Source: Candidatus Ornithomonoglobus merdipullorum (GTDB lineage: Bacteria > Bacillota > Clostridia > UBA1381). From it: 49,498 nt of DNA. The stretch is from NCBI GenBank assembly GCA_018714695.1, contig DVNB01000099.1, positions 1 through 49,498 on the forward strand, written 5' to 3'. A program made the position numbers and the translations under genes. The notes beneath the pieces are model-generated. The model was not told where the DNA came from. It was given only the letters and a program-made list of their open reading frames with translations, and did not search any database. Below, one piece after another: positions 1-49,498 of the stretch (position 1 is its first letter; every line of letters begins with the position of its first letter).

Positions 1-67
1 TGTTTATATATATGATCTTCATATTTTAATATTTCTTAAACATTTTCTAATCAATTCGAAAACATAA

Positions 68-89
68 TGATGATAATATATTATCATCA
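68..89. promoter_or_regulatory. 22-bp perfect palindrome, operator candidate
   Basis: Every base of 68-89 pairs in a perfect inverted repeat; the core reads TGATAAT-AT-ATTATCA. Known Fur boxes are two TGATAAT arms with one central base, so this is a Fur-like arrangement with a two-base centre. It ends 34 bp before the start codon at 124. The resemblance is inference. No convincing -35 was found, but AT-rich -10-like sequence lies inside the palindrome. Confidence 0.45.
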
Positions 90-123
90 AAAGCAAAGAG
101 CTTAGTTATGGAGGTAAAAAGCT

Positions 124-492
124 ATGAAGAAAAAAAATTTTGTAACATTGATCATGAGTACGGTAGGCGGGATATTGTTTGCACTCGGAATGTGCATGTG
201 TCTGCTTCCCGAGTGGAATGTGTTTACGCAGGGCGTTGTTATAGCCGCTGTTGGTGCAGTGATACTTCTTGCGATGATCATAGTGCGCCGCCGTATGGAA
301 GGCAAACCCGCGGTGAAGCTCAATGGCAAGGCAATTGGCACCGTGATCTTCGGTATATTCGGAGCGCTGGTCCTTGGTGTGGGAATGTGTCTTACAATGG
401 TATGGGGCATGATGGCTCCCGGGATCATTATAGGTATCGCAGGTATCGCACTGCTGCTATGTCTTATCCCTATCGTTAAGGGGCTGAAATAA
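124..492 (+). CDS. Small integral membrane protein, unknown function
   Basis: The product is 122 aa, starting at an ATG 6-7 nt after GGAGG. Four hydrophobic segments are visible, at about residues 6-27, 35-53, 71-92 and 94-117. A basic RRRMEG loop lies between helices 2 and 3, which favours a cytoplasmic loop. No catalytic motif was seen and I do not recognise the family. It is the first of three closely spaced small genes, followed by a 29-aa membrane peptide and an 83-aa soluble protein. The palindrome at 68-89 may control the group. It could be a small stress-response membrane protein, but nothing in the sequence proves that. Confidence 0.75.
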   Translation: MKKKNFVTLIMSTVGGILFALGMCMCLLPEWNVFTQGVVIAAVGAVILLAMIIVRRRMEGKPAVKLNGKAIGTVIFGIFGALVLGVGMCLTMVWGMMAPGIIIGIAGIALLLCLIPIVKGLK

Positions 493-505
493 GGAGGCAA
501 AGGAT

Positions 506-595
506 ATGTCAAAAACGGTTATTTCCGTTGCGGGAGTTATAGCTTCGGTATGGGCAGTTATCGCTTTGGTAGTATTTCTCAGGAGAAAAAGATAA
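506..595 (+). CDS. 29-aa single-helix membrane microprotein
   Basis: A 29-codon ORF begins 13 nt after the previous stop and has its own AAGGAGG site upstream of the ATG. The peptide starts MSKTVISV, has one hydrophobic segment (about residues 5-25) and ends in FLRRKR. The basic tail predicts an outside-in helix with its C-terminus in the cytoplasm. The strong ribosome site, the fit between two other small genes and the sensible membrane topology support a real gene. Function is unknown; it may assist the preceding membrane protein. Confidence 0.6.
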   Translation: MSKTVISVAGVIASVWAVIALVVFLRRKR

Positions 596-611
596 AAAGG
601 AGACGAATAAA

Positions 612-863
612 ATGGCAAAATCAAAGCTCGTAAAGGCGAATGAAAAGATCGCCGAAAATGTTGCTGAAGGATATAAGAAGATAGAAAACGGCGTTGTCGG
701 GGGTTACAAGAAGATAGAGGATGGCGTTGTAGGCGGGTTCACAAAGGTCACAGACAAATTTGTGGATCAGTTCCTCACTCGTGACGGCGAGTCTGTGGAG
801 GATGCGAAAAAACGTCTGGCACGTGAGCAGGCGGAACGTGAAGGGAAAATATCAAAAGAGTAA
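612..863 (+). CDS. Small charged protein with internal repeat, unknown function
   Basis: The product is 83 aa, starting at an ATG preceded by AAAAGGAGACG. A motif GYKKIE(N/D)GVVGG occurs twice in tandem (about residues 20-43), followed by a related GFTKVTDKFVDQ unit. The 11-13 residue periodicity and the Lys/Glu pattern suggest amphipathic helices that could lie on a membrane. The C-terminus is highly charged. No signal peptide or catalytic motif was seen. It completes the trio that begins at 124 and probably shares their transcript. The family is not recognised. Confidence 0.7.
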   Translation: MAKSKLVKANEKIAENVAEGYKKIENGVVGGYKKIEDGVVGGFTKVTDKFVDQFLTRDGESVEDAKKRLAREQAEREGKISKE

Positions 864-870
864 AAATATT

Positions 871-906
871 AACGGCAGAGCATTGAATATAAAATGCTCT
901 GCCGTT
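871..906. terminator. Hairpin terminator between convergent genes
   Basis: A perfect 14-bp stem (arms 871-884 and 893-906) encloses an 8-nt loop. On the minus strand it is followed by a T-rich run, so it mainly ends the minus-strand unit of 918-3892. On the plus strand it may also stop the small-gene trio. Confidence 0.75.
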
Positions 907-917
907 CGCTTGGATAT

Positions 918-1139
918 TTATTCATTAAACTTTATAACATTGTTAAACTGCTGTATCTTTGTTGTAGTAGTTGCATTTGCGCCCGTTTTTGTATAAATAA
1001 CAAAATTCTGCTCATTTGCCGCAAAGGTGTATGATGATGGAGCGCCGGCAGCTAATCCTGCAGCTGTAAAGATGGTCTCCTCAAAATATATTATATTGAT
1101 GTCAGGTCTGACATATTTACGAGTATTGCTGTAAGTCAT
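918..1139 (-). CDS. Small unknown protein downstream of secreted protein
   Basis: The product is 73 aa. Its AGGAGG site overlaps the stop codon of the large upstream gene, and its ATG follows that stop by 14 nt, so the two are probably translationally coupled. The N-terminus contains a Y-x-R-P-D-I-N-I-I-Y-F-E-E pattern followed by TAAG. Short peptides of similar layout occur beside surface proteins in gut Bacillota, but that comparison is from memory. No signal peptide, Cys or membrane segment is present. The C-terminal half is rich in Thr and Asn. Function is unknown. Confidence 0.6.
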   Translation of the reverse strand: MTYSNTRKYVRPDINIIYFEETIFTAAGLAAGAPSSYTFAANEQNFVIYTKTGANATTTTKIQQFNNVIKFNE

Positions 1140-1153
1140 AGATCAACACCTCC

Positions 1154-3892
1154 TTATTCTCCGCTGCCGGTCGTGTTATTGACCGTATTCGAGTAATCCT
1201 CATAGCTATCGGCATGGATATCGTCCGAAACATCTGCCATACTATTTTCATCAAACTCCAAACCGTATGTTACTGTTGCGGTAGCGCCGGGAGCGTACAG
1301 ATTATCTATAACGAACCCGTAAATAACTCCGCCTGTTGTCGTTACCGTTGTGCTTATATTGTCATATGCGGAAAATGAAACCGAATCGGCGTTCCCGCTA
1401 TCTTGAGTAAATCCGGTTGCCTTGTATATAGAGCCTTTATGCGAAGCATCTACAGATTCCGAATCGGTCAGTACAGCAGTATCGTCAAAAGCAAAAAAGC
1501 TGCGCAGCGGTATATCTTCATCTGTTGTCAATTTCTTAACAAATACGGGCGAATCATTTGCGGGATTTGGTATCGTGACGGTCCATATTATACTGTTCCG
1601 GCTCGTACCGTTATTTGCTATCCTTGCGGTAAATGATGTTGCGATCGTATTGCCGTACTCATCGCCGCCGGCTTTGCCATTGTCTTTATTGGGGGTAGGT
1701 GTTTTTTTGTCCCCACTATCAGTGATCAGTGCATCATTTACGTTATTAAAATACGTATCGTGCGAGCCTGCGTAACCGGAGCCTTCGAGGTTATCCTCTC
1801 CATCCTCACTGACAAACGATACGGTGGCTTGTATTGCTGGCTGATCAATAACTGTTATGGTTATATTTTCTTTTACTTTTATATAACAGTCAGCCCAGAT
1901 GTCAAGCGCGGTATTGTCTCCCGCTCCGTAACGCTGTGTGCCTCCGCCGTTTCCGTATTTCATGGTGCCCTCCTCACTTGAAGTTCCGGTGGCATGATTT
2001 TTTTCGTCGGCGAGTTTTTCACCGCTTTCGGCATTCACCATGTATTGCGCAGAAGGGGTGTTGTTATAGTAAACAGTCCATTCGTCTTTGTTGCTGTCAA
2101 TAAGCTCTTGATCTTTGAGATCTGCGTAATCGATCTCATTCAGACATTCTATCTTTATACCGTTGTCATTTCGCTCAACGTCTATAAGCGGTACATGGAT
2201 AACTCCGTTTGCGCTGTGCACGCTGACTATATTATAATCACCGGGCGGCACTATATTTCCGTATGCGTCGAGTCCGTTCCATACCAATCGGTATTTGTAC
2301 TCGTATCCACCGAGAGTGCTATCATCTATCTTTGAGCCAAGCAGCATTCTCACATTTGCCTGTTCCTGCTCATTAGGATTGTGTTCGGCTTGCCACTTAC
2401 CTTCAGTATCTCTTATAGCTGTTCCATCATCATCAAGCGCGTATCCGCTGAAATCAAGCTTTACAGCCATCTGATCGGGAGGCAGTTTTCCTTCCGGGAC
2501 GCTGACAGTGATCTCGAACGTTCCGCCGAAGCCTTCCGTTCCGGCACCTAGACTATTGTTTGCTAATGCTCCATCGCCGGAGTTGAGCGTGTAAGGACCT
2601 GAGCCTTCGTAAGTCACGCCGTTCTCTTCTGCCAGCTCCACTCCGGTTATGTCAGTTGTCGTTACCCGCTTATGGGTCAGTGTATATGCCTCGAGCATTT
2701 TTTCGTTCTCTGTCCTGTTAAAGAACACCTTATGGCTCTTATCCACGCCTTCGACTGTGGGCACGAGGTTTATATACGTATGACCGCCGTTTACTATCGG
2801 CAGATCGCCGACGTTTGTGTCGGACTTGCTGTAGAATGAGTGATTGAGCGATTGGAGATTATATATAGAAGTTTTATCATTGGTGTATGTGTCGTTCGGA
2901 TCCCATAGGAAACCTCTGTTGTTGGAATACAGCACAAATCCGCCGGTCCATATGCCGTTCAGGTCGACCTTGTACTCAAATCCATCGTCTGTAAGGACAT
3001 ACATGTTTGAATAAACTCCCGGCATGGATGTTCCGTTACCGAGAGATCCTGTGTTTAGAAACAGCATATCGCTCCAAACGCGTCCGGTTTGCGCTTTTGG
3101 CTGTTCGTCATTATCTGAATATACAGTTACATCGAATGCTGCTACAGCGTTTGTATTATTGCCGGAACTCCAGTTTCCATCAGCTTTTGCCGGACTTGGT
3201 CCATCGCTATGGTGGTTCGCTGACAAGAACCTGAACGCGTATGTCCCTGTTACGGGAGCTGTAAAGTTCAGCGGATCGTAGCCGTCATTATTACTGTTGT
3301 CCACATTGGGACCGTTCCGCTCTTCTGCCGGGCTTGCGATATGTCCTGTGCCGGTATCTTTGTTCACCCTGAAAAGATATACTGTATCGGAACTTGCGTT
3401 GATTGTATTATCCTCATTAATGACCTGGTACTTAGCCGTCGCAGCGGTTTCCGGGTCATACGGCATTCCGCCTGCTTCCGTTGGTATAGTGACGGCTATC
3501 CCGACAGCGTTATCGCCGCCATATAAGTTATCATTTAAGTTATCGTTAAATTCGGTTTCATTTACATTATAAGTATCCTTTTCTGTATCGTAACCCCATA
3601 TCGCTTGGAGCGATGATACATCCTGAGCGTTGGCGCTCGAGCCGAAGTATATCGTCTCGCCCTCTTCGGCGTAGACGTATATCACGCTCGTTCTCTCCTG
3701 TTCCATATTTGTATGATAGCTCCACTCAAGATACGGACGGTACGCATTCCCATTATAATACGAAAACTCCTGACTATCATTATACGAGCCGACAAGATTT
3801 ACGATGCCCTCTGCGGAAGCAGACAATGCTGCCGCCGTCAGCACGGCAGCCGATACAGCCGCTGCCGCGGCAATTCTGCACATTACTGCCAT
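1154..3892 (-). CDS. Large secreted surface protein, unknown function
   Basis: The product is about 912 aa. The chosen ATG lies 9 nt from GGAG; an in-frame ATG six bases earlier (3898) lies too close. An Ala-rich signal peptide ends near ALSASAEG. The mature protein is acidic, Asn/Thr/Ser-rich and lacks Cys-rich, dockerin, LPxTG or SLH motifs, so its attachment is unclear. A stretch near residues 535-560 (WNGLDAYGNIVPPGDYNI) resembles FlgD-type Ig-like folds. Repeated phrases such as ATVTYGLEF near the C-terminus look like beta-sandwich strands. It is probably an extracellular structural or adhesive protein. A 35-aa ORF precedes it and a 73-aa gene follows on the same strand. Confidence 0.75.
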   Translation of the reverse strand: MAVMCRIAAAAAVSAAVLTAAALSASAEGIVNLVGSYNDSQEFSYYNGNAYRPYLEWSYHTNMEQERTSVIYVYAEEGETIYFGSSANAQDVSSLQAIWGYDTEKDTYNVNETEFNDNLNDNLYGGDNAVGIAVTIPTEAGGMPYDPETAATAKYQVINEDNTINASSDTVYLFRVNKDTGTGHIASPAEERNGPNVDNSNNDGYDPLNFTAPVTGTYAFRFLSANHHSDGPSPAKADGNWSSGNNTNAVAAFDVTVYSDNDEQPKAQTGRVWSDMLFLNTGSLGNGTSMPGVYSNMYVLTDDGFEYKVDLNGIWTGGFVLYSNNRGFLWDPNDTYTNDKTSIYNLQSLNHSFYSKSDTNVGDLPIVNGGHTYINLVPTVEGVDKSHKVFFNRTENEKMLEAYTLTHKRVTTTDITGVELAEENGVTYEGSGPYTLNSGDGALANNSLGAGTEGFGGTFEITVSVPEGKLPPDQMAVKLDFSGYALDDDGTAIRDTEGKWQAEHNPNEQEQANVRMLLGSKIDDSTLGGYEYKYRLVWNGLDAYGNIVPPGDYNIVSVHSANGVIHVPLIDVERNDNGIKIECLNEIDYADLKDQELIDSNKDEWTVYYNNTPSAQYMVNAESGEKLADEKNHATGTSSEEGTMKYGNGGGTQRYGAGDNTALDIWADCYIKVKENITITVIDQPAIQATVSFVSEDGEDNLEGSGYAGSHDTYFNNVNDALITDSGDKKTPTPNKDNGKAGGDEYGNTIATSFTARIANNGTSRNSIIWTVTIPNPANDSPVFVKKLTTDEDIPLRSFFAFDDTAVLTDSESVDASHKGSIYKATGFTQDSGNADSVSFSAYDNISTTVTTTGGVIYGFVIDNLYAPGATATVTYGLEFDENSMADVSDDIHADSYEDYSNTVNNTTGSGE

Positions 3893-3928
3893 AGTCATAT
3901 TCTCCTTTCACATGTTTTATACGGTTGT

Positions 3929-4036
3929 TTATTCGGCAAATACGCTTACAGGTGTAAGCGGGGAGATTGCCGGGAATACTGCCGCCGCTTTTGTTGTCAC
4001 ACCTATAAGGCTGCGAATGAATTTTAATTTGTTCAT
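3929..4036 (-). CDS. 35-aa candidate secreted or signal peptide
   Basis: A 35-codon ORF has a strong AGGAGATG ribosome site. It begins MNKLKFIRSLIG, continues with a hydrophobic and Ala-rich stretch, and ends in a Pro-containing segment (FPAISPLTPVSVFAE). The basic amphipathic start and short polar tail resemble AgrD-like or leader peptides in size. The usual Cys of an AgrD autoinducer is missing and no agrB lies in the window. It sits directly upstream of the secreted 912-aa gene, behind an extended -10 promoter. It could be a leader peptide for that gene, a small secreted peptide or a signal molecule. Confidence 0.45.
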   Translation of the reverse strand: MNKLKFIRSLIGVTTKAAAVFPAISPLTPVSVFAE

Positions 4037-4167
4037 TAATGCATCATCTCCTTTTCTTGTTGCCGGACAGCAGAGATGCCGTTGTCTGGGAATGCTAAGC
4101 GTTGATCTGATTTTGGATTGGCATTCTCTGTTATTCCGGCGTTTTTTATCTCATTTGAGATATGCAT

Positions 4168-4176
4168 ATTATACCA
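4168..4176 (-). promoter_or_regulatory. Extended -10 promoter element
   Basis: The minus strand reads TGGTATAAT, an extended -10 element about 130 bp upstream of the 35-aa ORF. The TTGACC upstream is only 11 bp away, too close for a standard -35. An eight-base C run lies between them. Confidence 0.5.
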
Positions 4177-4463
4177 TAGGGGGGGGTCAATATTTGGTTA
4201 TAAAAAAATAGCTCTAAAGTAAAAAAACGTCATTATGCACAAAAGTTAAAATTGCTTTTATATGCAAATATAGCCATATTATGCAAATGTGCACCTCGGC
4301 GAAGATTTTCCAAGATATTAAGTATTTTCTATAAGTTAACAAAGCATAAACAATATATGAATGTTTTATGATGATGGCAAATTATGCAAACACTTCTTGT
4401 ACGTATTGCAGCTTCATGTTTATAAAAAATCTACTCATTCAAAAAACGTAGGTCCGGACATGC
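4177..4463. other. AT-rich intergenic region with TATGCA repeats
   Basis: This belongs to the 489-nt gap between the 35-aa ORF and the hydrolase. No gene was found. TATGCA recurs at 4234, 4261, 4280 and 4383, the middle two as identical TATGCAAAT copies 19 bp apart. They may bind a regulator of either flanking gene. Confidence 0.3.
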
Positions 4464-4492
4464 TTGACATTTTGGCGGAAGAGCTATATAAT
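4464..4492 (+). promoter_or_regulatory. Consensus sigma-A promoter
   Basis: TTGACA (4464-4469), a 17-bp spacer and TATAAT (4487-4492) match the consensus exactly. It lies 34 bp before the hydrolase ATG, which argues against longer upstream start choices. Confidence 0.85.
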
Positions 4493-4525
4493 TATACTGA
4501 AAAAAATACAACGGAGAGGTGCTGT

Positions 4526-5287
4526 ATGCAAATAGAGATAAAAAGAGACGGGCTGACATTGCGCGGAGACCTGCTGAAGCCTGATCGTGAAAAATGTCCT
4601 GTGGCGATAATATTCCACGGGCTGATGTCAAACCGAGGCAGAGACGGTTCCGGTATGTTTTCGAGAATAGCGGATGCGCTTGTGGAAAAAGGTATAGCTG
4701 CGGTAAAATTTGATTTTGACGGTCACGGTGAAAGTGACGGAGATTTTGAGGATATGACAGTCTACAGCGAGCTCCTTGACGCGGCGAAGATAATGAAGTA
4801 TGTCCGCGGGCTGGATTTTGCGGAGGATATATACATAGTAGGTCATTCACAGGGGGCGTTGGTGGGAGGCATGATCGCGGGATATTACCGCGAATATGTC
4901 AAAAAGCTCGTGATGCTCGCACCGGCGGCAACGATAGTGGACGATGCGTTAAAGGGCTCGTGCTTCGGAGCGATGTATGACACATATAATACTCCCGAGC
5001 ATATGAAGATGAGGAATGTTGATGGCGATGAATTTTTGCTGGGAGAGTTCTATCTCAGAACGGCACGGACTCTGCCGGTTTATGAGACCACATCTATGTT
5101 CAAGGGAGAAACACTGATAATCCACGGCACGGATGATCAGGCGGTTGGCGTTATAGGTTCAAAGCGCTATGCCGAATATATGGAGAATGTGAAGCTTGAG
5201 CTTATCGAGGGCGAGCAGCATGGACTTGACCTTTTCTCGCTCGACAGAGTAGTAGAGGAGGTAGCGGGTTTTTTGAGCGGTGAATAA
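4526..5287 (+). CDS. Alpha/beta hydrolase, cinnamoyl/feruloyl esterase-like
   Basis: The product is 253 aa. The start was set at MQIEIKRDG because a GGAGAGG site precedes it and a perfect promoter lies just upstream. The oxyanion motif HGLMSNRG is at 31-38, the nucleophile elbow GHSQG places Ser at 108, the acid is at D203/D204 in HGTDD and the His is H232 in GEQHG. The block KFDFDGHGESDG resembles the Est1E/LJ0536 cinnamoyl esterases, which release ferulic and related acids from plant polymers. There is no signal peptide, so it would act on imported oligosaccharide esters in the cytosol. Other S33-type lipase or peptidase activities remain possible. It is monocistronic and followed by a terminator. 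Confidence 0.8.
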   Translation: MQIEIKRDGLTLRGDLLKPDREKCPVAIIFHGLMSNRGRDGSGMFSRIADALVEKGIAAVKFDFDGHGESDGDFEDMTVYSELLDAAKIMKYVRGLDFAEDIYIVGHSQGALVGGMIAGYYREYVKKLVMLAPAATIVDDALKGSCFGAMYDTYNTPEHMKMRNVDGDEFLLGEFYLRTARTLPVYETTSMFKGETLIIHGTDDQAVGVIGSKRYAEYMENVKLELIEGEQHGLDLFSLDRVVEEVAGFLSGE

Positions 5288-5297
5288 GGGTAAAGTC

Positions 5298-5335
5298 AAA
5301 GGGGCGACGCGATCGAATGCGTCAGCCCCCTTTTG
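5298..5335 (+). terminator. Rho-independent terminator of the hydrolase gene
   Basis: A GC-rich stem (GGGGCGACGC paired with GCGTCAGCCCC, one bulged A) is followed by TTTT just after the hydrolase stop. Confidence 0.8.
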
Positions 5336-5560
5336 CCTTCACCCCTATTTATCCTATTTAAAAGCGGTCACTATAATGCAGCTGCGTATGGTATGACCGC
5401 AGCTGCCCACGATCAGTCAATGGCTCTTTGCGCGGTCGGCATATCTCCCAAGCGGTATTTGTTTCGGAATGTTTCCTAAAATAAAGGAAAGCAGATCTAC
5501 AGGGATCGCCGAATGGCTTAGCATAAAGCCGCATGATCGTATCAATACAATTATAGCATT
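5336..5560. other. Intergenic region, no firm gene
   Basis: This is the middle of the 345-nt gap between the hydrolase and the sensor kinase. A perfect 9-bp inverted repeat (GCAGCTGCG at 5378-5386 and CGCAGCTGC at 5398-5406) is present. A 35-codon minus-strand ORF (5417-5524) lacks a ribosome site and is not called. Confidence 0.4.
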
Positions 5561-5594
5561 AAAAAAGTGCCCGAGTCAATGGAAGCTCAGGCAC
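5561..5594 (-). terminator. Terminator of the sensor kinase operon
   Basis: On the minus strand a 9-bp stem (5586-5594 paired with 5567-5575, one G-T pair) with a 10-nt loop is followed by six T. It lies about 40 bp after the kinase stop. Confidence 0.8.
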
Positions 5595-5632
5595 GAAATG
5601 CTGATTTTCAGGCATGAATTGCATTTTTTTAT

Positions 5633-6910
5633 TTATATATAGATATCACAGCAGAAAGATCCGTTTTCCTCGAAGTAATCGACCATTCCGTCGTGTGCTT
5701 CGATTATGCGTTCTATATTCTTTATGCCGAAGCCGTGAAATTCCTTTTCGGGCTTTGTGGTATGCAGATCTTTGTTTCCTTCAAGCACCGAGCCGTCGAT
5801 AGAATTTGACATAAAGATCGAAAGATATTGTCCTTGTGTCTGAACGTCAAGTTCAATATGCTTCCTTTTCGAGGCTTTTGACGCTTCTATCGCATTGTCG
5901 AAAAGATTTCCGAAAATGACCGCGATCTCATCCTGACTTAGCTTGTCCAGAGCGTGGTTCATGACCCGTGTCTGAACGCTTATGCCGAGCTTGTCGCATA
6001 CGGCTATCTTTGCGTTTACAAGTGCGTCAAAGGTCTCGTTGTCGGTCTTCACAAGCAGCTTTATCGTGTCTATCTGGTTCTGAAGAACAGAATCTATATA
6101 CTGTTCCGCTTTTTGCGCATCGGTCTTTAGGAGTCCCTTAAGAGCCGTGAAGTGCAGTGTAAGATCATGGCGGATCCCGCAGGCCTTTTTGTAAAGATCT
6201 TCAATCTCACCGGCGTAGCGTTTGTCCTGCTCATATTTCTGTGACAGTGCGTTTCTTTCTGATTCCGCCGAGGCATCCATGCTGATCTTTATAAATATAT
6301 AATATATGAGGATATTTACAAGCATAACGCCTATCGTTGCGAGAAGCAGTTCACGATTGGTCTCGCCGTATTTCAAAAACGCCTGCATTATTCCGTTAAG
6401 CGATATTTCCGCAGCGATCGGCATGAGTATGAGCATAAGCATGTTTTTTCGCTTTGCGATCGCGGGGAATCTGAATTTCAGGATCACCGCGCATGAGGCT
6501 ATCATGAGCAGCTTGTTGAATATGATCATCAGCACCCTTTCCTTCGTCATCTCAAAAATGATTTTGTAGTCATGGGTGAAAAGCTCTGCCGATATCAGTA
6601 TTGAGAACAATGCGAAGAAGTATACAAGACAGTTGGTAAAGCCGGATATGAACAGCTTTGTGTACACGTCTCCCTTTAAAAAGATCACACAGTAAAGGAA
6701 GTATACCGGTATGAAGATCAGTCCCAGCAATCCTTCGTATATATACAGAGAATTCATTATGGTTATGAGCGATGAAGATACGCATGTTCCGAGTAAGATC
6801 CCGCCTATCTTTTTGATGCCGGTGTATTTGCTGCCGAAGTATAGAGTCAGAAACGAGATCGTGATCAGATCTTCGGCTATGTTTACGAATATCTCAAATA
6901 AATTTACCAT
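5633..6910 (-). CDS. AgrC-like GHKL sensor histidine kinase
   Basis: The product is 425 aa. About six hydrophobic segments fill residues 1-210, with very short outer loops. A coiled dimerisation stretch follows. The phospho-acceptor is H248 in GIRHDL. The ATPase domain shows the N box GNLFDNAIEAS (334-344), N369 and the G box HGFGIKNIE (392-400). This is the layout of AgrC/FsrC-type kinases that sense peptides in the membrane. It passes phosphate to the LytTR regulator encoded just upstream; the genes overlap by 7 nt and an AAGGAGATC site precedes the ATG. The signal is unknown. No agrB or clear agrD lies in the window. Confidence 0.88.
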   Translation of the reverse strand: MVNLFEIFVNIAEDLITISFLTLYFGSKYTGIKKIGGILLGTCVSSSLITIMNSLYIYEGLLGLIFIPVYFLYCVIFLKGDVYTKLFISGFTNCLVYFFALFSILISAELFTHDYKIIFEMTKERVLMIIFNKLLMIASCAVILKFRFPAIAKRKNMLMLILMPIAAEISLNGIMQAFLKYGETNRELLLATIGVMLVNILIYYIFIKISMDASAESERNALSQKYEQDKRYAGEIEDLYKKACGIRHDLTLHFTALKGLLKTDAQKAEQYIDSVLQNQIDTIKLLVKTDNETFDALVNAKIAVCDKLGISVQTRVMNHALDKLSQDEIAVIFGNLFDNAIEASKASKRKHIELDVQTQGQYLSIFMSNSIDGSVLEGNKDLHTTKPEKEFHGFGIKNIERIIEAHDGMVDYFEENGSFCCDIYI

Positions 6911-7638
6911 CTTGATCTCCTTAAAAAACGCTTGTACAGCGCAAATGCCTCATCTGTGATCTCTTTGCTGCGGGAGATGGGGAGCTCTTCATTGTTTTTC
7001 AGCAGGATACAGCTCTTGTTGAATCTTTCAATATATCTGCAGTTGACTATATAGCAGCGATGCGCGCATATATATCCGTAATCCTTGAGCTCCGCATAAG
7101 CCTGCTGTATGCCGCAGCGGAATGAGGCTTCACTGCCCGTCATCGTATAGGGAGTGAGGTAATGCCCGGAGCTTTTGAGATATATCACCTGCTCTGTGTT
7201 TATCGCTGTAAGCCTTTCAGCCTGTATGTATACGAGCTCATGTGAGCTTTTTCTGTATCCTATCTTGCGGAAAAGCTTAAGCAGCACATCCTCCAGAGAT
7301 GAAAGATCACGCTTGCTTACAAACCAGAACGGCTGGTAGCTGTATGCCTGAAACGCAAGCTCCTCGTGCGCTGTGATAAAGATCACGGCAAGCTCCGGCT
7401 GCTGCTCACGGAGCGAGTGCACAGCGTCGAAGCCGTTCATGCCGGGCATATCTATATCGGCAAGAACTATATCCGTAATGTTTTGTCTGCAATGCTCCGT
7501 AAGCTCATTTCCATCATATAGTTCGATGATCTCACATTGCGCGCCTATCCGCTCTGCCGTGTTGTTTACACGGTTACGTATCTCATCGGCGAAATCCGCA
7601 TCGTCGTCACAAATAACAATGTTAAATAAAGTATCCAT
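6904..7638 (-). CDS. LytTR-family response regulator
   Basis: The product is 244 aa from the ATG at 7638. A GTG two codons earlier is inside the GAGGTG ribosome site, so it was not chosen. The receiver domain has the acidic cluster CDDD (near 10-13), phospho-acceptor D61 in LADIDMPG, T89 in FITAH and K109 in VSKRD. A LytTR DNA-binding domain follows (about 133-240) with the CYIVN and RSK elements. It is the partner of the kinase at 5633-6910. Candidate LytTR direct repeats lie just upstream of its own promoter, which suggests positive autoregulation. Target genes cannot be named from this sequence. Confidence 0.9.
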   Translation of the reverse strand: MDTLFNIVICDDDADFADEIRNRVNNTAERIGAQCEIIELYDGNELTEHCRQNITDIVLADIDMPGMNGFDAVHSLREQQPELAVIFITAHEELAFQAYSYQPFWFVSKRDLSSLEDVLLKLFRKIGYRKSSHELVYIQAERLTAINTEQVIYLKSSGHYLTPYTMTGSEASFRCGIQQAYAELKDYGYICAHRCYIVNCRYIERFNKSCILLKNNEELPISRSKEITDEAFALYKRFLRRSRW

Positions 7639-7658
7639 ATGCACCTCATTAGCTCATG

Positions 7659-7672
7659 ACCGATATATCGGT
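7659..7672. promoter_or_regulatory. 14-bp perfect palindrome in the kinase operon leader
   Basis: ACCGATATATCGGT is perfectly self-complementary and lies between the -10 element and the ribosome site of the regulator-kinase operon, where a bound protein would block transcription or an RNA fold could form. Confidence 0.4.
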
Positions 7673-7684
7673 ACAATTAATTAA

Positions 7685-7713
7685 ATTATACCACAAATCG
7701 ACATGCTATTCAA
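7685..7713 (-). promoter_or_regulatory. Promoter of the LytTR regulator-kinase operon
   Basis: On the minus strand TTGAAT (7708-7713), a 17-bp spacer and TGGTATAAT with an extended -10 (core 7685-7690) form a good sigma-A promoter. Confidence 0.8.
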
Positions 7714-7721
7714 CCCCCTTT

Positions 7722-7751
7722 TTGAACAGTCACAGCTGCTCAATGAACAAT
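7722..7751 (-). promoter_or_regulatory. Candidate LytTR binding site
   Basis: Two 9-bp direct repeats, TTGAACAGT (7722-7730) and ATGAACAAT (7743-7751), are separated by exactly 12 bp, the spacing known for LytTR regulators such as AgrA. On the minus strand they lie 8 bp upstream of the -35 of the regulator gene. The half-sites match the AgrA consensus only in part. Confidence 0.55.
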
Positions 7752-7964
7752 CTGACTTTTTGCTAAGTAAAACTGACTGAACGAAATAGAAAATATGGAT
7801 CTAAGGCTGTATAATAGACCTATAACGGGCAGGAACATCCGGCGCGGACGCGGTGGATCCCGCATATGTTTGATGGACTGAAAACATTGAATAAAAAAGA
7901 CTTTAAAATTTAAAAAAATTATGATACAATATATATAATATGTATTAGCAGAGGAGAGAGAGCT
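7752..7964 (+). promoter_or_regulatory. Upstream region of the dual-esterase gene
   Basis: No gene was found here. TATAAT elements occur at 7810-7815 and 7934-7939 and TACAAT at 7925-7930, all with poor -35 sequences. The second group is 25-40 bp before the start of the esterase gene, with GAGGAGAG as ribosome site. A second CTGACT pair (7752 and 7773) is also 21 bp apart. Confidence 0.4.
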
Positions 7965-10900
7965 ATGAAGAAAACATTATTTGCCGCGGCGCTCATGGCA
8001 TGCTGTCTGGGCGCGTCTGCGGCTCATGCGGAGGGCGTAACGGTGGAACGTTTTACGCATCAGAACGTGCCGGGCAGTCAGACATGCTATGACCAGCCTG
8101 AGGATGTTGCGGAGACGGAGGTCACTGCGGAACTCCCGGACGTTTATTTCGGCATGCGGCTGAATAATCCGGTCATAAGGGCGTATCTGAAGACGGATAC
8201 ACCGGTGACATCGGAGATCACTGCGGAGCAATACAGTAAATTCGGAAAGCTGCTTGCGTCGGAGACGAGGTCGGTGGAGATAGGAGCGGAGGAAACGGCG
8301 TTTGAGTTTGATCGTGTGAGGAACTCTGTTTCGGTAAAGCTTTATGCCGACGGTGAGTACATAGGCGGTATAAACGATGAGATCGAGTACGAGAACGGGC
8401 TGCATTTTACCTCGGCGCCCTCGGATCATCAGATATATCAGCGCGGCGCGGATGATACCGCTGTGGTAACGATAGCAGGTACAGTTGAAGCAGAGGCTGA
8501 TCCTGACGTGATCATCGGCGAGGACAGTATAAGCGTGAAGGGTGACGAAGCCGATAACGGGTCGGTGATCATTGCCGCCAGGTATGACGATAACGGAACG
8601 CTCATCGGCGTTGAGATGAAGGAGGCAGACGGTTCGGAGACAGAGTTCACCTCAGATACTCCTTACGGAAATGTAAAGGTGATGGTATGGGACGGACTTG
8701 AAAATATGGAGTCGAAAAAGCCTGCTGTATCATCATCTGTTACCGTAACGGCTGAGAACAAGGCGACCGGAGAGGTGACGAGAAAGCTTGCTTCGACGAT
8801 AGGAGGTTTTAATGCGGAGCTGACGCTCGGAACGGGACTTTATGATATCACCGTGGCCGGCAGCGGCGATCCCGTGACATTTACGGATGTAGGAGTCGGA
8901 GATATATGGGTAGCCGCAGGACAGTCTAATATGACAGATATGGGAGCGCCGGCAGATGGATTTGATCCGGAAACGGATGATCCGATAATCGATGGAATGC
9001 ATATAATCTATCCTGAGGACAATACGTGGCAGGATATGGCGCATCCCGCGGGCGAAGGACGGTTCTTTAAGACCGGTGTGCGCACCTCGCCTGTGACCTC
9101 ATTCGCAAGGGAGATCACGGAGGAGACCGGTGTGCCGATAGGTATAGTTCAGTCCTCGGTAGGCGGTACGAATATATATCAGTGGGCGCACGGTGTTGCT
9201 CCCGGCAATGATCTTGACGGCTATCTGATAGATGCAATGAAGTCGTGTTTCGACAACATGCCCTCGACCGATGTAAAGGGCATAATATGGTACCAGGGCT
9301 GCAATGATACTATGGACGAAACATACGCGTATTCATACGAGGAGCTTGAGGGCGAGATATTCGGTCAGCTGCGAGAATTCTTCGGTGAGGATACGCCGAT
9401 AATAACCACGCAGATAAATGATGCAAAGCAGGATGACAATTCATCGCTTGGCTACTATGACGCATGGAGCTATGTAAAGGATGTACAGCGTAAAAATCCG
9501 GAGCTTTTCGAGAATGTGTATGTTGTCGGCACAGGCGCATATGATCTTGGCGACACGATCCATAACAGCGCCGAGTCGAACCTCAAGGTCGGCGATTCGT
9601 GGGCGAGAGCTGCGCTCAACCGCGTTTACGGCATGGAGGACGTTGATTATCTGCATCCGACTGTAGATACGGTAAAGGTAAAGGATGCGCATATCGTAGA
9701 GGTGACGTTCAAGGATGTCGGAGATCAGGGACTATACGTAAGGGACGATATAAAGCGGCTCGGCATCACAAACGGCTTGTATAATATACAACTGGGTGAT
9801 CTTAAAGAGGAGTTCACGGTCCGCATGGGCGGTGCAGAGGATCTCACATCGAGCAATACCAACAAGGGAACGACTCTCACGATAACCGATGCGGTGCTTG
9901 AAGATGACGGCAAGACGGTGACGATCACGGTGGAAGAAGAGCTTGCGGGACGTGTTGCGGTAGACTGCTGCTACGGAAAGTATTTTGTGCCGTCGCTAAC
10001 AGATAAGGAAAACGGCTGGTCGGTGCTTTCGTTCTATAACGTAACGGCAGAGTGGGAAGGCGATGCGCCTGTTGTATCGGAGGCAGAGACATATAAGGCG
10101 ACAGACACGGCTCTGATCTCCGAGGGAGAGATAACCGCTGAAGGATTCTCTAATACATTAGCTGAGAATATACCTGCTGATACCGCGTCAGCGGAATATA
10201 TGTACCTTAATACGTATGACAATGGTGACGCATACCCGTATGTGAAGTTTGATCTTTCGGAACTTGACACAACAAGGGTAGAGTCGGCAAAACTCAGGAT
10301 ATATACGCACGAGATAAATAAGGATAGAAACGGTGATATAACGATCTATGCCTCGGGAACAAACTGGAGCGGTGAGAGCACATATTCTGATCTGGCTGCG
10401 ATATCGGCAGAAAATAAGCCGATAGTCACGTATGAAGGTGTTAATACGAGCGCAGTATTCCCGGCAGGACATTATTCCGATATAGATGTTACAGAGTACA
10501 TAAGATCGCTCAATGATCCCGGCGAGGCCGCATTCTCGGCATCGGCAACACAAGTTGCTGTCGCCCTGATGGCGGGCGTTAACTCCGACCACGCGCCGGA
10601 GATAGTGGTACAGCCCGGAAAGCTTGTGACGATCACATATACCGACGGCAGCGCTCCGGTATCGGGTACGAAGGTAACGATCTCCGGAACGGGTCAGACG
10701 GAGTATTCCGCGCATGATTTCGTTACGGACGAAAACGGAAAAATAAGCGCTATCCTCAAGGAGGGTACGTATAAGGCTGTAACGGAAACGGGGGACTATG
10801 CCGCATCGGAGAACAGATTCACTGTTGAGGCTGATACTGAGGAGACATATTCTCTTACGAAAAATGAGCGCGAAGCGGACAGTGTCGTTATAGAAGGCGG

Positions 10901-12389
10901 ACAGACGGAGGCAGCTGCCGGGACGTCAACTAGCGCGTTCACCGCGACGCTCTATGATACGGAAGGAATAGAGATCGAGAGCGGCATAACGTGGGATTGG
11001 TCATGCGATAACGGAGCTGCGGTCGAAAACGGTGTGGTTACGATCCCAGACACGTTAGAGGCGGGAGACACTGTAACTCTTACCGTGCAGGCTGTATATA
11101 ACGGCAAAGAGGTGACGGAGACTGCGTCTATAGCCGTTATAGATATAACCGGCTATGCGTTCAGCGGTCCGTATACGGAGATAAAGTCGTTCACGACGAG
11201 CAATGTTACAGATATTGCTGTTGAAAGTTCGGGATTGATCCTTTCAACGTCGGGCAGCAATTACAGTGGGGCATCTATAAGAAACAGCGATAGCCCCGAC
11301 TCGGGATACTGGCCGTACACGACTGATTTTCAGGCGGATAACGACGCGTATTATCTCTTCCTTGGAGCCGGCGGAAATAATAACACTACTGTTATCACGC
11401 TGAAGCTTGCGCAGCCGATAAGCGCAGGGAAAGAGATAGCAATAAGACTGGCGAAGCCAAAGGCCACGCAGAAGGCAGGCACCGACAGAACTTCGGGAAA
11501 CAGCGCGTTGATAGTCAAGATAGGATCCGAAACTCTCGATCTTCAGAACGATTTTGAGTTTGACGAATGGCAAACTGTCAATGTAACGAGCACTACAGAT
11601 GTGAGTGAGATAACGTTCGAGCTCGGAGCGTGGAGTGCGGCTGCGGTAGAGTATATAACGATAGACGGAGCGGAGCCGCCGGTGGTTACTCCCGATCCCG
11701 GTGAGGAAGTGGAGAAGATAAAGATCATGCCGCTGGGTGATTCGATAACCGATGGATATACCACAGCGGGCGGCTATAGAAACACTTTGTGCAATCTTTT
11801 AGCGACGAATGAGTTGAGCAAATATGTCGACTTTGTCGGTTCGCGGAGCGGCGGTTCAGGTTTTGATACAGATCATGAGGGCCATCCCGGCTGGGCTATA
11901 GATACTATCCCTGCATCGGGGGATGTTGAGGGGAAGGGCAGACAGGGTCTGCTGCCGAATATCGATACATGGATGGACACCTATACACCGGAGATAGTGA
12001 TGCTCCAGATCGGCACAAATGACATTCTGAGCCAGTACGAGCTTGACGCAGCTCCGGACAGACTTGAACAGCTTGTTGACAGGGTGCTTGAAAAGCTGCC
12101 GGAGGGCGGCAAGCTGTATCTTGCAACGATACCGTATATTGATGCGGGATCAAGCTTGAACAATACGGGAAAGACACAGGAAGAGCTTGATGCGCAGATC
12201 AACAGCTACAACACTGCTGTAAAGGCTATTGCGGAAACAAATGAGCTGACACTTGTTGACGTAAACAGCTGTCTTGAGCTTACAGACCTCCGCGACGGAG
12301 TGCATCCGAGCCCGGACGGCTATGCTAAGATGGGCGAGCTTTGGTATAGTACCTTGGAGGATGAGCTTGAATCAAGAATAGCGGAATAA
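7965..12389 (+). CDS. Secreted two-domain carbohydrate esterase (SASA-like plus SGNH/CE3-like)
   Basis: The product is 1474 aa with a signal peptide of about 22 residues. An N-terminal beta region includes a WDGLENM module near 245. The first catalytic domain resembles sialate O-acetylesterase/CE6: GQSNM places Ser at 321, QSSVGGT and WYQGCND follow, and D530/H533 in DTIH complete the site. A DNRLRE/CBM96-like domain (about 710-865) with KFDLSEL and SAKLRIY comes next, then Ig-like domains. The C-terminal SGNH domain resembles CE3 acetylxylan esterases: Ser1260 in PLGDSITDGY, HPGW, IGTND and D1444/H1447 in DGVHPSPDGY. It probably removes acetyl groups from plant polysaccharides outside the cell. 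No dockerin or cell-wall anchor was seen. Confidence 0.85.
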   Translation: MKKTLFAAALMACCLGASAAHAEGVTVERFTHQNVPGSQTCYDQPEDVAETEVTAELPDVYFGMRLNNPVIRAYLKTDTPVTSEITAEQYSKFGKLLASETRSVEIGAEETAFEFDRVRNSVSVKLYADGEYIGGINDEIEYENGLHFTSAPSDHQIYQRGADDTAVVTIAGTVEAEADPDVIIGEDSISVKGDEADNGSVIIAARYDDNGTLIGVEMKEADGSETEFTSDTPYGNVKVMVWDGLENMESKKPAVSSSVTVTAENKATGEVTRKLASTIGGFNAELTLGTGLYDITVAGSGDPVTFTDVGVGDIWVAAGQSNMTDMGAPADGFDPETDDPIIDGMHIIYPEDNTWQDMAHPAGEGRFFKTGVRTSPVTSFAREITEETGVPIGIVQSSVGGTNIYQWAHGVAPGNDLDGYLIDAMKSCFDNMPSTDVKGIIWYQGCNDTMDETYAYSYEELEGEIFGQLREFFGEDTPIITTQINDAKQDDNSSLGYYDAWSYVKDVQRKNPELFENVYVVGTGAYDLGDTIHNSAESNLKVGDSWARAALNRVYGMEDVDYLHPTVDTVKVKDAHIVEVTFKDVGDQGLYVRDDIKRLGITNGLYNIQLGDLKEEFTVRMGGAEDLTSSNTNKGTTLTITDAVLEDDGKTVTITVEEELAGRVAVDCCYGKYFVPSLTDKENGWSVLSFYNVTAEWEGDAPVVSEAETYKATDTALISEGEITAEGFSNTLAENIPADTASAEYMYLNTYDNGDAYPYVKFDLSELDTTRVESAKLRIYTHEINKDRNGDITIYASGTNWSGESTYSDLAAISAENKPIVTYEGVNTSAVFPAGHYSDIDVTEYIRSLNDPGEAAFSASATQVAVALMAGVNSDHAPEIVVQPGKLVTITYTDGSAPVSGTKVTISGTGQTEYSAHDFVTDENGKISAILKEGTYKAVTETGDYAASENRFTVEADTEETYSLTKNEREADSVVIEGGQTEAAAGTSTSAFTATLYDTEGIEIESGITWDWSCDNGAAVENGVVTIPDTLEAGDTVTLTVQAVYNGKEVTETASIAVIDITGYAFSGPYTEIKSFTTSNVTDIAVESSGLILSTSGSNYSGASIRNSDSPDSGYWPYTTDFQADNDAYYLFLGAGGNNNTTVITLKLAQPISAGKEIAIRLAKPKATQKAGTDRTSGNSALIVKIGSETLDLQNDFEFDEWQTVNVTSTTDVSEITFELGAWSAAAVEYITIDGAEPPVVTPDPGEEVEKIKIMPLGDSITDGYTTAGGYRNTLCNLLATNELSKYVDFVGSRSGGSGFDTDHEGHPGWAIDTIPASGDVEGKGRQGLLPNIDTWMDTYTPEIVMLQIGTNDILSQYELDAAPDRLEQLVDRVLEKLPEGGKLYLATIPYIDAGSSLNNTGKTQEELDAQINSYNTAVKAIAETNELTLVDVNSCLELTDLRDGVHPSPDGYAKMGELWYSTLEDELESRIAE

Positions 12390-12433
12390 AAAATCGGCGG
12401 GCAAAGCCATGGGGCTTGCCTGCCGATTTTTTT
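12388..12433. terminator. Bidirectional terminator
   Basis: A long stem (AAAAAATCGGC paired with GCCGATTTTTT, with an inner GGCAAGCC-type stem) has A and T runs on both sides. It serves the esterase gene and the convergent proB. Confidence 0.85.
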
Positions 12434-12442
12434 ATACATATG

Positions 12443-13231
12443 TCAGACTTGATATGCCTTAAAAAGAGTACCGATCTTTTTTCCTTCCATTACATCGTAG
12501 AGAGAATCGATATTTTCACCGTTTAGGATGAGCATGCTGATACCCGCGTCGTTTGCGATCTTCGCCGCCTCGATCTTTGTCACCATGCCGCCGGTGCCGT
12601 AATTCGTTCCTGCGCCGCCTGCGCTCTCCTCAACGCTCTTTATATCCTCAACGCGTGAAATGAGCTTAGCGTCCGGGTTGCTGCGCGGATCAGCATCGTA
12701 GAGACCGTCAATATCGGTAAAAAGTATAAGTATGTCGGCATCTATTAGTGTCGCCACTATTGCCGAGAGCTTGTCGTTGTCTCCGAACTCGATCTCTTCT
12801 ACAGCCACGGTGTCGTTTTCATTCACTATCGGGATGATCCCCATCTCCAGAAGTGTGTTGAATGTGTTTTTCATATGCTCCCTGCGGTCCTCGCTGTCAA
12901 CGTCCGAGCGGGTAAGAAGTATCTGCGCCACGGTGTTGTGGTAGTCCGAGAACATATTGTCATACAGCGCCATGAGCTCGCACTGACCTATCGCTGCGAG
13001 CGACTGCTTCACCTTTGTATCGGCAGGACGCTCGATCATACCGAGCTTGCTCATCGCAACGCCTATCGCGCCCGAGGATACGAGTATCACTTCATAGCCG
13101 CGGTTGCGCATATCCGAAAGAACCCTTGCAATAGCGTGCATGTGTCTGAGGTTTATCTTGCCCGTAACGCTGTTTATAAGCGTCGATGTTCCCACCTTTA
13201 CAACGATACGGTTATTTTTGTTCTTTTCCAT
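12443..13231 (-). CDS. proB: Glutamate 5-kinase
   Basis: ProB phosphorylates glutamate to glutamyl 5-phosphate with ATP, the first step of proline synthesis. The 262-aa protein starts VVKVGTSTLI, continues with VSSGAIGVAM, has the substrate region IVNENDTVAVEE and ends the fold with FTDIDGLYDADPR and GTGGMVTKIEAA. It is an amino acid kinase fold without the C-terminal PUA domain, so it is the short form of about 260 aa. An AAAGGAT site precedes the ATG. No proA or proC lies nearby, so the pathway partners must be elsewhere. It has its own promoter. Confidence 0.95.
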   Translation of the reverse strand: MEKNKNNRIVVKVGTSTLINSVTGKINLRHMHAIARVLSDMRNRGYEVILVSSGAIGVAMSKLGMIERPADTKVKQSLAAIGQCELMALYDNMFSDYHNTVAQILLTRSDVDSEDRREHMKNTFNTLLEMGIIPIVNENDTVAVEEIEFGDNDKLSAIVATLIDADILILFTDIDGLYDADPRSNPDAKLISRVEDIKSVEESAGGAGTNYGTGGMVTKIEAAKIANDAGISMLILNGENIDSLYDVMEGKKIGTLFKAYQV

Positions 13232-13283
13232 TTGTATATCCTTTCCGGAATGACCATAAAGGTCAATTGATAGTTACCATGAT

Positions 13284-13312
13284 ATTATAACTCCAAAATT
13301 TGCGTTTGTAAA
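13284..13312 (-). promoter_or_regulatory. proB promoter
   Basis: On the minus strand TTTACA (13307-13312), 17 bp and TATAAT (13284-13289). A short inverted repeat TGACC/GGTCA (13251-13265) lies in the leader. Confidence 0.75.
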
Positions 13313-13334
13313 GGGGTATTTGTAATTTTCGCTT

Positions 13335-14114
13335 CTAATTTTTCACTGTGATCGTAAATTCCTTGCCCCAGTCGTGATTCGTTTCGGTAAATTCCGCGTC
13401 TATGCCGCTTTCACGGACGAGATTTACGGCGTTGCTCAGTGTGTTTCTCAAAAGCTTTACATCCTTCATCCTGCTCATGTGAAGGCTGGGTGTATGACCC
13501 GTTTTTAAAAGCTCCGATACGAATTTTACGGTATCGTATTCGTTCAGACCGTTCTCGCATATCTCCCTTGCGGCATCTATCTGCGTTTTCCTGTCACGTA
13601 TGTGCAGAAGCGTGCGCGCCTGACGTTCGGTAAGCTTAAAATTTCTTATGTATTTCCGCACGAGAGGATCAAGCTTCATAAGATCCATTCTCTCCTTTAC
13701 GCCGTATGCCGTGTCACCTATGCGCCTTGAAAGATCGTGACTGGTCAGGCCGTTTTTTCGTATAAGATTTTTATAGCTTTCGGCTATCTCAAGAAATGAA
13801 AGATCTTCACGCTGCAGATTTTCAAGCAGTGAAAGGATCGCGCAGTCGGAGCCGTCGGTATCTATAACTATACATGGTATATCGGTGAGACCGGCCGAAA
13901 ATGCAGCTCTGTATCGGCGCTCGCCGCTTATGAGCTCATATTCCTCGTCGTCGATCTCACGCACCGTGATGGGAGAGATAACACCGTAGCGCTCTATGGA
14001 GCGAGTGAGTGAATCCATCGCTTCGGGATCAAAATATTTCCGCGGCTGATCATGGTTCGGACGTATGCGGCTCAGCGGTATGTACTTTATTCTGTTGTTT
14101 ATGCTGTCTGACAT
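13335..14114 (-). CDS. ParB/Noc-family chromosome protein
   Basis: The product is 259 aa. The ATG at 14114 was chosen because an in-frame GTG nine bases earlier sits in the AGGTGA ribosome site. The N-terminal ParB domain shows SRIRPNHDQPRK, the box II motif ISGERRYRAA and ENLQRED, the region that binds CTP in this family. A helix-turn-helix follows (LTSHDLSRRIGD, about 125-145). ParB-type proteins load on palindromes; Noc keeps division away from the nucleoid and its gene typically neighbours rsmG, as here. Whether this is Noc or another ParB paralogue cannot be settled without its binding site. Two palindromes in its leader are candidates. Confidence 0.85.
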   Translation of the reverse strand: MSDSINNRIKYIPLSRIRPNHDQPRKYFDPEAMDSLTRSIERYGVISPITVREIDDEEYELISGERRYRAAFSAGLTDIPCIVIDTDGSDCAILSLLENLQREDLSFLEIAESYKNLIRKNGLTSHDLSRRIGDTAYGVKERMDLMKLDPLVRKYIRNFKLTERQARTLLHIRDRKTQIDAAREICENGLNEYDTVKFVSELLKTGHTPSLHMSRMKDVKLLRNTLSNAVNLVRESGIDAEFTETNHDWGKEFTITVKN

Positions 14115-14151
14115 TCTTATCACCTGTTATCTGTTATTTTCCAAACGGGAA

Positions 14152-14184
14152 AGCGGCGAACGGCTGTTGCAACCGTTCGCCGCT
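14152..14184 (-). terminator. Strong hairpin in the ParB/Noc gene leader
   Basis: A perfect 12-bp stem (14152-14163 with 14173-14184) and a 9-nt loop lie between rsmG and the ParB/Noc start. The T run after it on the minus strand is weak, so it may be an attenuator or leader fold rather than a full terminator. Confidence 0.5.
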
Positions 14185-14224
14185 CTGCCCTCGGTGGTGG
14201 AAGGTGTAAGACAAACTTGGGGGT

Positions 14225-14267
14225 AACAGGATATCCTGTTTGTATTTTCATACCTGTCTTACAGGTA
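14225..14267. promoter_or_regulatory. Two palindromes in the ParB/Noc gene leader
   Basis: AACAGGATATCCTGTT (14225-14240) is a perfect 16-bp palindrome. TACCTGT-CTT-ACAGGTA (14251-14267) is a second inverted repeat. Both lie just downstream of the -10 of the ParB/Noc promoter. Neither matches the known parS or Noc box, but 16 bp is the right size for a ParB-type site. Confidence 0.5.
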
Positions 14268-14269
14268 CT

Positions 14270-14297
14270 ATTATAGCACAATTATCCGCCGTGTAAA
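14270..14297 (-). promoter_or_regulatory. Promoter of the ParB/Noc gene
   Basis: On the minus strand TTTACA (14292-14297), 16 bp and TATAAT (14270-14275), starting 33 bp beyond the rsmG stop. Confidence 0.75.
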
Positions 14298-14330
14298 GTA
14301 AAACGGACCGACCGAAAAAGACGCGCTTCG

Positions 14331-15068
14331 TCAATTGCGCGCCTTGTAAGCTTTTTCGATAGGTACTGCCGTCGATTTCCCGCCCTTTCTGGGGAAAATC
14401 CTCGGAGTTTTGCGTATCTTTTTTACGATTATTATCTTGTGATCAAGATCTGTGAAGGGGATCGAAACGCTTTTTACTTCTTCTACCTTGCCGCCGAGTA
14501 TCTCTATTGCACGCTTTGCGTCGGAGAGCTCGTCATCGGCGAGCGGACCTTTGAGCGCAAGAAAATATCCTCCGGGCTTTAAAAGAGGCAGACACCATTC
14601 CGAGAGCGTGCGCATGTTTGCAACAGCTCTTGAAACAACGGTGTCGTACTTTTCACGTCTCAGAGGGTCAAGTCCTGCGTCCTCTGCGCGGGAATGTACA
14701 AACTCTATGCCGTCGGTTATGCCCATGGCTTCGGCGGCGTCTTTCAGAAATTCCACGCGTTTGTTGAGCGAATCGAGAAGTGCAAGGCTTATCTCAGGCA
14801 CAGCGCATTTCAAAACAAGCCCCGGGAATCCAGCGCCCGTTCCCACATCGATCACATGTCCTTTGACGTGCCCTGTAGTGATGGCTGTGAGACTGTCAAG
14901 AAAGTGCTTTGTCACAACTTCCTCCGGCTCTGTTATCCGCGTTAGATTAACGTGTTTGTTGCGCTCTGTTAATATTTCATAGTAGCGTGTGAGCGCGTCA
15001 GCCTGAGCTTCGGCGAGCGCAAGCCCGAGCTGCGCCGTGCCCGTGAGTATCATTTCTTTCATATCCAT
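14331..15068 (-). CDS. rsmG: 16S rRNA (guanine527-N7)-methyltransferase
   Basis: RsmG methylates N7 of G527 in 16S rRNA with S-adenosylmethionine. The 245-aa protein has ERNKHVNLTRI near the N-terminus, the SAM loop VIDVGTGAGFPGL, SRAVANM and LLKPGG. The start at 15068 was chosen for its GAGGTG site. An ATG at 15083 overlapping the tatD stop as ATGA is the alternative. A basic tail rich in Lys and Arg (from about residue 220) extends beyond the usual domain. It is the last gene of the 16926-14331 operon. Confidence 0.93.
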   Translation of the reverse strand: MDMKEMILTGTAQLGLALAEAQADALTRYYEILTERNKHVNLTRITEPEEVVTKHFLDSLTAITTGHVKGHVIDVGTGAGFPGLVLKCAVPEISLALLDSLNKRVEFLKDAAEAMGITDGIEFVHSRAEDAGLDPLRREKYDTVVSRAVANMRTLSEWCLPLLKPGGYFLALKGPLADDELSDAKRAIEILGGKVEEVKSVSIPFTDLDHKIIIVKKIRKTPRIFPRKGGKSTAVPIEKAYKARN

Positions 15069-15079
15069 TTTGCCGCACC

Positions 15080-15847
15080 TCATATGCCGAAAAGGCGTTT
15101 TCCGTTTTCGTATGTGATCCGTTCAAGCTCGTCCGCCGCAATGCCGCGTATCTCCGAAAGCTGCGAAATGACGCGGGGCAGGTACAGAGACGAGTTGCGC
15201 TTGCCTCGATACGGTACGGGCGCAAGATACGGTGAGTCCGTCTCTATGAGAAGCCGCTCTATAGGCACAGCTGCCGCAGCTTCTCGCGGCTTTACGGCGT
15301 TCTTGAATGTAAGAGATCCGCCGAATGCTATATACATACCGAGCTTATCCGTTATTTCCTTTACCATCTCGGCGCTTCCGGAATAGCAGTGGAAGACCCC
15401 TCCGCATTCCCATACCTTATGCTCTTTGAGAATTCGCAGTGTATCGCCGTGTGCCTCACGGTCATGGATTATGACGGGAAGCCCGAGCTCGCGCGCAAGA
15501 TCGACCTGCTCGCCCAAAATGCGCTGCTGTTCTTCTTTGGTGTCGGTAGTCCAGTAGTAGTCCAGACCTATTTCGCCTATCGCTTTTATCTTCGGATGCT
15601 TTGAATATTCTCTTAATGCGTCAAGATATCCATCCTCAGCCGTTTCAGCGTCCTCGGGATGGATACCTACAGCGCCGTATATGAACGGATATTTATCACA
15701 AAGTGCCAGAATGTCCGGTATCTCGCCGAGATTTGAGCAGGCGTTCATTATGAGACCGATCCCGTTTTCAGGCATCGAAGCAAGAAGCGTGTCGCGGTCA
15801 TCTTCGAATTTTTCGTCGTTATAATGCGCGTGTGTGTCAAAAATCAT
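15080..15847 (-). CDS. tatD: TatD-family metal-dependent hydrolase/DNase
   Basis: The product is 255 aa. The metal ligands of the amidohydrolase fold are visible: FDTHAHYND (8-residue start), the Glu of GEIGLDYYW, the His of IIHDREAH, the His of FHCYSG and the Asp of IETDSPYLAP. TatD-type enzymes act as 3'-5' exonucleases on DNA or as D-amino-acyl-tRNA deacylase-like hydrolases; the exact substrate is not fixed. It overlaps the cyclo-ligase gene by 11 nt and is followed by rsmG. Confidence 0.92.
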   Translation of the reverse strand: MIFDTHAHYNDEKFEDDRDTLLASMPENGIGLIMNACSNLGEIPDILALCDKYPFIYGAVGIHPEDAETAEDGYLDALREYSKHPKIKAIGEIGLDYYWTTDTKEEQQRILGEQVDLARELGLPVIIHDREAHGDTLRILKEHKVWECGGVFHCYSGSAEMVKEITDKLGMYIAFGGSLTFKNAVKPREAAAAVPIERLLIETDSPYLAPVPYRGKRNSSLYLPRVISQLSEIRGIAADELERITYENGKRLFGI

Positions 15848-16391
15848 TTAATATCCTCTTTTCGGTTATTATAATATCCATACGTGAGTCGTGAGGGAGT
15901 GACGGGATCTTTGGAAGAAGCTGAAAATCGTGACATATACCGACTTTTGTGCCGCGAAAATCCACAAGAAGCCTGTCGTAATACCCTTCGCCGAACCCTA
16001 TTCTCGCGCCTCGGCTGTCAAAGGCTATGCCGGGAACAAGTATCATATCGATGTCTGATAGTTCTGCCGGAACGATCACTTTAGGCTCTCTGATACCGTA
16101 AGCACCGCGTAACATGTCGTGTTCGGATGAGATATACGAGGGCGTTACGGTATGCGTGTCCGTATCGCTCACCGGTATCACCGCATGCTTCTCGGAAAGC
16201 ACGCGCCGGAGGATAACGTCGGTAGACGGCTCCTTGAATGAGGACATATATACCATAACGGTATGTGCGCTCTTGAATTCCGGCGTTGAGAACAGCAGTT
16301 CGGTTATCCGTCTGCTGTTCTCGTCTATCGTTTCCTTTGTGAGCCCGCGGCGTTTTGCCTTCATGGCTTCTCTTATCTCCGCCTTAGTCAT
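15837..16391 (-). CDS. 5-formyltetrahydrofolate cyclo-ligase
   Basis: The enzyme converts 5-formyl-THF plus ATP to 5,10-methenyl-THF, recycling a stored folate. The 184-aa protein starts MTKAEIREAMKAKRR, the canonical N-terminus. The ATP site VPGIAFDSRGARIGFGEGYYDR region is clear near residues 118-138. The ATG overlaps the stop of the preceding DJ-1 gene by 8 nt and has no ribosome site of its own, so translation is probably coupled. It overlaps tatD by 11 nt. Confidence 0.93.
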   Translation of the reverse strand: MTKAEIREAMKAKRRGLTKETIDENSRRITELLFSTPEFKSAHTVMVYMSSFKEPSTDVILRRVLSEKHAVIPVSDTDTHTVTPSYISSEHDMLRGAYGIREPKVIVPAELSDIDMILVPGIAFDSRGARIGFGEGYYDRLLVDFRGTKVGICHDFQLLPKIPSLPHDSRMDIIITEKRILNDF

Positions 16392-16926
16392 TGTACTGCA
16401 TATCGGACTTGAGCGCCTCGGCAGCAGCAGCGCCTTTGAGCTCGGCAACGATCGCGAATCCGAAATCTGCCGCCGCGCCGGGGCCTCTGCCGGTTATTAT
16501 CTTACCGTCGACAACACATTTTTCGCCCGTGAGGTCTGCGCCGTAGCAGTATTTTTCAAATCCGGGGAAGCATGTGGCGCGCTTCCCGGAAAGCAGCTGC
16601 TTTTTTCCAAGTATCGACGGCGCCGCGCAGATGGCGGCGATGTATTTTCCGCGTATAAGAGCCTCGTTTATGAGCGCGTGAACTCCGTTTGAAGCGTCAA
16701 GATGAAGATGCCCCATGCCTCCCGGCAGGACTATCATATCAAATATCGCTGGATCGGCATCCGAGAGCATCATATCCGCCTCCACTGTTATCCCATGCGC
16801 GCCGCGGACAGAGAGCCCGTTCATGACGGAGACTGTTTTTACCTCTATGCCCGCGCGGCGCATGATGTCCACCGGCTCGATAGCCTCGTTTTCCTCAAAA
16901 TCGTCCGCAAGAAATACGTATACCAT
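16384..16926 (-). CDS. DJ-1/PfpI family protein
   Basis: The product is 180 aa, starting at the ATG placed 9 nt from AAAGGA. The nucleophile elbow AAICAAPSILG carries C100, and an acidic ADDFEENEA stretch supplies the supporting Glu, as in DJ-1/YajL/ThiJ proteins. Members are reported as deglycases, glyoxalases or chaperones and this cannot be resolved here. It starts the operon with the folate enzyme, tatD and rsmG, behind a clear promoter. Confidence 0.9.
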   Translation of the reverse strand: MVYVFLADDFEENEAIEPVDIMRRAGIEVKTVSVMNGLSVRGAHGITVEADMMLSDADPAIFDMIVLPGGMGHLHLDASNGVHALINEALIRGKYIAAICAAPSILGKKQLLSGKRATCFPGFEKYCYGADLTGEKCVVDGKIITGRGPGAAADFGFAIVAELKGAAAAEALKSDMQYND

Positions 16927-16960
16927 GATTATCATTCCTTTCAAGTGTTATGTTTACTCT

Positions 16961-16989
16961 ATTTTATCATATTTGTCCGCGTTTGGCAA
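16961..16989 (-). promoter_or_regulatory. Promoter of the DJ-1 to rsmG operon
   Basis: On the minus strand TTGCCA (16984-16989), 17 bp and TAAAAT (16961-16966), 35 bp before the ATG. Confidence 0.7.
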
Positions 16990-17042
16990 TAGCGGATTCG
17001 TAAAGATCAGCGGGCTTCTTGTGCGAAAATCGCAAAAATCGG

Positions 17043-17071
17043 TTGACAAAAGGGGACGGCTGTAGTATCAT
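17043..17071 (+). promoter_or_regulatory. Promoter of pncC
   Basis: TTGACA (17043-17048), 17 bp and TATCAT (17066-17071). Confidence 0.75.
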
Positions 17072-17088
17072 TTTAATAGGTGATGCAT

Positions 17089-17139
17089 ATGAAAAGAATA
17101 ATCAATGGGAACGCGAACGGTATACCGCTTGCTGAATAA
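17089..17139 (+). CDS. Possible 16-aa leader peptide
   Basis: A 16-codon ORF (MKRIINGNANGIPLAE) follows AGGTGATGCAT and ends 22 nt before the pncC start. The ribosome site lies almost at the predicted transcript start. It may be a leader ORF or chance. Confidence 0.25.
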   Translation: MKRIINGNANGIPLAE

Positions 17140-17161
17140 TGTGATCGGAAGAGGTGTGATT

Positions 17162-17665
17162 ATGTTGGAGGATATCAACGGATACAACGAGAAACTTGTG
17201 GAGAAACTAAAGAAAAAGAAACTTCATATCTCGTCTGCGGAAAGCTGCACGGGAGGACTTTTTTCGGCATATCTTACTGCTGTGCCGGGCGCATCGGATG
17301 TTTTTTCAGAGACGATAGTTACGTATTCGAACGAGGCTAAGATGCGTGAGCTGGGAGTAAGGGCACAGACACTTGAAAGTGTCGGAGCCGTATCGCCCGA
17401 GACGGCGTCCGAGATGGCGCGCGGTATAAGACACAGGACCGGCGCCGATATAGGGATCGGCATAACGGGGATCGCAGGTCCCGGCGGCGGTACACCGGAA
17501 AAACCTGTGGGAACAGTTTATATCTCAGTCAATTCCGAAAAAGGAGAGAGAACGGAGCTTTTAAAAAGTGAGGCGTCCGATCGTGACGGCATAAGGCGCG
17601 ATACCTGCATCCTTGCTTTCAGAATGGCTCTGGACATGGCGGATATGTACGATGATATACCATAA
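17162..17665 (+). CDS. pncC: Nicotinamide-nucleotide amidohydrolase (CinA C-terminal domain)
   Basis: PncC deamidates nicotinamide mononucleotide to nicotinate mononucleotide, recycling NAD by-products. The 167-aa protein holds only the CinA C-terminal domain: SSAESCTGG near residue 25, PGASDVF, TYSNEAK, and GITGIAGPGGG followed by KPVGTVYI. The N-terminal CinA domain is absent, so this is the stand-alone form. The start was chosen for the GAGGTG site; an upstream in-frame ATG at 17105 lacks one. In many Bacillota cinA precedes recA, and recA follows here too. Confidence 0.92.
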   Translation: MLEDINGYNEKLVEKLKKKKLHISSAESCTGGLFSAYLTAVPGASDVFSETIVTYSNEAKMRELGVRAQTLESVGAVSPETASEMARGIRHRTGADIGIGITGIAGPGGGTPEKPVGTVYISVNSEKGERTELLKSEASDRDGIRRDTCILAFRMALDMADMYDDIP

Positions 17666-17699
17666 ATGTCTCTTAAAACAACAAGTTGTCAACAGGTAC

Positions 17700-17728
17700 T
17701 TGATTTTGGAACGATAACATGGTATAAT
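17700..17728 (+). promoter_or_regulatory. recA promoter
   Basis: TTGATT (17700-17705), 17 bp and extended TGGTATAAT (core 17723-17728). No good match to the Bacillota LexA box (CGAAC-N4-GTTCG) was found in the leader. Confidence 0.8.
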
Positions 17729-17797
17729 ATAAGTGGAAACGATACAGATGTACAGGGAGGCGTTCGGAACTGTACTTAACGAAAGGAAAATGTGCAA

Positions 17798-18904
17798 ATG
17801 GCAAAAGCAGAGAAAGAGAAGCAGCCGGTAGAACGCAGGGAAAAAGAGGAAAAGAAAAAAGCTCTTGATGCGGTCTTCAAGGTAATAGAAAAGGAATACG
17901 GCACGGGTTCGATCATGAAGCTCGGCGACACGCATGTGGCGAGCGTTGATGCCATCCCTACGGGCTCGATGACGCTTGATATGGCGCTCGGCGTGGGTGG
18001 ACTCCCGCGCGGCAGGATAGTGGAGATATACGGTCCGGAATCATCGGGTAAGACGACTGTAGCGCTCCACGTGGTCGCAGAGGCGCAGAAGATGGGCGGC
18101 GAGGCTGCGTTTATAGACGCGGAGCACGCGCTCGATCCTGTATATGCGGAAAAGCTCGGTGTCAACATCGACGATCTTATCGTGGCTCAGCCGGATACGG
18201 GCGAGCAGGCGCTGGACATATGCGAGGCGCTTGTGAGATCGGGAGCGCTTGACGTTATAGTAATAGACTCTGTTGCGGCGCTCGTTCCCAAGGCTGAGAT
18301 AGACGGCGAGATGGGAGACACTCATGTGGGACTTCTGGCAAGACTGATGTCTCAGGCGCTGAGAAAGCTTACCGCGATAATCGCAAAATCCGGGACTGTT
18401 GTTATATTTATAAACCAGCTTCGCGAGAAGGTAGGTGTTATGTACGGAAATCCGGAGACGACTCCGGGCGGACGCGCGCTGAAATTCTTTGCGTCGGTGC
18501 GTCTTGATGTACGCCGTCAGGAGCAGCTCAAGAGCGGTACCGAGGTCATAGGAAACCATACGAGAGTAAAGGTCGTAAAGAACAAAGTGGCGCCGCCGTT
18601 TAAGGAAGCGGAGTTCGATATCATCTACGGAGAGGGTATTTCAAAAGAAGGAAACATTCTTGATGTTGCCGTTAATATGGATATTATCAAAAAATCCGGA
18701 GCATGGTTCAGCTATGAAGGGATGAAGATAGGGCAGGGCAGAGACAATGCTCGCAAGTACCTGAAGGAAAATCCCGAGTTCACAAAAAACATAGATGCTC
18801 TCATAAGAGAAAAAATGAATCCGTCGCATGATCATCTCGTTGTTGAAATGACCGAAAACGATGAAAATAATAAAGACGAATTTGTAAAAACAGATGAAAA
18901 TTAA
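17798..18904 (+). CDS. recA: RecA recombinase
   Basis: RecA forms filaments on single-stranded DNA, drives strand exchange and triggers LexA cleavage. The 368-aa protein has Walker A GPESSGKT (79-86), Walker [11 protein letters not shown], the L1/L2 region with [13 protein letters not shown] and [10 protein letters not shown], and an acidic C-terminal tail. The N-terminus carries about 20 extra Lys/Glu-rich residues. The ATG at 17798 follows AAAGGA; an in-frame GTG six bases earlier is possible. A recX gene does not follow. Confidence 0.98.
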
Positions 18905-18923
18905 ATATTTTAGAAAAAAAATG

Positions 18924-18952
18924 TTGACGTTTATTAAGATTTAGGTTATTCT
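18924..18952 (+). promoter_or_regulatory. ptsH promoter
   Basis: TTGACG (18924-18929), 17 bp and TATTCT (18947-18952). It starts 20 bp after the recA stop with no hairpin between. Confidence 0.7.
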
Positions 18953-19000
18953 ATATTTATAGTAAACACAACAAACTTCAAAGCAATAGGGGGCTTTACA

Positions 19001-19264
19001 ATGGTTTCAAGGGAAGTAACAGTAAACAATTCGGTAGGACTTCATGCAAGACCCGCAACCTTCTTTATTCAGCGCGCAAATTCATTTAAGTCGAGCATCT
19101 GGGTTGAAAAAGATGAAAGACGTGTAAACGCAAAGAGTCTTTTGGGCGTTCTTTCGCTCGGCATCGTTAAGGGTACATCCATTACCATAATTGCCGACGG
19201 CAGCGACGAGGAAGACGCGGTAGAGACACTTGTAGGAATCATCGAAAACAACTTTACGGAATAA
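19001..19264 (+). CDS. ptsH: Phosphocarrier protein HPr
   Basis: HPr takes phosphate from enzyme I on His15 and passes it to sugar-specific EII proteins. The 87-aa protein has H15 in VGLHARPA and S46 in NAKSLLGVLSLG. Ser46 is the HPr kinase site that makes HPr a CcpA cofactor, so this is a true HPr rather than Crh (which has Gln15). It stands apart from ptsI, between recA and uvrC, with its own promoter and terminator. Confidence 0.96.
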   Translation: MVSREVTVNNSVGLHARPATFFIQRANSFKSSIWVEKDERRVNAKSLLGVLSLGIVKGTSITIIADGSDEEDAVETLVGIIENNFTE

Positions 19265-19350
19265 TCTGTTGGAACAAGCGGCGCGCGGGCCGGTAAGCAG
19301 TATGTACCGGTCGCCGCAATATCGAGAGCCGGTATTATATTGCCGGTCTG

Positions 19351-19390
19351 AATAACTCTGCGGGATCGAATTTGCCGTAGGGTTATTTTT
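19351..19390 (+). terminator. ptsH terminator
   Basis: AATAACTCTGCGG pairs with CCGTAGGGTTATT (three G-T pairs), loop of 11 nt, then TTTTT. It ends 34 bp before the uvrC start codon. Confidence 0.7.
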
Positions 19391-19424
19391 GATTTACGGC
19401 GCGGTCAGGGAGAGGGGTATATGC

Positions 19425-21308
19425 GTGTTTGATTTTGAGGAGGAGATAAAGAACCTGCCGGAGCAGCCGGGGGTATATCTTATGCATAATTCCGACGGTG
19501 AGATCATATATGTGGGTAAGGCGAAGGTCCTGAAAAACCGTGTTACGCAGTATTTCAGAAAGAATTCGAACCACACGCCCAAGGTGCTTGCAATGGTCGC
19601 ACAGGTGGCATATTTTGAGTATATAATAACCGATTCGGAGCGCGAGGCGCTTGCGCTCGAATGCAATCTCATAAAAAAGCACAGACCGAAGTACAATATA
19701 CTTCTGAAGGACGACAAACAGTACAGATATATAAAGGTCACGATAAACGAGCCGTATCCGCGAGTGATGGTAGTGCACGGAACGAGGAATGACGGCGCTA
19801 AATACTACGGCCCGTATATGGGAAAGGGCACGGCTCGCAATACAATGGATATAATAAGGCGGCTTTTTAAGCCTCCTACCTGCTCGCGCAAATTTCCGCG
19901 CGATATACGAAAGGGGCGTCCGTGCCTCAATTACCATATAAATGCCTGCTTTGCTCCTTGCACGGGACGCGTCACAAAGGAGGAGTACAGAAAGGTATTC
20001 TTCGAAATATGCCGTTTCCTCGAGGGCAAGCACGAAAAGCTCATAAAGGAGCTCACGGAGGAGATGAAGGAGGCGTCGAAAGACCTCCTTTACGAAAAAG
20101 CCGCGGCTTGCCGCGACAAGATAAATTCCATACGTGAGATAAGCGACAGACAGAAGATCGTAAACACGTCGCATCAGACCGATACGGATGTGATCGCCGC
20201 GGTAGCGGAAGGTGACATAGCGTACATCGAGGTGTTCTTCATCCGTGACGGCAGAGTGGTGGGACGTGAGAATTACAGAATAGAAAACTCCCGCGGCTCA
20301 ACTAAGGCAGATATAGTTACGGATTTTATCAAGCAGTTCTATGACGGAGCAGAGATGATACCTGACGAGATAATTGCCGGGGAGGAGCCGGAGGACGCCG
20401 AAGAGACGGAACTCATAGCCGACAGGCTGAGGGCGATGAAGGGAAGAAAGGTGACACTGACCTTTCCCAAGCGCGGTGAGAAGGTCAAGCTTGTAGCAAT
20501 GGTCAGGATGAACGCCGAGAAGGCACTCTCGAACCATAAGCTGAGGATCCTTAAGGAGAAGGAAAAAAGCGGCGTGCTGGAAGCCATGAGCGATCTGCTC
20601 TCGCTCGGGAAGATACCCAACAGGATAGAGGCTTACGATATCTCGAACATACAGGGTGCTGATAATGTGGGAGCAATGGCTGTATTCGAATACGGCAGAC
20701 CGGCGAAAAGGAAGTACCGCAGCTTTAAGATAAAGACAGTAGAAGGCGCCGATGATTACGCCTCCATGCGTGAGGTCATTTATCGCCGGTTCCGTCACGG
20801 ACTCGATGAGGAGGAGGCCGTAGCGGCGGGTAAGCTGAACATCCGCGACGCGAAATTTCTGCCTTATCCGGATCTGATACTGCTCGACGGCGGAAAGGGA
20901 CATGTAAGAGCCGTTACGGAGCTTATGGAGATGATGGATATCGATATACCGCTTTACGGCATGGTCAAGAATGACAGACACAGGACGAGGGCTCTCACCG
21001 GTGCCGACGGTGAGGTCGAGGTGAGTCCGCAGAGTCCCGTTTTCAAGCTCGTGACTCATATACAGGACGAGGTCCACGACGCGGCTATATCATATTTCAG
21101 AAAGCTGCACGGAAAGATCGACTCCGAGCTTGACAAGATACCGGGGATAGGCGAGAAACGCAGAACCGCGCTGCTTACGAAATACGGCAGTATCGAGGCT
21201 ATACGGAATGCCGAGGTGGAGGAGCTTGCGGATGTGGAGTCTATGGATCTGAAGGCGGCGGAAAATGTGTATAATTATTTCAGGAGCAACAGACAATGTT
21301 CAGATTAA
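19425..21308 (+). CDS. uvrC: Excinuclease ABC subunit C
   Basis: UvrC makes the two incisions of nucleotide excision repair beside UvrB at DNA damage. The protein is about 627 aa from a GTG (VFDFEEEIKNLP, read as Met), which matches the family N-terminus; a TTG 12 codons upstream lies in the terminator. The GIY-YIG domain has PGVYLMH and YVGKAKVLKNRV. A UVR helix pair lies near LIKELTEEMKEASKDL. The RNase H-like nuclease domain has YDISNIQG and LLDGGKGHV. The helix-hairpin-helix end has IPGIGEKRRTALL. It overlaps pgeF by 13 nt. Confidence 0.97.
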   Translation: MFDFEEEIKNLPEQPGVYLMHNSDGEIIYVGKAKVLKNRVTQYFRKNSNHTPKVLAMVAQVAYFEYIITDSEREALALECNLIKKHRPKYNILLKDDKQYRYIKVTINEPYPRVMVVHGTRNDGAKYYGPYMGKGTARNTMDIIRRLFKPPTCSRKFPRDIRKGRPCLNYHINACFAPCTGRVTKEEYRKVFFEICRFLEGKHEKLIKELTEEMKEASKDLLYEKAAACRDKINSIREISDRQKIVNTSHQTDTDVIAAVAEGDIAYIEVFFIRDGRVVGRENYRIENSRGSTKADIVTDFIKQFYDGAEMIPDEIIAGEEPEDAEETELIADRLRAMKGRKVTLTFPKRGEKVKLVAMVRMNAEKALSNHKLRILKEKEKSGVLEAMSDLLSLGKIPNRIEAYDISNIQGADNVGAMAVFEYGRPAKRKYRSFKIKTVEGADDYASMREVIYRRFRHGLDEEEAVAAGKLNIRDAKFLPYPDLILLDGGKGHVRAVTELMEMMDIDIPLYGMVKNDRHRTRALTGADGEVEVSPQSPVFKLVTHIQDEVHDAAISYFRKLHGKIDSELDKIPGIGEKRRTALLTKYGSIEAIRNAEVEELADVESMDLKAAENVYNYFRSNRQCSD

Positions 21309-22096
21309 ACAGAGTGAACGGCGCATCATATTATACGGTCTCGTCGTTTGAAGAGACCGGACTTGTGCGTCATTGTATAACAACGCGCGAGGGCGGAGTG
21401 AGCGGAGGTTGCTACAGCAGCATGAATCTGCGCTTCCACTGTGACGACAGGCGCGAAAACGTTTTGGAGAATTATAAGAGGGCGGCAGAGAATGTCGGAA
21501 TGGACTACAGAAGACTGGTCATCTCGCATCAGACACATGACGATGTTGTGCGTGCGGTCTCTGAGACGGACGCGGGGAACGGGATAATGTTCGAGAACAG
21601 GTTCAAAAGCGCTGATGCCCTCATAACAGCGGAGCGTAACCTTCCGCTGGTAACACTCTATGCCGACTGTACTCCGGTGCTTATGCTGGATAAACGGCAG
21701 GGCGTTATAGCGTCGGTCCATTCCGGCTGGAAAGGGACCGTAAAGAGGATCGCCGCAAAGACGGCGCACAGGATGATATTCGATTACGGTTCAAGGCATG
21801 AGGATATACTCTGCGCCATAGGCCCGTCGATACAGGTGTGCCATTTTGAAGTAGGAGACGACGTTGCAGAGATATTTATAAATGAGTTCGGTGAGGACAC
21901 CGTTTTGAAGATAGGGGACAGATACCACGCTAATATGCAGCGTGCGATAGTGAAACAGCTCACGGAGGCGGGAATTCCCGAGGCGAATATTGACGACTGC
22001 GGGATATGCACCTACTGCGAATCGGAGCTTCTGTTCTCTCATAGGAAGACTAAGGGAAGACGCGGCAATTTCGGGGCGTTCATAGAGCTTGTGTGA
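21296..22096 (+). CDS. pgeF: Peptidoglycan editing factor, YfiH/laccase-like
   Basis: PgeF family proteins hydrolyse wrongly incorporated L-Ser from UDP-MurNAc precursors in E. coli; some members act as purine nucleoside phosphorylases. The 266-aa protein holds the zinc ligands: a His in SHQTHDD, Cys in YADCTPVLM and His in VHSGWKGT. AIGPSIQVCHFEV and SHRKTKGRRG are also conserved. The ATG lies inside the uvrC end, behind AGGAG. Confidence 0.93.
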   Translation: MFRLNRVNGASYYTVSSFEETGLVRHCITTREGGVSGGCYSSMNLRFHCDDRRENVLENYKRAAENVGMDYRRLVISHQTHDDVVRAVSETDAGNGIMFENRFKSADALITAERNLPLVTLYADCTPVLMLDKRQGVIASVHSGWKGTVKRIAAKTAHRMIFDYGSRHEDILCAIGPSIQVCHFEVGDDVAEIFINEFGEDTVLKIGDRYHANMQRAIVKQLTEAGIPEANIDDCGICTYCESELLFSHRKTKGRRGNFGAFIELV

Positions 22097-22128
22097 GCAG
22101 TTGCCGCTTTTATATATACGGGAGAGAT

Positions 22129-23742
22129 ATGAGAAGATTATTTACGGCAGTCATAGCGCTTGCCGCCGCGATTTGCCTTTGCTCTTGTGCGGCGGGAGAC
22201 GCGATAAGAAATGCCGGCGAAGCCGTTGCCGGGATTTTTGCTGAAAATGAAACGGAGCCCACTGAAGCTCCAACGGAAACGGAGCCGGCGGCAGAGGTCA
22301 CAAACGACATCTGTATCGGTATATATGATTTTGACACGTTTGACCCGCTCAATACCGCTTCAGCGACGGTTAAAGACGCGTGCGGATTCATATTTGAGCC
22401 GCTGTTTGATGTTGATTCGAGCTATAAGGCATCGCCGAGGCTTGCCGAGAGCATCGAGATCTCAAGCGACGGGCTCACTCTTGCCGTTCATCTCAGACAG
22501 GGAGTGATATGGCATGACGGGACCGAGCTTACTTCGGCTGATGTGGTCTATACTATAAACAGGATAAAGGGCGGGACAACGAATTACGGAGAGCTTGCGG
22601 CGCCGATAACGACGGCTTACGCTCAGGATACGTATACTGTGCTCATGGCGCTGTCAAGACCTGTTCCTGAGGCGGCGGCAATGCTGAGCTTTCCGATAGT
22701 TAAGAATGGTTCGACGTTTTCAAATTCGCCCGACGGCTCGGTAGTGGGAACGGGACCGTTCTATATGGCGGGTATGAGCGGAGAGAACGAGTATAGGCTC
22801 GCAGCGTTCGACGCGTACTACGGAGGGCGCGCAAAGCTGGACAGCGTATATATCTCCATGATACCCGACAAGGACAAATATATAAGTCTTTTCGGCGCAA
22901 ATGAAATAAACATAGCGACGTCGGAGACGCTTGATATGATGACATTTATGCCGAAGAGCAATGCGAAGATGACAGATTTCGTTTCGAATGATATGACATT
23001 TCTGGGCTTCAACACCGGGAATGCAGTCTTTGCTGATGCAGATACGAGAAGGGCTGTGTCTATGCTGATCGACCGTGACAGTATCGTATCGCATGTATAT
23101 TTTTCGCGCGCGGTAGCGGCGGACTATGCCGTAAATCCGCAGTCATGGCTGAATTTTGATACGCGTACGAAGCTTGTTGACGACGCTCAGGGCGCGGTGA
23201 CGCTTTTGCGCGGAGCAGGATGGAAAACGGACGAGAACGGCAGCTACTATCGTGACCAGAGCAGGAGAAGGATATATTTTGAGGCGGAGATACTTGTAAA
23301 CGAGGACAGCGCGCAGAAGGTCGCCGCAGCGGAGGAGATCGCGTCAAAGCTCCGGACGGCGGGGATAGCAGCGAGTGTTGATGAATGCAGCTATGAGGAA
23401 TATCTGAGCCGTATAGAGGCGGGGAATTACGATATGTTCATAGGTGAGACAAAGCTTTTGCCAAACGGAGATCTTACGTCGCTTGTAGGCTCTGCGGGGA
23501 ACTATTTCGGGTATGCGAATGCCGAGGTAGACGCGCTTCTGGCGCAGATGGGGACGGTGACGCTTGAAAGCGATATAAAGGCAGTATCGATAAGTCTTTA
23601 CGAAAAGGTAAGGGACGAGTCTCCGTTTGCACCGATATGTTTTGCAAAAAAGAGTATAGTTACAAGCGCAAAGATAAAATACGGCGTAAATCCGTCTGAT
23701 ACCGGGTATGTCCGGGCGGCGGAGAGCTGGGGAGTAAAATAA
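22129..23742 (+). CDS. Extracellular solute-binding lipoprotein, family 5
   Basis: Family 5 proteins bind peptides, nickel or other solutes for ABC importers. The 537-aa protein starts at the ATG after GGGAGAG. Its signal peptide ends in the lipobox LCSC, so it is anchored by lipid. A Thr/Glu/Pro linker (about 45-65) follows. The fold shows FDPLNTAS, LAESIEISSDGLT, HLRQGVIWHDG and DVVYTINRIKGG. No permease or ATPase gene lies nearby, so it is an orphan. It sits between pgeF and the flavoprotein. The ligand is unknown. Confidence 0.88.
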   Translation: MRRLFTAVIALAAAICLCSCAAGDAIRNAGEAVAGIFAENETEPTEAPTETEPAAEVTNDICIGIYDFDTFDPLNTASATVKDACGFIFEPLFDVDSSYKASPRLAESIEISSDGLTLAVHLRQGVIWHDGTELTSADVVYTINRIKGGTTNYGELAAPITTAYAQDTYTVLMALSRPVPEAAAMLSFPIVKNGSTFSNSPDGSVVGTGPFYMAGMSGENEYRLAAFDAYYGGRAKLDSVYISMIPDKDKYISLFGANEINIATSETLDMMTFMPKSNAKMTDFVSNDMTFLGFNTGNAVFADADTRRAVSMLIDRDSIVSHVYFSRAVAADYAVNPQSWLNFDTRTKLVDDAQGAVTLLRGAGWKTDENGSYYRDQSRRRIYFEAEILVNEDSAQKVAAAEEIASKLRTAGIAASVDECSYEEYLSRIEAGNYDMFIGETKLLPNGDLTSLVGSAGNYFGYANAEVDALLAQMGTVTLESDIKAVSISLYEKVRDESPFAPICFAKKSIVTSAKIKYGVNPSDTGYVRAAESWGVK

Positions 23743-23756
23743 CGGAGGACAGGGAT

Positions 23757-24986
23757 ATGACTGTGATAGTCTGCGGTGCCGGCGCGGCGGGACTCATGGC
23801 TGCCGGCACGGCGGCGAAGTATGCCGACAGGGTGATACTTATAGAGAAAAACGACAGGGTCGGGCGTAAGCTGCGTATAACCGGAAAGGGACGCTGCAAC
23901 ATAACCAATTCCCGGGACGTTGCGGAGATGATAGATATGTATCCGACGAACGGAAAATTCCTCTATTCCGCGCTTTACACCTTTACAAACGACGATATGG
24001 TGAGCCTTCTTGAAGAACTCGGAGTGAAGACCAAGGTCGAAAGGGGAGGAAGGATATTTCCTGTGAGCGACGATGCGCGGGACGTGGTCGCTGCGATGCG
24101 GCGTTACGCGATGCGCGATAACGTAAAGCTTGTAAAAGCAAAAGTAAAGGCGATTATTATCGAGAACGGTGCTGTGATGGGAGTAAGCACATCTGCAGGG
24201 CGTTTTTTGGGCGATAGAGTGATAGTATGCACCGGGGGCGCATCATATCCTCAGACAGGCTCAGATGGCTCGGGATATGAGCTGGCAAGGCAGGCTGGGC
24301 ATACCGTGACAGATATAACTCCGTCGCTCGTACCGCTCACTGTAGAGGAGGATATCTGCCGTGATCTTTCCGGGCTGTCGCTCAGAAACGTCAAGACCGC
24401 CGCATACGGCAAGCGCGGCAGGAAGCTTTACGAGGGCTTCGGCGAGATGCTGTTTACCCATTTCGGTGTATCCGGACCGCTTATCCTTTCAATGTCGGCG
24501 CACATAAGAAAAGAGGCGGCAAAGGGATGCACGCTTGAGATAGATCTGAAGCCTGCTCTGGCACCGGAGAAGCTTGACGCGAGGATATTGCGTGATCTGG
24601 AGGCTAACAACAGAAAGCATCTTATAAATTCTCTTGATGCGCTGCTGCCCAAAGCGCTGATACCGGTAGTAATAGAAAACGCCGGTATAGAACCGCATAA
24701 GCCTGCGGCAGAGGTGACAAAGGCAGAGCGATTGAGGCTCGGAGAGGCAATAAAGCGGTTCACTCTGCACATAACGGGTTTGAGACCGGTGGAGGAGGCT
24801 ATCGTTACCTCGGGCGGCGTGAAAACAAGCGAGATAGACCCGTCGACGATGGAGTCGAAGCTGGTCAAGGGACTTTATTTTGCTGGTGAGATAATAGATA
24901 TAGACGGATATACCGGAGGCTACAACCTGCAGGCGGCGTGGTCAACGGGATACCTTGCGGGCATAAATGCCGGAGGCGGTATATAA
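23757..24986 (+). CDS. HI0933/YhiN-family flavoprotein
   Basis: This is an FAD-dependent oxidoreductase of unknown physiological substrate (family also called aminoacetone oxidase-like). The 409-aa protein starts with the dinucleotide-binding motif VCGAGAAGLMAAG and has GRKLRITGKGRCNITN, CTGGASYPQTGSDG, THFGVSGP, TSGGVKTSEI and a C-terminal FAD contact GEIIDIDGYTGGYNLQ. The start follows GGAGGACAGGGAT. It is 14 nt after the lipoprotein gene and probably in the uvrC operon. Confidence 0.9.
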   Translation: MTVIVCGAGAAGLMAAGTAAKYADRVILIEKNDRVGRKLRITGKGRCNITNSRDVAEMIDMYPTNGKFLYSALYTFTNDDMVSLLEELGVKTKVERGGRIFPVSDDARDVVAAMRRYAMRDNVKLVKAKVKAIIIENGAVMGVSTSAGRFLGDRVIVCTGGASYPQTGSDGSGYELARQAGHTVTDITPSLVPLTVEEDICRDLSGLSLRNVKTAAYGKRGRKLYEGFGEMLFTHFGVSGPLILSMSAHIRKEAAKGCTLEIDLKPALAPEKLDARILRDLEANNRKHLINSLDALLPKALIPVVIENAGIEPHKPAAEVTKAERLRLGEAIKRFTLHITGLRPVEEAIVTSGGVKTSEIDPSTMESKLVKGLYFAGEIIDIDGYTGGYNLQAAWSTGYLAGINAGGGI

Positions 24987-25036
24987 ACGACAGCGATGCC
25001 GTGCATAGCGCGGCGGGCGCGGAAAGGAAGAACGGT

Positions 25037-25474
25037 ATGACAGAAGGCAACAGAAAGAACAGTGATGAGCTCGGCAGCAAGACAGCATGCCGCGCGGCGG
25101 CAATGATCGCGATGAGTGAATCGCGTGAGCAGGAGAACGATATGAAGGAGAAACTTCTGGGACGCGGCATAAAAGCTGCGGCCGTAGACTTTGGCGGCGA
25201 TTTTTCGACTGCTGTGCAGAAGGTGCTCGAACGCACCGTCGTTGCCGCCAAACGTGAGGGCATAATAGCGGACGAGCATGCAGAGGAAGGCGCTGCTGCC
25301 GGTGCCGCGCACGAGGCTGTGCAGCAGATCATAAACAAGTGTATCGGTCTGAACCTGGGCGGCAAGATCGGTATAGCGCGCTGCGGCTCACACATTGCCG
25401 TATGCCTGTTTTTCGCGATCGGACTGCTTAACTTAAACGATGTAGTTATAGGGATCGGTCATCGCGCAGTCTGA
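25037..25474 (+). CDS. HutP-family RNA-binding protein
   Basis: Bacillus HutP binds hut mRNA with histidine and Mg2+ and prevents termination. The 145-aa protein shows the family blocks REQENDMKEKL, AAVDFGGDF, HAEEGAAAGA with a metal-binding His, NLGGKIGIARCG and a C-terminal IGIGHRAV. The start was placed at the ATG after AAAGGAAG, 33 codons inside a longer frame. No hut genes are present. It is the last gene of the uvrC group, followed by a block of tandem hairpin repeats. Clostridial HutP relatives may control other targets. Confidence 0.82.
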   Translation: MTEGNRKNSDELGSKTACRAAAMIAMSESREQENDMKEKLLGRGIKAAAVDFGGDFSTAVQKVLERTVVAAKREGIIADEHAEEGAAAGAAHEAVQQIINKCIGLNLGGKIGIARCGSHIAVCLFFAIGLLNLNDVVIGIGHRAV

Positions 25475-25492
25475 CCTGCGCGTCCATAAACG

Positions 25493-25885
25493 CACTGATA
25501 CTGCGTCAGGCTTGCATCGGTATACAGAAAGTATAACCGCTGCAAGCCTTTCTTGTCTCAGCGCGCTTCTGAACGCGCAGGGGGTTTGTGGGTATACCGA
25601 GCCGCTCCTTCCTTGTCTCGACGAATTTCTGCGCCTGTGAGAACTGTAGTGGAAATGGCGCTGCACTGGCTTGCATCGGTATACGGGAAGTATAACCGCT
25701 GCAAGCCTTTCTTGTCTCAGCACGTTTCTGAACGTGCAGGGGCTTTGGGGGTATAACCGAGCCGCTCCTTCCTTGTCTCGACGAATTTCTGCGCCTGTGA
25801 GAACTGTAGTGGAAATGGCGCTGCACTGATACTGCGTCAGGCTTGCATCGGTATACAGAAAGTATAACCGCTGCAAGCCTTCTTT
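25493..25885. repeat. Tandem hairpin repeats (2.5 copies)
   Basis: A unit starting GGCTTGCATCGGTATAC recurs at 25509, 25668 and 25840, so periods are 159 and 172 bp. The first hairpin pairs GGCTTGCA with TGCAAGCC around CGGTATAC/GTATAACCG. A second hairpin sits around TTCTGAA: arms GCGCG/CGCGC in copy 1 and GCACG/CGTGC in copy 2, so a G-C pair became A-T with both sides changed. The third copy is cut after the first hairpin. Minus-strand ORFs across the block are artefacts of repetition. It lies between the HutP-family gene and the aroH promoter. Confidence 0.85.
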
Positions 25886-25989
25886 GTTTCTTGATATTAC
25901 AATGGTATGCTCTAAAATATCGACATTTGTATGAAAATGCACAAATGTGCCAAATATCGTGGATTTATTTTTGATTTTTCCAAAAACAG
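25886..25989. other. Remaining intergenic sequence before aroH
   Basis: No gene was found. An inverted repeat ACATTTGT (25923-25930) / ACAAATGT (25941-25948) is present, 40 bp upstream of the aroH promoter. Confidence 0.35.
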
Positions 25990-26018
25990 TTGCACACGGC
26001 TTATAAATATGTTATAAT
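25990..26018 (+). promoter_or_regulatory. Promoter of aroH-cmk-plsC-ispH operon
   Basis: TTGCAC (25990-25995), 17 bp and TATAAT (26013-26018), 80 bp before aroH. Confidence 0.75.
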
Positions 26019-26097
26019 ATGATCAGTGGATTATCTGCTGCCGAAGCTGCATTCCGCGGCGGGCGGTACTATTATTTATTTCAAAGGGGAAAAGCTT

Positions 26098-26460
26098 ATG
26101 ATAAGAGCCATTCGCGGCGCAGTGACGGTCGAGAGAAACGAGCGCTCTGCGGTTTTTGAATCGGTCAGGACACTTATGGAAGAGATCATCCGTAAAAATT
26201 CGTTGGATATTGAAAGCATGACGGATATTATATTTACGCTGACGCCGGATATAACCTGTGCATTTCCGGCGGCAGCCGTAAGGGAAATGGGAATAACCGA
26301 TGTTCCGCTTCTCGATATGGCGGCACCGGACATAGACGGCGCGTTAAAGCTTTGCATTCGTGTTATGGTACATATTGAGACGGAGCTTAAAAATTCCGAG
26401 CTCCGGCACGTGTATCTCGGAGGAGCGGCGGCTCTGCGACCCGATCTTGCCGCAAAGTGA
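26098..26460 (+). CDS. aroH: Chorismate mutase, AroH type
   Basis: AroH converts chorismate to prephenate for Phe and Tyr synthesis. The 120-aa protein starts MIRAIRGAVTV and ends VYLGGAAALRPDL, both characteristic of the Bacillus trimeric AroH class. FTLTPDITCAFPA is also conserved. The ATG follows AAAGGGG; an upstream in-frame ATG has no ribosome site. It heads an operon with cmk. Confidence 0.93.
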   Translation: MIRAIRGAVTVERNERSAVFESVRTLMEEIIRKNSLDIESMTDIIFTLTPDITCAFPAAAVREMGITDVPLLDMAAPDIDGALKLCIRVMVHIETELKNSELRHVYLGGAAALRPDLAAK

Positions 26461-26483
26461 TATACAAAAAGGAGATCAGGCTT

Positions 26484-27167
26484 ATGAAAAAAATATCGGT
26501 CGCGATAGATGGGCCCGCCGGCGCGGGAAAAAGCTCTGTTGCGAAGACTGCGGCGTCGGTGCTGGGTTATGTGTATATAGACACCGGAGCTATGTACAGA
26601 TCTGTGGCGGTATACGCCATCGAAAACGGTATAGATATCGCCGGTGAACGGCAGAGGCTCATAAAATGTCTCGGCGATATAGACATATCGCTCAGAAACG
26701 ACGGCGGCAGGCAGACGGTGTATTTGAATGATGTCGATGTTACCGAGAGGATACGTACCGCAGATGCGTCTATGGGCGCCTCGGCGGTGGCTGTGATACC
26801 GGAGGTAAGGGAAAAACTCGTTTCGGAGCAGAAGGCGATGGCTCGGGACGGCGGCGTGATAATGGACGGAAGAGACATAGGGACATCTGTCCTTCCGGGC
26901 GCCGAGCTCAAGATATACCTGACGGCATCGGTCGCTGAGCGGGCGAAAAGAAGGTATAATGAGAATATTGAGCGTGGCATGGAATGCGACTATGACGAGA
27001 TAGAGCGAGATGTGAGAAAACGTGACGAAAACGATATGACCCGCGAGGTGTCGCCGCTGCGTAAAGCGGATGATGCGGTGCTTCTGGACACGTCGGACAT
27101 GACGTTTGACGAGGTAGTCGGTGCGGTCACGGATATGATCAGGGAGAGAGAAGCCGATGTTTTATAA
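26484..27167 (+). CDS. cmk: Cytidylate kinase
   Basis: Cmk phosphorylates CMP and dCMP with ATP. The 227-aa protein has the P-loop DGPAGAGKSSVAK (10-22), YIDTGAMYRSVA, MDGRDIGTSVLP and a C-terminal DTSDMTFDEVV. The start at 26484 follows AAAGGAGAT. It overlaps plsC by 11 nt, so they are coupled. Confidence 0.97.
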   Translation: MKKISVAIDGPAGAGKSSVAKTAASVLGYVYIDTGAMYRSVAVYAIENGIDIAGERQRLIKCLGDIDISLRNDGGRQTVYLNDVDVTERIRTADASMGASAVAVIPEVREKLVSEQKAMARDGGVIMDGRDIGTSVLPGAELKIYLTASVAERAKRRYNENIERGMECDYDEIERDVRKRDENDMTREVSPLRKADDAVLLDTSDMTFDEVVGAVTDMIREREADVL

Positions 27168-27735
27168 TTTCAGTAAGGTCGTAGTAAGGGTGATCCTGTT
27201 CTTCGCATTCAGGATAAAGGCGGTAGGGCGCGAGAACGTGCCGGCTGAGGGACCTGCCATATTGGCGATGAACCACCGCAGCAATTTCGATCCGGTAATG
27301 GCGGCGCTGACCTGTCCGCGTCAGCTCAGATTCATGGCAAAATCAGAGCTTTTCGAGCCGAAGGTGTTCGGTTCATTGATAAGAAAGCTTGGGGCATTTC
27401 CGGTGCACAGAGGGAAGGGCGATCTTGCGGCGATAAAGGCTGCGTTCAACATCTTCAAAGCCGGAGAAGTAATGCTTATGTTCCCTGAGGGCGGCAGGGT
27501 GAAGCGTTCGGAAAGACGCAAGGCAAAGCCGGGTGTGGCTCTCATAGCTCAGAAAAGCGGTGTGCCGGTGATACCGGTAAATCTTTCCGGACAATACGGA
27601 TTCATGAAGAAGATAACCGTTACCTATGGGAAGCCGATCTCGTTTGCCGAGTTCAAGGGACAGAGAATGTCGGGCGAGGAGATACAATCTCTTGCGGACA
27701 ACGTTCTAGATAATATTTACAGCCTCAGCGCGTGA
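27157..27735 (+). CDS. plsC: 1-acyl-sn-glycerol-3-phosphate acyltransferase
   Basis: PlsC adds the second acyl chain to make phosphatidic acid. The 192-aa protein carries the acyltransferase motif NHRSNFDP (HX4D, residues 39-46), the substrate motif MFPEGGR and VPVIPVNLSG. A hydrophobic N-terminal segment would hold it on the membrane. Its gene overlaps cmk and precedes ispH, a common order in Clostridia. Confidence 0.94.
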   Translation: MFYNFSKVVVRVILFFAFRIKAVGRENVPAEGPAILAMNHRSNFDPVMAALTCPRQLRFMAKSELFEPKVFGSLIRKLGAFPVHRGKGDLAAIKAAFNIFKAGEVMLMFPEGGRVKRSERRKAKPGVALIAQKSGVPVIPVNLSGQYGFMKKITVTYGKPISFAEFKGQRMSGEEIQSLADNVLDNIYSLSA

Positions 27736-27750
27736 TGACGGAGGTATCTG

Positions 27751-29766
27751 ATGGAGATAGTTACGGCAAAGACTGCCGGGTTCTGCTTCGGCGTAAAGAG
27801 GGCGGTGGATGCCGTCTATGAGGCGATAAATAACGGCAAAAAAATAGCGACTCTGGGAGACATAATCCATAACAGCCAGGTCATAGATGATCTTAAGGAA
27901 CACGGCGTGTATGCCTATGACAGTCCGGAGGAGATACCCGAGGACTGCTGTGTTGTCATCCGTGCGCATGGAGTCGGCAAGGATATATATGAGCGGATAG
28001 GCGGCAGAGAATGCATAGATCTTACGTGTCCGTTCGTCAAAAAGATCCATAATATAGTGGAAAAATATTATAAAGAGGGGTATCAGATCGTCATCGTCGG
28101 AGACAAGGATCATCCGGAGGTGAAGGGTATAAACGGCTGGTGCGGATATGAGGCGATAGTTATCGACAGTGAAATCGGTAAAATCGACAAAAAATTGTCT
28201 GAAAAGCCGCTTTGTATTGTGGCACAAACCACAATAAATAAAAAAAGTTTTGTGCAAATCGTACAAAATATAAAAAACACTTGCAAAAGTACCATAGAAT
28301 TTGATACAATATGTAGTGCAACAAAGGATAGGCAGGAGGAAGCGGCTGAGCTTGCGGCGTCGTCCGATTGTATGATCGTTATCGGCGGCAGAAAAAGCTC
28401 CAATACACGCAAGCTTTATGAGATCTCAAAAAAGCTGTGTCCGAACACCTATCATGTTGAAACGGCGGGAGAGCTCCCGCACGAAAGATATAATAAAATA
28501 GGTATTACGGCCGGAGCGTCAACGCCGGCTCGTATTATCCAGGAGGTAGTAAAGGCTATGAGTGAAAATTTAAAAAACGAAGAGAGCTTTGCTGAGCTGT
28601 TGAAGACATACGATCAGAAAACTCTCAACAATGGGGACATTGTGGACGGACAGGTTGTAGAAGTCCGCAAAAATGAAGTAATCGTTGATTTGGGCGGTTT
28701 CAAGTATAACGGTCAGCTTGCTCTCGATCAGATCACCGATGACCCGTCACTTGAGCCGTCTGATGTTGTAAAGGAAGGCGACACGATCAGGGTTTACGTT
28801 GTCGGCGTGAACGATGCTGAAGGAAAAGTAGTTTTATCAAGAAAGAAATTGGTAGCTATGGAAAGCTGGAACAAAATCAAAGCGGCTTACGAATCGGGAG
28901 AAATTTTGGAGGGCAAGATCATCAAGGCTGTCAAAGGCGGCGTGATCGCATCTGCCGACGGTTCGCAGGTATTTATTCCGGCGCGTCAGGCATCGGAGAG
29001 ATACGTGTCGGATCTTCAGAGTCTTGTAGGTACGACAGTGAAATTCAAGCTTATCGAGCTTGACGAGAGAAGGAAGAGAGTGGTAGGTTCGGTTCGCGTT
29101 ATCCTCGAGGCTGAACGCAAGGCAAAGGAAGAGGCGTTCTGGGCAGGAGCTGAGATCGGAAAGCATTATACCGGAACCGTTAAGTCGCTTACATCATTCG
29201 GCGCATTCGTTGATATCGGCGGAGTGGACGGACTCGTTCACATAAGCGAGCTTTCGTGGAACAAGATCAAGCATCCGTCAGAGGTATGCGCTGTAGGCGA
29301 TGTAATGGATGTTTATATCAAGGATATAAACCCTGAGACAAAGAAAATATCGCTCGGTTTCAAGAAGATGGAGGATAATCCTTGGGTCATCGCACAGAAC
29401 AAGATCCATGTCGGAGACGTTATAACGGTAAAGATCGTAAGAATGCTGCCGTTCGGTGCATTTGCGGAAATCATGCCGACAGTGGACGGACTTATCCATA
29501 TCTCGCAGATCGCGGACAGAAGGATAGGCAAGCCGGACGATGTTCTTTCGATAGGACAGGAAGTTCAGGTCAAGGTCACAGATGTTGACTGGGAGGCTAA
29601 GAAGATCAGCCTTTCGATAAGAGCTCTTATTGAGGCTGAGAAGGAAAAGGAGCCGGAGGAGGAACCGGAAGTGATCGAGGACGATGAGCCGCAGGCTGAG
29701 TCGACACTCGTTTATTCGACGGATCCGGATGTTGAGGTAGACGCGGCTCCGAGCGATGCCGAATAA
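27751..29766 (+). CDS. ispH: IspH reductase fused to ribosomal protein S1-like domains
   Basis: IspH makes IPP and DMAPP with a [4Fe-4S] cluster in the MEP pathway; S1 domains bind mRNA. The 671-aa fusion has the three cluster Cys, C12, C93 and C188, with H40, H73 and H121. From about M270 four S1 repeats follow, at roughly 290-355, 380-440, 460-525 and 545-620. An acidic tail ends the protein. This fusion is known in Clostridia. A consensus AGGAGG at 28541 lies before M270, so the S1 part may also be made alone. The gene overlaps no neighbour; a terminator follows. Confidence 0.95.
   Translation: MEIVTAKTAGFCFGVKRAVDAVYEAINNGKKIATLGDIIHNSQVIDDLKEHGVYAYDSPEEIPEDCCVVIRAHGVGKDIYERIGGRECIDLTCPFVKKIHNIVEKYYKEGYQIVIVGDKDHPEVKGINGWCGYEAIVIDSEIGKIDKKLSEKPLCIVAQTTINKKSFVQIVQNIKNTCKSTIEFDTICSATKDRQEEAAELAASSDCMIVIGGRKSSNTRKLYEISKKLCPNTYHVETAGELPHERYNKIGITAGASTPARIIQEVVKAMSENLKNEESFAELLKTYDQKTLNNGDIVDGQVVEVRKNEVIVDLGGFKYNGQLALDQITDDPSLEPSDVVKEGDTIRVYVVGVNDAEGKVVLSRKKLVAMESWNKIKAAYESGEILEGKIIKAVKGGVIASADGSQVFIPARQASERYVSDLQSLVGTTVKFKLIELDERRKRVVGSVRVILEAERKAKEEAFWAGAEIGKHYTGTVKSLTSFGAFVDIGGVDGLVHISELSWNKIKHPSEVCAVGDVMDVYIKDINPETKKISLGFKKMEDNPWVIAQNKIHVGDVITVKIVRMLPFGAFAEIMPTVDGLIHISQIADRRIGKPDDVLSIGQEVQVKVTDVDWEAKKISLSIRALIEAEKEKEPEEEPEVIEDDEPQAESTLVYSTDPDVEVDAAPSDAE
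28281..28310 (+). promoter_or_regulatory. Possible internal promoter in ispH-rpsA
   Basis: TTGCAA (28281-28286), 18 bp and TACAAT (28305-28310) lie in a local A-rich patch (about 28180-28330) of the IspH part. It could drive the S1 part alone. The A-rich codons (runs of AAA) stand out against the surrounding gene. Confidence 0.35.
28541..28546 (+). promoter_or_regulatory. Internal ribosome binding site for S1
   Basis: AGGAGG is 11 nt before the in-frame ATG at 28558 (codon 270). The following MSENLKNEESFAELL is like the start of stand-alone clostridial S1 proteins, so independent translation is plausible. Confidence 0.45.
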
Positions 29767-29793
29767 TCATATACAGTTTTATACTGAAACTTT

Positions 29794-29834
29794 ATGGGCA
29801 CGGACACCATCAGAGGCGCCGTGCCCATTTTTTA
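29794..29834 (+). terminator. Terminator of the aroH operon
   Basis: A perfect 10-bp stem (ATGGGCACGG with CCGTGCCCAT) and a 15-nt loop are followed by six T. Confidence 0.85.
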
Positions 29835-29878
29835 TGTAAACATATTCAGCCTGATTTGTAAAGTTTCTGTGACTTCAC

Positions 29879-29908
29879 TTGACAAACTCCGATAAGTGTT
29901 GGTATAAT
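29879..29908 (+). promoter_or_regulatory. Promoter of the MarR-citrate synthase operon
   Basis: TTGACA (29879-29884), 18 bp and extended TGGTATAAT (core 29903-29908). Confidence 0.85.
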
Positions 29909-29915
29909 ATAATTA

Positions 29916-29944
29916 TTCGAAAACGAACAGTTCTGAAACGAACA
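29916..29944 (+). promoter_or_regulatory. Candidate MarR operator
   Basis: Two direct repeats AAACGAACA (29921-29929 and 29936-29944) start 15 bp apart just past the -10, together with the inverted TTCG-AAAA-CGAA (29916-29927... ) and GAACAGTTC. A repressor bound here would stop the operon, which fits autoregulation by the MarR proteins. Confidence 0.45.
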
Positions 29945-29965
29945 ATAAATATTTCGGAGGAAGCA

Positions 29966-30427
29966 ATGGAAAGCATCACAGAAAATATATATGTAAACCG
30001 TGATCTTCAGAACGAGCTGTTCAGCTCAGTGTGCTCAAAATACGGACTTACGCGTATGGAGCTTCTGATACTTCTGTTTCTTTCGCGAAGTGCGAAAAAT
30101 ACTGCTACGGATATAGTGGAGCGGTTAAGAGTGGCAAAATCGCACGTTTCGGCATCCGTAAGGGAGCTGGAGGAGCAGGGGTATATCGAACCCGTATATG
30201 AGGGCAGTGACCACAGGGCTGTCCATCTCAGACTCTGTAAAAAGGCTGATGAGATAATAAGGGCGGGTGAGCGCGCCCAGAATGAATTCATCTCCATAGT
30301 ATGCAGGGGCTTTTCTCAGCGGGAGCAGCTCAAGGATTTTATCGTTCGAATGAACGATAATGTGATCGAATACTTTAAAGCTGCCTGCCGGCATCAAAAC
30401 AGGCAGCGCTCAGTTTCAGGGAGGTGA
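29966..30427 (+). CDS. MarR-family transcriptional regulator
   Basis: The product is 153 aa from the ATG after GGAGGAAGCA. The winged helix is about residues 35-105: TRMELLILLFLS, TDIVERLRVAKSHVSASVRELEEQGYI (recognition helix AKSHVSASVREL) and a beta wing ending in SDHRAVHLRL. The C-terminal helix carries the dimer interface. Direct repeats in the promoter suggest it represses its own operon. The ligand is not known. A second MarR gene starts 7 nt later. Confidence 0.88.
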   Translation: MESITENIYVNRDLQNELFSSVCSKYGLTRMELLILLFLSRSAKNTATDIVERLRVAKSHVSASVRELEEQGYIEPVYEGSDHRAVHLRLCKKADEIIRAGERAQNEFISIVCRGFSQREQLKDFIVRMNDNVIEYFKAACRHQNRQRSVSGR

Positions 30428-30434
30428 AGTTACC

Positions 30435-30890
30435 GTGACCGGTAAAAATGATTTAACACGTTTGTCAAACGAGATAACATATCACAGATATATGCTGAGC
30501 CATAAAAAGGCTGAAAGCCTTTATACGGATATAAGCATGTCTGAGTATATTGCACTCAAGCATATTTCGGAGCATGAGGGCGAAAGGGTATATCTAAAAG
30601 AGATAGCCGACGGGATGGATATAACTGTGCAGAAGGCGTCAAAGGGTGTAAGAAGGCTCCGTGACCGAGGGCTTGTAACATGGGAGCATGACGGCAACGG
30701 AAGCGATGGAACGTATGTGACTATTACCGAGACAGGAGAAAAACTGCTGAGAGAGCAGGAGACGGTCTTGAAGGACTATTACGGCAGAGTTATAGAAATA
30801 TTCGGCGAAGACAGACTTGAAGAGCTCCTGGAGCTTTTGAGAGAGCTTGAGGATGCTATGGACGGTGCACTTGACGGAAAGGAGGCATGA
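30435..30890 (+). CDS. Second MarR-family regulator
   Basis: The product is 151 aa from a GTG after GGGAGGTGAAG. The winged helix shows MSEYIALKHISEHEG, LKEIADGMDITVQKASKGVRRLRDRGLV and a wing with GTYVTITETGEKLL. A Glu/Leu-rich C-terminal helix (from about 120) may dimerise. It is tandem with the first MarR but only distantly alike, so the two may recognise different ligands or form a heterodimer. The citrate synthase gene starts 3 nt after its stop. Confidence 0.85.
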   Translation: MTGKNDLTRLSNEITYHRYMLSHKKAESLYTDISMSEYIALKHISEHEGERVYLKEIADGMDITVQKASKGVRRLRDRGLVTWEHDGNGSDGTYVTITETGEKLLREQETVLKDYYGRVIEIFGEDRLEELLELLRELEDAMDGALDGKEA

Positions 30891-30893
30891 TGG

Positions 30894-32231
30894 ATGTCAA
30901 ATGAGGAATACATGCGGGAAAAAGAAGCCGTCTGCCGTAAAAACGATGATATATCACCGAGGCTGTATGACGAGTACGGAGTAAACAAGGGATTGCGCGA
31001 CGAGAACGGGAACGGCGTTCTGGCGGGACTTACAAACATATCAAAGATAGTATCGTCAAAATTCGAAAACGGAAAAAAGGTGTCGTGTGACGGCGAGCTT
31101 TGGTATCGCGGCTACAGGATAGAAGATCTTATAAACAGCCTGGGAGACAACGAGCCCGGCTTTGAGAAAATGGCATATCTGCTGCTCATGGGAGAGCTGC
31201 CGGATAAGGAGGATATGGCGGAGTTTTTAGAGCTCATAGGCGAGTGCAGGACACTTCCGGAGAATTTTGACCGTGACGTTATAATGAAGGCGGCGAGCGA
31301 GGATATAATGAACTCAATGACGAGGAGTATCCTTACTTTAGCATCGTACGACAGAAAAGCAAACGACACGAGCGTTGCAAATTCGCTCGGGCAGTGTATA
31401 AGGCTTATAAGCGAGTTCCCGCTTCTGGCTGTTTACGCATATCACGCATATAATTATAACGTGCACGGAAACAGCATGATAATACACAGACCTCAAAAGG
31501 ACTTGTCAACTGCCGAAAATCTGCTTATGATGCTGCGTCCCGACAAAAAGTTCACGGCAACAGAGGCAAAGGTTCTCGACACGGCGCTCATCCTTCACAT
31601 GGAGCACGGCGGAGGAAATAACTCAACCTTTACAACAAGGGTCGTAACATCTTCAGGTTCTGATACATACTCGACGATCGCTGCGGCGATGGCGTCGCTC
31701 AAGGGCCCGAAGCATGGAGGTGCAAACATCAAGGTCATGCAGATGATGGAGGATATACGTGCTCATGTCGGAGACCTTACAGACTATGATGAGGTGGAAG
31801 CATATCTTGCAAAGATCATCGACAAGGAGGCATTCGACAGAAAGGGACTCGTATATGGTATGGGTCACGCCGTATATTCGCTCTCTGATCCGCGTGAGAG
31901 GATATTCAAGGGGTATGTCGAGAAGCTTGCGGCGGAAAAGGGCAGAGAGGATGATCTCAAGCTGTATAAGAATGTTGAGGAAGCGGCGCCTAAGCTTATT
32001 GCAAAAAAACGGCGTATATTCAAGGGAGTAAGTCCGAATGTGGATTTTTACAGCGGCTTTGTATACGAAATGCTCGGGATACCGCAGGAGCTCTACACAG
32101 CGATATTTGCGGCAGCGAGGATCGTCGGATGGAGTGCGCATAGAATAGAGGAGCTTATATGCATGGATAAGATCATACGTCCTGCGTATATGAGCGTTAT
32201 GGAGGAAAGGAGCGTGCCTATTGAAAAATAG
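30894..32231 (+). CDS. Citrate synthase
   Basis: Citrate synthase condenses acetyl-CoA and oxaloacetate. The 445-aa protein shows H238 in MEHGGGN, catalytic H274 in GPKHGGAN, H325 in GMGHAVYSL and D384 in NVDFYSGF. The N-terminal 30 residues are extra and charged. No aconitase or isocitrate dehydrogenase is nearby, so it could feed glutamate synthesis or another citrate use. It sits between two MarR genes and a DUF1538 transporter-like gene, which is unusual. It is in the MarR operon by spacing. Confidence 0.95.
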   Translation: MSNEEYMREKEAVCRKNDDISPRLYDEYGVNKGLRDENGNGVLAGLTNISKIVSSKFENGKKVSCDGELWYRGYRIEDLINSLGDNEPGFEKMAYLLLMGELPDKEDMAEFLELIGECRTLPENFDRDVIMKAASEDIMNSMTRSILTLASYDRKANDTSVANSLGQCIRLISEFPLLAVYAYHAYNYNVHGNSMIIHRPQKDLSTAENLLMMLRPDKKFTATEAKVLDTALILHMEHGGGNNSTFTTRVVTSSGSDTYSTIAAAMASLKGPKHGGANIKVMQMMEDIRAHVGDLTDYDEVEAYLAKIIDKEAFDRKGLVYGMGHAVYSLSDPRERIFKGYVEKLAAEKGREDDLKLYKNVEEAAPKLIAKKRRIFKGVSPNVDFYSGFVYEMLGIPQELYTAIFAAARIVGWSAHRIEELICMDKIIRPAYMSVMEERSVPIEK

Positions 32232-32297
32232 AAACGGGCACCGAGGATGCGGTGTTTTGAGGATCTATAGTACAAACATAACCGGAGGTGCCCCTGC

Positions 32298-33824
32298 ATG
32301 AATCAGAAATTAAAGGAAAAGACGCTGGAATCGCTTTCATCGGTCCTGCCGGTGGCGGGGATAGTGCTGCTTTTGAGTATAGTTTTAGTACCGCTCGATG
32401 TAGGAAATGTGATGATATTCCTTGTGAGCACTGTTCTTCTGATAGTCGGAATGGGAATGTTCCAGCTCGGAGCGGAAACTGCGATGAACCCTTTGGGAGA
32501 GGGAATAGGCGGGGAGCTTTCAAGGTCGGGAAAGACAGTGCTGATAATCGCTGTGAGCTTCGTTATGGGAGTGCTCATAACGATAGCCGAGCCTGATCTT
32601 CAGGTGCTGTCAAATCAGGTGCCGTCCGTGCCTAACAGCGTGCTTATATGGACTGTCGCGATAGGGGTCGGACTGTTTCTGGCGGTAGCGGTGATGAGGG
32701 TAGTGCTGAAGGTAAATCTGTCGGTGCTGCTTATGATATTCTATGCGTTGCTTTTGGCGCTGTCGTTCTTTGTCCCAAGGGATTTTCTGGCCGTTGCATT
32801 TGACTCCGGCGGTGTTACTACAGGGCCTATGACGGTACCGTTCATCATGGCTATGGGTATAGGACTTTCCGCGATGCGAGGAGATAAGGACGCGTCAAGC
32901 GACAGCTTTGGTCTCGTGGCGCTTTCAAGTATCGGACCGGTGCTTGCGGTAATGGTACTTGGCTGTTTCTATGCACCGGATGAAACAGCTGATATGACGA
33001 CCGAGATAGCGTCTGTTGCAACGATGCGCGATGTTATGGAGATATTCGTCGTAGAACTGCCGCATTATGCCAAGGAGGTGCTAATATCGCTTTTGCCGAT
33101 AGCGGGAGTGTATGTGATATTCCAGCTTATAAGGCGTAAGTACCAGAAGAGACAGCAGCTGCGTATAGCGATGGGATTTCTTTATACCTATATAGGGCTT
33201 GTACTGTTCCTGTGCGGTGTAAATGTCGGATTTGCGCCTATAGGTACTATGCTCGGAAGTGAGATAGCGTCTTCGGGGATCGAATGGATCATGATACCGA
33301 TAGGCATGATAATGGGATATTTTATAGTAAAAGCAGAACCTGCGATACAGGTCCTAAATCATCAGGTACAATCCGTGACGAAGGGAACGATCTCAGGTAA
33401 GACGATGAACCATTGCTTGTCCATAGGCGTGGCGATAAGTATAGGTCTTGCGGTGCTGAGGATCCTTACCGGACTCCCGATACAGTGGATTATAATACCG
33501 GGATATATAATAGCGCTCTTAATGTCTAGATTCGTGCCGAAGATATTCGTGGGTATCGCGTTCGACTCCGGCGGCGTTGCGAGCGGACCGATGACCTCGA
33601 CATTCCTTCTGCCGTTCTGTATAGGGGCATGCAGCGCCCTCGGCGGGAATATCATGACCGACGCGTTCGGAGTGGTGGCGCTGGTCGCTCTGACGCCGCT
33701 AATAGCGATACAGATCATGGGTCTGAGGTACAGGTTCAGACTGAGCAGGCAGCTGAGATTTGCTGTGCCGGACGGCGGACTTCCGGAGGACAGCGATGTT
33801 ATCGTAGAGTTTGCGGAGGAGTGA
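32298..33824 (+). CDS. DUF1538-family integral membrane protein
   Basis: The product is 508 aa with about twelve hydrophobic segments. Two DUF1538 units are present. Each holds a motif of the type AEPxxQVLxxQV (near 97-109 and 343-355) and an AFDSGGV(T/A)(T/S)GPMT(V/S)xF block (near 166-181 and 412-427). The inverted or tandem duplication is typical of transporters. The substrate is unknown. The P-II-like gene follows after 4 nt, a pairing that suggests metabolite-controlled transport. A weak CACCG/CGGTG hairpin with TTTT (32239-32258) precedes it. Confidence 0.85.
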   Translation: MNQKLKEKTLESLSSVLPVAGIVLLLSIVLVPLDVGNVMIFLVSTVLLIVGMGMFQLGAETAMNPLGEGIGGELSRSGKTVLIIAVSFVMGVLITIAEPDLQVLSNQVPSVPNSVLIWTVAIGVGLFLAVAVMRVVLKVNLSVLLMIFYALLLALSFFVPRDFLAVAFDSGGVTTGPMTVPFIMAMGIGLSAMRGDKDASSDSFGLVALSSIGPVLAVMVLGCFYAPDETADMTTEIASVATMRDVMEIFVVELPHYAKEVLISLLPIAGVYVIFQLIRRKYQKRQQLRIAMGFLYTYIGLVLFLCGVNVGFAPIGTMLGSEIASSGIEWIMIPIGMIMGYFIVKAEPAIQVLNHQVQSVTKGTISGKTMNHCLSIGVAISIGLAVLRILTGLPIQWIIIPGYIIALLMSRFVPKIFVGIAFDSGGVASGPMTSTFLLPFCIGACSALGGNIMTDAFGVVALVALTPLIAIQIMGLRYRFRLSRQLRFAVPDGGLPEDSDVIVEFAEE

Positions 33825-33828
33825 GAAA

Positions 33829-34518
33829 ATGGAGTCGAATAAAATATCGTTTCGCGTACTGGTCCTTATCGCTGGACCGAAGCTTGCCGACAAGGCGTCA
33901 GAGGTACTGGAGCGTGAAAATGTTCCGGTGCAGTATGAATGGACTGCGGCGGGAACCGCGCCGAGTGAGCTTATAGATGTGCTTGGGTTGGGAAGCCCGG
34001 ACAAGAGCGTTCTTGCCAGCTTTATGCCGAAGCAGTTTGCCGACGGTATGCTCAGGAAGCTGAAAAGGGAACTCAAATTCGGTTCAGTGAATACAGGTAT
34101 AGCGTTCACACTTCCGCTCAACGGAGCCAGTAATCTGTTGGTGCATATGCTCGGCTCCGCGGTCGGGAGTGAGATCGAGGACGGAACAGAGAGGAAGGTT
34201 GTTGTCAACATGCCGGATATAAAATATTCATTGATCGCCGTGATGGTAAATCAGGGCTATAGCGAGAACGTGATGGAGGCAGCCCGTGAGGCGGGCGCCG
34301 GCGGCGGAACGGTCATACCGAGCCGCAATATCGCGAATGAAAAAGTAAAAGGCTTCTGGGGCTCGGGTTTTCAGGAGGAGAAGGACATAGTGCTGATCGT
34401 ATCGGACAGCGACAGCAAGCTTGCGATCATGCAGGCGATAGGCGACAAGTGCGGAATGCACAGCGACGCCAAGGGAATGATAATTTCGTTGCCGATAGAC
34501 AGTGTTATCGGATTTTAA
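33829..34518 (+). CDS. Double-length P-II-like regulatory protein
   Basis: P-II proteins (GlnB/GlnK, about 112 aa) bind 2-oxoglutarate and ATP/ADP and control transporters or enzymes. This 229-aa protein appears to hold two such folds: an N-terminal one (about 7-105, RVLVLIAGPKLADKASEVL) and a C-terminal one (about 125-229, YSLIAVMVNQGYSENVMEAAREAGAGGG then DIVLIVSDSDSKLAIMQAI). The start follows GGAGGAGTGAG and lies 4 nt after the DUF1538 gene. It may regulate that membrane protein. No uridylylated Tyr was identified in a T-loop. Confidence 0.8.
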   Translation: MESNKISFRVLVLIAGPKLADKASEVLERENVPVQYEWTAAGTAPSELIDVLGLGSPDKSVLASFMPKQFADGMLRKLKRELKFGSVNTGIAFTLPLNGASNLLVHMLGSAVGSEIEDGTERKVVVNMPDIKYSLIAVMVNQGYSENVMEAAREAGAGGGTVIPSRNIANEKVKGFWGSGFQEEKDIVLIVSDSDSKLAIMQAIGDKCGMHSDAKGMIISLPIDSVIGF

Positions 34519-34528
34519 TATGAACGAT

Positions 34529-34571
34529 ACGGCACAGACCTATGAAAACTGCATGGGTCTGTGCTGTTTTT
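34529..34571 (+). terminator. Terminator of the MarR operon
   Basis: GCACAGACC (34532-34540) pairs with GGTCTGTGC (34556-34564), extended by TATG/CATG, followed by TTTTTA. Confidence 0.85.
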
Positions 34572-34614
34572 ATATATAATGCAAAAGTTGATGCTTTTAT
34601 CTGTATAAAAGGAG

Positions 34615-34643
34615 TTGAAAACAGTGGTATATTATGATATACT
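34615..34643 (+). promoter_or_regulatory. Promoter of the LRR/beta-helix gene
   Basis: TTGAAA (34615-34620), 17 bp and TATACT (34638-34643). The leader contains a 10-codon ORF (34657-34689) and a TGCGAAA/TTTCGCA hairpin (34666-34685). Confidence 0.7.
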
Positions 34644-34721
34644 TAGAGGTGAGATAATGGGCAATTGCGAAATGCTGGTTTCGCAGTAATATGGTTAATA
34701 CAGAGAATGGAGGGAACCGTT

Positions 34722-37217
34722 ATGATGAAAAGAATGATCGCAGCGGCGGCAGCTGCTGCGATGCTGTGCGCATCTGTTACTGTTGTGGCTTCAGAAACGG
34801 AGAGCGGCAGCTGCGGGGATAATCTTACATGGACGCTGGATGAGAGCGGGCTTCTTACCGTGAGCGGTACGGGGACAATGGATAATTACACGTTTATCGA
34901 TCCTGCGCCATGGGCAGACAGTGATGTGAGGGATGTAGTGATAGAGGAAGGTGTAACGAGTGTCGGTACATATGCGTTTATGGGTCAGACTGGTATCGAA
35001 ACGGTGACGCTTTCGGCGACTGTTACAAAGATAGACATCGGCGCATTTCAAGAGATAGGCGATAGCTTTACAGCCATAACAATACCGCCGAGCGTGACGT
35101 TTATCGGTCAGTATGCATTTGCGTTGAATGCAAATCTTGTTATAAAAGGTTATCCTGGCAGTTATGCCGAGGAATATGCGTTAAATCAGGGTATAACGTT
35201 CGAGTCGCTCGGGGATGTTCCGCTCAATGATGTGACTGTTTCTACAGTGGAGGAGCTGGAAGCCGCGATACGGTCGTTCAACAGGATAATACTTAAGGAT
35301 GGCGTATATACAATAGATCATCCTCTAACGATAGGCTCGGATTCTGAGTATATCACCAATGTAACAATAACGGCAGAAAATCCGGGCAGGGCTGAGATCT
35401 TGTCAACGCTTGGCTATGAGCCCGTGGCTGAGATAGTGAACGCGTCTCAGATCATGCTCGAAGGACTGATACTCGGTCATGAGAGCCCGGAGTATCAGCA
35501 GGGATGCGGCAGCTCTGAGTACAGCTCAGGATATGTGCTGTACGCGAACCGAGCAGATGATGTGACAATCAACGGCTGTGACCTTTATGGATGCGGTACG
35601 GTGGCGCTGTATCTTGAGGCATCGGACAACTTTACTGCCGAGAATTGTATCCTTCGTGACTGTAAGGAATCTATCGCAAGTCTTTGGGGTGAGAAGATAA
35701 ATATCAATGGCTGTATAATAAGCGGTAATGCGTACGATCCGAAATATGCCGGATCGATCCCTGCGATATGGGCAACAGATCATGCCCCGACATTTTGCGA
35801 CTGTGTATTTGTAAATAACTGTAGTGCGGAGTTTGCCGGCGGCACTGCTGAGGTCATAACGACCGACTGTACGTTTGTCGATAACGCTTGGGATAGCGAA
35901 ACTCCGGAGGATTGGGGTGTATGCTTGAACGGGATCAATTGGCAGGTAAAGGACGGCGTTTTGAGACTTGGCTATCCTATAGAGCTTGATGACGGTACAA
36001 GTATAGAGAGCGGAAAAGGAGAGATACTGCCGTATTCGGTATACTCGCTCCCGTGGCGCGGAAAGGTGTATTCAACGCTCGATGTTGCTCCCGGCGTCTA
36101 TTATTATGGAGAGGGCAGCGGCAGCTGCGGCGATAATGCGGCTTGGTCTCTTAAAAACGGAGTTCTCAACATATCAGGAACGGGAGATATGTATGCGTAT
36201 AACAGTGCGTACAGACCGGATTGGGAGAATGCAAAAGATGTTATCACAGAGGTCATTATAGAGGATGGTATAACAAGCCTTGGGAATATGGCATTTATGG
36301 AATATCCATCGTTGAAGAGTGTGACGCTTCCGAATAGCTTGGAGGTGATAGGCGCCAATGCATTTACGAGGTGCAAGTCTCTTTCCAAAGTGAGCTGGGG
36401 AAGCGGACTTAAAGAGATCGGTATGTCGGCGTTTTCGAATTGTCCGATCACATCGGCAGTGCTGCCGGAAGGATTAACAACGCTTGGGACACAGGCGTTT
36501 TTAGGTAGTGCACTGATGGAGATAAAGCTGCCGTCAACGATTGAGACTTTTGATGCGGATGTGTTCCGGGGCTGTAATGAGCTTGCGAGTGTGGAGATAA
36601 GTGATGGTAATGCGCTTTATAAGTCACTTGAAGGCGTGCTGTTTACCGAAGATATGAAAACGCTTGTATTTGCCCCCGCTGCGAAACCGGTAAGTGTATA
36701 TGTTGTACCGGATGGAGTGGATAAAATAGGCAGTTTTGCTTTTGAAGGAAGCCGCATAGGCGAGATCGTTATTTCGGACAGCGTGACAGAGCTTGAGACG
36801 AATGCTATAAGAGGATTCAAGGGCGAGCGCATAGTTATTCCTAAGAATGTTATTAAACTGGATGAGAACTCGGTATTTATAGAAGGTGCGGGTGAGGTGT
36901 ACGTCTATGAGGACTCGGCTGCGGAGAAGTATTTTGCCGACACTTATATGAATTATAAGATCATACCTGAACTTTCTAAGGCACAGGCTTATGCGGATGA
37001 GAACGGAATTATACAGGTATTTTTGGAGACGGATTCGCAGAATATCGTACCGGTGTTTGCCGTATGCATGAGAGAAGGAGAGCTAACTGAAGTAGGAGAG
37101 CTGAGCGGAGGTGTGTTTGCAACAGAAGGAGCAGATACGGTAAAGCTGTTCATCTGGGATGGGTTTGACACTATGCGTCCGCTTGCAGAGGCTGATACCG
37201 TTTGGGGCGGGGAATAA
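34722..37217 (+). CDS. Secreted BspA-type LRR protein with parallel beta-helix insert
   Basis: The product is 831 aa, starting at the ATG after GGAGGGAACC, with an Ala-rich signal peptide of about 24 residues. A module with GSCGDN-x-x-W-x-L and a SGTG-x-M element occurs twice, near residues 28 and 466, each leading into LRR_5/BspA repeats (for example SLGNMAFMEYPSLKSVTLP). Between them (about 165-390) is a right-handed beta-helix region with short N-x-(I/V)-x-x-x-x-x rungs. The C-terminus has FIWDGFDTMRPL, like a module in the 1474-aa esterase. No anchor was seen. It is probably a surface or secreted carbohydrate-binding or adhesive protein. Confidence 0.82.
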   Translation: MMKRMIAAAAAAAMLCASVTVVASETESGSCGDNLTWTLDESGLLTVSGTGTMDNYTFIDPAPWADSDVRDVVIEEGVTSVGTYAFMGQTGIETVTLSATVTKIDIGAFQEIGDSFTAITIPPSVTFIGQYAFALNANLVIKGYPGSYAEEYALNQGITFESLGDVPLNDVTVSTVEELEAAIRSFNRIILKDGVYTIDHPLTIGSDSEYITNVTITAENPGRAEILSTLGYEPVAEIVNASQIMLEGLILGHESPEYQQGCGSSEYSSGYVLYANRADDVTINGCDLYGCGTVALYLEASDNFTAENCILRDCKESIASLWGEKININGCIISGNAYDPKYAGSIPAIWATDHAPTFCDCVFVNNCSAEFAGGTAEVITTDCTFVDNAWDSETPEDWGVCLNGINWQVKDGVLRLGYPIELDDGTSIESGKGEILPYSVYSLPWRGKVYSTLDVAPGVYYYGEGSGSCGDNAAWSLKNGVLNISGTGDMYAYNSAYRPDWENAKDVITEVIIEDGITSLGNMAFMEYPSLKSVTLPNSLEVIGANAFTRCKSLSKVSWGSGLKEIGMSAFSNCPITSAVLPEGLTTLGTQAFLGSALMEIKLPSTIETFDADVFRGCNELASVEISDGNALYKSLEGVLFTEDMKTLVFAPAAKPVSVYVVPDGVDKIGSFAFEGSRIGEIVISDSVTELETNAIRGFKGERIVIPKNVIKLDENSVFIEGAGEVYVYEDSAAEKYFADTYMNYKIIPELSKAQAYADENGIIQVFLETDSQNIVPVFAVCMREGELTEVGELSGGVFATEGADTVKLFIWDGFDTMRPLAEADTVWGGE

Positions 37218-37252
37218 AATTGTTAAATTATTAACAGTAATACATACCGATT

Positions 37253-37285
37253 ATCCCGGAACTTGTTACTTCCGGGATATTTTTA
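37253..37285 (+). terminator. Terminator of the LRR gene
   Basis: ATCCCGGAA (37253-37261) pairs with TTCCGGGAT (37270-37278), then ATTTTTATT. Confidence 0.85.
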
Positions 37286-37359
37286 TTATATATAAAAGTA
37301 TGGATTAGATCTTATCTTTTCGGATAAAATATCATTATATACAAAATAGGTATAAAAAG

Positions 37360-37385
37360 TGTAATTATATTTTGATATAATTACA
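37360..37385 (+). promoter_or_regulatory. 26-bp inverted repeat upstream of the PFL promoter
   Basis: Arms TGTAATTATA (37360-37369) and TATAATTACA (37376-37385) are perfect and separated by 6 bp. It ends 2 bp before the -35, a place for an activator or repressor. The ends TGTAA/TTACA recall CRP/FNR-type sites; Rex sites (TTGTTAA-N4-TTAACAA) do not match. Confidence 0.6.
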
Positions 37386-37387
37386 TA

Positions 37388-37416
37388 TAGACAAATACAA
37401 TATCTTGTGGTACAAT
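37388..37416 (+). promoter_or_regulatory. PFL operon promoter
   Basis: TAGACA (37388-37393), 17 bp and extended TGGTACAAT (core 37411-37416). A leader of about 70 nt follows. Confidence 0.7.
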
Positions 37417-37490
37417 AAGCTCAAAGCAGAAGGGAAGATGCTCATAAGGCAGTTATCCCGATCTTACCACCGAGAGAAATGAGGGATTTT

Positions 37491-39554
37491 ATGAACAGAT
37501 ATTTTGCGCCCGAATGGGAAGGCTTCACACCCGGTAAATGGTGCGAGGAAGGCATCAATGTAAGAGATTTTATTCAGAAAAACTACACACCCTATGAGGG
37601 TGATGAGGAGTTCCTTGAAGGCCCCACAGAGGCTACGAAAAAGCTCTGGGATGAGGTCATGGAGCTCTCGAAGCAGGAGCGTGAGGCGGGCGGTGTGCTC
37701 GATATGGACACAAAGATAGTGTCGGGGATAACATCACATCCTGCGGGATATATAGATAAAGATCTTGAACAGATAGTAGGTCTCCAGACCGACAAGCCAT
37801 TAAAGCGTTCGCTCCAGCCGTTTGGCGGAATAAGGATGGCTGAGGGTGCGTGTGAATCGTACGGCTACAAGGTCGATCCCGAGGTCGAGATGATATTCAC
37901 AAAATACAGAAAGACGCATAATCAGGGCGTGTTTGACGTGTATACACCCGAGATGCGAATGGCGAGAAAGTCGGCTATCATAACAGGGCTTCCGGATGCG
38001 TACGGCAGGGGAAGGATAATAGGCGATTACAGAAGGATAGCGCTCTATGGAATAGATATGCTCATAGAGGATAAGAAGCATCAGAAGGATTCCGTATGCG
38101 GAAGCATGTCGGAGAAGAAGATAAGACTCAGAGAGGAGCTTCAGGAGCAGCTGAATGCGCTCGCCGAGATGAAGGAACTCGGAAATATTTACGGCTATGA
38201 TATCTCAAGACCGGCAAAGAACGCAAAGGAGGCTGTTCAGTGGCTCTATTTCGGATATCTTGCGGCAGTAAAGGAGCAGAACGGTGCGGCGATGAGTATA
38301 GGAAGAACATCCACCTTCCTTGACATCTATATAGAGAGAGATCTCAAAAACGGCGTTATAACCGAGAAAGAGGCACAGGAGCTCATAGACCACTTCGTAA
38401 TGAAGCTTCGCCTCGTTAAATTTGCGAGAACTCCGGAATATAATTCGCTGTTCTCCGGTGACCCGACATGGGTAACGGAGTCGATCGGCGGTGTCGGTAT
38501 CGACGGACGACCGATGGTAACGAAGAATTCGTTCAGATATCTCCATACGCTCGAAAATCTCGGACCTGCGCCAGAGCCGAACCTTACTGTGCTCTGGTCA
38601 ACAAGACTTCCGGCAGCGTTCAAGGCGTTTTGTGCAAAAATGTCGATAAAGACCTCATCGATCCAGTATGAGAACGATGATATGATGCGCGTGACTCATG
38701 GTGATGACTACGCGATCGCATGCTGTGTATCGTCTATGGTAGTCGGTAAGGAGATGCAGTTCTTCGGAGCGCGCGCGAATCTGGCAAAGTGCCTGCTCTA
38801 TGCTATAAACGGAGGTATGGACGAGAGACTTAAGATACAGGTAGGTCCCAAGTACAGGATATGCGATGGAGAGTATCTTGATTTCGACGACGTTATGGAG
38901 AAGTTTGAGGCGATGCAGGAGTGGCTTGCGGATCTCTATGTGAATACTCTTAATGTGATCCATTATATGCATGATAAGTACTGCTACGAGCGCTCACAGA
39001 TGGCTCTGCACGACAGAGATGTTAAGCGATACTTTGCTACGGGTATCGCGGGACTTTCGGTAGTTGCCGATTCCCTCAGCGCGATAAAGTATGCAAAGGT
39101 AAAGCCGATACGCGACGAGAATGGTATATGTGTTGATTTTGAGATCGAGGGTGATTTCCCGAAATACGGAAACAACGATGATAGAGTTGACGATCTTGCA
39201 GTGGACGTTGTACACAGCTTTATGGATAAGATCCGCAAGCACCGCACGTACCGAGACAGTATACCGACGATGTCGATACTTACTATCACATCGAATGTCG
39301 TATACGGCAAGAAGACCGGAAACACGCCTGACGGAAGAAGAATGGGGGTTCCGCTCGCGCCGGGTGCTAACCCGATGCATGGCAGAGACTCAAGCGGTGC
39401 GGTAGCGTCGCTCGCATCTGTTGCAAAGCTTCCGTTCGGAGACGCTCAGGACGGTATTTCAAATACCTTCTCTATAGTACCGGGCGCTCTCGGCAAGGAC
39501 GATATGGTATTCTCCGGTGAGCTTGATCTTGACGCGCTCATGAAGGAAGACTGA
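37491..39554 (+). CDS. pflB: Pyruvate formate-lyase catalytic subunit, lacking the glycyl radical domain
   Basis: PFL cleaves pyruvate with CoA to acetyl-CoA and formate. The 687-aa protein shows [21 protein letters not shown] at the start (family start MNxEWxGFxxGKW), the [15 protein letters not shown] block and the catalytic Cys pair C411-C412 in AIACCVSSM. It ends DLDALMKED and is followed by TGA TAA. The glycyl-radical C-terminus is absent, but the next gene encodes it. Together they equal about 764 residues, close to the usual 760. The start was chosen for the GAGGG site 6 nt before; an ATG at 37479 is possible. Confidence 0.93.
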
Positions 39555-39616
39555 TAAGAGAGCAGGTCAGAGACAAACAGTTTCAGATATATACAAAATT
39601 GAAAGGAGTAATAATT

Positions 39617-39850
39617 ATGTCACAGCAGGTAGATAATCTTGTAAATATGTTGGACGGCTATGTTGAAAAGGGCGGTCATCATCTCAATGTAAATGTATTC
39701 AATCGCGAGACTCTTCTCGATGCTCAGAAGCATCCGGAAAAGTATCCTCAGCTCACAGTGAGAGTTTCCGGCTATGCCGTAAACTTTATAAAGCTCACAA
39801 AGGAGCAGCAGGACGACGTAATATCACGTACCTTCCACCAGAGCATATAA
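39617..39850 (+). CDS. Stand-alone glycyl radical subunit of pyruvate formate-lyase
   Basis: The 77-aa protein corresponds to the C-terminal end of PFL. It has [12 protein letters not shown], the pattern [14 protein letters not shown] with radical G52, and ends with [16 protein letters not shown]. In usual PFL this follows directly from the catalytic barrel; here 62 nt with stops and a strong AAAGGAG site separate the genes. It is smaller than the repair factor GrcA/YfiD (127 aa). Since the catalytic subunit cannot hold a radical, this protein should be an essential subunit rather than a spare part. The activating enzyme lies downstream. Confidence 0.92.
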
Positions 39851-39855
39851 CTGCT

Positions 39856-40041
39856 ATGGATCAGAGGGAAATAGATGAGCTCGTGCGTTTGCTTGATGCG
39901 CAGATGGCTGCCGGAGCGGGACATATAAATCTGACTGCAGACGAGAATGCGGTAAAGACAGAGGTCACCACTTCTCAGAGCGTGTGCGGGAAGAATATGG
40001 CATGTCAGGTGCCTACGCTGCACGAGGGATACGACGAATGA
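39856..40041 (+). CDS. 61-aa protein related to the N-terminal half of the glycyl radical subunit
   Basis: The gene starts 5 nt after the glycyl-radical gene stop and has no ribosome site, so translation is coupled. The opening DQREIDELVRLLDAQMAAG-AGHINL parallels [23 protein letters not shown] of the 77-aa subunit. The radical Gly loop RVSGYAV is missing. Instead the tail carries two Cys (near 44 and 50) and ends GYDE. It could be a docking, assembly or inhibitory subunit, or a decayed duplicate. Its place before pflA suggests a role in PFL activation. Confidence 0.65.
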   Translation: MDQREIDELVRLLDAQMAAGAGHINLTADENAVKTEVTTSQSVCGKNMACQVPTLHEGYDE

Positions 40042-40046
40042 TACAG

Positions 40047-40089
40047 GGCTGTGCCGGTACGGACGTTCCGTACCGGCACAGCCTGTTTT
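40047..40089 (+). terminator. Intra-operon terminator or attenuator before pflA
   Basis: A perfect 17-bp stem (40047-40063 with 40067-40083) has a 3-nt loop and is followed by TGTTTTC. It lies in the 69-nt gap between the 61-aa gene and pflA, so it could lower pflA expression relative to PFL or protect the upstream mRNA end. Confidence 0.7.
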
Positions 40090-40110
40090 CAATGACGGGA
40101 GGAAACAGAA

Positions 40111-40866
40111 ATGAAGGGATATATACATTCGCTCGAATCGTTCGGGACGGTGGACGGACCGGGTACACGATATGTGGTGTTTTTTCAGGGCTGCCCCATG
40201 AGGTGCCGTTATTGCCACAATCCCGATACATGGGAGCTTAATAAAGGCACGGAGATGACCGTAGATGAAATATTGAAAAAGGTAGAGTCGGTGCGTGAGT
40301 TTATCCGAAACGGCGGCATTACCGCAACAGGCGGCGAACCGCTTATGCAGATAGCTTTTCTGACCGAACTTTTCAGAAAGGCGAAGACGGAGCACGGTCT
40401 TCACACTTGTCTTGATACCTCCGGGATCGCTTTTACTCCCGGGAATACAGAGAAATTCGACGAGCTTATGAAATATACCGATCTTGTTATGCTCGACATA
40501 AAGCATATAGATCCTGAGCAGCATATAAAGCTCACCGGTCAGAAAATAGACAATATAGCGGCGTTTGCGAAATATCTTTCGGATAAAGGGACTCCGGTCT
40601 GGATACGCCACGTTGTTGTTCCGGGTATAACTCTAAACGATGAATATCTCTACAGGCTCGGGCGTTTCATAGGTACTATCAAGACTCTTAAAGCGCTTGA
40701 CGTGCTCCCGTATCATGATATGGGCAGAGCGAAATACAAGGCGATGGGGATAGAGTATTCGCTTGAGGGGACGCCGGTTGCGACCAAGGAGGATGCCGTC
40801 AGAGCCAGAGAGATAATAATGCGTGGATTAAAGGATGAGCTTAAGGCTTCACATAATGCATTTTAA
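40111..40866 (+). CDS. pflA: Pyruvate formate-lyase activating enzyme
   Basis: PflA is a radical SAM enzyme that abstracts a hydrogen from the glycyl residue of PFL. The 251-aa protein has the [4Fe-4S] motif GCPMRCRYCHNPDTW with C28, C32 and C35, the TGGEP SAM motif and SLESFGTVDGPG at the start. The ATG follows GGGAGGAAAC. It should act on the separate 77-aa subunit. A terminator follows. Confidence 0.95.
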   Translation: MKGYIHSLESFGTVDGPGTRYVVFFQGCPMRCRYCHNPDTWELNKGTEMTVDEILKKVESVREFIRNGGITATGGEPLMQIAFLTELFRKAKTEHGLHTCLDTSGIAFTPGNTEKFDELMKYTDLVMLDIKHIDPEQHIKLTGQKIDNIAAFAKYLSDKGTPVWIRHVVVPGITLNDEYLYRLGRFIGTIKTLKALDVLPYHDMGRAKYKAMGIEYSLEGTPVATKEDAVRAREIIMRGLKDELKASHNAF

Positions 40867-40881
40867 CAAGAATATGTAACT

Positions 40882-40935
40882 AAAAGCCGGGCGGTGCTGT
40901 CGGTCTCTTATGCGGCAGCTTTGCCCGGCTTTTTT
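40882..40935. terminator. Bidirectional terminator
   Basis: AAAAGCCGGGC (40882-40892) pairs with GCCCGGCTTTT (40923-40933) with T runs on both sides, serving pflA and the convergent AraC gene. Confidence 0.8.
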
Positions 40936-40952
40936 ATGTGGTGTGACCTTAA

Positions 40953-41735
40953 TTAACGTTTGTTATGACTGTTTCTGAAATCACTGGGGGTACAATTTTC
41001 GGCTTTGACAAACCATCGGTTGAAATTTCTGAGTGATGTGAACCCGCTTTCATAGCAGATCTCAGTCATTGGCAGATCTGTATTGGTAAGAAGATATTTT
41101 GCATAGTCGATGCGGCAGCCGTTCAGTATATCGATCATTCCACAGCCTATTTTGAGTTTAAATGTCCGTGAAAGATATCCCGGATTTATTCCGAAACGAG
41201 CTGCGATCGATTCGAGTGTTATATCTGATCTGAAATTTTCTGAGATATACTTTAAAACATTGTAACAAAGGTCTGCATGATGGTTTGTCGGATAAGGTTC
41301 AAATTCACACTGAGCAAAAAGCAGTCCGAGTATCACATATAAGAATCCCTTTTCGACGACGCTGTTGTGCTTCTGATCGTACACGGAACGCAGCTTATTC
41401 ATACAGTCCTCTGCCATAGGATCCGCGTTGTGTATGACGGGGGAAACGATGCGTTTTACGAAATAGGAATTGAGCCCTGGTATGAGCGAGGGGCTTACAA
41501 TAGTGATGCTGCCGTGGGCATTATCGGATGAGACATAAGAATGCTCCGTTTCGGGAAGCACTATCAGCCATGAATGCTCATGCAGAGTATACTCCTTTCT
41601 CTCGCATGTTATGACCATCTCTCCTTTGGTGCATAGCATAAGCTCAAGCTGCTTATGTATATGGGAACAAAAAGAGAAATTGTCGGAGATGTCAAATATG
41701 GTGAGCAGACGATGGCAGGCTTCGTAAAATATCAT
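40953..41735 (-). CDS. AraC-family transcriptional regulator
   Basis: The product is 260 aa from the ATG after GGAGGAATAAAACA. An N-terminal cupin-like sensor region (about 10-85, HIHKQLELML and EHSWLIVLPETEHSY) is followed by two helix-turn-helix motifs: ITLESIAARFGINPGYLSRTFK and LPMTEICYESGFTSLRNFNRWFVK, ending with the family's TPSDFR. It is divergent from the beta-helix enzyme gene, so it probably controls that gene in response to a sugar. Matching CATACAG/CTGTATG half-sites lie in the gap. Confidence 0.92.
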   Translation of the reverse strand: MIFYEACHRLLTIFDISDNFSFCSHIHKQLELMLCTKGEMVITCERKEYTLHEHSWLIVLPETEHSYVSSDNAHGSITIVSPSLIPGLNSYFVKRIVSPVIHNADPMAEDCMNKLRSVYDQKHNSVVEKGFLYVILGLLFAQCEFEPYPTNHHADLCYNVLKYISENFRSDITLESIAARFGINPGYLSRTFKLKIGCGMIDILNGCRIDYAKYLLTNTDLPMTEICYESGFTSLRNFNRWFVKAENCTPSDFRNSHNKR

Positions 41736-41771
41736 TGTTTTATTCCTCCGTTTCGATGCCTATATGAGTTT

Positions 41772-41800
41772 ATTTTAGCATACAGGTAAAAATATGTCCA
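41772..41800 (-). promoter_or_regulatory. Promoter of the AraC gene
   Basis: On the minus strand TGGACA (41795-41800), 17 bp and TAAAAT (41772-41777). Confidence 0.65.
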
Positions 41801-41834
41801 GTATTTTTGAGGATATTTCTTTATTTTAATGCGA

Positions 41835-41854
41835 ACTGTATGTTATACTGTATA
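41835..41854 (+). promoter_or_regulatory. Promoter and possible AraC site before the beta-helix gene
   Basis: TATACT (41844-41849) is a likely -10; the -35 is weak. ACTGTAT occurs twice (41835 and 41847) around it, and its complement CATACAG is at 41779, so an activator may be needed. Confidence 0.45.
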
Positions 41855-41903
41855 TATGAGATCGGGAGACCGTATATAAGCAAAGTATAAGGAGGAATGA
41901 ATC

Positions 41904-43763
41904 ATGGAATACCATGTATCAAAAAAAGGCAGCGACAGAAATAACGGAACACAGGAAAAGCCGTTTCTGACTATATCCAAAGCGGCAGAGCTTGCTGAGG
42001 AGAATGATAGGATCATAGTGCATGAGGGCGTATACAGGGAATGTGTATCGCCTGCCAACGGCGCAAGAACAGCGCAGGGAAGGATAATATACGAAGCGGC
42101 TGAGAATGAGAAGGTTGTGATCAAGGGTTCAGAACGGATAAAAGACTGGAAACGTGAAGAGAACGGCGTATGGAGAACTATTATAGATAACGGCTTTTTC
42201 GGGAAGTACAATCCGTATAAGGAGATCATATGGGGAGACTGGCTCTTCGAGCCCACTGACCGCGTCCTGCATACGGGACAGGTGTATATAAACGGGAAAG
42301 CCTTGAGAGAGGTCACAGACAGTGCTGAATGCGCATCAAAATCTATGACATGGTGCTGTGAAACCGACGAAACCAAAACAGTGATAAGGGCGAATTTTGC
42401 GGATGCCGATCCGAATGAGGAGCTTGCGGAGATAAATGTGCGCAGGTCGTGTTTTGCACCCGTGCATACCGGCGTAAACTATATAACTGTCCGCGGCTTT
42501 GAAATGGAGCATGCCGCCTCGGAGTGGGCACCGCCGACTGCGGAGCAGACGGGGATGCTGTGCACGAATTGGAGCAAGGGCTGGATCATAGAGAACAATA
42601 TACTGCATGATGCGAAATGCAGCGCCGTGAGCGTTGGAAAGGAGCGGTCGACCGGACATAATCTACACACTCGCTATCACCGGAAATCCGGCTACCAGAA
42701 TCAGCTTGAAACGGTTTTTGCGGCTCTGCATATCGGCTGGAGCAAAGAGCGTATAGGAGGGCATGTCATCAGGAACAATACGATATACGACTGCGGGCAA
42801 AACGGGATAGTAGGTCATATGGGCGGCGCGTTCAGTGAGATATACGGGAATCATATTTATAATATAGGCAACAAAAGAGAGTTCTTTGGCGCGGAGATCG
42901 CCGGCATCAAGCTCCATGCAGCCATCGACACGTATATCCACAATAACAATATCCACGACTGTGTCTGGGGGACGTGGCTTGATTGGCAGGCACAGGGAGT
43001 ACGGCTGAGCTCAAATCTTTATTTCAATAACGATAATGATATATGGATCGAGGTCACACACGGACCGCATATTGTGGATAACAATATATTTGCGTCACGG
43101 CTGAACTTCCGAAATGCCGCGCAGGGAGGCGCTTATATACACAACCTGTTCTGCGGCGCACAGCTGCGGTATGATGTTCTCGACAGATCAACTCCGTATC
43201 ATCTGAGCCATTCCACAGAAGTAAAGGGAACTGCGGTCGTATACGGCGGCGATGACAGGTATTTTAACAACATATTTGTAGGAGGCGAGCCGGATGAAGG
43301 CTGGAAGTGCGGAACGGAGCTTTATAACGGATTTACATCTTCAATGGAGGAATATATTGAAAAGACATCGGTGTATCTGAGTGATCCCGATAAGGCATCA
43401 GGTGTAAGACAGCCGGTATATATAAACAATAACAGTTATTTGGCTGGGGCGAAAGGGTTCGAAAAAGAAAAGAATAAGATCGAGAGCGACTATGATCCGA
43501 AGATCCGGGTCTCAGAGGAAAACGGAAGTTTTTATCTGGAAATAGATATTCCGGAATATGGTCTGGTAAAAGATGCACAGCAAGTGAGGACTCACAATCT
43601 GCCAATTCCGAGGATTGCAGAGGCTCCGTATGAAAAACCGGACGGAACGGAACTGGTGATAGACAGGGACTATTTCGGGATCTGCCGCGCGGGGTCTCCG
43701 ACGGCGGGACCGTTTGAGGGGATAGAACCCGGAAAGCACAGACTGCTTGTTTGGCAAAGATAA
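41904..43763 (+). CDS. Right-handed beta-helix enzyme, GH141-like
   Basis: The 619-aa protein has no signal peptide and starts MEYHVSKKGSDRNNGTQEKPF, then TISKAAELAEENDRIIVHEGVYRE, the opening of the DUF1565/pectate-lyase-like beta-helix class. The helix body has repeated N-N-x-I-x-(D/N)-x-x-x rungs (about 220-410). The layout resembles GH141 glycosidases, but I cannot confirm the active residues by eye. It would act on small oligosaccharides in the cytosol. The ATG follows AAGGAGG. It is divergent from the AraC gene and its terminator is shared with lepA. Confidence 0.7.
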   Translation: MEYHVSKKGSDRNNGTQEKPFLTISKAAELAEENDRIIVHEGVYRECVSPANGARTAQGRIIYEAAENEKVVIKGSERIKDWKREENGVWRTIIDNGFFGKYNPYKEIIWGDWLFEPTDRVLHTGQVYINGKALREVTDSAECASKSMTWCCETDETKTVIRANFADADPNEELAEINVRRSCFAPVHTGVNYITVRGFEMEHAASEWAPPTAEQTGMLCTNWSKGWIIENNILHDAKCSAVSVGKERSTGHNLHTRYHRKSGYQNQLETVFAALHIGWSKERIGGHVIRNNTIYDCGQNGIVGHMGGAFSEIYGNHIYNIGNKREFFGAEIAGIKLHAAIDTYIHNNNIHDCVWGTWLDWQAQGVRLSSNLYFNNDNDIWIEVTHGPHIVDNNIFASRLNFRNAAQGGAYIHNLFCGAQLRYDVLDRSTPYHLSHSTEVKGTAVVYGGDDRYFNNIFVGGEPDEGWKCGTELYNGFTSSMEEYIEKTSVYLSDPDKASGVRQPVYINNNSYLAGAKGFEKEKNKIESDYDPKIRVSEENGSFYLEIDIPEYGLVKDAQQVRTHNLPIPRIAEAPYEKPDGTELVIDRDYFGICRAGSPTAGPFEGIEPGKHRLLVWQR

Positions 43764-43768
43764 AATAT

Positions 43769-43806
43769 AACACCCGATACGGCATATTGCAGCCGTACCG
43801 GGTGTT
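43769..43806. terminator. Terminator between beta-helix gene and lepA
   Basis: AACACCCGATACGGC and GCCGTACCGGGTGTT pair at 14 of 15 positions with an 8-nt loop. T-rich sequence follows on the minus strand. Confidence 0.75.
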
Positions 43807-43813
43807 CTGTTTA

Positions 43814-45625
43814 TCAGCTGTCGAGCTTCAGCACCGACATGAACGCCTCCTGCGGCACCTCTACGGAGCCGACCTGGCGCATTCTCTTCTTTCCTTCCTT
43901 CTGCTTTTCAAGCAGCTTCTTCTTACGCGATATATCTCCGCCGTAGCACTTTGCAAGCACGTCCTTGCGCAGTGCTTTGATAGTCTCTCTGGCTATTATC
44001 TTTGAGCCTATTGCTGCCTGTATAGGCACCTCAAAGAGCTGACGGGGGATAACTTCTTTCAGCTTTTCACACATTTTTCTTCCGCGGCTGTAGGCGCTGT
44101 CCTTGAATACGATGAACGAAAGCGCATCCACGGCTTCGCCGTTTAAGAGTATGTCAAGCTTCACAAGCGACGACGGCTTATAGCCGGAAAGCTCATAGTC
44201 GAATGACGCATAACCGCGGGTCCTGGACTTCAGAGCGTCAAAGAAATCGTAGATTATTTCGTTGAGCGGCAGCTCATAGTGTATTTCCGCCCTCGTTTCG
44301 TCGAGATATTCCATATGCTTGTATATACCGCGGCGTTCCTGACACAATTCCATAACGTTGCCCACGTAGTCCTTTGGTACCATTATCGATGCCTTTGCCA
44401 TCGGCTCCTCCATATGCTCTATCTCCGCCGGATTCGGGAGATTGGACGGATTGTCGCAGAGAACCATTTCGCCGTTCGTCTTGTAGACTCTGTATACAAC
44501 GCTCGGAGCCGTTGTTATAAGGTCGAGATCGTATTCGCGTTCGAGTCTCTCCTGTATTATTTCGAGATGCAAAAGCCCCAAAAAGCCGCAGCGGAATCCG
44601 AAGCCCAGAGCAGCCGAGGTCTCGGGCTCGAACATCAGTGCAGCATCGTTTAGCTGCAGTTTCATGAGTGCTTCCTTAAGATCCTCGTAATGCGCGCCGT
44701 CTGCCGGATATATTCCGCAGTATACCATAGGATTTACCTTTTTATAGCCGGGCAGCGGCTCGGATGCGGGATCTGCAACCGTTGTTACGGTATCGCCGAC
44801 ACGTGTATCCTGTATATTTTTTATGCTTGCCGCTATATATCCGACGTCGCCCGCGGAGAGCTTGTCGGTCCTTATGAGACCGGACGGATGCATCCTTCCG
44901 ACCTCGACTACGTCGAATTCCGCGCCTGTAGCCATCATTCTGATGCGCGTGCCGGCCTTCAGTGAGCCTTCTTTTACACGTACATAAACTATTACGCCGC
45001 GGTAGCTGTCATAATATGAATCGAATATCAGAGCCTTCAATGGTGCGCTCGGGTCACCTGTTGGCGCGGGTATCTTCTCGACTATCTCTTCAAGCACCTG
45101 TTCTACGTTAAGACCTGTCTTAGCGCTGATCTGCGGCGCATCCTCAGCGGGTATGCCGATTATGTCCTCTATCTCGTGTATTGTCGCTTCGGGGTTTGCC
45201 GAAGGAAGATCGATCTTGTTTATGACCGGAACGACTTCAAGATCATGATCTATCGCGAGATATGTGTTTGCAAGTGTCTGCGCCTCTATGCCCTGCGATG
45301 CATCAACGACAAGTATCGCACCCTCGCAGGCCGCGAGACTCCTCGATACCTCGTAGTTGAAATCGACATGTCCGGGTGTGTCTATGAGATTGAAGATATA
45401 TTCCTCTCCATTTTTGCGCGTATATTTGAGTGTTACGGCATGAGCCTTTATCGTTATGCCGCGTTCGCGCTCAAGATCCATGTCGTCAAGGATCTGATCC
45501 TCCATATCGCGGGCTTCGACCTCACCCGTGAGTTCCAGAAGTCTGTCCGCGAGAGTCGACTTACCATGATCGATATGCGCGATTATACAAAAGTTACGAA
45601 TATTGTCCTGTTTCTTTTCTGCCAT
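43814..45625 (-). CDS. lepA: Elongation factor 4 (LepA)
   Basis: LepA is a ribosome-bound GTPase that back-translocates or rescues stalled elongation and assists assembly. The 603-aa protein shows G1 AHIDHGKST (16-24), G3 DTPGH, G4 NKID and G5 SAKTG, then the EF-G-like domains and a basic C-terminal domain. The ATG follows AGGAGTAG. It is alone on the minus strand. Confidence 0.97.
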
Positions 45626-45665
45626 TTGATCTACTCCTATATTCAGCTTGGGTATTCACAATATA

Positions 45666-45694
45666 AGTATATCATAAAATCACAAGATTTTCAA
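45666..45694 (-). promoter_or_regulatory. lepA promoter
   Basis: On the minus strand TTGAAA (45689-45694), 17 bp and TATACT (45666-45671), 40 bp before the ATG. Confidence 0.75.
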
Positions 45695-45798
45695 CATGTT
45701 TTTGAAGGCGTTTGGCGGGGGAACGGCGCAGTTTCACAATAAATTCATGATTACCTCACAATTATTTTAAAAAGGTGAAAATAATTACGGTAAAAGTA

Positions 45799-45834
45799 TT
45801 GACATTTGGGTTAGGATGTGCTAATATATATTAG
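45799..45834 (+). promoter_or_regulatory. feo promoter with operator candidate
   Basis: TTGACA (45799-45804), 17 bp and TAATAT (45822-45827). The stretch GTTAGGATGTGCTAAT (45810-45825) has inverted TTAG/CTAA arms and CTAATATATATTAG (45821-45834) is a perfect palindrome over the -10. Iron repressors of the DtxR or Fur type could bind here; neither consensus matches fully. Confidence 0.6.
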
Positions 45835-45901
45835 TGGAAACGGATGAAGCGTTAGAGGCACTTCTCCAAAATGAACCTACGCTAAGGAAGGAGTGGTAGC
45901 G

Positions 45902-46111
45902 ATGCCGTTGGCGATGGCTGAAGCCGGAAAAGAGCTTTATATAAAAAAGATCGGCGGCCGTGAGGAGGTCAGGCAGCATCTTGCACAGCTTGGCTTTGTG
46001 GTCGGCGGGATGGTCAAGGTCATTTCTGTAATAGGCGGCAACATAATTGTTCAAGTCAAAGAGTCAAGAATTGCTGTCAGCCGGGAAATGGCTATGAAAA
46101 TTATTGTCTGA
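45902..46111 (+). CDS. feoA: FeoA family protein, first copy
   Basis: FeoA is a small SH3-like cytosolic partner of the FeoB ferrous iron transporter. The 69-aa protein has HLAQLGFVVGGMVKVISVIGGNIIVQVKESRIAVSREMA in the usual order, with VGG and the final beta-strands intact. The start was set at the ATG 8 nt after GGAG. A second FeoA follows after 29 nt. Confidence 0.9.
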   Translation: MPLAMAEAGKELYIKKIGGREEVRQHLAQLGFVVGGMVKVISVIGGNIIVQVKESRIAVSREMAMKIIV

Positions 46112-46140
46112 TTAGACATACGGAAAGGTAGGGTAATAAT

Positions 46141-46362
46141 ATGAAAACTTTGCAGCAGTCTAAAGTGGGCGACACGGCTGTCGTTAAAAAGCTGCACGGC
46201 GACGGAGCGGTAAGACGCCGCATAATGGACATGGGTATAACCAAGGGCGTTGAGGTGTATATCAGAAAGCTTGCGCCGCTCGGGGATCCTATAGAGGTCA
46301 ATGTGCGCGGCTACGAGCTTTCGATCCGCAAAAGCGATGCGCAGATGATAGAGATAGTTTGA
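46141..46362 (+). CDS. feoA: FeoA family protein, second copy
   Basis: The 73-aa protein shows KKLHGDGAVRRRIMDMGITKGVEVYI, APLGDPIEVNVRGYELSIRKSDA, the canonical FeoA core. It is more typical than the first copy and differs strongly from it, so the two may have different partners on FeoB. The ATG follows AAAGGTAGGG. A 170-nt spacer precedes feoB. Confidence 0.92.
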   Translation: MKTLQQSKVGDTAVVKKLHGDGAVRRRIMDMGITKGVEVYIRKLAPLGDPIEVNVRGYELSIRKSDAQMIEIV

Positions 46363-46448
46363 AGTGCATAGTTATGCGGGGCATTGGTTTTGATTACCCG
46401 GGAACTTCATATATGGACAGCAACGGCGGTACATATAAATGCTTCGTT

Positions 46449-46508
46449 GGGTTAATGTGATCTAACATATGATATTGAAGGGTAATGATCGGATAGGCAG
46501 GCTATCCG
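46449..46508 (+). promoter_or_regulatory. Repeat of the feo box plus hairpin before feoB
   Basis: GTTAATGTGATCTAAC (46451-46466) has GTTA/TAAC arms like the feoA box and is embedded in GGGTTA-ATGTG-CTAA-ATAT sequence shared with it. A CGGATAG/CTATCCG hairpin (46490-46508) follows. It may be a second iron-controlled site. No clear -35 was found. Confidence 0.45.
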
Positions 46509-46532
46509 TTAAAAAAGATAAGGAGCATGAAA

Positions 46533-49025
46533 ATGGAATATAAAATTGCGTTAGCAGGTAATCCGAACTGCGGTAAAACAACGCTTTTCAACGCGCTCAC
46601 AGGCTCGTCACAATATGTGGGAAACTGGCCGGGAGTCACGGTTGAAAAGAAAGAGGGTAAGCTTAAGAACCATAAGGACGTGACGGTCACGGACCTTCCG
46701 GGTATATACTCGCTCTCTCCGTACACTCTTGAAGAAGTTGTTGCAAGAAACTACTTGATAAATGAGCGTCCGGATGCTATACTTAATATTATAGACGGTA
46801 CGAACATAGAGAGAAATCTTTATCTCACAACTCAGCTTTGCGAGCTCGGTATCCCGGTAGTGTGTGCGGTAAATATGATAGATATCGTAAAGAAAAACGG
46901 TGATGTTATAAAGCTTGATGTGCTTGCAAAGGAGCTGGGTGTAAAGGTCTGCGAGATCTCTGCGCTTAAGGGCACGGGAATAAATCAGGCTATCGATATG
47001 GTCGTGGAAGCGGCAAAGTCGGGCAAGTCGATACCGCATCACACCTTTGAGGGACCGATCGAGCATGCCATAGCTCATATCGAGGAGGCTGCGCTGCATG
47101 ATCTTCCGGAAGAACAGCAGAGATGGTTTGCGATAAAGATATTTGAGCGTGACGAGAAGGTACTGCAGCAGCTCAATATCCCGCAGGCAACATTGAAGCA
47201 TATCGAGAGCGATATTGCTGCATGTGAGAAAGAGCTTGACGATGATGCTGAATCGCTTATCACTGCGGCGCGTTATGACGAGATCGCTGGCATAATAAAG
47301 AAGTGTTATAAGAAAAAGAACAAGGGTTCGCTTTCTACCTCCGATAAGGTGGATAAGATAGTTACCAACAGGATACTGGCGCTGCCGATATTCGCGGTGA
47401 TAATGTTCGTTGTCTACTGGGTAGCCATGGGACCGTTCGGTTCAATGATGACCGACTGGGCGAATGACGGACTTTTCGGATATGGTTGGCATCTGTTCGG
47501 AATAGGCAGCTCGGCATACGAGGAGGCATCCGGAGAATATGAGACCGAGATGGCAAAGATCGACGCGTTCATTGAGACCGCGGGCGAGGAAGGCATAGAT
47601 ACAGAGGCGGTAAGCGCGGCGCTGGAAGCTGAGGAGATGACTGCCGAGGACGAGGCTGCGATAGATCTATTCCTTACAGAGGCGGCAAATGTGAGCGCAG
47701 AGCTTGAGCTTACCGACGAGGAGGGGACTGTAACAGATACTCTTACGGTGGCGCTTGCAGATTTTGAATCGGCGCTTGAGGCTGAAGAGCCGGATCCTGC
47801 CGATTACGGCGTATGGGTACCTGGAGTTCCGGTGCTTATAGAGGCTCCGCTTGAGGCTGCCGGAACGGCTGACTGGCTCAGCGGACTTATACTTGACGGT
47901 ATCGTAGGCGGTGTAGGAGCGGTACTCGGATTCGTGCCGCAGATGCTAATACTCTTCTTTATGCTCTGCATACTTGAAGATATAGGTTACATGGCGCGTG
48001 TGGCGTTCATCATGGACAGAATATTCCGCCGTTTCGGGCTTTCGGGAAAGAGTTTTATCCCGATGCTCATAGGTACGGGATGCGGTGTTCCGGGCGTTAT
48101 GGCTTCGAGAACTATCGAGCAGGACAGAGACCGTAAGATGACTATAATGACGACCTGCTTCATTCCGTGCGGTGCGAAAATGCCTATCATTGGTCTTATT
48201 GCGGGCGCACTCTTCGGCGGCAGCGGAATGGTTGCAGTAAGCGCATACTTTATAGGTGTTGCGGCGATAGTTGTATCTGGTATAATCCTCAAGAAAACAA
48301 AGCCGTTCGCGGGCGAGCCGGCGCCGTTCGTAATGGAGCTTCCGGCTTATCATATACCGTCGGCAGGAAATGTGCTGAGAGGCACATGGGAGCGCGGCTG
48401 GAGCTTTATTAAGAGAGCCGGTACGGTCATACTCCTTTCATCGATACTTCTGTGGTTCCTCCAGGGCTTCGGATTTACGGACGGAAGTTTCGGAATGGTT
48501 GAGGACAACAATACGAGTCTCCTTGCGTCGATCGGACGTATCGCGGCGCCGATATTTGCACCGCTCGGCTGGGGCGACTGGAAGGCAACCGTTGCTACGG
48601 TCACAGGACTTATCGCGAAAGAGAACGTTGTTGCCACATTCGGAGTGCTCTACGGCTTTGCAGAGGTGGCAGAGAACGGTGATGAGATTTGGGGCAGCCT
48701 CGGCGGCGACTTCACAGCGATCTCGGCATACAGTTTCATGATATTCAACCTGCTTTGTGCACCGTGCTTCGCGGCTATGGGAGCTATAAAGCGTGAGATG
48801 AACAATGCAAAGTGGACATGGTTTGCTATCGGTTACATGTGTGTATTTGCGTATGTTATATCGCTTATAGTATATCAGATAGGCGGCCTTATCACAGGCG
48901 AGATCGGTTTCGGAGTAGGAACGATAGCTGCAGTAATACTTATAGCCGCTATTATCTGGCTTCTGTTCAGAAAAGGATACGAGGTAAAGAACGTCAATTC
49001 ACTGAGAGCTGTTGACGCTGTCTGA
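46533..49025 (+). CDS. feoB: Ferrous iron transporter FeoB with extra acidic loop
   Basis: FeoB imports Fe2+ across the membrane, controlled by its GTPase domain. The 830-aa protein has G1 GNPNCGKTT (9-17), G2 with WPGVTVE, G3 DLPG and G4 NMID, then about nine to ten helices with FIPMLIGTGCGVPG and TTCFIPCGAKMP. Between the first two helices (about 325-436) lies a roughly 110-residue Asp/Glu/Ala-rich insertion that usual FeoB lacks. The ATG at 46533 was chosen because the earlier ATG (46527) lies only one base from GGAG. Confidence 0.95.
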   Translation: MEYKIALAGNPNCGKTTLFNALTGSSQYVGNWPGVTVEKKEGKLKNHKDVTVTDLPGIYSLSPYTLEEVVARNYLINERPDAILNIIDGTNIERNLYLTTQLCELGIPVVCAVNMIDIVKKNGDVIKLDVLAKELGVKVCEISALKGTGINQAIDMVVEAAKSGKSIPHHTFEGPIEHAIAHIEEAALHDLPEEQQRWFAIKIFERDEKVLQQLNIPQATLKHIESDIAACEKELDDDAESLITAARYDEIAGIIKKCYKKKNKGSLSTSDKVDKIVTNRILALPIFAVIMFVVYWVAMGPFGSMMTDWANDGLFGYGWHLFGIGSSAYEEASGEYETEMAKIDAFIETAGEEGIDTEAVSAALEAEEMTAEDEAAIDLFLTEAANVSAELELTDEEGTVTDTLTVALADFESALEAEEPDPADYGVWVPGVPVLIEAPLEAAGTADWLSGLILDGIVGGVGAVLGFVPQMLILFFMLCILEDIGYMARVAFIMDRIFRRFGLSGKSFIPMLIGTGCGVPGVMASRTIEQDRDRKMTIMTTCFIPCGAKMPIIGLIAGALFGGSGMVAVSAYFIGVAAIVVSGIILKKTKPFAGEPAPFVMELPAYHIPSAGNVLRGTWERGWSFIKRAGTVILLSSILLWFLQGFGFTDGSFGMVEDNNTSLLASIGRIAAPIFAPLGWGDWKATVATVTGLIAKENVVATFGVLYGFAEVAENGDEIWGSLGGDFTAISAYSFMIFNLLCAPCFAAMGAIKREMNNAKWTWFAIGYMCVFAYVISLIVYQIGGLITGEIGFGVGTIAAVILIAAIIWLLFRKGYEVKNVNSLRAVDAV

Positions 49026-49094
49026 ATAAAAAAGAATGACCCGGGCGCACGTGTCAGACGCCCGGATCGAAATATAAGAGCGGGAGGTGCTTTT

Positions 49095-49250
49095 ATGGGA
49101 ACTGTGATAGTAGCGGTGATAGTTGCCGCACTGGTCGGATTAGTTGTTTACAAGCTGATAAAAGACAAAAAGGCGGGGAAGGGAAGCTGCAGCTGCGGAG
49201 ACGGATGCGGCTCATGCCTGAACGCATGTCATTGCCACCCGCATAAATAA
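49095..49250 (+). CDS. FeoB-associated Cys-rich membrane protein
   Basis: The 51-aa protein starts after GGGAGGTGC and has one N-terminal membrane helix (about 3-20), then a Lys-rich stretch and a Cys-rich tail CSCGDGCGSCLNACHCH with six Cys and several His. This is the FeoB-associated Cys-rich family. It could hand Fe2+ to or from FeoB, a known family inference. It follows feoB by 69 nt. Confidence 0.9.
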   Translation: MGTVIVAVIVAALVGLVVYKLIKDKKAGKGSCSCGDGCGSCLNACHCHPHK

Positions 49251-49282
49251 GCATACTGCTTTAATCTCAAATATACTTTCGT

Positions 49283-49320
49283 AAAAGGACTGCGGCATAT
49301 ATGCTGTGGTCCTTTTATAA
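49283..49320 (+). terminator. Terminator of the feo operon
   Basis: AAAAGGACTGCGGCAT and ATGCTGTGGTCCTTTT form a 16-bp stem with G-T pairs, ending in a T run. The other side is A-rich, so it may serve both strands. Confidence 0.8.
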
Positions 49321-49440
49321 TTGATATGATTTATGTTAGCTTTTCCTCAAAGTTTGATTTATCCATATCTGTCTCCTGTTTTTTTAGCTCTGGGGGTTCA
49401 GTTATATAGCCGCAAAAATAGGGAAAAGGTTCGATCAGGC

Positions 49441-49469
49441 TTGAAAATCAATAAAACGTATGTTATAAT
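49441..49469 (+). promoter_or_regulatory. Promoter for a gene beyond the window
   Basis: TTGAAA (49441-49446), 17 bp and TATAAT (49464-49469). No start codon with a ribosome site is seen before the window ends. Confidence 0.65.
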
Positions 49470-49498
49470 AAATTTTAGAAAATTGTATTAATGTCAAG

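Follow-up and report, generated by a model that had tools for sequence, protein, structure and literature searches.

The DNA analysed here, a stretch of 49,498 nucleotides from Candidatus Ornithomonoglobus merdipullorum referred to below as the window, encodes what is probably a pyruvate formate-lyase (PFL) made of two subunits, a core with the catalytic cysteines and a small glycyl radical protein, GrcA3, together with a third small protein, ORF3, that would dock at the site of the radical domain and guard or reduce the catalytic cysteines. We give this reading, which is drawn from sequence comparisons, a probability of about 0.55. On a bolder and less probable reading, PFL would consist of three parts, its radical and repair modules being exchangeable, and phages would supply the radical module only. 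The split PFL itself was not unknown before, as the small protein has a family of its own in NCBIfam, GrcA3 (NF038360), and the arrangement is of a known but little described kind; ORF3 is an undescribed third component. Our literature search found no paper on a split PFL or on GrcA3, from which we make no claim of absence from print. The features of the locus are the following:

37491..39554, + strand: pflB core, 687 aa, ATG at 37491; TIGR01255 and PF02901
38721..38726, + strand: codons of the catalytic cysteine pair, Cys411-Cys412 (IACCVSS), read from the sequence
39601..39608, + strand: predicted ribosome-binding site of grcA3, GAAAGGAG, read from the sequence
39617..39850, + strand: grcA3, 77 aa, separate glycyl radical subunit; NF038360, Gly_radical
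39856..40041, + strand: ORF3, 61 aa, half glycyl radical domain and Cys44-x5-Cys50 tail; no named family
40043..40086, + strand: intrinsic-terminator-like hairpin and T run, separating pflB-grcA3-ORF3 from pflA
40111..40866, + strand: pflA, radical SAM activase, 251 aa; TIGR02493

The core belongs to the formate C-acetyltransferase family TIGR01255 (1150.8 bits for a cut-off of 994.2, model positions 1-665 of 744) and to the PFL-like Pfam family PF02901 (E 4.7e-223), and its cysteine pair is invariant across 18 aligned cores. It carries positions 2-50 only of the 106 of the Pfam Gly_radical model and thus ends inside the glycyl radical region; the complete glycyl radical domain that TIGR01255-type enzymes have on one chain is not found on it. 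GrcA3 covers positions 52-106, so that the two chains tile one domain, and its Gly52 lies in RVSGYAV (codon 39770-39772). The small chain scores 170.5 bits against NF038360 (cut-off 158), versus 97.8 against the GrcA/YfiD model TIGR04365 (cut-off 170), which it therefore does not join. The core is closed by a TGA at 39552-39554 with a TAA directly after it, and 62 nt separate it from grcA3. The first-pass annotation had described exactly these parts, namely a 687-aa core with the cysteine pair that ends before the glycyl radical domain, two stops, 62 nt and a good ribosome site, then a 77-aa chain with exactly this domain (Gly52 in SGYAV); the coordinates agree, and its proposal of a two-chain PFL is supported, with a radical chain that would have to act in trans on its own core. 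The grcA3 gene is under strong purifying selection, with a dN/dS of 0.01-0.03 against four relatives of the same genus. PflA is a member of TIGR02493 (299.8 bits, cut-off 231.75), and the hairpin region ahead of its gene (40040-40090) has a folding energy of -38.1 kcal/mol. The neighbours are an AraC-family regulator gene at 40953-41735 (minus strand, convergent with pflA), a BspA-type leucine-rich-repeat protein with a beta-helix region on the upstream side (34665-37217) and, on the other flank of the operon, a beta-helix protein that contains a GH120 insertion domain (41904-43763).

The classic weak point of glycyl radical enzymes is that oxygen damages their radical. In E. coli, GrcA (YfiD) is described as a spare-part protein that is activated by PflA and restores PFL lacking its own radical domain; it rescues full-length PFL cleaved by oxygen, and its binding to this cleaved enzyme was better than to a core truncated at residue 695 (PMC8683613, available part). 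Like YfiD, GrcA3 is a separate glycyl radical domain. Unlike in that system, the match of the split core to E. coli PFL stops at about residue 681, and GrcA3 matches it from residue 683, where YfiD has a disordered half. The cysteine pair is shared with classical PFL (TIGR01255), whereas the glycine lies here on a second polypeptide. The family NF038360 has the same length and domain as the 77-aa chain and its name implies a spare part, but here GrcA3 sits beside a core without a glycine loop of its own, and it should therefore be an obligate subunit of that core.

Similar loci were collected by a scan of genome contigs, in which the best 80 of 579 relatives, being those most like the GrcA3 of the window, include Ruminococcus albus, R. 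bicirculans, R. flavefaciens, Lachnoclostridium phytofermentans and Claveliimonas bilis, as well as bins labelled Erysipelotrichaceae and Gastranaerophilales. With loci from relatives and from the class-wide sample described below, 109 loci were examined; once copies and the 12 loci lacking a core in the stretch had been set aside, a split core with GrcA3 was present in 91 distinct loci. PFL, a fermentation enzyme, is thus encoded as two chains in many gut bacteria. Among the window's genome and 40 relatives, 11 of 41 genomes have a match above the GrcA3 cut-off. In the available part of a study on C. phytofermentans, Cphy_1417 is given among the genes of pyruvate catabolism (PMC3561251); we do not equate it here with the split core. 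Core trees (105 and 104 rows, tails left out, 14 conventional PFLs taken in) separate split from conventional cores with two label changes on the first tree and one on the better-modelled tree, on which the branch parting them has a support of only 23.

The solved chains closest in sequence to the core are PDB 38la and 38lb, both entitled 'Formate acetyltransferase'. Over their last 346 residues they reach at best 80.9% and 78.0% identity to split cores, versus at best 68.1% and 67.3% to the sampled conventional cores. Moreover, 38la terminates at LGKED, as do split cores without tail; for 38lb, the reading stops 37 residues before the end. Given these identities and this end point, the two look like natural split cores, although this is not certain from sequence and an engineered truncation is possible. 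A search of the PDB sequences with GrcA3 did not find a GrcA3-like chain from these entries.

ORF3 adjoins the region covered by the first-pass annotation, which mentioned neither this third gene nor its cysteine tail, and begins five bases past grcA3. In the window it does not reach the cut-off of any Pfam or NCBIfam family, its sole NCBIfam match being a weak, N-terminal one to the GrcA3 model (E 0.036, 14.1 bits for a cut-off of 158), and it does not hold a whole glycyl radical domain with glycine loop. Of the 91 split loci, 47 contain a relative of ORF3, which lies between core and grcA3 in 42 of them and after grcA3 in the five of the window's genus. Across the 38 sequences of the family A1 alignment, D14, G20, C44, C50 and P53 are invariant, H23 and A49 nearly so, and RVSGY is absent from all. 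The dN/dS against relatives of the same genus is 0.01, 0.04 and 0.04 in three of four pairs, rough values as dS exceeds 2 in two of these three usable pairs, while dS is saturated in the fourth. From these sequence data, we consider ORF3 to be protein-coding and translated. A word resembling a ribosome site stands ahead of the chosen start in 27 of 39 members; the window's own copy lacks one and may be translated by coupling. That ORF3 is a decayed copy of grcA3 is ruled out by its low dN/dS in these pairs and its invariant cysteines. An apparent core-ORF3 fusion in L073 (835-aa frame) was discarded, as there are Ns in this contig and the core is in a different frame from the one that precedes ORF3.

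The kinship of ORF3 with the radical domain appears in several comparisons. Aligned by hhalign, the ORF3 and GrcA3 profiles match with 93.8% probability (E 1.7e-7) over 33 columns of the first half. Of 38 members taken singly, 21 have a match to the GrcA3 model at E <=0.1 (best 4e-6) and two have one to Pfam Gly_radical at E 0.1 (best 0.0088), and the GrcA3-profile score exceeds the best of 3900 shuffles in 27 of 39 members and does not in 12. The likeness is confined to about positions 3-28 of the 78 of the GrcA3 profile; since the matches are limited to this first half, ORF3 is a glycyl radical domain reduced to its first half, i.e., first helix and barrel strand, followed by something new. 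This new part is a Cys-x(4-9)-Cys tail without glycine loop, with 51% D/E past the proline of the motif. AlphaFold2 (AF2) models ORF3 with a helix at 3-19 and strands at 23-27 and 36-40 (mean pLDDT 65); the cysteine tail is of low confidence (pLDDT about 55) and probably flexible. Against PDB sequences, the ORF3 profile gave only chance-level matches, the best being troponin C at E 0.53.

The association of ORF3 with the split was assessed in a class-wide sample of 291 genomes not chosen by likeness, in which a split was scored as GrcA3 in a short frame (78-106 aa, >150 bits). Such a frame occurs in 18 of the 291 genomes, and ORF3 in nine of these 18 and in none of the 273 others (Fisher test 1e-12, kinship ignored). 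The ORF3 profile matches in 57 of the 291 genomes, nearly over its full length in nine; in the remaining 48, the first 38 positions or fewer match, and the frames concerned are those of GrcA3 or of PFLs 744-802 aa long. Two of the nine genomes have a further short-frame match elsewhere, which belongs to a second mini-protein family with a start resembling the half radical domain. This family is found in three of the 291 genomes (G126, G237, G310), each of which also has a split PFL and an ORF3, at loci with no PFL nearby (L176:3540-3752, L177:3605-3814 and L183). The L176 copy matches GrcA3 at E 4.8e-5 and the L177 copy matches no NCBIfam model; both end with YHHGRCDVGSPWAKG.

Cysteines are also found at the end of the core itself, as in Claveliimonas, where the core tail ends ..ECGNMACNIPNIEESIDRE, or in L118, where it ends ..DCAGGACFSPTLFDGLD... 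Beside the 47 loci with ORF3, 13 of the 91 have a core tail with the pattern Cys-x-Cys-x-Pro and 12 a core tail with at least two cysteines but without this pattern; the rest, devoid of ORF3, divide into 13 without any tail and six with a tail lacking a cysteine motif. Thus, 25 of 91 loci have the cysteines in cis, 47 have ORF3 and none has both (Fisher test over the 78 loci with core tail 4e-15, kinship ignored). As these labels follow the tree, the exclusivity rests on few independent switches: the better-modelled tree has six changes between cis and ORF3, and its starred branches force only two changes for ORF3 and two for the full cis tail. Being short and without the proline motif, 12 of the 25 cis tails may be a different part. 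Among the 18 split genomes of the class-wide sample, nine have ORF3, five the full cis pattern, one a short CC tail (G230) and three neither (G006, G190, G227). The dithiol is not indispensable, given the 13 tail-less loci and the six without cysteine motif, all without ORF3. Indeed, five loci of the window's own genus (L015-L019) have neither ORF3 nor cis tail, which suggests that the dithiol part can be lost; a profile search found no ORF3 anywhere in the genome of one of them, G006. For the Claveliimonas core including the cis tail, the AF2 model has a mean pLDDT of 56 and is too poor to place the tail. In five loci (L050, L054, L060, L084, L114), GrcA3 itself ends in a cysteine pair (..NSCGC, ..LSCGC or ..MGCC).

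These elements can be assembled into a mechanism. The 687-aa chain would form the barrel with the cysteine pair, and PflA would install the radical on Gly52 of GrcA3, which, by homology with PFL and GrcA, may dock via its first helix and barrel strand and push the glycine loop to the cysteines. With the radical on a separate chain, the active site would lie open as long as no intact GrcA3 occupies it, be the subunit missing or spent, and a new GrcA3 could replace a damaged one. The operon usually appears to add a cysteine-bearing tail, either on the core C-terminus or on ORF3. A strand of YfiD was proposed to take the place of the tenth PFL barrel strand against strand 9 (PMC8683613, available part), and ORF3 should therefore be able to dock at the radical-domain site. 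Homologous to the docking half only of the radical domain, it would bind there in place of GrcA3, and its dithiol may reach the catalytic cysteine pair, keeping the pair capped and reduced until a fresh GrcA3 arrives. More tentatively, the dithiol tail, in cis or on ORF3, may be a new maintenance part of the active site that came with the splitting of PFL; it would stand in for the radical subunit from one radical cycle to the next and would keep the cysteine pair intact or restore it.

The C-terminal tail of the class I ribonucleotide reductase NrdA is a swinging redox arm. In E. coli this protein ends DDGCESGACKI, combining an acidic C-terminus and a cysteine pair like the ORF3 tail; unlike NrdA, ORF3 would carry the cysteine motif in trans, on half a radical domain and followed by a proline, so that we consider this resemblance of motifs an analogy only. 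The likeness is short and could be fortuitous.

A rather unlikely explanation, though the first to be weighed against ours, is that ORF3 or the cis tail acts as a plug or competitor, closing the open barrel or timing the docking of GrcA3, with the cysteines forming a structural disulfide only. The half domain kept in ORF3 is indeed the one that completes the barrel, and both the two invariant cysteines and the mutual exclusion of ORF3 and cis tail would fit such a role. However, the cis tails have no recognisable half domain and still carry cysteines, and the shared function therefore seems to be that of the cysteine part rather than a plug; the low-confidence, probably flexible tail of the ORF3 model also counts against this reading. 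It is less likely that ORF3 or the tail is a quencher, which would donate a hydrogen atom to the glycyl radical ahead of any oxygen exposure and serve as a safe off-switch of PFL. Thiols at the radical site would be chemically capable of this, and ORF3 occurs only alongside split PFL in the class-wide sample, but a docking ORF3 would displace GrcA3 instead of coming into contact with the radical on it.

Small Fe-S accessory subunits are known from other glycyl radical enzymes, and by analogy with these accessory proteins ORF3 or the tail might bind a metal or recruit PflA. We judge this slightly less probable than quenching, as there are only two invariant cysteines, 4-9 residues apart, instead of a four-cysteine site, and ORF3 has no Pfam or NCBIfam match to Fe-S subunits.

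The presence of other PFLs bears on whether the split chains are functional at all. The first-pass annotation took GrcA3 as the only source of the radical and proposed a search for a full-length pflB elsewhere in the genome. One is present on contig C70, namely a conventional PflB (TIGR01255, 1156 bits) cut by the contig end, whose own radical domain is readable to SGYAV at that end; contig C98 encodes a PFL2-type enzyme. The claim thus stands for the split core, for which the separate chain is the sole glycine loop, and fails for the organism, where the conventional PflB could carry the flux. The split chains might accordingly be a relic in a cell where full-length PflB does the work and GrcA3 is merely its spare part, as GrcA-type proteins are in E. 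coli (PMC8683613, available part). This is improbable in view of the strong purifying selection on grcA3 and the recurrence of the arrangement together with its own core. Besides, 10 of the 18 split genomes of the class-wide sample have the split PFL as their sole match to the GrcA3 model at E <=1e-20 among the matches listed, a threshold below which weaker glycyl radical enzymes fall. Completeness is 95-100% in eight of these 10, and in G007, a genome of the window's genus that is 98% complete, the split PFL is the only match even at E 0.001. Judging from these searches, the split enzyme seems to stand alone in some genomes other than the window's. A natural split PFL, without any other strong PFL candidate in several genomes that are nearly complete, would make radical installation, docking and repair separable, and the two routes by which split lineages attach cysteines to the enzyme would make protection of the active site directly testable.

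A sequencing frameshift or assembly artefact can be dismissed by the 62-nt gap, the two stops and the separate ribosome-binding site, as the first-pass annotation had argued for a frameshift, and by the recurrence of the same split in 91 distinct loci, which also answers its call to look for the split in related genomes.

GrcA3 is also found on its own. In 12 bacterial loci, eight of them labelled Gastranaerophilales, grcA3 has no match to a PFL core or to pflA in the fetched stretch (L042, L045, L058, L063, L066, L070, L075, L078, L085, L092, L114 and L050, the record of the last being cut so that it starts right at grcA3). A scan of viral records (IMG/VR) gave 43 loci, of which 29 match only from residue 18 (GrcA type) and 14 (L185-L198, of which L185 and L197 look like one locus) match whole or nearly whole GrcA3, with 76-84% identity to that of the window. 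Of these 14 records, which range from 4 to 333 kb and may be fragments, 11 have no PFL core. Among ten neighbour proteins from seven of the records, those named by PHROGs include a terminase (L186), an endolysin (L192), NrdD (L190), an exonuclease (L196) and a helicase (L189). As a phage would gain only if its GrcA3 works on a host core, the viral genes without core support exchange in trans without proving it, and the bacterial and viral loci together count, at the level of sequence, for an action of GrcA3 in trans.

In L187 and L190, the viral GrcA3 is clustered with nrdD and nrdG-like genes. The idea that phage GrcA3 is the radical domain of a phage NrdD was rejected for the five NrdD frames at hand, since each of them retains an R[TL]CGY of its own. 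L185 and L197 both contain, at 3285-5270, a split PFL core with an in-frame TGA, apparently where relatives have a tryptophan, which suggests a genetic code in which TGA is read as Trp.
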